DNA from: an uncultured Flavobacteriales bacterium
GTDB lineage: Bacteria > Bacteroidota > Bacteroidia > Flavobacteriales_G > Salibacteraceae
DNA: 35,872 nucleotides
Assembly (NCBI GenBank): GCA_937899835.1
Contig: CALCCE010000300.1
Coordinates: forward strand, 1 to 35,872
Direction of reading: 5' to 3'
The translations under genes and the position numbers were made by a program. The notes under the pieces were generated by a model. That model saw only the letters and a program-made list of their open reading frames with translations, made no database searches and was not told the origin of the DNA. Positions 1 through 35,872 of the stretch are shown here, one piece after another (within the stretch, counting starts at the first letter, position 1; every line of letters begins with the position of its first letter).

Positions 1-2
1 AT

Positions 3-1337
3 GCTCCGCTGCGGGAAAGTTACCAGGTTTTAAACCGCTGGAAATACAAAGGAGAGCGCCTCAGGGCTCAATTTGGTGTACAGGCCTATCAGGAAACCTT
101 GCAAGCTGGCCAAACCAGTTTTGAAAAGTCACAAGATATAAATACGCTCAATGCCTACGGTGTGGGAAATACGGACCGGCAGCTTACCTTTTTCGCCAAA
201 AGTGGACTGTTGTACCCCTCGTACGAGGGAAGGTCTTTGGCTTTGCAGGTACTGGGCTCCTGGTATGAGCATGATGGCTTCTATGGCTTGCGCAATTATG
301 TTGGTGAGCAGTACCACGGCTCCGCGAAATTCATTTGGCAAGAATCCATCGGTGCTGACAATCGTCAGAAGCTTACTTCCGGCCTTTCGTATCACTACGA
401 TCAATACGAAGAGGCTTTTCAAGATTCAGGCTTCAGCCGTATGGAGTCCGTTCCCGGGGTTTATTCGGAATACACTTTTGATGATCACGCAAAGTCAGGT
501 TTCACTGTGGTGGCCGGGTTAAGAGGAGACTTGCATAACCTCTATGGCTTTCAGGCCTCTCCCCGGCTACACCTCAAATACAAGCTTCGCGAGGGAACCG
601 CCCTGCGTTTGAGTGGAGGGCGAGGTTTTCGCGCTCCCAACGCCATTATCGACAACCTCAACACCTTGGTGAGTTCACGTGTGTTGCGTACCGAAGAATT
701 TGACGCCGAAGTAGCATGGAACACCGGAGCCAGCCTTGTTCATGATTTTCACTTGGGAACTAAAGGTGGATTTCTTTCGGTGGATTACTTCTACACCTGG
801 TTTGAAAACCAATTGGTAGTAGACCGGGAAGCGTTTGGAGTGGTACGCTTCTACAACTTAGATGGTAACTCCTTCAGCCATAGTTTGCAGGTAGAGGGTG
901 GGTTAGAACCCTTTGAGGGCTTCGATATTAAAGCGGCTTACAAATGGTACCGGGTACGGACCGACTTTCGGGGAACGATGAAAGATCAGCCTTTAATCCC
1001 GAGCCACCGTGCATTGCTCAACGCCAGCTATTCGACTGATGGTCGCCGGTGGAGTTTTGATGCTACGCTACAGTGGTTTGGAACCAGCCGATTGCCGCAA
1101 ACCGAAGTAGGAGGTGTTTCTACCGAGTCGCCCGATTATTTCAATGTATTGTGCCAGGTGACCAAGCGTTTTCGGCGTTTGGAGCTGTATGCAGGTGCAG
1201 AAAACCTGCTGGACTTTCGCCAAACAGACCCCATCATTGGCGGTGATGATCCCTTTGGCCCAGGATTCGATGCTTCACTGGTTTGGGGACCGGTTCAGGG
1301 CCGGGTTATTTATTCAGGACTACGATTTAAAATCTAA
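3..1337 (+). CDS. TonB-dependent receptor, C-terminal part (5' end outside window)
   Basis: An open frame runs in from the left edge with no stop upstream, so the plug domain and signal peptide lie outside the window. The visible 444 codons are rich in alternating aromatic and polar strands typical of the 22-stranded receptor barrel, with a receptor-like segment near position 600 (LRLSGGRGFRAPN) and a final strand ending GLRFKI. Such receptors take up substrates across the outer membrane using TonB energy. The stop overlaps the start of the next gene (TAATG), which encodes a periplasmic HMA-domain protein, so a metal ion or metal chelate is a reasonable guess for the substrate. That is inference from the neighbour only. 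The family call is firm; the substrate is not known. Confidence 0.88.
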   Translation, partial: APLRESYQVLNRWKYKGERLRAQFGVQAYQETLQAGQTSFEKSQDINTLNAYGVGNTDRQLTFFAKSGLLYPSYEGRSLALQVLGSWYEHDGFYGLRNYVGEQYHGSAKFIWQESIGADNRQKLTSGLSYHYDQYEEAFQDSGFSRMESVPGVYSEYTFDDHAKSGFTVVAGLRGDLHNLYGFQASPRLHLKYKLREGTALRLSGGRGFRAPNAIIDNLNTLVSSRVLRTEEFDAEVAWNTGASLVHDFHLGTKGGFLSVDYFYTWFENQLVVDREAFGVVRFYNLDGNSFSHSLQVEGGLEPFEGFDIKAAYKWYRVRTDFRGTMKDQPLIPSHRALLNASYSTDGRRWSFDATLQWFGTSRLPQTEVGGVSTESPDYFNVLCQVTKRFRRLELYAGAENLLDFRQTDPIIGGDDPFGPGFDASLVWGPVQGRVIYSGLRFKI

Positions 1338-1711
1338 TGAAGATGCAAAAGACGATATCAATGGCTACCGTACTGAGCTTAGTAATGGTACTGCTCGGGT
1401 CGGTCAATACTTTAAAGGCGCAAGAAAAAAGTGCTGCTTTGGACACTCTAATGGTACACACCTCGGCGGTTTGCCACATGTGTAAAGACCGGATTGAAAA
1501 GGAATTGGGGTATACGAGAGGAGTAAAGTCCGTTAACCTTGATTTGGGCAGTAACAATGTGACGATTGTCTACAAAACGGATAAAACGGATGCAGATGCT
1601 TTGAAAGAGGCGCTGACGAAGATTGGTTACGATGCGGACGAAATTCCGGCTAAACCGAAAGCTAAAGCTCGTTTGCACGAGTGCTGCAAAGCACCCGATG
1701 ATCATCATTAA
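1337..1711 (+). CDS. Periplasmic heavy-metal-associated (HMA) domain protein
   Basis: This is a 124-residue protein. A signal peptide covers about residues 1-29 (hydrophobic core, then LKAQ). A single ferredoxin-like HMA domain follows, with the metal-binding CxxC seen as CHMC near residue 48, and the typical continuation through GVKSVNLDLGSNNVTI to a C-terminal Gly-Tyr-Asp turn. The end is lysine rich and finishes with a Cys- and His-rich tail (HECCKAPDDHH), a possible second metal site. HMA domains bind soft metals, usually Cu(I), but this one is exported rather than part of a P-type ATPase. Its ATG overlaps the receptor stop by one base, implying translational coupling. It may hand metal to or from the receptor (inference). 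Copper, zinc or mercury cannot be distinguished here. Confidence 0.85.
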   Translation: MKMQKTISMATVLSLVMVLLGSVNTLKAQEKSAALDTLMVHTSAVCHMCKDRIEKELGYTRGVKSVNLDLGSNNVTIVYKTDKTDADALKEALTKIGYDADEIPAKPKAKARLHECCKAPDDHH

Positions 1712-2085
1712 TGGCCAACTGCCGACTTAAAGAATTGTTCCCGCTTTCGTCGGGCCAATAATACGGTAGAACCATCGGCCAATTCCAGCTTTCCACCGTC
1801 GGTACGTACGTAGCGTGCCAGGTGTTGCAAGTTGACAATGTGTGAGTTGTGTGCTCTGAAAAACTGATCTTCCGGTAGCTGAGATTCTATTTCTTTGAGG
1901 TTCTTAGAAACCAGAAGTCGCGTGCCGTCGATCAAAAATAATTGGGTGTAAGCGCCATCCGCTTCACATCGAATGATTTCCTCAAACTTCAGGAATAGTA
2001 AACCGTCTTGGGTGGGCAGGGCCATTCGGCCCAGGTGTTGTATGCTCATGGTGTTGTTGTCTACGACAAAAATCGGTGCTCGCAC
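1708..2085 (-). CDS. LytTR-family DNA-binding protein without receiver domain
   Basis: This 125-residue protein is almost entirely a LytTR DNA-binding domain: EEIIRCEADGAYT, then LLVSKNLKEIESQL, then FFRAHNSHIVNL, then the basic end LARRKREQFF. LytTR proteins bind direct repeats and regulate transcription, usually through an N-terminal receiver, which is absent here. The listed start is GTG. An ATG at position 2049 (residue 13) would still keep the whole domain and is a credible alternative. No kinase is adjacent, so its input signal is unknown. Its stop and that of the convergent HMA gene share the sequence TTAA (1708-1711). It may regulate the neighbouring receptor genes, but nothing in the sequence proves this. 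Confidence 0.85.
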   Translation of the reverse strand: MRAPIFVVDNNTMSIQHLGRMALPTQDGLLFLKFEEIIRCEADGAYTQLFLIDGTRLLVSKNLKEIESQLPEDQFFRAHNSHIVNLQHLARYVRTDGGKLELADGSTVLLARRKREQFFKSAVGH

Positions 2086-2135
2086 CGTAACCTAAGTACG
2101 TTGTGAAATTCCCTTCATTGGACGGGTAAAACCAC

Positions 2136-2143
2136 TACTTTCG
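2136..2143 (+). promoter_or_regulatory. Possible -7 box before the carbonic-anhydrase-like gene
   Basis: TACTTTCG differs by one base from the Bacteroidota -7 consensus TAnnTTTG and lies 22 bases before the ATG at 2166. No TTG sits at the usual 17-23 base spacing, so support is weak. Confidence 0.3.
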
Positions 2144-2165
2144 TTTTCATCCAACACGCACACTT

Positions 2166-2693
2166 ATGGCTTTAATTAAATCCTACCGTGGCAAAACTCC
2201 TCGCTTTGGTGAACGCTGCTATTTATCTGAAAACGCTACAGTTATTGGCGATGTAGTCACGGGCGATGACTGCAGTGTTTGGTTTCAGGCCGTGATTCGT
2301 GGGGATGTAGATTCTATCCGGTTGGGGAATAAAGTCAACGTTCAGGACCACGCTATGATCCACTGTACCTATGGACGCGCGAAAACCCTCATTGGGGATA
2401 ATGTGACCATTGGCCATCGGGCCATTGTGCATGGATGCACCGTGGAAGACAATGTGTTGATTGGAATGGGTGCGATTGTGATGGACAATGCAGTAGTAGA
2501 AGCCAATAGCATTGTAGCGGCTGGAGCGGTAGTGCTTGAGCACACCGTGGTACCTTCCGGATGCATCTATGCCGGGATTCCAGCGCGCAAAGTAAAGGCG
2601 GTAAGTCCAGAACAAATCGAAGGGGAAATTCAGCGCATTGCTGACAGTTATGTGGAGTATGCTTCCTGGTACAAGGCGGAACTAAACCAGTGA
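2166..2693 (+). CDS. Gamma carbonic anhydrase-like hexapeptide-repeat protein (YrdA/PaaY family)
   Basis: This 175-residue left-handed beta-helix protein shows repeated hexapeptides ([LIV]-G-x-x-x-x) from about residue 20 to 145. The three metal-ligand histidines of the gamma class are visible in VQDHAMIHC and TIGHRAIVHGC, and the end has the usual C-terminal alpha helix. The family assembles as trimers that bind zinc or iron at subunit interfaces. Some members hydrate CO2, while others act on acyl-CoA or have no known activity, so the substrate should not be assumed. Length and start are typical. Its last 12 bases overlap the convergent murI gene. It appears to be a single-gene unit with its own promoter. 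Confidence 0.9.
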   Translation: MALIKSYRGKTPRFGERCYLSENATVIGDVVTGDDCSVWFQAVIRGDVDSIRLGNKVNVQDHAMIHCTYGRAKTLIGDNVTIGHRAIVHGCTVEDNVLIGMGAIVMDNAVVEANSIVAAGAVVLEHTVVPSGCIYAGIPARKVKAVSPEQIEGEIQRIADSYVEYASWYKAELNQ

Positions 2694-3482
2694 ATCGAGA
2701 AGCGTTACCTCAGGGGTGGTATTGGTGATGTGAGCGACCATGCGTTGCAACACTTTGCCGGTTCCCGAGGAGAAGTAGTGCGTCTTTCCATCTCCCTGTC
2801 GATTGAGTAATTGCTCTTCTTTCAGTACTGCCCGCAGTCTTCGGGCCACGGCAGGTGCCGGGTCGATCACGCTCACGTGAGGTGGGATCAAGGTTTCAAT
2901 CAATGGCTTTAGAAAAGGATAATGGGAGCAGCCCAATACAATTTGATCCACCTTTCGGTGCATCATAGGATCGAGGTATTGACGCAAAAGTTGCTTTGCC
3001 TCAGGTGTTTCTATTCGGTCTTCTTCTACCAGCTCCACCAAACCATGGCCAATTTGTAGCATGATGTCCAGGTCAGAGGCATAGCGCTTCATGGTATTCT
3101 GAAAGTGATTGCCCTTGAGGGTGCCTTCGGTGGCCAAAACAGCAATGTGTCTGCTTTGGGTGTTTTTAGCCGCTATTTTTACCGCTGGCTCCATGCCAAT
3201 AAATCGAATGGAAAATTGGGAGCGAAGGTGCTTAACTGCCGCTGCAGTGGCAGTATTACAGGCTACAACTATGGTTTTCGCTCCGTGGTGCAGCAAGAAC
3301 CGGGTGGCGGCTTCTGAGAGTTTTAAGACTTCCTCGTGCGAGCGATTGCCGTAGGGACAGTTGGCGCTGTCGGCAAAGTAGAGAAAGTTTTCGTAGGGAA
3401 GCAGTTGCCGTACCTCGCGCCACACCGAGATGCCCCCGACACCGGAATCGAAAATACCAATGGGTTGCGCTGCGGTTTTCAC
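2682..3482 (-). CDS. murI: Glutamate racemase
   Basis: MurI interconverts L- and D-glutamate, supplying D-Glu for peptidoglycan precursors in the cytoplasm. The 266 residues show the N-terminal FDSGVGG motif. The two catalytic cysteines are in the expected contexts: C75 in VACNTATA and C185 in VLGCSHYP. The substrate-binding ADSANCPYG segment is also present. The start codon is GTG, chosen because it directly precedes the conserved IGIFDSG region and no ATG lies upstream. It is the last gene of the envelope run uppS-bamA-ompH-ompH-murI, a common order in this phylum. A strong hairpin terminator lies just upstream (3496-3523), so it may be transcribed at a lower level or from its own promoter. 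It ends in TAG and overlaps the convergent hexapeptide gene by 12 bases. Confidence 0.96.
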   Translation of the reverse strand: MKTAAQPIGIFDSGVGGISVWREVRQLLPYENFLYFADSANCPYGNRSHEEVLKLSEAATRFLLHHGAKTIVVACNTATAAAVKHLRSQFSIRFIGMEPAVKIAAKNTQSRHIAVLATEGTLKGNHFQNTMKRYASDLDIMLQIGHGLVELVEEDRIETPEAKQLLRQYLDPMMHRKVDQIVLGCSHYPFLKPLIETLIPPHVSVIDPAPAVARRLRAVLKEEQLLNRQGDGKTHYFSSGTGKVLQRMVAHITNTTPEVTLLDSLV

Positions 3483-3495
3483 GAAAAGAAAGGGT

Positions 3496-3523
3496 AAAAA
3501 AAAACATCCCGAAGGATGTTTTT
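3496..3523 (-). terminator. Intrinsic terminator with UUCG tetraloop after ompH
   Basis: Read on the minus strand, a perfect 10-bp stem (3514-3523 with 3500-3509) closes a TTCG loop through a C-G pair and is followed by a run of nine T (complement of 3496-3504). It begins 9 bases beyond the ompH stop and ends 14 bases before the murI start. Confidence 0.88.
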
Positions 3524-3531
3524 CAAATCGT

Positions 3532-4050
3532 TTAGTTCACGATGTTTAGTTTCTTTTTCACCAGCGGCATCAGATCGTCCGATTCTGGAAAGTGTATCAG
3601 CACACCAACGCTACTATCGAATACATACGTGTATCCATTCTCATCAGCAGCTGCCTTGATGGCGTCTTTTGCCTTTTTAATGATGGGCTCTAAAAGCTCT
3701 TGCTCTTTTTCTGCCAGGCGCTGCTGGGCATCTTCCTGAAACTTCTGGATACGGGCCTGGAGGTCCTGAATGCGTTCGCGTTTGCTTTGCAGCACAAAAT
3801 CAGGAGAAGCAGTATCACTGCGAAACTCTTCTACTTTTGTTTCCCATTCAGCAGTCATGGTGCTCAATTCGGTTTCCAACTGCTTTGCATAAGCTTCCAA
3901 TTGCTGGGCAGCTTCTTCCCGCTCCGGCATTAGGGTAAGCAGGTCGTTTGAGTTGATGTGGCCAATTTTTGGTGCCTTTTGGGCGTGAGCGCTACCCAAG
4001 GTGATGAGGCCCAGGGCCAGAACCATCAAATACTTCATTGTGTTTTTCAT
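3532..4050 (-). CDS. OmpH/Skp-family periplasmic chaperone (first of two copies by coordinate)
   Basis: This 172-residue protein has a signal peptide (about 1-23, ending SAHAQ). It then has the Skp/OmpH layout: a short beta strand (KIGHINSNDLL), a long charged helical hairpin rich in Glu, Gln, Lys and Arg (about residues 45-130), and a return strand (YTYVFDSSVGVL). Skp trimers hold unfolded outer-membrane proteins in the periplasm and hand them to BamA. It lies downstream of bamA and a second ompH copy (gap of 41 bases), so the genes are probably co-transcribed. A terminator follows its stop. An in-frame ATG four codons in is an alternative start and would also give a signal peptide. Confidence 0.92.
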   Translation of the reverse strand: MKNTMKYLMVLALGLITLGSAHAQKAPKIGHINSNDLLTLMPEREEAAQQLEAYAKQLETELSTMTAEWETKVEEFRSDTASPDFVLQSKRERIQDLQARIQKFQEDAQQRLAEKEQELLEPIIKKAKDAIKAAADENGYTYVFDSSVGVLIHFPESDDLMPLVKKKLNIVN

Positions 4051-4091
4051 TACAGTCGGATGTAGAATTGTCGGGCAAAAATAGAAATTTA

Positions 4092-4610
4092 TTAGTTCCC
4101 TTTTGCCTTGAGGATTTTTAGCACCGAGTCACTTTTGTCGTAACGCGGATTACTATATAGGATGTTGGATTGGTTGGCTCGGTCGAAGATAACAGCATAG
4201 CTGCCCTGCTCAGCCACCTCCTGGATGGCAGCATATACTTCGTCCTGAATGGGTTTAATGAGTTCCTGTCGTTTTTGAAACAACTCTCCGTCTACGCCAA
4301 ATTTGGCTTTTTGGTAATCTTTGGCCTCTTTTTCTTTGGCAATGATCTCGTCTTCACGTTTCCGTTTCATGTCGTCGGTCAGCAAAATTTGCTCCGCTTG
4401 ATACGCTTTGTACAACCGGTCGATCTCTGCGTATTTGGCCTCAATGGTTTTTTGCCATTGTACCGAAAGGTCATCTAAATCTTTTTGCGCTTGTTTGTAC
4501 CGGTCCAAACTGTTGAGAATGTATTCGGTATCAACGTAGGCAAATTTTTGTGCTTGTGCCGCAAAACCCGTGGCAACGGCCAGCAACAGAAGAAGGGCTA
4601 ATCTTTTCAT
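4092..4610 (-). CDS. OmpH/Skp-family periplasmic chaperone (copy next to bamA)
   Basis: This 172-residue protein has a signal peptide (about 1-20, ending FAAQAQ), then KFAYVDTEYIL, the typical Skp N-terminal strand. A long coiled-coil arm covers about residues 40-125, and a C-terminal strand reads YAVIFDRANQSNILYSN. Its role is probably the same as the neighbouring copy, as chaperone for outer-membrane protein precursors. The two copies have the same length but differ through most of the arm, so the duplication looks old. Paired ompH genes after bamA are common in Bacteroidota. It begins 49 bases after the bamA stop with no terminator between. Confidence 0.93.
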   Translation of the reverse strand: MKRLALLLLLAVATGFAAQAQKFAYVDTEYILNSLDRYKQAQKDLDDLSVQWQKTIEAKYAEIDRLYKAYQAEQILLTDDMKRKREDEIIAKEKEAKDYQKAKFGVDGELFQKRQELIKPIQDEVYAAIQEVAEQGSYAVIFDRANQSNILYSNPRYDKSDSVLKILKAKGN

Positions 4611-4659
4611 GGTAAGTTCCTCCGCTTTTGGGGGTGATGGTTTGGTTTAGGTTTTTAGA

Positions 4660-7287
4660 TCAGAGTTCACCCAGGTTTGCACCGATGGTGAAATGCACCT
4701 GCGAACGTTGCATCACCGTGTTGGGAATATCGTCGAAACGATAACCCCAGTCAAGCCCCAGTAAGCCAAACATGGGGAGGAATATGCGTACTCCTACTCC
4801 GGCAGATCGCCTTACTGAAAAGGGGTTGTATTCGTTGAAATTGTTCCAGGTATTTCCTGCCTCAACAAAAGTCAGACCATAAATAGTAGCCTGTGGATTT
4901 AATGAAAATGGATAACGCAGCTCCATGGTGTACTTGTTGATCAAAGTTCCACCGGTTTGGGCCGATACCGATTGATCGTCATATCCACGCAAGGCAATGA
5001 TTTCCCGTCCATCCAAAGCGAATCCGGTGAGTCCGCTACCTCCGAGGTAAAAACGCTCGAAGGGTGAAGAACCTAAGTCGCGGTCGTAAAGACCGAGAAT
5101 ACCAACACCAACCCGGGTATTGATCACAAACTTATCGAATGGATTGTGGAACCAATCGGCCTTGAACTTCCATTTGTGGTACTCAATCCAACGGTAACGG
5201 TCCTGTGCAGAAACGCTTGAAAAATCGGTATCAGAAAACAGGCTGAAAGGTGGTGTAAACTGCAGCGACATCCGCATTTCAGAACCATGTGTTGGGTAAT
5301 ATTGGTTTACTCCACGCGAATCCCGGGTTACCGTTACCTTATAGTACAAGTTGTTGGCTACCCCATTTCTGAAGAGGAAACGGTCCCAGTTGCGAATTTC
5401 ATAAAACTGGTAACTCAGCTCCTGGTTCAGGATAAAGTAATCATCAGGAACTAACAACCGACGACCCAGGCCCAATGTAACTCCATAGATGTCGATGGAT
5501 TGCAGGTCAGGATTGATAATTCTATCCCCTTCATCGTTGTCTACCCTGCGTTGTACCCCGTTCGATTGGCGCGACCAATAAGCACTTACCGAAAAAGCGT
5601 TGGGCCTTTTTCCACCCAACCAAGGCTCGGTGAAAGAGAAGTTCACACTTTGGAAAAAGCGACCGTTGGTTTGACCACGAATGGACAGGCGTTGACCATC
5701 TCCGGCAGGAAGCGGTTGCCATGCCTCGCGTTTAAAGAAGTTGCGGGTAGAGAAATTGCTAAAGGAAACCCCCAGCGTACCTACAATTCGGCCACCACCC
5801 CAACCGCCAGAGAGCTCGATTTGGTCGGAGGGCCGTTCGGAAACCACATACTCCAAATCTACCGTACCGTCTCCTGGGTTAGGGTTGGTACGAATGTCCA
5901 ACTGTTCCGGGTCAAAATATCCGAGAAATGCCAATTCACGTTGCGAACGAATGATTTCTGAACGGTTGAACAATTGCCCGGGCTTGGTGCGAATTTCCCG
6001 TAGAATTACGTGGTCGTTGGTCTTGGTATTCCCAAAAATAGAAACGTTTTTAATTCGGTATTGCTGCCCTTCATACATCCTGATTTCCAGGTCGATGGAG
6101 TCGCCTTGTACCGCCACCTCTACCGGGGTGAGTTGGAAAGACAAGTAGCCATCGTCCATAAACAAAGACAGAATATCCAAGCCGTTTGGATCGGCGAAGA
6201 GGCGTTTCTCCAAACGCACCGGATCGTAGACATCACCTTTTCGAATGCCTAACAAGCGTGATAATTTATCGGATTGGTAGAGGGTATTGCCTACCCATTC
6301 GATGTTTCTAAAATAGTAACGCGGCCCTTCGGAAACATTGATGTTGATGTTAATGCTACTGTTGCTGTAATCGTAGATGGTGTCAGACATGATCCGAGCA
6401 TCCCGATAGCCTTTTTGCTTGTAGCGGGCCATCAACATTTTTTTGTCTTCCGTGTAGTTGGTTTGCACAAACTTTGAAGACTTTAGAATGTTGATTTTTA
6501 GATATTTACGACGGTGTCCCAACAATAAGTCACCTGCTTCTTTGCCCTCCCCTTTCCACAGCAATTTGGTAGTGTTCCACAGCAAGGTATCCATGCGAAA
6601 CAAAGGCCGAAAAACCGAGCGTTCTTTGGTCTCTTTCATTGCTCGCTTCAACTTGCTGTCGTTCAAGGCGGTGTTTCCAACGATATTTATCTCATTGATT
6701 CGAATCTTCTTGTTCTTCTTTACCTTGATGACAAGCATCACGTGGTTGGGGAAGATGCTGTCTTTCATCTGCTCCACGTTAACTTCGGTGCGCAGAAAAC
6801 CTTTGTCTTTATAGTAGCTGGTAACCTTGCTTCGGGTAATGAAAAGCAGGTTTTCGGTCACAATCTTCTCTTTGTAGAGGTTCATGTCCTCCCGAAGGTT
6901 GTCGGCTTCTGATTTGCTTACGCCCCGAAAGGAAAAACGACTCAATCGCGGCTGTTCCTTTACCTGAATTTCTAACCAGATGTAGCCGTTTTGAATTTTG
7001 GTATAGCGAAACTGAATGTCGGAAAACAGCTTTTGATCCCACAGCAACCGAAGTGCATCGGAAATTTCATCGCCCGGAACATTGATGGATTGGCCTACCT
7101 CAAGGCCAGAAAGCAACTGAATGGCTTGGGGGTCCAAAACGTCAGTACCCGAAACCGTGATAGCTGCAATTTCAAGCCGCTTGGGAGACGAGTACTCCAC
7201 CGAGTTACTTTGTCCCAAACGCAACTGCCCAAAACTTGGGAGTTGAATGAAAATGAGAAAACCAATTATTAAGAAGCGGAGCTTCAT
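4660..7287 (-). CDS. bamA: Outer-membrane protein assembly factor BamA
   Basis: BamA is the Omp85-family insertase that folds beta-barrel proteins into the outer membrane. The 875 residues comprise a signal peptide (about 1-21), a series of POTRA domains with the IxxIxVxGN signature (for example RINEINIVGN and IKNVSIFGN), and a C-terminal 16-strand barrel. The barrel carries SFTEPWLGG and the RGY-type lid-loop motif (ALRGYDD). The ATG at 7287 was chosen because it starts a clear signal peptide and overlaps the uppS stop (ATGA). The frame stays open 49 codons further upstream inside uppS, but that extension is not plausible. One inter-POTRA region (about residues 215-255) holds a long lysine-rich insertion, a feature of Bacteroidota BamA. 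The adjacent Skp genes fit a shared pathway. Confidence 0.96.
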   Translation of the reverse strand: MKLRFLIIGFLIFIQLPSFGQLRLGQSNSVEYSSPKRLEIAAITVSGTDVLDPQAIQLLSGLEVGQSINVPGDEISDALRLLWDQKLFSDIQFRYTKIQNGYIWLEIQVKEQPRLSRFSFRGVSKSEADNLREDMNLYKEKIVTENLLFITRSKVTSYYKDKGFLRTEVNVEQMKDSIFPNHVMLVIKVKKNKKIRINEINIVGNTALNDSKLKRAMKETKERSVFRPLFRMDTLLWNTTKLLWKGEGKEAGDLLLGHRRKYLKINILKSSKFVQTNYTEDKKMLMARYKQKGYRDARIMSDTIYDYSNSSINININVSEGPRYYFRNIEWVGNTLYQSDKLSRLLGIRKGDVYDPVRLEKRLFADPNGLDILSLFMDDGYLSFQLTPVEVAVQGDSIDLEIRMYEGQQYRIKNVSIFGNTKTNDHVILREIRTKPGQLFNRSEIIRSQRELAFLGYFDPEQLDIRTNPNPGDGTVDLEYVVSERPSDQIELSGGWGGGRIVGTLGVSFSNFSTRNFFKREAWQPLPAGDGQRLSIRGQTNGRFFQSVNFSFTEPWLGGKRPNAFSVSAYWSRQSNGVQRRVDNDEGDRIINPDLQSIDIYGVTLGLGRRLLVPDDYFILNQELSYQFYEIRNWDRFLFRNGVANNLYYKVTVTRDSRGVNQYYPTHGSEMRMSLQFTPPFSLFSDTDFSSVSAQDRYRWIEYHKWKFKADWFHNPFDKFVINTRVGVGILGLYDRDLGSSPFERFYLGGSGLTGFALDGREIIALRGYDDQSVSAQTGGTLINKYTMELRYPFSLNPQATIYGLTFVEAGNTWNNFNEYNPFSVRRSAGVGVRIFLPMFGLLGLDWGYRFDDIPNTVMQRSQVHFTIGANLGEL

Positions 7288-8036
7288 TTCGCCAAAGACT
7301 TGATTTGTTCTCCGGTTTTCCCAAACCTGCGTTCGCGTCCCTGATAATCGAGGATACAGCGAAACAGATCTTCCTTGCGGAAGTCGGGCCAGAATTTTTC
7401 TAAGAATGCCAGTTCTGCATAGGCGAGTTGCCATAGCAAAAAGTTACTAATTCGATATTCGCCACTGGTACGGATCATCAACTCGGGATCGGGAAAAGGA
7501 GAGGTTTCCAGATAGGAGCGAAACAACTCCTGATCGATATCATCCTCTGTGATTTTACCATCCTTAGCTTCGTTCACCATCTTTTTCACCGCTCTGATAA
7601 TTTCCCAACGGGAACTATAACTAAGCGCCAGGACCAAGGTCATGCGCTGGTTGTTCGCAGTTTTAATTATACCAGTTTCCAATTCTTCTACACACCTGGA
7701 GGGAAGGCTGTCCAGGTTACCAATCGCTAATAAACGAATATCGTTTTGGTTTAGTGTTTTGATTTCCCGGTTGATTGAATTTACCAACAATTCCATCAGT
7801 GCATTCACCTCAACCTTAGGTCGATTCCAGTTCTCAGTAGAAAAAGCATAAAGGGTAACGTATTCTACTCCAATCTCTGCAGCTCCCTCCACAGTATCTC
7901 TCACCGCTTTAATGGCATTTCGATGTCCAAAAATGCGGGTATGTCCCTTTTTCTTTGCCCATCGACCGTTGCCGTCCATAATGATGGCAACGTGGCGTGG
8001 AATTCTGTTGGGATCAAGACGTTCTCTCAGCGTCAT
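7284..8036 (-). CDS. uppS: Isoprenyl transferase (undecaprenyl diphosphate synthase)
   Basis: UppS extends farnesyl diphosphate with isopentenyl diphosphate in cis to make the C55 carrier lipid for peptidoglycan and surface polysaccharides. The 250 residues carry the Z-prenyltransferase signatures: IIMDGNGRWAKKKG with catalytic D21, the FSTENWNRP segment, and near the end RTSGEYRISNFLLWQ followed by the YAELAF segment. The length is normal. Its stop overlaps the bamA start (ATGA), so the two are translationally coupled. A terminator sits only 12 bases upstream of its ATG, leaving no room for a promoter there, so transcription probably depends on read-through from the PorG-like genes or on an internal promoter further up. 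Confidence 0.97.
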   Translation of the reverse strand: MTLRERLDPNRIPRHVAIIMDGNGRWAKKKGHTRIFGHRNAIKAVRDTVEGAAEIGVEYVTLYAFSTENWNRPKVEVNALMELLVNSINREIKTLNQNDIRLLAIGNLDSLPSRCVEELETGIIKTANNQRMTLVLALSYSSRWEIIRAVKKMVNEAKDGKITEDDIDQELFRSYLETSPFPDPELMIRTSGEYRISNFLLWQLAYAELAFLEKFWPDFRKEDLFRCILDYQGRERRFGKTGEQIKSLAK

Positions 8037-8047
8037 TCGCCTATAAT

Positions 8048-8075
8048 AAAAAATGCCTCAGGGCCTCCGAGGCAT
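8048..8075 (-). terminator. Intrinsic terminator between the PorG-like gene and uppS
   Basis: On the minus strand a 7-bp perfect stem (ATGCCTC at 8075-8069 pairing with GAGGCAT at 8059-8053) with a 9-base loop is followed by six T. It lies 114 bases after the stop of the gene at 8190-9005 and 12 bases before uppS. Confidence 0.75.
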
Positions 8076-8189
8076 AGTTTCGAACTGCAAAAATAAGCAA
8101 AGATTTCGACAAAACAGTTGGAGCCAAAAAGGTCGCTACCGGCAGTGTTTTCTTTAGAATCCAAAGCCTTTCGGAAGAAAATAAACTGA

Positions 8190-9005
8190 TTAAACGCCCG
8201 GCTGAAAATAACATTCGTTGGGCTTTGGCCCAATACGTATGGTGAGCGTTAATCCTGAAAAGGTGTACCAGTCTTTCCGGTTGGGATTGCCACGTTGGGT
8301 ACCCCAGTTGGTTCCATTAGGACCCACATTTTCAAAGCTTCGATCGCTCAAATCGGCCGCTACACCATCCAGAATTCCTGCATCGGGGTAAGTCGTGCTT
8401 ACATCATCCAGGTAATCGGTCCAGGTTCGGCGGATGCCCCATTCAAACCCAAGCAAAACCCGATGGTTGAGGCGTGTTTTGATACCCAGGCCAAACGGCA
8501 TGCCCACCGAAGTTCTTCGATAACCCCTGGATTGGCCTTCCGTTTTTAGCGGCTGCAACTCATATTGATTGCCTTGTAGGTCGGTGGTTGGATTGAAACC
8601 AAATACTGAGAGCCCCCAAAAGAGGTAGGGCGTAATCGGACTCGATTTATCATCAAGGGGATGAAAAGGAACAAAATTGAATTCAAATTGGCTTCCAACA
8701 TCCCAAAGTCTCGATTCAAAACTGAGGTTTCGGGTTTGATTGGCATCTTGATTGACCTTGGAATCATCGCCGGCAATGCGCCCATAGTAAGCATTGAATT
8801 TAATAGCCCAACGACGGTTGAGGTTCTTTCTTCCTATAATGCCAAATGCTGGTCGGGTAAAATCAGGAGAATACTGAGCCCAAGGGTTGAGCTCTCCATT
8901 GTAGAAGGAAACACCTGCAAAAATTCCAAGCTCAAAACTTTTATCGCGTTGGCCAAAGGCCGAAATGCACCACAAAAGGAGGAAAACCGAAAGGAGCCGT
9001 TTCAT
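8190..9005 (-). CDS. PorG-like outer-membrane barrel (DUF6089 family), copy 1
   Basis: This 271-residue protein has a signal peptide (about 1-19) and a predicted 8-strand-type barrel beginning FELGIFAGVSFYNGELN, which matches the DUF6089/PorG pattern. PorG is an outer-membrane component of the type IX secretion machinery, and its gene commonly lies just upstream of uppS and bamA, as here. The central signature (GIRRTWTDYLDDVSTTYPD, then VAADLSDRS) is shared with the next gene upstream, so the two are tandem paralogues. Which copy is the true T9SS component cannot be decided from sequence alone, and a gene symbol is therefore withheld. A terminator follows. The neighbouring copy ends 34 bases before this start, so they are co-transcribed. 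Confidence 0.82.
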   Translation of the reverse strand: MKRLLSVFLLLWCISAFGQRDKSFELGIFAGVSFYNGELNPWAQYSPDFTRPAFGIIGRKNLNRRWAIKFNAYYGRIAGDDSKVNQDANQTRNLSFESRLWDVGSQFEFNFVPFHPLDDKSSPITPYLFWGLSVFGFNPTTDLQGNQYELQPLKTEGQSRGYRRTSVGMPFGLGIKTRLNHRVLLGFEWGIRRTWTDYLDDVSTTYPDAGILDGVAADLSDRSFENVGPNGTNWGTQRGNPNRKDWYTFSGLTLTIRIGPKPNECYFQPGV

Positions 9006-9039
9006 GACAGGAGAAAACGAATTTCCGGCAGGAATAGTA

Positions 9040-9969
9040 TTAGAATTTAGGACGGTTGCGTTTGCCTTTCAAGAACTTATAGTTCAGGGTAAACATGAGC
9101 ATCATGTAGGCATCTTTGTCCTTACTATCACCACGGGGTTGCCCTTGGGCAGTAACGAAAATACCATCACCAATATCGCCGTTGTCGCCTACCAGATTAA
9201 GGTTGGGATCGGCCAGGTCAGCAGCAATATCGCCGTTTTGAAGCCGTAAAGCATCGTTATCGTAATAATTGGTGCTCACATCGTCGATGTAATCGGTAAA
9301 GGTTTTGCGCAATCCATACTCTAAGCCAATAGACCAGTTCCGGTCAAGTACATACTTGCAGCCAAGTCCAAAGGGAATGGCAAAGGAAATTCTTGAATAC
9401 TTTCCAGGTTGCCCGGGAAGCCCTTGTCCTTCGGTTCCCAAAGGTTGGAGGCTGTGCCATTCACCATCCCTACGGCCTCTTGGATTGAAATATATCCCGG
9501 AAATTCCAGCGAAGGCGTAGGCGCTGATGTTAAAGGAGCCACCGCCACGAACACCACGGAGCCGATAAACGTTTCCAGTAGATTCTTTTACAAAATAGAA
9601 TTCTCCAATGGCACTCAACTCTACCAAAGGAGATCTAAAATGTAAATTTCGATTTCGACGGTTAATTTGGTTGGTAGCATTATCGTTGCCAGCTAAGCGA
9701 GCATAGGCCAGTTGCCCTCTCAAGCTCAGGTATTCGAGCAGACGATAACGATAACCCGCAGAGAAGGCCGGTCGCGTCATGGAAATTTCGAAGTCGGAAA
9801 CGAAATTGGAACCTACTTTGTCAGCCCCTCCGAGTTCACCCATGAAGTTACTGGCACCAGCCGCAACAAACACCTCCTGGCGCACATATTTCCAACGTTG
9901 CGCCTCAGTAAGGTGTGGTAATGCGAAGAAACTGAAGAGTAAAAAGATGGTTATATACCTCTTACTCAT
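9040..9969 (-). CDS. PorG-like outer-membrane barrel (DUF6089 family), copy 2
   Basis: This 309-residue paralogue of the downstream gene has a signal peptide (about 1-23, ending LTEAQ). The barrel begins VFVAAGASNFMGELGG and includes YGLRKTFTDYIDDVSTNYYD and IAADLADPN, which align with the other copy. It is 38 residues longer, with extra loops around RLRGVRGGGSFN and PRGRRDGEWH, and it ends with a basic tail (KGKRNRPKF). It is first in the tandem pair and probably leads the transcript, with a -7 box upstream at 9995-10002. Its role is probably in type IX secretion or a related outer-membrane function. The family assignment is confident, the exact function less so. Confidence 0.82.
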   Translation of the reverse strand: MSKRYITIFLLFSFFALPHLTEAQRWKYVRQEVFVAAGASNFMGELGGADKVGSNFVSDFEISMTRPAFSAGYRYRLLEYLSLRGQLAYARLAGNDNATNQINRRNRNLHFRSPLVELSAIGEFYFVKESTGNVYRLRGVRGGGSFNISAYAFAGISGIYFNPRGRRDGEWHSLQPLGTEGQGLPGQPGKYSRISFAIPFGLGCKYVLDRNWSIGLEYGLRKTFTDYIDDVSTNYYDNDALRLQNGDIAADLADPNLNLVGDNGDIGDGIFVTAQGQPRGDSKDKDAYMMLMFTLNYKFLKGKRNRPKF

Positions 9970-9994
9970 AGATAATGGTTTAGCACTTAGGTAG

Positions 9995-10002
9995 CAAATA
10001 TA
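9995..10002 (-). promoter_or_regulatory. -7 box for the tandem PorG-like genes
   Basis: On the minus strand TATATTTG is a perfect match to the Bacteroidota TAnnTTTG box, 25 bases before the ATG at 9969. No clear TTG is seen at the -33 position. Confidence 0.5.
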
Positions 10003-10056
10003 ACATTATTCGCCAGTCATTCCGGTTCTATAACGCTGTTCGGCGTGGAAGGTTAC

Positions 10057-10938
10057 CTAATTTCTGCGATCGAATCCCCAGTTAAGCTTGTGACGAAGGG
10101 TTCGCAAGTAGCTGTGATCTTTCAAGCGAAGCAATGCCAATTTGTGGTTGCTTTTGACAATGGTGAGCTCATTGGACGCCTCAATACTGCCTGAACGGGA
10201 GTCTAATGAGACCAAAACTGATTTTTCGCGCCCGGCAGGTCGAAGGGTCAAAACGGAATCGTTGGGTACTACAATGGGCCTAACGTTCAAGTTGTGGGGC
10301 GCAATGGGTGTGATGACCAGGTTGTGACACCCGGGAATCATTATCGGGCCACCGCAACTAAGGTTGTAGGCTGTACTGCCCGTTCCCGTCGAAATGATCA
10401 AACCATCAGCCCAATATGAGTTGAGAAACTCGCCGTTCAGGTAGCTGTGAATGGTAATCATCGAAGACGAATCCTTTTTGTGAACGGTAATTTCATTCAA
10501 GGCCAGGTTGTACCTTCCAAAGGGATTGTCCTTCGTTTCCAGTTTCACCATGGTCCTTTTTTCCAGGTCGTAAGACCCGTCCAAAATGGATTGGAGGGCC
10601 GCGTCAATCTCATCTAAGGCAATGGCCGACAAATAGCCCAACCGCCCCGTGTTGAAACCAATTAAAGGAATACTGTCGGTTTGCACGAAAGTGGAGGCAT
10701 CCAGCATGGTGCCATCTCCTCCGATGCTGAACAAAAAATCTACTTTTCCAGTGAGCCGGTATTGTTTTACAAAGGGCTGTACCCTCTCGGGCATGGAAAT
10801 ACGAGGCAATAGATAATCGTAAAACCGCTTATAAACCACGATCGAGGCATCTATCTGGTCCAATTGGTCGAAAAGCCGTTGGATGTAAGGAGTGTGCTCG
10901 TCGTCGAAATTCCGGCCGTAAATGGCAATCCTCAACAT
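10057..10938 (-). CDS. nadK: NAD kinase
   Basis: NadK phosphorylates NAD+ to NADP+ using ATP or polyphosphate. The 293 residues show the diacylglycerol-kinase-like GGDGT motif (SIGGDGTMLDAS), the NE segment (LNEITVHKK) and the glycine-rich TGSTAYNLSCGGPI motif that shapes the active site. The ATG at 10938 was chosen because it begins the conserved LRIAIYG strand; the frame continues 25 codons upstream but those residues are unlike the family. It lies beside a CBS-domain gene on the same strand, with pdxJ divergent beyond, a neighbourhood often kept in this phylum. It ends in TAG. The 224 bases upstream contain no gene and no clear promoter. Confidence 0.96.
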   Translation of the reverse strand: MLRIAIYGRNFDDEHTPYIQRLFDQLDQIDASIVVYKRFYDYLLPRISMPERVQPFVKQYRLTGKVDFLFSIGGDGTMLDASTFVQTDSIPLIGFNTGRLGYLSAIALDEIDAALQSILDGSYDLEKRTMVKLETKDNPFGRYNLALNEITVHKKDSSSMITIHSYLNGEFLNSYWADGLIISTGTGSTAYNLSCGGPIMIPGCHNLVITPIAPHNLNVRPIVVPNDSVLTLRPAGREKSVLVSLDSRSGSIEASNELTIVKSNHKLALLRLKDHSYLRTLRHKLNWGFDRRN

Positions 10939-11162
10939 GGGTGGTTCAAGGTGTTTTGGAAGGATAAACGAATAAACCTTGGGGAGCGTTAGCCAGACTC
11001 CAGAATTCACCACCGTAGGTGAACTTTGGCAAATTGTGACCCGATTTTGAGCGGGATGACGTTTGGGCGGCCAACGGTTGTCGATTTAGAAGTTGCGATG
11101 GTGCAAACTTCAATGGTTAGTCAAAGATAAAAATTAAAGCAAGGGGCCCTGCGGTACCTTTT

Positions 11163-11825
11163 TTACATGTTGAGGTAGTTCATCAACAAATCATACCGCG
11201 ATTTGAGGTCTTCAAAGGCATCGCTTTGATCGAAAGCATCGGTGATGGTGTAGTCGAACCGCTCAAAGGTTTTTTGGATGGCTTGCAGATCAGGACGGTT
11301 GATTTTTAAGGTCAACTCCATTTTAGTAGAATCGGGAGACCGGGTAATGAAGGAACCTAAAATTTTAGCATCGTTGTTTTCTACCAGTCGTGCGATTTCC
11401 GACAAGGAATAATCATTGACATTCAATTCCAAAATCAAAATACCACCTGGACCTTCTACTACCGGCATTTCGGCAATTACCTGCATGAGTCGTTGCACGG
11501 TAGTGGTCCCTAAATATTGCCGCTTTTGGGTGATCACCGGTACAGCAGAAAGTTGATGGTTGGACAATGCCCGAATGACTTCGAAAACGTGGTCCTCAGG
11601 AGAAACGCCGTTAGGATTCAGTTGGTTGCGCAGGGGCTCCAAGGTTCCGGTTGGATCTTCGGCATCCAACAAACCGTCTTCTGAAACCATGCCCAAATAC
11701 ACATTGTTTTCTACTACTGGCAGGTGAGTCAATTTATATTCGTCCATCAAATCCAGTGCCTGGGCGGCCAGGAATGAAGGTGGAATGGCAGGAATATCTT
11801 CGACAATCAGTTCTTTCGCACGCAT
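11163..11825 (-). CDS. CBS-domain protein
   Basis: This 220-residue cytoplasmic protein has two CBS motifs in tandem at about residues 5-55 (MDEYKLTHLPVVENNVYLGMVSE) and 70-125 (LSNHQLSAVPVITQKRQYLGTT). They are followed by an ACT-like region (about 135-200) beginning GGILILELNVNDYSLSEI. CBS pairs bind adenine nucleotides and act as energy or ligand sensors. The C-terminal half resembles small-molecule-binding regulatory domains. The ATG at 11825 was chosen because it starts the CBS motif; an upstream in-frame extension of 21 codons overlaps the pdxJ promoter region and is unlikely. It lies between nadK and pdxJ, suggesting a nucleotide- or cofactor-sensing role, which is inference. Confidence 0.88.
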   Translation of the reverse strand: MRAKELIVEDIPAIPPSFLAAQALDLMDEYKLTHLPVVENNVYLGMVSEDGLLDAEDPTGTLEPLRNQLNPNGVSPEDHVFEVIRALSNHQLSAVPVITQKRQYLGTTTVQRLMQVIAEMPVVEGPGGILILELNVNDYSLSEIARLVENNDAKILGSFITRSPDSTKMELTLKINRPDLQAIQKTFERFDYTITDAFDQSDAFEDLKSRYDLLMNYLNM

Positions 11826-11872
11826 GGGGTTTCGGAGGCTTTGTTTGCACCAACTAAAACGTTCAGATGTGG

Positions 11873-11880
11873 TATTTTTG
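11873..11880 (+). promoter_or_regulatory. -7 box for pdxJ
   Basis: TATTTTTG matches TAnnTTTG perfectly and lies 26 bases before the proposed TTG start at 11907. The nearest upstream TTG (11845-11847) is 25 bases away, slightly longer than usual. Confidence 0.45.
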
Positions 11881-11906
11881 TGCCTCAATCAAAACTAAGA
11901 AATATT

Positions 11907-12641
11907 TTGACCACCCGATTAAGTGTCAATATCAATAAAATCGCCACCCTGCGCAATGCCAGAGGTGGGGTAGCGCCCAGTGTTACACGTGCCGCAACGG
12001 CCATCCAGGACTTTGGCGCAGAAGGCATCACCGTTCACCCCAGACCGGATGAACGGCACATCACTTATCAGGATGTGCGTGACCTTCGCCCTTTGGTAAC
12101 TACAGAATTCAATGTAGAAGGCTATCCTTCAGATAGTTTTATGCAACTGGTGCTGGAAGTGGTGCCCGAACAGGTAACTTTGGTACCCGATCCTCCCGGG
12201 GTGTTGACCAGCAATGCAGGCTGGGACACCCAGGGCCAACATGCTTTTTTGACGGATGTAGTGGGGCAATTGAAGGCGAAAGGAATCCGTACCTCATTGT
12301 TTTTGGGCACTGAACCTGAAATGATGGAAGCTGCGGCTACCACCGGTACCGATCGTATCGAGTTGTACACCGAGCCTTTTGCCAACAATTATCCCACTGA
12401 TCCTGAAAGTGCGGTAGCAGCCTTTGCCCGCGCGGGTGCACATGCGCATCAATTGGGTTTGGGCGTGAATGCCGGACACGATTTGAGCCATCAAAACCTA
12501 AAGTTTTTCGCAGAAAAGGTGCCTCATTTGTTGGAGGTTTCGATTGGGCATGCGCTCATTTCTGATGCACTCTATTGGGGCTTGGAAAACACTGTGCAGA
12601 TGTACCTGCGGGAATTGCAACGCGCAACTGCCACCGCATGA
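11907..12641 (+). CDS. pdxJ: Pyridoxine 5'-phosphate synthase
   Basis: PdxJ condenses 1-deoxy-D-xylulose 5-phosphate with 3-amino-2-oxopropyl phosphate to form pyridoxine 5'-phosphate (DXP-dependent vitamin B6 route). The 244-residue product has the family N-terminus RLSVNINKIATLRNARGG, the phosphate-binding HPRPDERHI motif, the catalytic Glu in TEFNVEGYP and VTLVPDPPGVLTSNAGWD, and the final GLGVNAGHDLSHQN and EVSIGHALI segments. No ATG precedes the conserved N-terminus at a sensible distance. The TTG at 11907 fits both the family start and the -7 box at 11873. Longer in-frame starts would begin upstream of that promoter. Its stop overlaps the next start (ATGA). Confidence 0.95.
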   Translation: MTTRLSVNINKIATLRNARGGVAPSVTRAATAIQDFGAEGITVHPRPDERHITYQDVRDLRPLVTTEFNVEGYPSDSFMQLVLEVVPEQVTLVPDPPGVLTSNAGWDTQGQHAFLTDVVGQLKAKGIRTSLFLGTEPEMMEAAATTGTDRIELYTEPFANNYPTDPESAVAAFARAGAHAHQLGLGVNAGHDLSHQNLKFFAEKVPHLLEVSIGHALISDALYWGLENTVQMYLRELQRATATA

Positions 12642-13399
12642 AACTGTTTTACAAAACTGCCGGTGAAGGTGCGCCCCTTTTGGTGCTTCATGGTTTGATG
12701 GGGATGTTAGACAACTGGCAAACCCCGACCAAAACCCTTGCGCAGCATTTTCAGGTGTTCACCATCGATGCCCGCAACCACGGCCATTCTCCGCACGATG
12801 ACGCTTTCAGTTATCAGGTAATGATGGAGGATTTGCTCGAATTGGTGGACGACCTGGGCTTGACGGAATTTCACCTGTTGGGCCATTCCATGGGTGGAAA
12901 AACGGCGATGAAGTTTGCTCAGAATTATCCTGACCTGATCAACAAATTGATTATTGCCGATATCGCTCCAAAGGCTTATCCAGTGCATCACCAGCCCATA
13001 TTGGATGCGCTTAGCGCGGTAGACCTTGAAAATACTGCCCGAAGGAGCGAAGCCGAAAAGGTGCTGGCCAATTATTTGGACGATCGTGGGGTGCGTCAGT
13101 TCTTACTCAAAAACCTGTATTGGAAAGACCGTGGCCAGTTGGCCTGGCGCTTCAATTTACCGGTGATCAAAGCCGTGATTGCGGATATTGGAGAAGCGGT
13201 AATGGACCGTTTGTACGAAGGACCGACACTTTTTATTCGTGGCGCTAAGTCAGATTATATTCAGGATGCCGACTGGCCCGAAATCGAAACCATCTTTCCC
13301 GATTCGGAACTGGTAACCCTTAAAAATGCAGGCCATTGGGTACACGCCGAACAACCCAAAGAGTTTTTAGAAGCAGTATTGGCTTTTTTGAAGGACTGA
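12638..13399 (+). CDS. Alpha/beta-fold hydrolase (YbfF-like esterase)
   Basis: This 253-residue protein starts MKLFYKTAGEG and overlaps the pdxJ stop (ATGA), which decides the start. It has the oxyanion-hole HGLMG segment, the nucleophile elbow GHSMGG (Ser near residue 89), an acidic residue in the GAKSDYI region and the catalytic His in NAGHWVHAE near the end. This set, with the DARNHGHSPH segment, is typical of the YbfF-like esterase group, which acts on short acyl esters or thioesters. No signal peptide is present, so it is cytoplasmic. The physiological substrate is unknown and coupling to pdxJ does not reveal one. Confidence 0.9.
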   Translation: MKLFYKTAGEGAPLLVLHGLMGMLDNWQTPTKTLAQHFQVFTIDARNHGHSPHDDAFSYQVMMEDLLELVDDLGLTEFHLLGHSMGGKTAMKFAQNYPDLINKLIIADIAPKAYPVHHQPILDALSAVDLENTARRSEAEKVLANYLDDRGVRQFLLKNLYWKDRGQLAWRFNLPVIKAVIADIGEAVMDRLYEGPTLFIRGAKSDYIQDADWPEIETIFPDSELVTLKNAGHWVHAEQPKEFLEAVLAFLKD

Positions 13400-13402
13400 T
13401 TA

Positions 13403-13434
13403 GGGCCGTAAATTCGGCTCCCACAAGCTTTTTT
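13403..13434 (+). terminator. Possible weak terminator after the hydrolase gene
   Basis: A 6-bp stem (13403-13408 with 13415-13420, including one G-T pair) with a TAAATT loop precedes a six-T run at 13429-13434, but an 8-base gap separates stem and T run. It lies between convergent genes. Confidence 0.35.
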
Positions 13435-13440
13435 GATTTC

Positions 13441-14649
13441 TTATTCGAAATCCGTTGTCAGTCGGTATCGCAGTACCCGGCCATTTCCGGCATCGGCTAC
13501 ATATAGAATCTCATCGAGAATGGCGACTCCGCGTGGTTCGTTAAATTGATCCAAACCCTGGCCCGTGCCGCCAAAGGAGGCGATCACGTTTTTGCGGCTA
13601 GCCGCACCGGCAGGTGGTTGAACGCCTTCCAACCCGGTAAGGGTAAACTGGTAAAGCGAATCTCTGGTAGCATCTACCACAAACAAGTAGCTCGTTTCGT
13701 CACCGGCAATGGTACAATCTACCGGATCATCAAAGCGGTTGGGCTCATACAAAAAGCGCTCTGCTTGGGTGGTGTCTCCGGAAATAAGGTCTTCTACTTC
13801 GTAAGAGCTTCCAAAATCACTCTGGAAAAACCGGATCAGTTGCACTTTCAAGGCACTGTTGGGCGACAGGCTGGTAAACACAAAGTCGCGACTCAGACTG
13901 ATATCGAAATTTTGAGGGGGTTGCGCCAGGGTTGCAATGCCCGAAGGCTGTTTAAAGTAATCGGAGAAGAAACCAATGTTCGTTGTTACACTGATCGGCG
14001 TGATGTATTGATCGGTGGAATTGAACTGCAGCACGGCATCATCGGGTCCTCCAAATTGCGAAGGGTTGTTGCGTGGACCCGTGCGGGTCACCGTAAAAAA
14101 GTTATCGCCAAAAATGCCAATCCCATTGAACTCTACGTCGGCATCGCTGGAGGTGAAAGACGTTTTAAAGTAGAAAGGATGAACGATGGATTTGGTAATC
14201 CGTGCATTGTTCAGGCCATAGCCGTTCTCGCGTTGGTTGATGCGGTAAATCGTAGTGAGGGAATAAGCATCCCCTTGAATCACGGTGTCTTTGGTTCCAA
14301 TGGCTAAAATGTCTAACCGACGGTCTTGCACCATGGCTTTTACTCCTGGCACCATGATCCGGCCCAATTCATTTCCGGCCTGGTCGAGCGAGATAATTTC
14401 TTCTGTGCCGTTGTCTACTACATAAATGAGCTCATCAAAGCCAGCCACTACATCCGTGGGATACACGTAGTTGTCCAACACCGGAAGAATGGGAACATAA
14501 GCAATGTCCCGGTCCTGAAATTCAGGTACATCGATAAAACTCAGGTCGGTTTTGTCGCCCGTATATTTTTCGCACCCTACGAAAGGAAACAATCCCAACA
14601 AGGCAATCAGTAGCGCCAGTGCTTGGAGGTAGTTACTCTGCTTCATCAC
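13441..14649 (-). CDS. Beta-propeller (NHL-like) lipoprotein
   Basis: This 402-residue protein has a lipoprotein signal peptide with lipobox FVGC (Cys at about residue 26), so it is probably anchored in the outer membrane. The rest looks like a six-bladed beta-propeller. NHL-type blades are clear at the start (YPTDVVAGFDELIYVVDNG) and end (FNEPRGVAILDEILYVADAG, followed by NGRVLRYR), with weaker blades between. Such propellers usually bind proteins or glycans, and no catalytic motif is seen. Its start overlaps the end of the PorV-like gene by 17 bases, making it the last member of a coupled four-gene set. It probably works at the cell surface or periplasm with the receptor and barrel encoded upstream (inference). 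Confidence 0.8.
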   Translation of the reverse strand: MMKQSNYLQALALLIALLGLFPFVGCEKYTGDKTDLSFIDVPEFQDRDIAYVPILPVLDNYVYPTDVVAGFDELIYVVDNGTEEIISLDQAGNELGRIMVPGVKAMVQDRRLDILAIGTKDTVIQGDAYSLTTIYRINQRENGYGLNNARITKSIVHPFYFKTSFTSSDADVEFNGIGIFGDNFFTVTRTGPRNNPSQFGGPDDAVLQFNSTDQYITPISVTTNIGFFSDYFKQPSGIATLAQPPQNFDISLSRDFVFTSLSPNSALKVQLIRFFQSDFGSSYEVEDLISGDTTQAERFLYEPNRFDDPVDCTIAGDETSYLFVVDATRDSLYQFTLTGLEGVQPPAGAASRKNVIASFGGTGQGLDQFNEPRGVAILDEILYVADAGNGRVLRYRLTTDFE

Positions 14650-15667
14650 GGTCCCGATTAGATCTGTTTAACGTAAAGGAGAGTCCAAAGCTGTGCTGAA
14701 TGCCCAGGTATTGGGTAGGGTTGATCGAGTAGTTGACCCGCAAAGGATGCGCACCTACCCGAGCCCGGTAACCTACTCCGAAAGAAGGGAAATTTTGTCC
14801 CTGAACGTTGATTTTATAACCCATGCGCAAGAAGAGCAACTTGAGGTACTCATACTCCAAGCCGAAGCGCAGGTTCTCAGAGTTGTCGTTGGGGTGGTCG
14901 AGTTGAGCGGAAGCCAACAACGATTGCTGGTCCCGTTTCCACGGAACAAAGGACAAACCGAGTTTAAAAGTGGTAGGAACAGTGTAATTGTTTACCTCTA
15001 CCGTATTGTCACGGTTGAAATCAATCTCTAAAAAATCACCGTCTAAGGCCGAGTTGCCACCAAAATTCTGAACCAACACCGCGAAGCGTAAATCGCGCAC
15101 ATCGGTGGTATACAAAAAGCCAAAGTCGAACGCACCGGTATGGTTGGTGTATTGGTCCAGCTGCTCGTAAATGTACTTCAAGGTGAGGCCAAGGCTAAAT
15201 TTATCTGAGAGCGATTGCGAATAGCTCAGACCTGCCGCCAGGTTGGTGGCATAAAATTGTTGGCCGGTGCCTCCCGGCTGAAATTCGGTACGCACCTCCA
15301 TCGGTCCGGAATTCAAAGTATTCAAAGAAACTGCGAAACCAGAAGGAGCATCTTTGCGAGGAATGATGGTCGACAGGAAACTTTGGTGCAAACCTGCTCC
15401 AAAAGCGAGGTTAGAGGTGCTGACATTGAATTGCCGTTGCAGCGAAATAGCCGCCGGGTTGTTGAAAACGGCATAACCATCTACCGGAAGGGCCACACTG
15501 GCACCCGACATGCCCATCGAACGAGGATTGACGTCCGACTTCAAAAAGGAAAGCGCAGAAACACCGGCCCGTTGCCCACCGAGGTTGGGCAACAACTGTG
15601 CAGATACCGACCCACCGAGTCCGCAAAAAACTGCCACCAAAAGCCAAACAAGTTGTTTCGTTCTCAT
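14633..15667 (-). CDS. PorV/PorQ-family outer-membrane barrel protein
   Basis: This 344-residue protein has a signal peptide (about 1-23) and the family N-terminus: AGVSALSFLKSDVNPRSMG, then GASVALPVDGYAVFNNPAA. This is followed by a FadL-like 14-strand barrel ending in LSFTLNRS. PorV and PorQ proteins are outer-membrane barrels of type IX secretion; PorV escorts cargo with C-terminal sorting domains to the sortase PorU. No porU is adjacent, so this is probably a paralogue with a dedicated role. It overlaps the TonB-dependent receptor stop by one base (TGATG) and the propeller lipoprotein start by 17 bases. Three secreted proteins, at least two with T9SS sorting domains, are encoded upstream. 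The family is firm; the role in secretion versus uptake is open. Confidence 0.85.
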   Translation of the reverse strand: MRTKQLVWLLVAVFCGLGGSVSAQLLPNLGGQRAGVSALSFLKSDVNPRSMGMSGASVALPVDGYAVFNNPAAISLQRQFNVSTSNLAFGAGLHQSFLSTIIPRKDAPSGFAVSLNTLNSGPMEVRTEFQPGGTGQQFYATNLAAGLSYSQSLSDKFSLGLTLKYIYEQLDQYTNHTGAFDFGFLYTTDVRDLRFAVLVQNFGGNSALDGDFLEIDFNRDNTVEVNNYTVPTTFKLGLSFVPWKRDQQSLLASAQLDHPNDNSENLRFGLEYEYLKLLFLRMGYKINVQGQNFPSFGVGYRARVGAHPLRVNYSINPTQYLGIQHSFGLSFTLNRSNRDRDEAE

Positions 15668-18501
15668 CAGAATGAAAAGGTTAAGCCGTAAAGGATTTGA
15701 CGTGGAGGTAAGAACCGGGCCGGGTTGGTTGGGGGCAGGCCACGGTCTTGTGGGTCAGGGAAAAATGGATCGCGATCTTCAATGGGTAGCGGATCACCGG
15801 CTTTATAAGCCTCTCCGGTTACCGGGTTGATCAATTGTGAGTTGCGGGCATCGAAGATGTTGCGAATTTCAATGCTGAGCGAAATACCTTTTTGGTTCTT
15901 CAACAGGAAGTCGCGGCTGATTTTTATATCGGTCCAAAACCACGCTTTTCCAATTTCGGAGAAGGGCTTATCGGCCTGCACCTGATAAATCGGCCGTCCG
16001 AGGTCGGTAGTTCCAGTCTGTTCGTAAGGCGTGTAGCGCAGTCCCGATTTGTAGGTGGAAGAGGCGAAAACCCGAAAGCCATGCAATGGAATGCGGCCAA
16101 TGCGCAAGTTGGTGTCCGGCGTGAAAATTAAGCCCAGCTTCAAATCCCAAGGGCGGTCCCAGGCCAGTGGTTGCTCCTGAGTGGTGTTTACAAAGCCAGT
16201 TTGGCGAATTTGCAGCAAAGACTCTGCGGCCGAATTGGACTTACCGGTGGCTACCTGATAGGCTCCGTTGAAGAACGCCCGAAAGTGCTTGCCGATACGT
16301 TGGGCAATACCCAGCTCAATTCCTACAATCTTCGCGTAATCCTGGTTGATGTTGAATGTTTTGTCTACCAAACGTCCGGTCTGATCTTCAATCACAATGG
16401 TACGCGTGACGATGTAATCGTATTTGTCGTTGTTGAATGCCGTCAGCGTAAGCCCAAGGTCGCGGGTGATTTGCGATTTCAATCCGATCTCGTACGAAAC
16501 GGTTGCCTCTGGCTTCAAGTTGGGGTTCCCGAGCCGTGAGAGAAACGAACGGTCTTGAAAAACAGGATCCAAACCAGCGTAGATAAACCGCGGGTGGGGC
16601 AGTTTCATGCTGTGCCCGTAGTTGAAGTAAAGCACGTTGTTTTCCGTTACCGGGAAAGAAATGTTCAGTTTTGGCAGGAAACGTGCTTTCCACCGCCGAC
16701 CGAAAATTTTCGAGGTTTCACTGCGGTAATCGTCCCGTACCTGGTCCAGCACCAAAGCGTCTGGATTCTCTACTGCATCGTCTACAAACTTGCCGTAGGC
16801 CCAATAATTGAAGCGAACCCCAATGGTAGCATTAATGCCTTTGTAGCTGAGGATGTCTTGCAAAAAGACACCACCGTTGGCCGGATTCACTTTCCAAATG
16901 TCGTTCGAAGACCCAATGCTAATCGAAGCAGTAGACAAAGTGTCGTTGATCTTGATCGGAGCACCTACCCAGGGACGCGTTACATCTACCCATTGGTATT
17001 CCAACTCCTTGTGCTCAAACCCGAAAGAAAAAGTGTGGTGCTTGTTTTTCGGGTAGTAGCTCATCTTGGTCCGAACCGTATACTCCTGCGCGTAGTGGTC
17101 GTGCCATTGGGTGGCAATCCCACCGTTGTTCACCAGGCCATCTCCAGGAAACACGAAAATCACCGAATCCTCTGGGTTGAAAAGCGTAACCGGATCGGTC
17201 ACCACCGAGCGTGGGTCAAGAATTTGATCTACCGTTTCTTCCCGGAAAGGACGACCATTAGCATCCGACCGCAGGTTGGTAAAAAGACGGCCCGCCGAAA
17301 GGTTGAAGTTCCAGTTGTTGTTGAAGAAATGGTTGAAGTTGAGGATCGATAAGTTGGAGTGGTGGGTGTAAGTATTGGCATTGTCCAGGTCGTTGATGAA
17401 CCGGTATTGCAAACCCGGACGCACCACCGCATCAAAACCGATGATCTGCAGCGATCGGGTGTTTTGATTGACCGCCAAACTGTGTTGGTTGGTCAACGTC
17501 AGTTTGGTACCCGGTTTTAACTGATAAGCCAGTTTTACCGTATGTGAAAACTTGTTGTTTTGCCGGGGAGCCCAAATCGAATCGTTGTTCGAAAAAAGGG
17601 AACTGTGCAATTGACCGGCCTGCGCCCGGTAGTAGTCATCGGTAAGGTTGACGTTTACACTGGTAAAGAAAGTCACCTTCTTTTTGGTAAAGGGAATGGG
17701 CGTTCCCATGGAAAGCTCCACAATGTCGGTGTTCCAACTGGCACCGCTGTTGACGTTGGAGCCGAAGTTGTCACGTTGCCAGCTACCGGCAATTTCAAAT
17801 TTCTTACCCCCTTCGCGGATAGACGTAGAGATAACTCCGGAAGAACCATCGCCATATTCCGCACCGGCACCGCCGGTAATCAGTTTTAAATCTTTGATTG
17901 AGCTGGAAGAAACCTCTACACCAAAACCAGTACCCGCCAGTGGGTCCTGTGCGCTAATGCCATCCACCAGGTACTGGGTTTCGTAAACCCGACCGCCCCG
18001 AATTTGAATGCCATCTGCGTTTTGGGTCACCCCATTTTGCATGGAAACGATGTCTTTCACATCGCGCACATTCATTTCCTTGATGTCTTCGGTAGAGATT
18101 TTGATCTCCGACTGCCCCGATTCCAGGTTGATGAGGTTCTTTTCTCCCACAATCACGACTTCCTGAATGGAGGTCGCCCGGGTTTCCAGGCTGATGTTCA
18201 AGGTTTTGGTGCCGCCCTTCTCAATCCGAATACCGTTGTACACCTTATCGGCATAGCCCACATAGGTTACCTTCACCGAGTAATCGCCAGGCTTAATCTC
18301 TTTAATCACATACTTCCCGTCAATGTCGGTTACTGTGCCCAGGTAAGTACCCACGATGGTCACCGTGGCCCCAATGAGCGTTTCTTTGGTCTCGTTGTCG
18401 ACTATGGTGCCCTTCAGGGTTCCGGTTTGAGCGGCTGCAGTCAGTGGAAACACCACCAACAGCAACACCAGCCAGCGAAAGAAATTACCAGTTGAAGTCA
18501 T
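15667..18501 (-). CDS. TonB-dependent receptor with CarboxypepD-regulatory-like N-domain
   Basis: This is a complete 944-residue receptor. It has a signal peptide (about 1-25), a carboxypeptidase-regulatory-like beta sandwich (about 26-115, GTLKGTIVDNETKETLIGATV), and a plug domain (about 125-235) with IQIRGGRVYETQYLVDGIS and SSIKDLKLITGGAGAEYGDG. A 22-strand barrel follows and ends YGLTFSF. The layout resembles SusC-like receptors, but no SusD gene is adjacent, so the partner appears to be the lipoprotein encoded just upstream, whose gene overlaps this one by 17 bases. The PorV-like gene follows with a one-base overlap. The substrate is unknown. The plug and N-domain calls are strong; membership of a functional complex with its neighbours is inference. 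Confidence 0.92.
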   Translation of the reverse strand: MTSTGNFFRWLVLLLVVFPLTAAAQTGTLKGTIVDNETKETLIGATVTIVGTYLGTVTDIDGKYVIKEIKPGDYSVKVTYVGYADKVYNGIRIEKGGTKTLNISLETRATSIQEVVIVGEKNLINLESGQSEIKISTEDIKEMNVRDVKDIVSMQNGVTQNADGIQIRGGRVYETQYLVDGISAQDPLAGTGFGVEVSSSSIKDLKLITGGAGAEYGDGSSGVISTSIREGGKKFEIAGSWQRDNFGSNVNSGASWNTDIVELSMGTPIPFTKKKVTFFTSVNVNLTDDYYRAQAGQLHSSLFSNNDSIWAPRQNNKFSHTVKLAYQLKPGTKLTLTNQHSLAVNQNTRSLQIIGFDAVVRPGLQYRFINDLDNANTYTHHSNLSILNFNHFFNNNWNFNLSAGRLFTNLRSDANGRPFREETVDQILDPRSVVTDPVTLFNPEDSVIFVFPGDGLVNNGGIATQWHDHYAQEYTVRTKMSYYPKNKHHTFSFGFEHKELEYQWVDVTRPWVGAPIKINDTLSTASISIGSSNDIWKVNPANGGVFLQDILSYKGINATIGVRFNYWAYGKFVDDAVENPDALVLDQVRDDYRSETSKIFGRRWKARFLPKLNISFPVTENNVLYFNYGHSMKLPHPRFIYAGLDPVFQDRSFLSRLGNPNLKPEATVSYEIGLKSQITRDLGLTLTAFNNDKYDYIVTRTIVIEDQTGRLVDKTFNINQDYAKIVGIELGIAQRIGKHFRAFFNGAYQVATGKSNSAAESLLQIRQTGFVNTTQEQPLAWDRPWDLKLGLIFTPDTNLRIGRIPLHGFRVFASSTYKSGLRYTPYEQTGTTDLGRPIYQVQADKPFSEIGKAWFWTDIKISRDFLLKNQKGISLSIEIRNIFDARNSQLINPVTGEAYKAGDPLPIEDRDPFFPDPQDRGLPPTNPARFLPPRQILYGLTFSF

Positions 18502-19939
18502 TGTTCAGGATCTGGTCAAAAAGGTCGTTTAATGCAGTGGGGTCGTTGTTCACCTTGTGCAATTCAATGGCGAAAAACACTTGGTTGATGTTTCCGTTGA
18601 GCTTCCGACGGGCCGCAATTTCGCCTGGGCCGGTCCAGCCACCGTTGGCGGTGAGCCCTGCGGTATACATTACTTCGGCATCAGCGGTAGGGTAGAAGGG
18701 ATCCAATCCCAACACGAATTCAGAGGTGCGCAAATCATCGTATTCTGGTTCCTGAGCCGTTAAGGTCGTGTCGATGTTCATGGTAGCTTGCCCCGAAGCG
18801 CTGGACAAGCTGTCCATCGGCATGGTTTGAAACACACTTGAAGTAGTCGCGAGATTGGCAGGCAGACTGGTCGTAATGAAGGCCTTACCTCCTTCGTTCA
18901 GGTACTCTTGCAAGGCCGAAGCCCCAAACTCCAATACCAATTGATCTTGGCTGGTTTGAGCATCGGTATATGTCGTTTGATCAGAATACAAGAATACCTT
19001 GTCGTAGAGCGAGATCAGCAGTTTAAAAGATGGATTCCAAAACCGCGGTTGATTTTCACCAGCATTGAAACCATAATCCACGAAATCGAATCCTCCCGTG
19101 TAAACGTTGTTGATGATGGAAGAATAGAAGCCGGCTGGAGTAGCTGCATTGGCCCCGATCACCAAGAGGTCGGAAGTTTTGGCGCGCACAAAAAACGGAC
19201 CTGCGGAAGCAGGAATACTGGAAGAACCAGCAATATCCACCACTTTTACTTCAATGCGGTTGGTATCGCCAACCACAATTCCGCTCAATAAGTTGGTTTC
19301 AGGAGTGGTACTTCCGTAGTACACCAACGCATTGCCAGAGCCCGCTACATCGGGGTTTTCCGGAATTAAACTAACGAAATCTGCGTCCTGATTCAACGGA
19401 TACCAAGGTCCTCCGTTGATGCGAATAAGGGTAGAATCAATGGTTTGCACCCCATCCAGGTCATTGGCGGTCCAACTGAGGGACAAAACACTGTTTACCG
19501 TGTCTTGCGGCAGAAGGTCCATGTCAAATACAACGGTAGGTGCGGTGTTTTTAAGCGGTATGCTCAAGTAGGCAGGGCTGGGATCGCGGTCTTCCTGATC
19601 GTCCACCGCCCGAACAAAAAAGTCGATGTCCACCGTATCGGAACCAGCTTGAATGCTGAAAACAAAGGTGCTGTCGCTAACGGTGACAAACTCCCAAGAT
19701 TCGCCATCAAACGACAATTCATAGCCAATAACAAAGCCGTCTTTGTCGGAGCCAAACCAGTTCAGCGTCACGATACTGTTCAGCCGATCTTCTCCGGAAA
19801 GGTCAATCTTCTCTAAGGCAATTCGGGTGTCCGGCTCCTGATTAGGATCCTTGTCTCCCTTGTCGCAGCCAATAAAGAGCAACAGAAGGAGCAATCCCAG
19901 GAAACCAGTCAGGGAGCCAAAAGGTGCAAAACGGGTCAT
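18485..19939 (-). CDS. Surface or periplasmic lipoprotein with Ig/FN3-like and GATase-like regions
   Basis: This 484-residue protein has a lipoprotein signal with lipobox FIGC at about residue 25 and an acidic linker after the Cys, as seen in exported lipoproteins of this phylum. The first half (about 45-235) reads as two FN3/Ig-like sandwiches (VTLNWFGSDKDGFVIGYELS and VLSLSWTANDLDGV). The second half (about 245-370) has a Rossmann-like pattern (DLLVIGANA, YDKVFLYSDQ, LQEYLNEGGKAFITTS) similar to class I GATase-like folds, with no visible catalytic triad. The ATG at 19939 was chosen over a GTG seven codons upstream. It heads the coupled set lipoprotein-receptor-PorV-propeller, and may take the place of SusD as the receptor partner (speculative). 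Confidence 0.75.
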   Translation of the reverse strand: MTRFAPFGSLTGFLGLLLLLLFIGCDKGDKDPNQEPDTRIALEKIDLSGEDRLNSIVTLNWFGSDKDGFVIGYELSFDGESWEFVTVSDSTFVFSIQAGSDTVDIDFFVRAVDDQEDRDPSPAYLSIPLKNTAPTVVFDMDLLPQDTVNSVLSLSWTANDLDGVQTIDSTLIRINGGPWYPLNQDADFVSLIPENPDVAGSGNALVYYGSTTPETNLLSGIVVGDTNRIEVKVVDIAGSSSIPASAGPFFVRAKTSDLLVIGANAATPAGFYSSIINNVYTGGFDFVDYGFNAGENQPRFWNPSFKLLISLYDKVFLYSDQTTYTDAQTSQDQLVLEFGASALQEYLNEGGKAFITTSLPANLATTSSVFQTMPMDSLSSASGQATMNIDTTLTAQEPEYDDLRTSEFVLGLDPFYPTADAEVMYTAGLTANGGWTGPGEIAARRKLNGNINQVFFAIELHKVNNDPTALNDLFDQILNNDFNW

Positions 19940-19959
19940 ACCGCCAGGAGTGAAAAGCA

Positions 19960-19989
19960 CCCACCGGTGGCCTAAGGACCACCAGTGGG
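19960..19989 (-). terminator. Hairpin after the OB-fold protein gene, possible terminator
   Basis: Two 11-base arms (19960-19970 and 19979-19989) pair at 10 of 11 positions around an 8-base loop. On the minus strand the stem is followed by TGCTTTT, a weak T-rich tail. It starts 13 bases after the stop of the gene at 20002 and lies 21 bases before the ATG at 19939. Confidence 0.5.
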
Positions 19990-20001
19990 TAATCTATTCG
20001 A

Positions 20002-22143
20002 TTAGTGAGTTACTACAATTCGGAAAGTTTCAACCGGTTTACCGGCCGGATCGGAAACCCGCACCAGATAGGTGCCGTTGTCGAAGCTGTTCAGGTAAAT
20101 GGTTTCCTGAGCATTCATGGTAATCCGACGGAAAACTTCGCGGCCAGCCAGATCGAAAAGGGTGATGGTGTACACCTCACCGTTGCGGAAATTGGTCCAC
20201 ACGTTCAATTCCTGATCAGCAGGATTTGGGAAAGCCAGGGCTTTGCGCTCCAGTTGGTTCAAAAACTGTACGGATACATTCGTGTCGTTGGTGTCTACAG
20301 GCGCACCCAAGTTAATGCCTTTGTAATCATCGTTGTTGCGAGGCAACAATTTCATAGATCCGAAGCTGTAGTACATGATACCACAGAGGGTGTCCATGTT
20401 TACCGTATCGCTCACGACCAAAGCAGGTACGTTCATAATACCATCGGTAGTAGCCCAGGTGGTATCATTCACGTAAGAAACGTTGAGTGAACTGAAGGCA
20501 GAGCCCGATTGACGACCTACCAAAATACGTGATCCGGTGTTGGGATCGAATTGATCAGCACCTACACGGTATTCGCCAAAGTTGCTTGGATCATCGGGAT
20601 TGGCATCCACTACGTGAATTTTATCACCGGCTGTAGGGCTGGTCAATGCCAATAACATCGACTCGTACTGCTCAGTAGTGGCAAAGTCATAGGTGGTGAA
20701 AAGATCAGGACTAAGGCCTACAGGAGTAATGGTTCCGGTACCAGCAGGCTGAACCGAAGAAACGGCTCCGATGCGGGTGAAGCCAAAGCTCTCTTCTACC
20801 GTACCAGTAACGGTTACTTTATCGCCCCGGTTCAGGGTAGCCAAAGAAGGGTTTCCTTGCACCAGAATTCCAGCCCAGGCCAATTGATTTTCCTCTTGGA
20901 TGTACACGTAGCCTAAGTCGGTTGCTTGCGCAGAGGAGGTAACCACACCAGTAACGGTAACCTCTGTGCCGAGGTAACCGGAGTTACCATTGCTAAAGGG
21001 GGTAAACTGCACATCAAAAATGGTCAAACCGTTGTCACGAACCGTGTAGAAGTAAGTTTCATCACTTGGGTTCGGGTTAGGAACCGTAGTGGTGTTGGTG
21101 CTATCGTCGGTAGCTTCCAGGTAATATTTTACAAAAGAACCATCGCTTTGTGCAGGAATGGTCGCCTCATAGGTGTTTCCGGTAGTGTTGTTCATGTTCA
21201 CCGCCGTATAAGTGGAGGTCGAAGCACCTACTGCATAGTGCATTACAGCACTGGTGATCACACCGTCAAAGTCAGAGATCTCGGCTGAGATCACCACGCT
21301 TTGTGAGCTGTTTGGGTTAGAAGGTGTGCGGGTAACGTTGAGAATTTTTGGAACCGAAGCACCGGGAACGTAGTGAGCCGCCTCGAAAGGGTGAATCTCG
21401 TAACCACGACCGTTGTTGTTCGGACAATCGTTTTTACTGTGAATGATCACACCACTGATGGAAGAATACTGATCACCCACAAATGGTGCGGTAAAAGTGC
21501 CACCGTTGGCCGGCAAGCGCTGCACGAGGAAACGGTCGGAAACATTCATGGTGTTGCCACCGGCATCCTGCACGTTGAAACTCACACGGCTACCGCCCGA
21601 GAAGAAATCAACCGAAGAAACGGTCAGGTTTTGTACTTCAGCATAAGCGCCTTCCCATTGCTCACCAGTGGTCAGCAGGTTGTTTCGGTTTTGGTCGTTG
21701 AGGTCAGAAAGGGCAACCACTTGTTTTTGAACCGTGTTGCCAGAGCTCAAGATAGAAACGGAAGAACCAGGAAGGGGATCAATTTCGGTCTCACCGTTAA
21801 AATTGATGACCACACCAGTGATCTCAATTTCCAAACCAGCCAACAGTTGGTCTACCGGTTGGGTGGAAGTAGGGTCTGAGCCAAAAACGTCCAAACCACG
21901 GAAAGCCCCTAAGCTATCCTGGATCCAAACCTGACGGCCGTCAACAATTTGTGAAAGTCCTCCATCGACTACCACTACACCGCGAACACGCACCGTATCG
22001 TTGAGGTAAGTAGATTCGTCATCACAGTTGCCGAGATTGGCTTGCGATACCGTTTGAATGTCTTCAATGGTCACCAGCGGATACTGCGCATGCGCCACCG
22101 CAACCAAAGCAAGTAAGACAATTGAAAGTAAACCTTTTTTCAT
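20002..22143 (-). CDS. Secreted OB-fold protein with T9SS type A sorting domain
   Basis: This 713-residue exported protein has a signal peptide (about 1-19). OB-fold-like domains of the type found with extracellular nucleases lie at about 25-150 (LNDTVRVRGVVVVDGG and LEIEITGVVINFNG) and about 390-470 (TEVTVTGVVTSS and DKVTVTGTVEESFG). An Ig-like region lies between them (about 270-370). The C-terminal sorting domain (about 638-713) begins AFPNPADQELNVW and ends GTYLVRVSDPAGKP plus a short basic tail. The sorting domain indicates export through the type IX system and attachment to the surface. No catalytic residues are recognised. A nuclease with the same kind of sorting domain is encoded 2.2 kb upstream, so this may be a nucleic-acid-binding partner (inference). 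Confidence 0.8.
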   Translation of the reverse strand: MKKGLLSIVLLALVAVAHAQYPLVTIEDIQTVSQANLGNCDDESTYLNDTVRVRGVVVVDGGLSQIVDGRQVWIQDSLGAFRGLDVFGSDPTSTQPVDQLLAGLEIEITGVVINFNGETEIDPLPGSSVSILSSGNTVQKQVVALSDLNDQNRNNLLTTGEQWEGAYAEVQNLTVSSVDFFSGGSRVSFNVQDAGGNTMNVSDRFLVQRLPANGGTFTAPFVGDQYSSISGVIIHSKNDCPNNNGRGYEIHPFEAAHYVPGASVPKILNVTRTPSNPNSSQSVVISAEISDFDGVITSAVMHYAVGASTSTYTAVNMNNTTGNTYEATIPAQSDGSFVKYYLEATDDSTNTTTVPNPNPSDETYFYTVRDNGLTIFDVQFTPFSNGNSGYLGTEVTVTGVVTSSAQATDLGYVYIQEENQLAWAGILVQGNPSLATLNRGDKVTVTGTVEESFGFTRIGAVSSVQPAGTGTITPVGLSPDLFTTYDFATTEQYESMLLALTSPTAGDKIHVVDANPDDPSNFGEYRVGADQFDPNTGSRILVGRQSGSAFSSLNVSYVNDTTWATTDGIMNVPALVVSDTVNMDTLCGIMYYSFGSMKLLPRNNDDYKGINLGAPVDTNDTNVSVQFLNQLERKALAFPNPADQELNVWTNFRNGEVYTITLFDLAGREVFRRITMNAQETIYLNSFDNGTYLVRVSDPAGKPVETFRIVVTH

Positions 22144-22196
22144 GGTTCTTGATTTTGAAAAATTGACGTAAAGCGTGAGTTATTTGAAGTCGGTAA

Positions 22197-24320
22197 CTAT
22201 TTAATGATAACAAACTTACCTTTTCGGATGTCGCCCGAATCGAGGTCTTCTACTGAGAACAGGTAAACCCCACGGGCAATGATTTGAGCATCGGCAGAAA
22301 GCAGGTCCCAGGCGTGTTCACCGCCTGAAAAAACCGTTTTTTCTGGATCAGAATAGGTGTTGAACCAGCGAATGTCGTTGCCGGTATAGGTTTGGTCGTG
22401 TACAAATTCGTCGATCAGGTCGCCTGCCACGGTGAAAACCCGAATGACGCAGCGTTCGGGCAAATTGGCAAAAATCAACTTGCGATCTTCCTCGAAAGAA
22501 CTGGCTCCTTCCCAGGAAGCGCCTCCATAATAAGGATTGGGATAGACAAACGGGTCAGAGCTTTTAATGCTCTCGTTAGCCGGCGTGCCCGCAAAAACGC
22601 GAAAACTGTTGGCCAACCGCGAAGATTCCAACGATTCCAGGTTGTTGAGCTCATCTCCCGTATCGAAGGCGGTGAGGGCCAAGGCATACTGCCAGCCATT
22701 CAATACATTATCGATGGTGTATTTATAAGTATACACCACCGTGTCTCCTTCGAAAGTCACCGGGCTTTCCAAACGAACGGAGTTGAAACCAGTCTCGAAA
22801 AACAAACCGTTTCCGGGAGCATCGTAAGCCGAAACCAGGTTGAGCGAAGACAGCAAATCGTTGTTGCCCTGCACATCAAACGCCAGCTTGGAAAGGTAAA
22901 TACGGTAGCCTTCGAAATCTTCTCTTTTAGATATCGGGTCTAAGGAAGACTCTGAGTTGTCGCTCCAATAGATGTCGATGTTATTGTCCGTGGCGATCAC
23001 CTTGGTGCGTGGAATATCCGGAGGGGTAGGAAGAATGAAACGGGTGATGATACCATTGCCGTCTTTGTCCTCGTCTTCGTCCAACACCCCGTTGAAGTTT
23101 ACGTCTTCTCCGTTGTAAGCCGTTTGCGCCCAAGAGGCATTTTGAATGAGGTTTTGCTGTTGGGCAGGATTGTTTTCCGAGTTGGGCCGACCATCTTCAT
23201 TCTTCTTGGCCAGAACCCAAGCCCAGGCAATGTCAATGGATTCGCCGGGCGCCAAAGATGGAAAAGGACCAATGGAGATAAGGTCAGATCGGTTCCCTGG
23301 ATTGTTGAGCACCTGAGAAATACTTTGAGCACCACAATTCGGATTGGTAGAACTGTTTTCCACCCAACATTCCATTTCATTGAGGCCGGTAATCATTTTG
23401 TTATAGCGGCCCAATTCGGTGGTGGGAATGAAGTAAAGCGGATCCGACGAATTGTTAAAAATCCAGCTTTGGTAATTGGCTTTGAAATTAGGGTCCAGGT
23501 CGGGATGATGAAACCCGTCCTTGTCTTCTGCGCCCAAAAACTTATGGGCAATGTAGCTTTCGGTAAAACCTACATCACCGGTGGCATCATAGCAATACGC
23601 CATCCGCAAAGAATCGATGTAGCCGTTGCCACCCTTGTCATAAAAAGCAGAACCACCCTGACCCGCAGGCGTAATGTTGATGTTGCGCACCACTTCGTTG
23701 CTCCACATCGAGAAATAAACATCGTTGAGGGTACTGGTTCCCGAATTGGTGATCCGGTAGTTGGCAATCACGAAAAAATCGCTGAACGAAAAGTTCCAGT
23801 TGTAAGTTTCCAGGTGCACATCGATGTTGAGCGGCTGCAAGTGATCGTTGATCTGAATGCTGGTGCCCGGCACCTGAACGTTCTTATCGGAAAAGTCGCA
23901 AACGAAATCTTCGTGTGAAACGGCATCTGGATTGAAGAACGGGCTGTCGATAAGGGTGGATCGCTTGGTGATCTGTGACCCTACTTCACCGGTGAATTCA
24001 AATCCGGCAGCACCAGTGGCGTAACCACTGGTACGATCATATGCTGCGGTAGACACTGCCACGATGGCACCGTCAATTTTGGCCCCTACCCAAAAACCAG
24101 CCTCAAACAAGTGCTCTATCCCCGAGTTGACAGGAAATTCACAGGAAGGGCTACCGATCACATCGAAGTTGCCACTAAAAGAGTTGCCGAAAGTTCCCAC
24201 GTTGGTCACCGTAAGCCCAACATTAGAAACCGAAGTCACACTTTCATCAAAAGAAGACTGTGCATGGGCGGTGAGCGAGGCACCACCCAACAGAATGGTT
24301 AAGACCTTGGTAAGCTTCAT
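22197..24320 (-). CDS. Large secreted protein with Ca-binding-like loop, FN3-like region and C-terminal sorting-like domain
   Basis: This 707-residue protein of unknown function has a signal peptide (about 1-21, ending TAHAQ). The first 400 residues contain beta-rich domains with paired cysteines. An acidic stretch at about 415-430 (NFNGVLDEDEDKDGNG) resembles EF-hand or dockerin calcium loops. An FN3-like region follows (about 445-580: NNIDIYWSDNSE, then YRIYLSKLAF). The last about 100 residues (FVYPNPYYGG, then IRVFTVAGDLIDEF, then ARGVYLFSVEDLD) match the FlgD-Ig/type A sorting-domain pattern, suggesting T9SS export. The ATG at 24320 is preferred to a TTG nine codons upstream because it begins the signal peptide. 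It ends in TAG. Confidence 0.75.
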   Translation of the reverse strand: MKLTKVLTILLGGASLTAHAQSSFDESVTSVSNVGLTVTNVGTFGNSFSGNFDVIGSPSCEFPVNSGIEHLFEAGFWVGAKIDGAIVAVSTAAYDRTSGYATGAAGFEFTGEVGSQITKRSTLIDSPFFNPDAVSHEDFVCDFSDKNVQVPGTSIQINDHLQPLNIDVHLETYNWNFSFSDFFVIANYRITNSGTSTLNDVYFSMWSNEVVRNINITPAGQGGSAFYDKGGNGYIDSLRMAYCYDATGDVGFTESYIAHKFLGAEDKDGFHHPDLDPNFKANYQSWIFNNSSDPLYFIPTTELGRYNKMITGLNEMECWVENSSTNPNCGAQSISQVLNNPGNRSDLISIGPFPSLAPGESIDIAWAWVLAKKNEDGRPNSENNPAQQQNLIQNASWAQTAYNGEDVNFNGVLDEDEDKDGNGIITRFILPTPPDIPRTKVIATDNNIDIYWSDNSESSLDPISKREDFEGYRIYLSKLAFDVQGNNDLLSSLNLVSAYDAPGNGLFFETGFNSVRLESPVTFEGDTVVYTYKYTIDNVLNGWQYALALTAFDTGDELNNLESLESSRLANSFRVFAGTPANESIKSSDPFVYPNPYYGGASWEGASSFEEDRKLIFANLPERCVIRVFTVAGDLIDEFVHDQTYTGNDIRWFNTYSDPEKTVFSGGEHAWDLLSADAQIIARGVYLFSVEDLDSGDIRKGKFVIIK

Positions 24321-24369
24321 AATCCGTGCAAAGTTAGCTTTCTCCAATCGCTTGAATGTTTCGTGTGGT

Positions 24370-25698
24370 TTAAATTTTGACTACCGGCGAAGCCCAGCTC
24401 CACCCGTTTTCGTTGTAAAGTCGAACCACGTATGTTCCGGCCGGAAGATCAGGGAAAGCATCCCGATAAATCAACCGTTGGTCGCCATTTGCTGGCACCT
24501 GCTCGGTAAATACCCGTTGGCCAGTGAGTGTGAACAACTCAAGCGTGGCAACAGTACCTTTAAAGTTAGCGATTTGTAAGTTCCAATCGTCCATAACGGG
24601 ATTGGTGAATACCACGCTCGTGCCCTGTGCATCCAACTCCGCATCGCCGGTGACCAATCCACTAAACTTTAAGTCTACAATTACCGGAAGGTGGTCAGAC
24701 ATTTCAAAAAGCGCATTAGCTACGCCCACCGGTACCGAAGCATTGCTCGGAGAATTGATGGTCCCATTGAACCGATTGCCGTCCTGGCCCAGTGCATCAT
24801 AACTGCCGGGCACAATCGAAATATTTGCCGAATCGTTGATCACATGGCTGTTGGCCAGGATTAGATCGAAGCGATCGTCCATGCCTCCGCCTGAAAAACA
24901 ACCTCCGCTGGTACGGGTACTTTGGGTATGGTATTGAGCAAAAGCCGAAGAATTGTTCCAGGAGCCCAATTGATTGATCGGGTCGAGGAAGCGAAACTGC
25001 TCGTTGGGGTGAGTCAGCAGGTTTTGCATGCCATCTTCGGTACTCGAACGCGCATTGAAATCACCGCATAGAATGTAGTTGCCACGCAAATCTTTCGCAT
25101 CCAGATGGGCCATCAGCGCTTCCGTGCTGGCATCCCGATCCACCCGATCCGAGTTGCTGCTTCCCGCCTTCAGGTGCACCACAACCACGTGCAGGAATGT
25201 GGTATCCAGGGTAGTGGCGAGATTAGGATCGTTATAATAAAGCGTGTAAATGTCCAACACCCGCACGATGTTGGAATTGGAAAGGTCTTTGTCCACAAAT
25301 TCTTGCCGGGCGAGGGTGAGCTTGTCTGAGTCGTAAAAAATATGGTTGACGATGCTTGAAAATCCGTTGTTGGTAAAATCGCCTTTTTCGTAAGAAGTCT
25401 TACTTCCGGTGTTTAACACATTCGCCAGGATGCGGTTGCCATAAACATTGTTGTCTCCCATCTCATTTACAGTGAGGATATCGGGCTTGACGTAGTTGCA
25501 GATGGTCGTTAAGTGGACGTCCTTGTCGGCTAAGGCGTTGTTGGTGCTGGTGCAAGAAGAGGTGAAGTTTCCATAGTTGAGCAAGTTGTAGTGCATCACC
25601 CGTAAGGTGTCTTGCCCGAAGGCGGAAAAGAAAGCGTTTCCCGCAATTAACACACAAAAAAGCGTAGTTGCACGGAAAACATTTCGATAGCTTGACAT
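24370..25698 (-). CDS. Secreted endonuclease/exonuclease/phosphatase-family protein with T9SS sorting domain
   Basis: This 442-residue exported enzyme has a signal peptide (about 1-29) and an EEP catalytic domain (about 30-350). Every expected motif is present: MHYNLLNYG, the metal-ligand Glu in LTVNEMGDNN, the catalytic HLKAG segment, GDFNARS, DDRFDLILAN and the final SDHLPV His-Asp pair. This fold cleaves phosphodiester or phosphomonoester bonds with Mg2+, and surface members are often DNases. The end (about 365-442) is a type A sorting domain (VVFTNPVMDDWNLQ, then LFTLTGQRVF, then AGTYVVRLYNE), predicting type IX export. The ATG at 25698 begins the signal peptide. It leads the minus-strand surface locus, with a good promoter upstream. 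It may scavenge phosphate or nucleosides from DNA (inference). Confidence 0.9.
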   Translation of the reverse strand: MSSYRNVFRATTLFCVLIAGNAFFSAFGQDTLRVMHYNLLNYGNFTSSCTSTNNALADKDVHLTTICNYVKPDILTVNEMGDNNVYGNRILANVLNTGSKTSYEKGDFTNNGFSSIVNHIFYDSDKLTLARQEFVDKDLSNSNIVRVLDIYTLYYNDPNLATTLDTTFLHVVVVHLKAGSSNSDRVDRDASTEALMAHLDAKDLRGNYILCGDFNARSSTEDGMQNLLTHPNEQFRFLDPINQLGSWNNSSAFAQYHTQSTRTSGGCFSGGGMDDRFDLILANSHVINDSANISIVPGSYDALGQDGNRFNGTINSPSNASVPVGVANALFEMSDHLPVIVDLKFSGLVTGDAELDAQGTSVVFTNPVMDDWNLQIANFKGTVATLELFTLTGQRVFTEQVPANGDQRLIYRDAFPDLPAGTYVVRLYNENGWSWASPVVKI

Positions 25699-25722
25699 AG
25701 ATTTTTGCTCTGGAAAGTGGCG

Positions 25723-25755
25723 CAAAAGTAATGTAAACCAATAGATTGACCGCAA
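25723..25755 (-). promoter_or_regulatory. Bacteroidota-type promoter for the secreted nuclease
   Basis: On the minus strand TTG (25755-25753), a 22-base spacer and TACTTTTG (25730-25723) fit the TTG / TAnnTTTG consensus, with a perfect -7 box 25 bases before the ATG. Confidence 0.55.
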
Positions 25756-25847
25756 TCCAGGCTTTGTCTAAAAAGGCATTTCCTTACATGAATTGAACCT
25801 TAACAACTGTTGAGGTGTAAGCCCCAAAAATCCCCACTGGGATGCGG

Positions 25848-25878
25848 TTGGTACTTAATGGTGATAGCCCTATCTTCG
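25848..25878 (+). promoter_or_regulatory. Promoter for the GT2-dihydroorotase operon
   Basis: TTG (25848-25850), a 20-base spacer and TATCTTCG (25871-25878, one mismatch to TAnnTTTG) precede the GTG start at 25899 by 20 bases. Confidence 0.5.
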
Positions 25879-25881
25879 TGG

Positions 25882-25897
25882 GTTCAAATTTTTGAAC
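25882..25897. repeat. Inverted repeat abutting the GT2 start codon
   Basis: GTTCAAA and TTTGAAC are perfect 7-base arms separated by TT. The element covers the predicted transcription start and ends one base before the GTG. It could be an operator or an mRNA leader element; no regulator is identified. Confidence 0.5.
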
Positions 25898-25898
25898 T

Positions 25899-26612
25899 GT
25901 GTCGGATCGGCTCGTCATCATCCCAACTTACCGCGAGAAAGAAAACATCGAAAAGATGATTCGAAAGGTATTTTCCCTGGAAAAACCCTTTCACCTCCTC
26001 ATCATAGACGATGGATCGCCCGACGGGACCGCCGATATCGTAAAAACGCTCCAGAAAGAATTTACCGATAGCTTACACCTCGTAGAACGGGAAGGCAAGC
26101 TTGGATTGGGAACGGCTTACATCGCAGGCTTTAAATGGGCCCTGGCCCGAGGCTATGAATACATCTTCGAAATGGATTGCGATTTCTCACACAATCCCGA
26201 CGATTTGCTTCGTTTGCACGAAGCCTGTGAAAAACAAGGCGGAGACATTGCCATCGGATCACGGTATGTGAAGGGTGGTAAGGTGAAAAACTGGCCATTA
26301 GGCCGCGTTTTGATGTCTTATTATGCCTCAGTCTACGTAAGGTTGGTACTTTGGATGAACATCAAAGACACCACAGCAGGCTTTAAGTGCTATCGCAAAA
26401 AGGTGTTGGAAACCATCAAATTGGATGAAATCCGTTTTGTGGGATATGCCTTTCAAATTGAAATGAAGTACACGGCTTCAAAGTTGGGTTTCAAACTCAT
26501 TGAAGTGCCCATCACCTTCATCGATCGGGTAGAAGGGGAGTCCAAAATGAGTACTAAGATTTTCAAAGAAGCCTTTTGGGGAGTGATCCAAATGCGCAAC
26601 AAGCGGGTATGA
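25899..26612 (+). CDS. Polyprenol monophosphomannose synthase-like glycosyltransferase (GT2)
   Basis: This 237-residue cytoplasmic or membrane-associated enzyme resembles the catalytic subunit of dolichol-phosphate mannose synthase. It shows VIIPTYREKENI at the N-terminus, DDGSPDGT, the metal-binding DCD (FEMDCDFSHNPDD), GSRYVKGG, and the TAGFKCYRK acceptor region. There are no C-terminal transmembrane helices, as in the short DPM1 form. It probably transfers a hexose from a nucleotide sugar to polyprenyl phosphate for surface glycans; the exact sugar is not provable. The start is GTG, supported by the family N-terminus and the promoter 20 bases upstream. Its stop overlaps the dihydroorotase start (ATGA). 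Confidence 0.9.
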   Translation: MSDRLVIIPTYREKENIEKMIRKVFSLEKPFHLLIIDDGSPDGTADIVKTLQKEFTDSLHLVEREGKLGLGTAYIAGFKWALARGYEYIFEMDCDFSHNPDDLLRLHEACEKQGGDIAIGSRYVKGGKVKNWPLGRVLMSYYASVYVRLVLWMNIKDTTAGFKCYRKKVLETIKLDEIRFVGYAFQIEMKYTASKLGFKLIEVPITFIDRVEGESKMSTKIFKEAFWGVIQMRNKRV

Positions 26613-27862
26613 ACCAGCATTATTTGATTGAAAACGCCCGGATCGTTAACGAAGGAACGATTACCGATGGCGGCATCCTGATTACCGATGGAAAAATTGC
26701 CGAAGTGTTTGAAGGACGCTATTCCGGCGAAATTCAAGCTCAAAACCGACTGAATGCAGGTGGAAAATACCTGCTCCCGGGAGTGATCGATGATCAAGTT
26801 CACTTTCGCGAACCAGGGTTGACCCACAAGGCTAACCTGACGACAGAATCAAGGGCGGCTGTGGCCGGCGGCATCACTTCCTTCATGGAAATGCCCAATA
26901 CGGTTCCCAATACCCTAACACAAGAATTGCTGGAGGAAAAATACCAGCGTGCCGCCGAAGTATCGGTAGCCAACTACAGCTTTTTCATGGGTGCCTCCAA
27001 CGATAATTTGGAGGAAGTATTGAAAACCGACCCTCGAAACGTTTGTGGAGTAAAGGTGTTCATGGGCTCCTCAACGGGCAATATGTTGGTAGACAACCGC
27101 AAAACCTTGGAGAATTTGTTCGCGGAATGTCCGATGCTCATCGCTACGCACTGCGAAGACGAGGCCACCATCCGGGCCAACTCGGCTAAATTCAAAGAAC
27201 AATTCGGCGAAGAAGTTCCCATCCGCATGCACCCGGTCATTCGCAGCGAAGAAGCTTGCTACCGCTCTTCGTCTATGGCTGTTGAGTTGGCGGCCAAACA
27301 CAACACCCGATTGCACGTGTTGCACATCAGCACCGCCCGGGAGACCCAATTGTTTGCCAACGATCGACCATTGGCCGAAAAACGCATCACGGCCGAAGTA
27401 TGTGTACACCATTTGTGGTTCTCCGATGAGGATTACGACCGAAAAGGCACTTTCATCAAGTGGAACCCGGCGGTGAAAACGGCGGCTGATCGCGATCAGT
27501 TGTGGGAAGCTTTACGCTCCGATCGACTGGATATTTTGGCCACCGATCATGCGCCACACCAACGCGCTGAAAAAGAGAACACCTACTTTAAGGCTCCCTC
27601 AGGTGGCCCACTGGTGCAACATTTCTTGCCCGCGATGATGGATGCCGTGCACCAAGGGCGCATTACCATCGAACGTATGGTGGAGAAAATGAGCCACGCT
27701 CCGGCCATTTGCTTCGAGCTGGCCGATCGTGGATTTATTCGGCCCGGTTTTTGGGCAGATGTGGTGCTGGTAGATGCCAACAATCCATGGACTGTTTCTC
27801 CCGAAAATATTCTTTACAAATGTGGATGGTCGCCATTCGAAGGGCATACTTTCGGCTCCTAG
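26609..27862 (+). CDS. pyrC: Dihydroorotase, cut by an in-frame TAG 30 codons before the expected end
   Basis: Dihydroorotase interconverts carbamoyl-aspartate and dihydroorotate in pyrimidine synthesis. The protein starts at an ATG overlapping the GT2 stop. It shows the amidohydrolase motifs GVIDDQVHFREPG, the lysine in GVKVFMGSSTG that is normally carbamylated, ATHCEDE, LHVLHIS and the catalytic Asp in LATDHAPH. The usual HxH pair has Gln in place of the first His, a form I associate with Bacteroidota members. The reading stops at TAG (27860-27862) after 417 residues at WSPFEGHTFGS, exactly where relatives continue. Downstream the same frame encodes the missing C-terminus (separate entry). 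The product may be truncated but active, read through, or the base may be a sequencing error. Confidence 0.92.
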   Translation: MNQHYLIENARIVNEGTITDGGILITDGKIAEVFEGRYSGEIQAQNRLNAGGKYLLPGVIDDQVHFREPGLTHKANLTTESRAAVAGGITSFMEMPNTVPNTLTQELLEEKYQRAAEVSVANYSFFMGASNDNLEEVLKTDPRNVCGVKVFMGSSTGNMLVDNRKTLENLFAECPMLIATHCEDEATIRANSAKFKEQFGEEVPIRMHPVIRSEEACYRSSSMAVELAAKHNTRLHVLHISTARETQLFANDRPLAEKRITAEVCVHHLWFSDEDYDRKGTFIKWNPAVKTAADRDQLWEALRSDRLDILATDHAPHQRAEKENTYFKAPSGGPLVQHFLPAMMDAVHQGRITIERMVEKMSHAPAICFELADRGFIRPGFWADVVLVDANNPWTVSPENILYKCGWSPFEGHTFGS

Positions 27863-27955
27863 GTGACCCACACTTTCGTCAACGGCCAGCTGGTATACGA
27901 AGGCGGCAAGGTCAACGAGGCCATTCGTGGCCAGCGACTCACCTTCAACCGATGA
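27860..27955 (+). other. In-frame continuation of dihydroorotase after the TAG codon
   Basis: After TAG the frame continues for 30 codons, beginning VTHTFVNGQLVYEGG and ending RGQRLTFNR, then TGA at 27953-27955. This matches the usual C-terminal segment of the enzyme, where the TAG position normally holds a Lys-like codon (AAG to TAG is one base). The TGA overlaps the ATG of the next gene, the same coupling seen at the start of pyrC, so the ancestral gene end was here. The codon after TAG is GTG, a possible restart. TAG is a normal stop elsewhere in the window (murI, nadK, the gene at 22197). Confidence 0.85.
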
Positions 27956-28365
27956 GGTTTCAAAGCTTTCGGTTATTAGTGGTGAGCCTGCTTTTGCTGG
28001 CGGTAATGTCGTGTAGTAACCGACCGAAGTTGCCTCCACGGCCCGACGATGTGCTGGAAGAAGAACAAATGCTGGAATTGTTGGTGGATGTGCACATGAT
28101 AGAAGCCACCATTCAACGGCGGCTCATCAAAGGGGCAAACCCCAACTGGTTTGGTGCCCAACAGTACAAACTGATGTTCGATCGTCATGGCGTGCCACAA
28201 GAACAGTTTGAACGTAGTTATCAGTACTATTACCAGGATTCGAAAAAGATGACGGAGTTGTACGAAAAAGTCATCGAGGAGTTGAGCAAGCGTCAATCCA
28301 CTATTGGCAAAGGGGGCAATTCGAAAGACCTTAAGCCGTCGAATTCTGGGCAAGCTCCTTCTTAA
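27952..28365 (+). CDS. DUF4296-family lipoprotein
   Basis: This 137-residue protein has a short lipoprotein signal (lipobox VMSC, Cys near residue 21), then PPRPDDVLEEEQMLELLVDVHMIEATIQRR. That pattern is characteristic of DUF4296, a family known from Bacteroidota and of unknown function. The rest is helical and charged, with YKLMFDRHGVPQEQFERSY and a low-complexity Ser/Gly/Lys end. Adjacency to dihydroorotase is recurrent in this phylum. Its ATG overlaps the expected dihydroorotase TGA, so coupled translation is now disturbed by the TAG 90 bases upstream. Its 3' end overlaps the convergent SDR gene by 35 bases. Confidence 0.87.
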   Translation: MRFQSFRLLVVSLLLLAVMSCSNRPKLPPRPDDVLEEEQMLELLVDVHMIEATIQRRLIKGANPNWFGAQQYKLMFDRHGVPQEQFERSYQYYYQDSKKMTELYEKVIEELSKRQSTIGKGGNSKDLKPSNSGQAPS

Positions 28366-29353
28366 AGTAATTGGCGGTGAGCTTGATGGCGGCCCGCACC
28401 GGGCGAAATTCCATCGATAAAACCTCCTTCGCCTTATGGTTGGAAAAGGCGCGCACTTGTTGCGCAGAATGCGCATTCTCTCGCGTAATCTTTGCCATCT
28501 TACCCGTGAGCTTTTCCTGCAACCACTCCCAACGCCAGGCAATACTCAGCATCCACCGGGAAGCTGCAATTGATGGAGCAGGCACATTGAGCGATTCAGC
28601 GATCCAATCAAACACTTGTTTGTAGCTGAGGTTTTCTCCGGTCACCAAAAAGCGCTCGTTTTCGATGTCGCTTTTCATCAGTCTTTGCATGGCCTCTACC
28701 ACGTCACGCACATCCACAAAGGCGTTGGCACCAGATGGGAAAAACTTCATGCCTTCCCACAGGGTTTGAAACAGTTGGGCACTGCTGGAACCCCAGTTGC
28801 CCGGACCGATAACGATGCAGGGGTTGACCACTACCACCGATAACCCTTCTTCGGCACCGCGCCATACTTCCCGCTCAGCGAAGTGTTTGCTGATGGAGTA
28901 ATTGGAAGTGCGTTTGGAGGTTTTCCATTTGGTTTTTTCGGTTACCGGCAGCCCATTTGGGGCCGGACCAAGAGCGGCAGTGGAACTCACGTGGCAAAAT
29001 TTGCGCACCTTGTTTTCCAGGGCCGCGTTCACCACATTGGCTGTTCCACTGATGTTGATCTGCACCATTTTTTTGGCATCGCCGGAGTCGAAAGATACCA
29101 TGGCGGCACAGTGGTAGACTTCCTCAACACCTTTTAATTGATCGAACATTTTTGGTCCGTCCAATAGGTCGAGCTCTACCCACTCAATGGCTTGAAATTG
29201 GGCTTCGGTGCGGCCCAGTTGGAGAAATAATCTTCGAACGCGGTCGAGGTTGCTGTTGGACCTTCGGGAAGCGCGTATGGGCCGGTTTTCCAACACCAAT
29301 TCAGCCAATAAGTGTGCGCCAACAAGTCCAGTCCCTCCCGTCACGAAAATCAT
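28331..29353 (-). CDS. NAD(P)-dependent epimerase/dehydratase (extended SDR)
   Basis: This 340-residue Rossmann-fold protein has the nucleotide-binding motif VTGGTGLVGAHL at the N-terminus, an acidic DLLD at the adenine position, the NISGTANVVNAA helix, catalytic Ser in HVSSTAALG and the YxxxK pair in NYSISKHFAE. The C-terminal half binds the substrate. Similar proteins are sugar-nucleotide epimerases, dihydroflavonol-reductase-like enzymes or 3-beta-HSD-like enzymes; the GSSSAQLFQTLWEG region does not settle which. The gene is convergent to and overlaps the DUF4296 gene by 35 bases. Upstream TAATTTTA (29365-29358) is a one-mismatch -7 box. Confidence 0.88.
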   Translation of the reverse strand: MIFVTGGTGLVGAHLLAELVLENRPIRASRRSNSNLDRVRRLFLQLGRTEAQFQAIEWVELDLLDGPKMFDQLKGVEEVYHCAAMVSFDSGDAKKMVQINISGTANVVNAALENKVRKFCHVSSTAALGPAPNGLPVTEKTKWKTSKRTSNYSISKHFAEREVWRGAEEGLSVVVVNPCIVIGPGNWGSSSAQLFQTLWEGMKFFPSGANAFVDVRDVVEAMQRLMKSDIENERFLVTGENLSYKQVFDWIAESLNVPAPSIAASRWMLSIAWRWEWLQEKLTGKMAKITRENAHSAQQVRAFSNHKAKEVLSMEFRPVRAAIKLTANYFKKELAQNSTA

Positions 29354-29444
29354 ACGGTAAAATTACATCAAAACAACTTGGCAGGCAGGGCGAATCGGGC
29401 ACAGTCGTTCAAAATCGTCACAAAAAGTAGTTGCCAAAGCAGGA

Positions 29445-29472
29445 TTGGAAAATACGAATAAGGCTATCTTTG
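29445..29472 (+). promoter_or_regulatory. Promoter for tyrS
   Basis: TTG (29445-29447), a 17-base spacer and TATCTTTG (29465-29472, perfect TAnnTTTG) lie 19 bases before the ATG at 29492. Confidence 0.6.
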
Positions 29473-29491
29473 GCGGCAAATACCGAAGGTT

Positions 29492-30766
29492 ATGAATTTT
29501 GTGGAAGAATTAAGCTGGCGTGGAATGATCCATTCCATCATGCCGGGAACGGAGGCCGAATTGGAAAAAGGCATGGTGACGGGCTATGCGGGCTTTGACC
29601 CAACAGCAGATTCCTTACATATTGGAAACCTGGTGCCCATCATGATGCTGGTATTTTTACAGCGTTCGGGCCACAAACCCATTGCCTTGGTGGGCGGTGC
29701 CACCGGCATGGTGGGCGACCCTTCGGGCAAATCAGCCGAACGCAAACTCCTGGACGAGGAAACCCTTAACCACAACCTGGCTTGCCAGCGAAAGCAATTG
29801 GAACAGTTCCTCGATTTCTCCGATGCGCCCAATGCTGCCGAGATCGTCAACAACTACGACTGGTTCAAAAACCTGTCTTTTTTGGATTTCATCCGCGATG
29901 TGGGCAAACACATCACCGTCAACTACATGATGGCGAAAGACTCGGTGCAAAACCGTTTGGAGGCCGGACTTTCCTTTACCGAATTTTCTTACCAACTGGT
30001 ACAGGGCTACGACTTTTACTGGCTCTACGAAAACAAGAATTGCAAGCTGCAGGTAGGCGGTTCCGACCAGTGGGGGAACATTGTTACCGGAACTGAACTC
30101 GTTCGTCGGAAAGCACAAGGATCGGCTTTTGCCGTGACCTGTCCGTTGATTACCAAGGCCGATGGCACCAAGTTTGGAAAGAGCGAAGGCGGCAACATTT
30201 GGCTGGACAAAGAAAGGACCTCTCCCTTCAAATTTTACCAATATTGGTTGCAGTCTACCGACGAGGACATTGTGAATTACACGCGCATTTTTTCTTTGAA
30301 AAGCCGCGAAGCGATAGAAGCGTTGGAAGCACAACACGCCGAATCGCCCGGCATGCGTTTGCTGCAAAAAGAGCTGGGCAAAGAACTTACCATTCGGGTG
30401 CACTCCGAAGCAGATTTTGATCGCGCTTTAGAGGCTTCTGAAATTCTGTTTGGCAAAGGCACCGCTGAGGCCTTGGCGCGACTTCCAGAGGCTGATTTGC
30501 TCACCATTTTCGCCGGAGTCGATCAAGGCGAAATTCAAAAAGCCGACATCGATGCAGGCATTCCGATCCTGGAGTTGTTGGCCGGTAAAACCAACTTTTT
30601 GCCTTCTACCAGCGAAGGACGCAGGGCGCTGAAGGAAAACTCGATCAGTATAAACAAAGTGAAGGTAACTCCAGACTTGGTGGTGACTTCTGAAAATCTG
30701 ATTGCCGGCCGCTACCTGGTATTGCAGCGTGGTAAGAAGAAGAAATTCTTTGTGAAAGTAGTTTGA
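29492..30766 (+). CDS. tyrS: Tyrosyl-tRNA synthetase
   Basis: TyrS charges tRNA-Tyr with tyrosine. The 424 residues show the class I HIGH motif as HIGN ([12 protein letters not shown]), the tyrosine-binding segments [22 protein letters not shown] (quoted as GYDFYWLY and [10 protein letters not shown]), and the KMSKS-type loop as [11 protein letters not shown]-terminal S4 RNA-binding domain covers about residues 355-424 (SISINKVKV, then [14 protein letters not shown]). Length and domain order match the bacterial TyrS1 type. It is transcribed alone from the promoter at 29445-29472. The last 339 bases are overlapped on the minus strand by the reading frame of the neighbouring lipoprotein, which looks like an accident of that gene rather than of tyrS. 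Confidence 0.97.
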
Positions 30767-31312
30767 GCAGAGCTTCCGGCCTTTAGCGACCCGCGAACTG
30801 TTTTGTTTGCGAAATTCCCTTTTCAAGCGGAATTCCAGGTAAGTGTGCTGGTTGGTTTGAGGGGTATAATAGTTTTGACCACCGTACAAAAGTTGGCCTT
30901 TTCCATTGACCCATTTTGCGGCCATTAGTTTGTATACGCCCCGAGTGGCCGTAGGGTCGCCAAAGATGAGGAGCTTGCCTTCTCCGGTTTCAAAACTGAT
31001 GGCCAATCGACTGCCGTCCACAACTTTTTCAACCACGCCAGGCGTACCGGCTTTGATAATCACCTTTTCTACACTCGAGTTAGACGATACCTTGAGGGTG
31101 CCTTCGTCGGTTTTTTTGGTCCCGGTTTTCTCTCCCCGAAACAGCACGATATCATGGGAAGCGTAAAACTGAATAGATTTTAGGTCCGCCTCACTCAGCT
31201 TGTATTTTTGACGAACTTCCTGTGTAAAAGGAATTTTGGGAGCGCAAGAAGTCACTAACAATAGCAGGGCGAAAAGGGGCCACAAAGAGCCGTGCAAAAA
31301 TTTCCGGTTCAT
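30428..31312 (-). CDS. Lipoprotein with an apparent lost stop, running antisense into tyrS
   Basis: The frame encodes 294 residues. The first about 181 look like a genuine exported protein: lipoprotein signal with lipobox VTSC (Cys at residue 23), a helix, then a beta-rich domain ([18 protein letters not shown], then [21 protein letters not shown]), ending in a basic GRKL stretch near position 30770. From there the frame enters the tyrS antisense strand and the residues lose any family character. A TAA lies two bases out of frame at about 30782. The natural protein is probably about 180 residues, and the C-terminal 113 codons are a stop-loss or frameshift extension (inference). Function is unknown. 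Confidence 0.65.
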
Positions 31313-31359
31313 GGTTTAAAAAATGATTTCGCAACTCGTGAGCAAGAACCGTTCCAAGC

Positions 31360-32358
31360 TCAATCTACCAAGAGGTTACACCCACGGATGTCGCTGTGGT
31401 CAAATCGGCCCAGCACTTCAAACGTCCCATTTTCATATACCCTACCGAGGTCTTGGGTGGCAATGAAGCTGCAGGAATGGACATTGGCAAGGTCAATTAG
31501 GTTTAGACCTCCCGCTTGTTCGGCTTCCAACAGGGTCAAAGGGTCGTTGGCGTCTCGCACCAGCGCTCGAAACCATGGGGGCCCGGTAAATCGGCCTTTT
31601 CCTTGAGAATAAGCTTGTGAAAGCAGTTCCGTCATGCCGTATTCGGAATGGATCGGTTGTGGTCCAAAGCCTTTTTGCAATTGGGCGTGCAACGCGGCTT
31701 TAATCATCTCCTTCCGGCGTCCTTTCATGCCTCCGGTTTCCATCACTACCGTCGACTTTAGTGGGAAGGGCAACTGTTCTGCCAAATCCAGCAAGGCGTA
31801 ACTGACACCGAGTAGTAAGGTGGGAACACTGCGTTTTTCAAGGTTTTGCAGCTGCTCCACCAATTCACCTTGGTGCCTGAGGTAAAACCCACTTTCACGA
31901 AACCGACTTTGAGCGATCAGTTTTTCGGCCATGTAAATCAGGGAGGAGCCATCCCTTTCCAGGTAGGAGGGAAGTAAGGCCAATATGCACCAATCCTCGG
32001 CAGGTCCGTATTGCCTTTCAAATTCCAAATTAAAGCTCTGTTCGTAAAGAGAAACATCGGCTACCAGGTGTTCACTTCTCACCATGCCGGTAGTGCCGCT
32101 GCTTTGAAAAGTGATGGCCGGAGAAAGCCCTTCGGAGATGACCCGTTGGGTTTTGAAAAACGAAATAGGCAAAAATGGAATGTCTTCCACCTGCGCTACT
32201 TGGTTCACATCTATCTTTAGGGCTCCAACAAAGTCGCGGTAAATGGGAACGCTTTTCGCTTGATACCGAAATATTTGAAGCGCCAATGCGTTAAAATCAT
32301 CAGCACTTCCGAGGTTAAAAATCCGTGCTGCCCAAGGGCTGCCTGGTGCGTTGGTCAA
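31360..32358 (-). CDS. LuxE/PaaK-like acyl-protein synthetase or acyltransferase family protein
   Basis: This 332-residue protein belongs to the adenylate-forming-like LuxE group. It has ALQIFRYQAKSVPIYRDF near the N-terminus, the Ser/Thr-Gly-rich loop ITFQSSGTTGMVRSEH (phosphate-binding-loop equivalent), METGGMKGRRKEM, and SEYGMTELLSQAYS, which corresponds to the aromatic-Gly-Met-Thr-Glu motif. LuxE activates fatty acids or transfers acyl groups; in Bacteroidota this family is annotated as acyltransferase but the substrate is unknown. The start is TTG at 32358, because no ATG or GTG lies upstream in the open frame and the conserved region begins about 12 residues in. It is divergent from the lipoprotein gene at 32405, with only 46 bases between. 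Confidence 0.8.
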   Translation of the reverse strand: MTNAPGSPWAARIFNLGSADDFNALALQIFRYQAKSVPIYRDFVGALKIDVNQVAQVEDIPFLPISFFKTQRVISEGLSPAITFQSSGTTGMVRSEHLVADVSLYEQSFNLEFERQYGPAEDWCILALLPSYLERDGSSLIYMAEKLIAQSRFRESGFYLRHQGELVEQLQNLEKRSVPTLLLGVSYALLDLAEQLPFPLKSTVVMETGGMKGRRKEMIKAALHAQLQKGFGPQPIHSEYGMTELLSQAYSQGKGRFTGPPWFRALVRDANDPLTLLEAEQAGGLNLIDLANVHSCSFIATQDLGRVYENGTFEVLGRFDHSDIRGCNLLVD

Positions 32359-32404
32359 GGCTCGGTTGGGATTAATTCGTAGCTTTACAAGACCTTTACT
32401 GGTT

Positions 32405-32896
32405 ATGCAAATACGCTCAAAATTAGCTTTTCTTGTCGGTTTAATGGCGCTCGTTCTCGCATCTGCGTGTCGAAGAGATGAGTGCGATCAACCGGTTCCG
32501 GAGATCGATCTGGTAGAGTTTACCCAGTTTAGCAGAGATTCTGCCGTGCTGGTGATTTCCTTTAAAGATTGTGATGGCGATGTTGGGTTACCGCCAGAGC
32601 TAAAAGACGGAGAATTTCGCCACAACCTTTTTGTAGAATACTTTGAGTTGCAACAAGGGGAGTGGGTCCGTTTTGACACCACCGGTACAGGTGCTGACGG
32701 GCTCTACTATCGGGTTCCTCTAATCGATCCTGAAGGAAGCAGCAAGACCTTAGAGGGAGATATCTCCATCAAGCTGGGCAGCTATTACAACGTTTTCTCT
32801 CCTTACGATACGGTACGTTACGAAATCAGGCTGAAAGACCGCTCGCTGAATGTTTCGAACGTGATCACTACCCAGACCTACGTTTTCCCCCGTTAA
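32405..32896 (+). CDS. Hypothetical lipoprotein
   Basis: This 163-residue protein has a lipoprotein signal (lipobox ASAC, Cys near residue 22) followed by a Cys- and Asp-rich segment. The mature part has the motif SFKDCDGDVGLPPE, which recurs in small lipoproteins of this phylum and could bind a cation, and then a beta-sandwich-like region (YFELQQGEWVRF, then VRYEIRLKDRSLN). The family and function are not known to me. The ATG at 32405 was chosen as the start of the signal peptide; a TTG 18 codons upstream would overlap the divergent gene. A near -7 box (TAGCTTTA, 32380-32387) precedes it. Confidence 0.75.
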   Translation: MQIRSKLAFLVGLMALVLASACRRDECDQPVPEIDLVEFTQFSRDSAVLVISFKDCDGDVGLPPELKDGEFRHNLFVEYFELQQGEWVRFDTTGTGADGLYYRVPLIDPEGSSKTLEGDISIKLGSYYNVFSPYDTVRYEIRLKDRSLNVSNVITTQTYVFPR

Positions 32897-32918
32897 TTCA
32901 ATTTCCTTATAGCGTTCA

Positions 32919-32952
32919 GGTAAACATCGGAACTTCAGTTCAATGGTTTACC
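32919..32952. repeat. Nested inverted repeat between convergent genes
   Basis: Outer arms GGTAAAC (32919-32925) and GTTTACC (32946-32952) enclose inner arms GAACT (32930-32934) and AGTTC (32937-32941), symmetrically placed with 4-base spacers and a 2-base centre. It lies 23 bases beyond the lipoprotein stop. There is no T run, so it is not a standard terminator. Confidence 0.5.
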
Positions 32953-33039
32953 CAAAAATCGACTTATAATGCAGTATGGTCCAATCGAAGCATGGATTAC
33001 TGTAGCGTTGCGCTCCAATAAGTATACTTGGGAAAGTGA

Positions 33040-34743
33040 TTAGATTTGGCCGGAAGCAGCTGAATTGATGCTGAACAGCAGGTCGCCCACTTTTTCTATC
33101 GAAGAATAGAAGTCAGTGTAGATCATGCCGCTGCGGATGTTGTAGTCCCTGCGGGCAATGCTCTCCAAGTGCTGGCTGCGCATCTGGTCGCGGATAGTGT
33201 TGATTTCCACCTCAATCTTTTCAGGCGTTTCCAGAGAGATTTCACCCACATCCATTTGCAGGTTATCTACCGTCACTTCAAAGGCGGCTTCTACTTTGGT
33301 CATCAATTCCTTGAGGTGGTTGCGCTGCTCCGGGGTAAACCATGCCTTTGCGTCTCGTTTGGCGGCATAATTGCGCGACATTTGAAAGTAGATATCACCA
33401 ATATCTTCCAAATCGCCTACGATACTCAACATGCTACGCACCCGTGCTGAAGTAGCAGCGGTGAGTCCACCTTCCGAAACTTTCAACAAGTATTGAATGA
33501 CCTCTTCTTCGATTCGGTCGGTGATGATCTCGTATTTCTCAATACGCTCGATCAGCTGTTTTACCTTCTTTTCATCCTTAGAAGACATCAGCTCTTCTAC
33601 AAACCCATGCATCTTTTGGGTAATGCGCCCAAATTTGGTCACCTCCTTGCGCGCCTCTACCAAAGAGAGCTCTGGCGTGGCCAAAATGCCGCCACCAATA
33701 AAGTCGAGGTGAAACTGTTCGTCTTCTTCGTTTTTGGTAGGCACCATATAGGTTACCAATTTGGCAATAAAAGGCACGAACCAAATCAAAAGACTGGTAT
33801 TGATGATGTTGAATACCGTGTGAAACAAAGACAATTGCAACTGGTTGTTGCCTTTTTCAAACACGCCGGGATAGCCCGAAGACAGAGCATTCCACAGGTA
33901 TTGTATGAAATCGGTGAACCACGGCAGGGCGATAATCATCCACAACACCCCAAACGTATTGAAGATAAAGTGGGCCCTGGCGGCCCTTTTCGCGTGCACG
34001 TTGGCAATCAATGCGGCAAGGTTGGCGGTGATGGTAGTACCAATGTTTTCGCCCAACACCAAGGCAGCGGCCATTTCGTAGGTAATGATGTTTTGAAACA
34101 ACAAGCCCAAGGTGAGCGTCATGGCCGCACTGGAAGATTGCAGCACAATGGTGAGAATGGTGCCCACCAAAACAAACAAAAGGGTGGTTAAGATGCCCAA
34201 ATCAGTGTAGGACGACAAGAATTGAAGGCTGTTTCCATCCAGCTTGGGAATTGAGTCTTTGAGGGCGCTCAGTCCAAGAAACAGCAGTGCAAAACCGATT
34301 AGAAACTCAGCGGTTGCTTTCACCCGGCCGTTGCGGATGAACATTAGCGGAAAGCCAATGGCAATGATGGGCAGTGAATAATCGGAAATATCGAGCTTAC
34401 TAAAACCAAAGATAGAAACCAGCCATGCCGTAACCGTAGTGCCAATGTTGGCCCCCATGATTACTCCAATGGACTGGCGCAAGTTCAATAGCCCAGCATT
34501 GACAAAGCTCACCACCATTACTGTAGCGGCAGACGAACTTTGAATGAGGGAGGTAATGGAGAAGCCCGTGAGGACCCCACTGAGACGGTTGGTGGTAATG
34601 GCTCCCAGAATTTGCCGCATCTTTTTGCCGGCAATTTTCTGGATGCCTTCGCTCATCACCTTCATCCCGTAGATGAAGAAACCAAGCGATCCAACAAGCT
34701 TTAGAAAGTCGAGAAGGGTAAAACCAGTAGACGGATCATCCAT
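33040..34743 (-). CDS. Na+/phosphate cotransporter family protein with PhoU-like C-terminal domain
   Basis: This 567-residue inner-membrane transporter has two inverted repeats, each with the QSSSA signature: TSLIQSSSAATVMVV (near residue 67) and VLQSSSAAMTLTL (near 203). Each is followed by a G-x-NIGTT motif (GANIGTTVTAW and GENIGTTITAN), as expected for the NptA/PNaS family. About eight hydrophobic helices fill residues 10-330. The last about 200 residues form a PhoU-like helical bundle (KFGRITQKMHGFVEELM, then SIVGDLEDIGDIYFQMSRN), a common regulatory tail. Substrate is expected to be phosphate with Na+. The divergent neighbour is a PhoB-type regulator, and an 11-bp-spaced TTAA array lies upstream, consistent with phosphate-linked control (inference). 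Confidence 0.93.
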   Translation of the reverse strand: MDDPSTGFTLLDFLKLVGSLGFFIYGMKVMSEGIQKIAGKKMRQILGAITTNRLSGVLTGFSITSLIQSSSAATVMVVSFVNAGLLNLRQSIGVIMGANIGTTVTAWLVSIFGFSKLDISDYSLPIIAIGFPLMFIRNGRVKATAEFLIGFALLFLGLSALKDSIPKLDGNSLQFLSSYTDLGILTTLLFVLVGTILTIVLQSSSAAMTLTLGLLFQNIITYEMAAALVLGENIGTTITANLAALIANVHAKRAARAHFIFNTFGVLWMIIALPWFTDFIQYLWNALSSGYPGVFEKGNNQLQLSLFHTVFNIINTSLLIWFVPFIAKLVTYMVPTKNEEDEQFHLDFIGGGILATPELSLVEARKEVTKFGRITQKMHGFVEELMSSKDEKKVKQLIERIEKYEIITDRIEEEVIQYLLKVSEGGLTAATSARVRSMLSIVGDLEDIGDIYFQMSRNYAAKRDAKAWFTPEQRNHLKELMTKVEAAFEVTVDNLQMDVGEISLETPEKIEVEINTIRDQMRSQHLESIARRDYNIRSGMIYTDFYSSIEKVGDLLFSINSAASGQI

Positions 34744-34776
34744 CGAATCAGTGTATTAAAAACGGTAGACTCATTG

Positions 34777-34784
34777 CAAATCTA
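34777..34784 (-). promoter_or_regulatory. -7 box for the Na/Pi cotransporter
   Basis: On the minus strand TAGATTTG is a perfect TAnnTTTG match 33 bases before the ATG at 34743. No TTG is found at the -33 spacing, as expected for promoters that depend on an activator bound upstream. Confidence 0.5.
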
Positions 34785-34816
34785 AGTCGCTCGCATGGAT
34801 CGATTAGAGGTGTTGT

Positions 34817-34849
34817 GTTAATCTGAGGTTAACTTTGGGTTAACGGTTG
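34817..34849. promoter_or_regulatory. Triple GTTAA direct repeat, 11-bp period (PHO-box-like), transporter side
   Basis: GTTAA begins at 34817, 34828 and 34839, an exact 11-bp period of three units (GTTAATCTGAG, GTTAACTTTGG, GTTAACGGTTG). PhoB-type regulators bind direct repeats with 11-bp spacing. On the minus strand the units read TTAACC-like. The array lies about 33 bases upstream of the transporter -7 box. Confidence 0.6.
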
Positions 34850-34974
34850 GCCGCTTTGAGCACCAAAAAAGGGACAGGTATGCATGGGGAATGGAGGATG
34901 GGTTCGAATGGCGTGACCGATTAAAATTCGATCTCCATCCGGCATTATAGCTCGGCTACTTTTTACCTTTTGTT

Positions 34975-35007
34975 TTAAGTTTTGCTTAATCTTCAATTAA
35001 TGTTATT
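34975..35007. promoter_or_regulatory. Triple TTAA direct repeat, 11-bp period, response-regulator side
   Basis: TTAA begins at 34975, 34986 and 34997, again exactly 11 bp apart (TTAAGTTTTGC, TTAATCTTCAA, TTAATGTTATT). It ends about 40 bases before the response-regulator ATG. A loose -7 box, TAATTTCA at 35023-35030, lies downstream. The region is A+T rich, so chance matches are more likely than in the first array. The remaining bases of 34744-35047 show no gene. Confidence 0.5.
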
Positions 35008-35047
35008 GTAAATGCGCCCCCCTAATTTCAGCTTTCGAAACTCACCC

Positions 35048-35728
35048 ATGGAAGCGGCAAATTATAAGGTGCTCATTATCGACAACGACCCGGGAGACCG
35101 GAGCCGGATAGAAAGTGCACTGTCCGCAGAAGGCTATCGGGTTTATGCTGCTGGCACTGCGCAGGAAGGTATTCACACGGCCAATGCTGAATTGCCCCAT
35201 TTGGTTTTCACTGAGTTGGTGCTGGACGACATGGACGGTGTAGGCGTTTGTGTGGAGCTGCGCGAAAATCGAATGCTCAACCAAACGGGGATTGCCGTTT
35301 TATCCCATCGTCAGGAAAACTATTCCCAAATTGCCGCACTCAATGCTGGTGCAGACGATTACTTAGTGAAGCCCGTAAATACCCGGCTCTTTTTGTCCAA
35401 GGTCCGCGCCATGTTACGCCGGTTGGACACCCTCGATGCTTTGCCAGGCAATGCAATAGCGGGCTTGCGCATCGATCGGGAGAAGTTTTTGGTCGTACGA
35501 AACAACCGCGAAATCTTCCTTCCTCGCAAAGAATTTGAAATCTTATCGTTGCTGGTGAGCAAGCCCAAAAAAGTATTTTCTCGTGAAGAGATCAAAGACG
35601 AAGTATGGGGGTTCTCCGAAAATGTAAGAAGTCGGACCATCGACGTGCACATTCGTAAGCTGCGCGAAAAAGTAGGCGAGCGCCTCATTAAAACGGTGAA
35701 AGGGGTGGGCTACAAGCTCGAAGCCTGA
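35048..35728 (+). CDS. OmpR/PhoB-type response regulator with altered phosphorylation site
   Basis: This 226-residue regulator has a receiver domain (about 5-120) and a winged-helix DNA-binding domain (about 132-226, with RSRTIDVHIRKLREKVG as recognition helix and VKGVGYKLE as wing). In the receiver, the residue aligned with the phospho-acceptor Asp is Glu56 (LVFTELVLDDMDG), the second Mg-binding acid is Asn13 (LIIDNDPGD), while Ser86 and Lys108 are kept. It therefore probably works without normal phosphorylation, and Glu may imitate the active state. The ATG at 35048 was preferred to one at 35012, which would add 12 residues and fall before the likely -7 box. No kinase gene lies in the window. 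It is divergent from a Na/Pi transporter and may regulate it and itself (inference). Confidence 0.9.
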   Translation: MEAANYKVLIIDNDPGDRSRIESALSAEGYRVYAAGTAQEGIHTANAELPHLVFTELVLDDMDGVGVCVELRENRMLNQTGIAVLSHRQENYSQIAALNAGADDYLVKPVNTRLFLSKVRAMLRRLDTLDALPGNAIAGLRIDREKFLVVRNNREIFLPRKEFEILSLLVSKPKKVFSREEIKDEVWGFSENVRSRTIDVHIRKLREKVGERLIKTVKGVGYKLEA

Positions 35729-35743
35729 CCCTACCATTTTTTT
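35701..35743 (+). terminator. Possible weak terminator overlapping the response-regulator stop
   Basis: Arms at 35701-35711 and 35722-35732 pair as two 4-bp stems around a 3x3 internal loop, followed by a seven-T run at 35737-35743. The stem includes the last codons of the gene. Confidence 0.3.
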
Positions 35744-35872
35744 CTCTTTGTTTAGCCCTTTTAAGGGTTGTAAGGCATCGGAAAGCCCTTGATCTTATCG
35801 GTTCGGTTGCCTTCTAATTCTGGATTTCCTTAAACGTTTAACCAGAGGTTTTTGCCGTGTTTGCTTCATCGG

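Follow-up and report, generated by a model that had tools for sequence, protein, structure and literature searches.

Which regulator reads two phased repeat arrays between a phosphate importer gene and a divergent regulator gene, and what does a PhoB-like protein with an altered receiver do beside them? These questions are raised by a contig of an uncultured Flavobacteriales bacterium, which was analysed over its whole length of 35,872 nucleotides (contig C300, hereafter referred to as the window). A preliminary description of this DNA had reported three TTAA motifs at an 11-bp period facing each of the two genes, and had proposed a self-contained phosphate-response switch not described in Bacteroidota. 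Statements on published work given below refer to the accessible parts of the cited papers.

The importer locus and its two repeat arrays

Domain matches bore out the proposed identities of both genes, i.e. Na_Pi_cotrans together with a PhoU domain on the minus strand, and Response_reg together with Trans_reg_C on the plus strand (the regulator is hereafter called RR2). The transporter scores above the cut-off of TIGR00704 (Na/Pi-cotransporter II-related; 228.4 bits against 210.1) and is the one Na/Pi transporter candidate of its genome. No PHO4 protein was found in the same genome; PstC over the cut-off was absent from it and from 18 further genomes, among which were the ten other RR2 carriers, with weaker PstC matches in 6 of these 19. 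The transporter is the only member found of the three Pi-importer families tested (Na_Pi_cotrans, PHO4 and PstC) in a genome that is 98% complete, and the cell may have no other phosphate importer.

The genes flanking the transporter (Table 1) occur in a common order in the window, G007, G018, Acidiluteibacter ferrifornacis S-15 (L119) and L121, and the flank lies next to the transporter-RR2 pair in L103, L264, L119 and L121, some of these having one more gene between tyrS and the LuxE-like gene. The window ends just past the regulator, and contig C49 of the same genome opens with lipoprotein and TonB genes. Because relatives have such lipoprotein and TonB-type genes after RR2 (in G007 and G011 they stand before phoB, in G011 in another order and with one small ORF between), the gene order suggests that C300 and C49 are probably adjacent. 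Among named genomes, a PhoR-type histidine kinase gene lies divergently and directly beside the transporter in L154, L157, L158 and L191, which represents another pairing of the transporter with signalling.

Table 1 Features of the transporter-RR2 locus and a further match in the same genome.
Feature	Position	Strand	Remarks
Conserved flank: epimerase (-), tyrS (+), LuxE-like (-), lipoprotein (+)	28331..32896		Names by reading, apart from LuxE
Na+/Pi symporter with C-terminal PhoU-like domain	33040..34743	-	PF02690 6e-62, PF01895 5e-9
Transporter -7 box TAGATTTG	34777..34784	-	Perfect TAnnTTTG
Array 1, three predicted 11-bp PHO-box units of the transporter promoter	34817..34844	-	TTAAC read on the minus strand
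Array 2, three weaker predicted 11-bp units of the regulator promoter	34975..35000	+	
Candidate imperfect -7 box TAATTTCA of the regulator promoter	35023..35030	+	4/6 fixed bases
RR2, PhoB paralog with pseudo-receiver	35048..35728	+	ORF readable from 35012
Glu codon at the phospho-acceptor position	35213..35215	+	Sequence and alignments
Upstream of polyphosphate kinase (ppk), 49/38 box-plus--7 match	L268 1501-1597 (G000:C264)		

The motif positions of the preliminary description proved to be exact, with GTTAA starting at 34817, 34828 and 34839 and TTAA at 34975, 34986 and 34997. Its reading of one array per divergent promoter also stands, each array consisting of three direct repeats of the PhoB type at 11-bp pitch. 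The triple TTAA-N7-TTAA-N7-TTAA occurs twice in the window, once as array 1 and once as array 2; in 100 dinucleotide-preserving shuffles of the window, the mean was 0.02 and none reached two. When the 304-base intergenic region was subjected to 20,000 dinucleotide shuffles, one array was obtained in 3 of them and two arrays in none, while a triple of any period from 6 to 20 was present in 80.

With a matrix trained on transporter upstreams, from which the window was excluded, the four highest scores in the window all fell on the arrays (16.9, 15.6, 11.4 and 8.7 bits), array 1 providing the top sites on its two strands (16.9 and 15.6) and array 2 the fourth best (8.7). A matrix trained on phoB upstreams also ranked array 1 first, followed by a site at 24297, and placed array 2 fourth. 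The score of array 2 is reached by 8.6% of the control upstreams, and taken alone this array would not stand out.

Conservation, spacing and genome-wide occurrence of the repeats

A de novo EM motif search in 106 transporter upstreams without the window yielded TTAACATT-A-TTAACA as a direct repeat at 11-bp pitch, so that the repeat upstream of orthologous transporters, the window left out, reads TTAACA-N5-TTAACA. A TTAA repeat, likewise of 11 bp, was obtained from 29 phoB upstreams including the genome's own, and three samples of 106 other upstreams gave no such repeat (likelihood 122 to 143 vs 348 for the transporter set). Upstreams had been dropped for shared 12-mers or short length, reducing the transporter set from 121 to 106 and the phoB set from 30 to 29. 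In cross-tests, 16 of the 29 phoB and 49 of the 106 transporter upstreams scored above the 95% control level. This level is conservative, since phosphate-selective porins sit among the controls: 16 of 315 control upstreams exceed the 12.2-bit level, and 5 of those are phosphate-selective porins by reading.

By the preliminary description, orthologous intergenic regions that did not share the 11-bp spacing would have refuted the proposal; the spacing is clearly conserved. It had also pointed to phosphate genes of relatives as places where the same motif should be sought, and the motif is indeed present upstream of phoB, porin O/P, PiT and Na/Pi transporters. The box precedes five porin O/P genes that had been intended as controls (assigned by reading, one confirmed by Pfam) as well as two PiT transporters, one of them the second gene of its operon. 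Upstream of the genome's own TonB receptor at the phoBR locus, the box is present with one mismatch; in Flavobacterium johnsoniae, a TonB receptor and a lipoprotein at the corresponding place beside phoBR are tabulated as responding to Pi depletion (PMC8115612), the two loci being compared here by gene position. The intergenic region between this TonB receptor and phoB (L099 4553-4686, G000:C49) has a box in each direction (12.1 and 12.3 bits), like the pair in the window.

Another OmpR-family regulator, from outside the phosphate system, might also read TTAAC repeats. The genome contains 22 regulator matches, RR2 included, and the motif of Riemerella PhoP has been reported to resemble that of E. 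coli ArcA (PMC9603813), both of which would leave room for such a regulator. The boxes, however, precede phoB, porin O/P, PiT and Na/Pi transporters and the phoBR-linked TonB receptor, which are phosphate genes by annotation or position, and we consider this possibility improbable.

At the transporter promoter, the description of a perfect -7 box was correct, as TAGATTTG fits TAnnTTTG fully, and no TTG-type -33 element was seen by eye, in line with the -33 element having been described as missing. The sigma-A -7 box of F. psychrophilum, TAnnTTTG, corresponds to positions -12 to -5 (PMC9723704). The three units of array 1 lie 60, 49 and 38 bases upstream of TAGATTTG, and 49 and 38 are the commonest box-start distances in relatives. 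A matrix trained solely on phoB upstreams found the box in 46 of the 106 transporter upstreams. Of the 25 distances from box to -7 that it provided, 13 are 49 bases and 6 are 38, and 20 fall in one 11-bp phase (12 of 17 after merging of similar boxes); the computed p-values (6e-16 and 1e-8) overstate the case for this spacing because the sequences are related. The conserved distance is consistent with the suggestion that the promoter is of the activator-dependent type.

At the RR2 promoter, TAATTTCA lies 38 bases after the start of the array 2 box, but it was picked with that distance in mind and is hence not independent evidence. The distance from the best box to the -7 downstream of it is exactly 38 bases in 7 of 11 RR2 promoters according to the transporter-trained matrix and in 6 of 11 according to the phoB-trained one, the window counted in both cases; the latter is the cleaner test, since the 300-bp upstreams behind the transporter-trained matrix may reach the RR2 promoter. 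The relatives with this geometry are L119, L121, L122 (by the transporter-trained matrix only), L123, L126 and L140, with 5 of 6 fixed bases of the -7 in L126 and L140. In the RR2 promoter of L194, the box is found 27 bases before a -7-like box. The 38-base geometry is absent on the RR2 side of L103, L104 and L107, which are RR2 carriers of the same family and in which the best box faces RR2 and not the transporter. In L140 and L126 (Vicingaceae), RR2 is situated downstream of the transporter with a box of its own (19.1 and 11.9 bits, respectively), 38 bases from a TAATTTT-type -7. Canonical phoB promoters revealed little geometry, as two distances to TAnnTTTG were found and one was in phase; the genome's own phoB has a -7-like TAATTTCG, which resembles TAATTTCA and is one base further from the box. 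Among the controls, all five distances to TAnnTTTG fall in the same 11-bp phase.

Genome-wide, TTAAC-N6-TTAAC-N6-TTAA with up to one mismatch gave 6 matches in 6.9 Mb (the array site being counted on both strands) vs 17 for the backwards control. The box plus -7 gave 69 vs 140 in the own genome with two mismatches allowed and 37 vs 44 in 60 relatives with one mismatch, and the 49/38 pattern gave 9 vs 6 in the own genome with one mismatch. The bare motif was consequently rejected as evidence, being no commoner than its backwards control; since it is not rare genome-wide, the evidence rests on geometry and conservation, and the motif alone defines no regulon. Regulon membership is accordingly not claimed for arbitrary genes that have a match upstream (C75:8246, the aquaporin at C238:47055). 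Exact matches to the pattern TTAA-N7-TTAA-N33-TAnnTTTG number two in 6.9 Mb, namely the transporter promoter and the region upstream of ppk (Table 1). No matrix site over 5 bits was found upstream of ppk, and for ppk as a regulon member the match is only suggestive. In contig C291 of the same genome, a minus-strand ORF (3-605) at the contig start, whose product looks secreted and has no Pfam match, has a strong box of 21.5 bits upstream (L199 627-671), from which a perfect -7 is 38 bases away.

The lack of genome-wide enrichment, for the bare motif and for the box-plus--7 patterns alike, is what one would expect if the 11-bp phasing had arisen by accident in a TTAA-rich spacer. Against such an accident stand the 20,000 shuffles of the intergenic region without a single pair of arrays, and the conservation and fixed -7 distance in relatives, which make it very improbable. 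On account of the conserved 11-bp repeat, the matrix scores and the fixed distance to the -7 box, we regard both arrays as predicted PHO boxes with high confidence.

RR2, a PhoB paralog with an altered receiver

The start of RR2 is most likely the ATG at 35048 and not 35012, because relatives begin there, which would place array 2 at least 48 bases upstream of the gene. A tree built from 47 regulators (14 of 59 had been dropped beforehand and two outgroups added) groups RR2 and ten other proteins in one clade (98/91). Together with six proteins of another family, this clade forms a larger one (100/99), which lies among PhoB-type proteins. The sister group consists of the f22-type PhoB paralogs (L077, L078, L080, L081, L082 and L086), which have Asp at the phosphosite in four cases and Glu in two; in the four of their six loci that were viewed, no transporter was recognised beside them by reading. 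RR2 scores below the PhoB equivalog cut-offs (160.6 against 296.2 for TIGR02154 and 143.7 against 270 bits for NF053854), as does the canonical PhoB of the genome (217.0 and 216.4, respectively).

Alignments support the altered receiver of the preliminary description, i.e. the phospho-acceptor Asp of RR2 is a Glu. The protein keeps the acidic residues, Ser and Lys, and without the acceptor Asp it does not count as a phosphorylatable PhoB. The AlphaFold2 model of RR2 has a mean pLDDT of 89.2, and its receiver matches solved receivers with a TM score (target) above 0.9. RR2 is thus classified as a pseudo-receiver protein, in which the receiver fold is kept and the acceptor Asp is replaced by Glu. 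The receivers of the clade have diverged, with a mean pairwise identity of 0.27 compared to 0.55 for the DNA-binding domains (0.70 and 0.74, respectively, in 12 chosen canonical PhoBs). At the phosphosite, the 11 members have E in three, P in two, S in one, A in one and D in four cases, the Glu carriers being the window, L104 and L107, and the acidic pair or the Lys is missing in several members. A fixed phosphomimic Glu as the common mechanism of the clade was rejected in view of these different residues.

The recognition-helix residues are named by E. coli PhoB numbering. The helix is intact in RR2: R193, D196, V197, H198, R200 and R203 are kept in all 11 members, Lys 201 in ten and T194 in nine. 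In the preceding loop, G191 is kept in none of the 11 (R or K in seven), D192 in none and G185 in five; W184 is retained in all 11 and V190 in eight. The 38 other PhoB-type proteins have G191 in 36, D192 in 34 and G185 in 35 cases, and in the six f22-type proteins positions 191 and 192 are changed as well, with G185 kept (4 of the 59 regulators had been dropped before this count). E. coli PhoB loses activation in the loop mutants W184R, G185R, V190M and D192G, and the patch that faces sigma is acidic (Glu177 and Glu191; PMC3973317). Canonical Bacteroidota PhoBs have Gly and not Glu at 191, so that the sigma contact need not be identical. Moreover, since W184 and V190 are kept, and since the f22-type proteins (Asp in four of the six) have the same two positions altered, the loop changes may not mean lost activation.

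RR2 might also be a phosphorylation-independent activator, which would keep the importer and itself switched on after a start by phosphorylated PhoB, the Glu of this lineage serving as a phosphate mimic. The Glu of the window, L104 and L107 would fit this possibility, as would W184 and the dimer-face motif GADD, which is found in 9 of the 11 RR2 proteins; furthermore, ChxR, an atypical OmpR/PhoB regulator, activates without phosphorylation (PMC3960148). However, the Glu is not kept in the clade, which has P, S, A or D elsewhere, and loop positions 191 and 192 are changed in every member, so that we regard such an activator as somewhat unlikely.

PhoB, RR2 and the use of the boxes

The genome of the window also encodes an ordinary PhoB, which has the acceptor Asp, together with a PhoR-type kinase (C49:4686-6402). 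The kinase contains HisKA and HATPase_c domains, lies below the PhoR cut-offs (219.5 against 334.2 for TIGR02966 and 163.0 against 500 for NF053855) and is called PhoR-type by its place after phoB. With this canonical pair present, and with the box kept at the transporter in L072 to L076, where no paralog adjoins in the transporter neighbourhood, the reading of a self-contained switch is not supported. The statement that nothing of the kind is described in Bacteroidota was too strong, since published accounts cover PhoRB of Bacteroides fragilis (PMC3547664), the response of F. johnsoniae, with its phoBR cluster, to low Pi (PMC8115612) and a PhoP/PhoB-type motif in Riemerella anatipestifer (PMC9603813).

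Because a canonical PhoB and a PhoR-type kinase are present in the genome, phosphorylated PhoB (PhoB~P) would be the natural activator of both arrays. We propose that under low phosphate the partner kinase would switch on the ordinary PhoB, and that PhoB~P would bind the units of array 1 (about -71, -60 and -49) as well as those of array 2 (about -60, -49 and -38), the arrays serving dimers of the PhoB family as head-to-tail sites at 11-bp pitch in a pair of divergent promoters. At these promoters, in which a -7 box is present and a -33 box is lacking, PhoB~P would recruit RNA polymerase, and the Na+/Pi importer and the divergent RR2 would be raised simultaneously. RR2, as an old PhoB paralog beyond the usual phosphorylation control, with an intact recognition helix and a changed sigma-contact loop, would settle on the same boxes without phosphorylation, and while accumulating it would compete with PhoB~P or form mixed dimers, thereby acting as a delayed brake on import and on its own synthesis.

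As an overall explanation, boxes activated by PhoB~P with RR2 as a phosphorylation-blind competitor appear reasonably probable to us, although array 2 is weak, its -7 box is poor and four of the 11 RR2 proteins keep the Asp. The changed loop and the shifting phosphosite would favour a brake over a lasting activator; that RR2 restrains both promoters is nevertheless a tentative proposal, which falls short of being probable. We are more hesitant still about the wider idea that some Flavobacteriales possess a dedicated anti-PhoB, i.e. an ancient paralog that would have lost both phosphorylation control and the sigma contact but kept the DNA specificity of PhoB.

PhoB might also be the sole user of the arrays. 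RR2 would then act at other places, or by touching other proteins such as the kinase, PhoB or the transporter's PhoU-like domain, and historical linkage would account for its placement. Boxes persist at transporters without an adjoining RR2. RR2 itself was found at 7 of the 80 named transporter loci (five back-to-back and two downstream; contig ends truncate some of the loci), and among 60 relatives, the own genome counted, at least four have it (regulator matches of 1e-40 or better). These observations agree with PhoB as the sole user. On the other hand, the recognition helix has remained nearly letter-perfect while the receiver drifted, a box is present in RR2's own promoter, and pair and flank have the same order in five loci. 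We therefore consider it unlikely that PhoB is the only protein using the arrays.

The predicted boxes and the proposed competition by RR2 can be compared to known systems. The E. coli PHO box consists of two 11-nt units (PMC4415409) and that of cyanobacterial SphR of at least three 8-bp CTTAACCT units with 3-bp linkers (PMC1906773); the resemblance of array 1 to the latter had been pointed out before and is supported. Like these boxes, the arrays are 11-bp direct repeats upstream of the promoter's downstream element, whereas their consensus is TTAACA/TTAACC and their distance is kept to the Bacteroidota -7 TAnnTTTG and not to a -10. The DAP-seq motif of R. anatipestifer PhoP, a PhoP/PhoB-type regulator of the same phylum, is most conserved at TTTAACA (PMC9603813), but it was reported as ArcA-like and in a virulence context, and the accessible part of that report does not mention an 11-bp geometry. 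The F. johnsoniae phoBR cluster is similar by the position of a TonB receptor and a lipoprotein beside phoBR, and the accessible part of the low-Pi account does not mention a transporter-RR2 pair (PMC8115612).

As in ChxR and HP1043, a receiver lacking phosphorylation residues is joined to a DNA-binding domain in RR2, and the BldM-WhiI heterodimer provides an example for mixed dimers such as RR2 might form (PMC12632262). In contrast to these, as far as they are described in the accessible text, RR2 is a paralog of a canonical PhoB that coexists with it in the genome, shares its recognition helix and has a changed sigma-contact loop. PHO boxes, PhoRB and low-Pi responses in Bacteroidota are already known, as are pseudo-receiver regulators (PMC12632262). 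A transporter-linked pseudo-receiver PhoB clade or pair was not met in a literature search that had most subscription journals outside its reach.

The analysis provides a phylogenetically grounded PHO box with its -7 distance for this part of Bacteroidota, which could help to read the Pho regulons of environmental species. The RR2 clade moreover represents a natural series, in which one PhoB-derived pseudo-receiver clade has E, P, S, A or D at a single site. How pseudo-receivers are switched on and off was called a mystery in 2025 (PMC12632262), and the transporter-RR2 locus brings this question down to one intergenic region, where it can be put to the test. If an anti-PhoB is indeed encoded back-to-back with the importer, the phosphate response would build its own DNA-competing brake alongside import.
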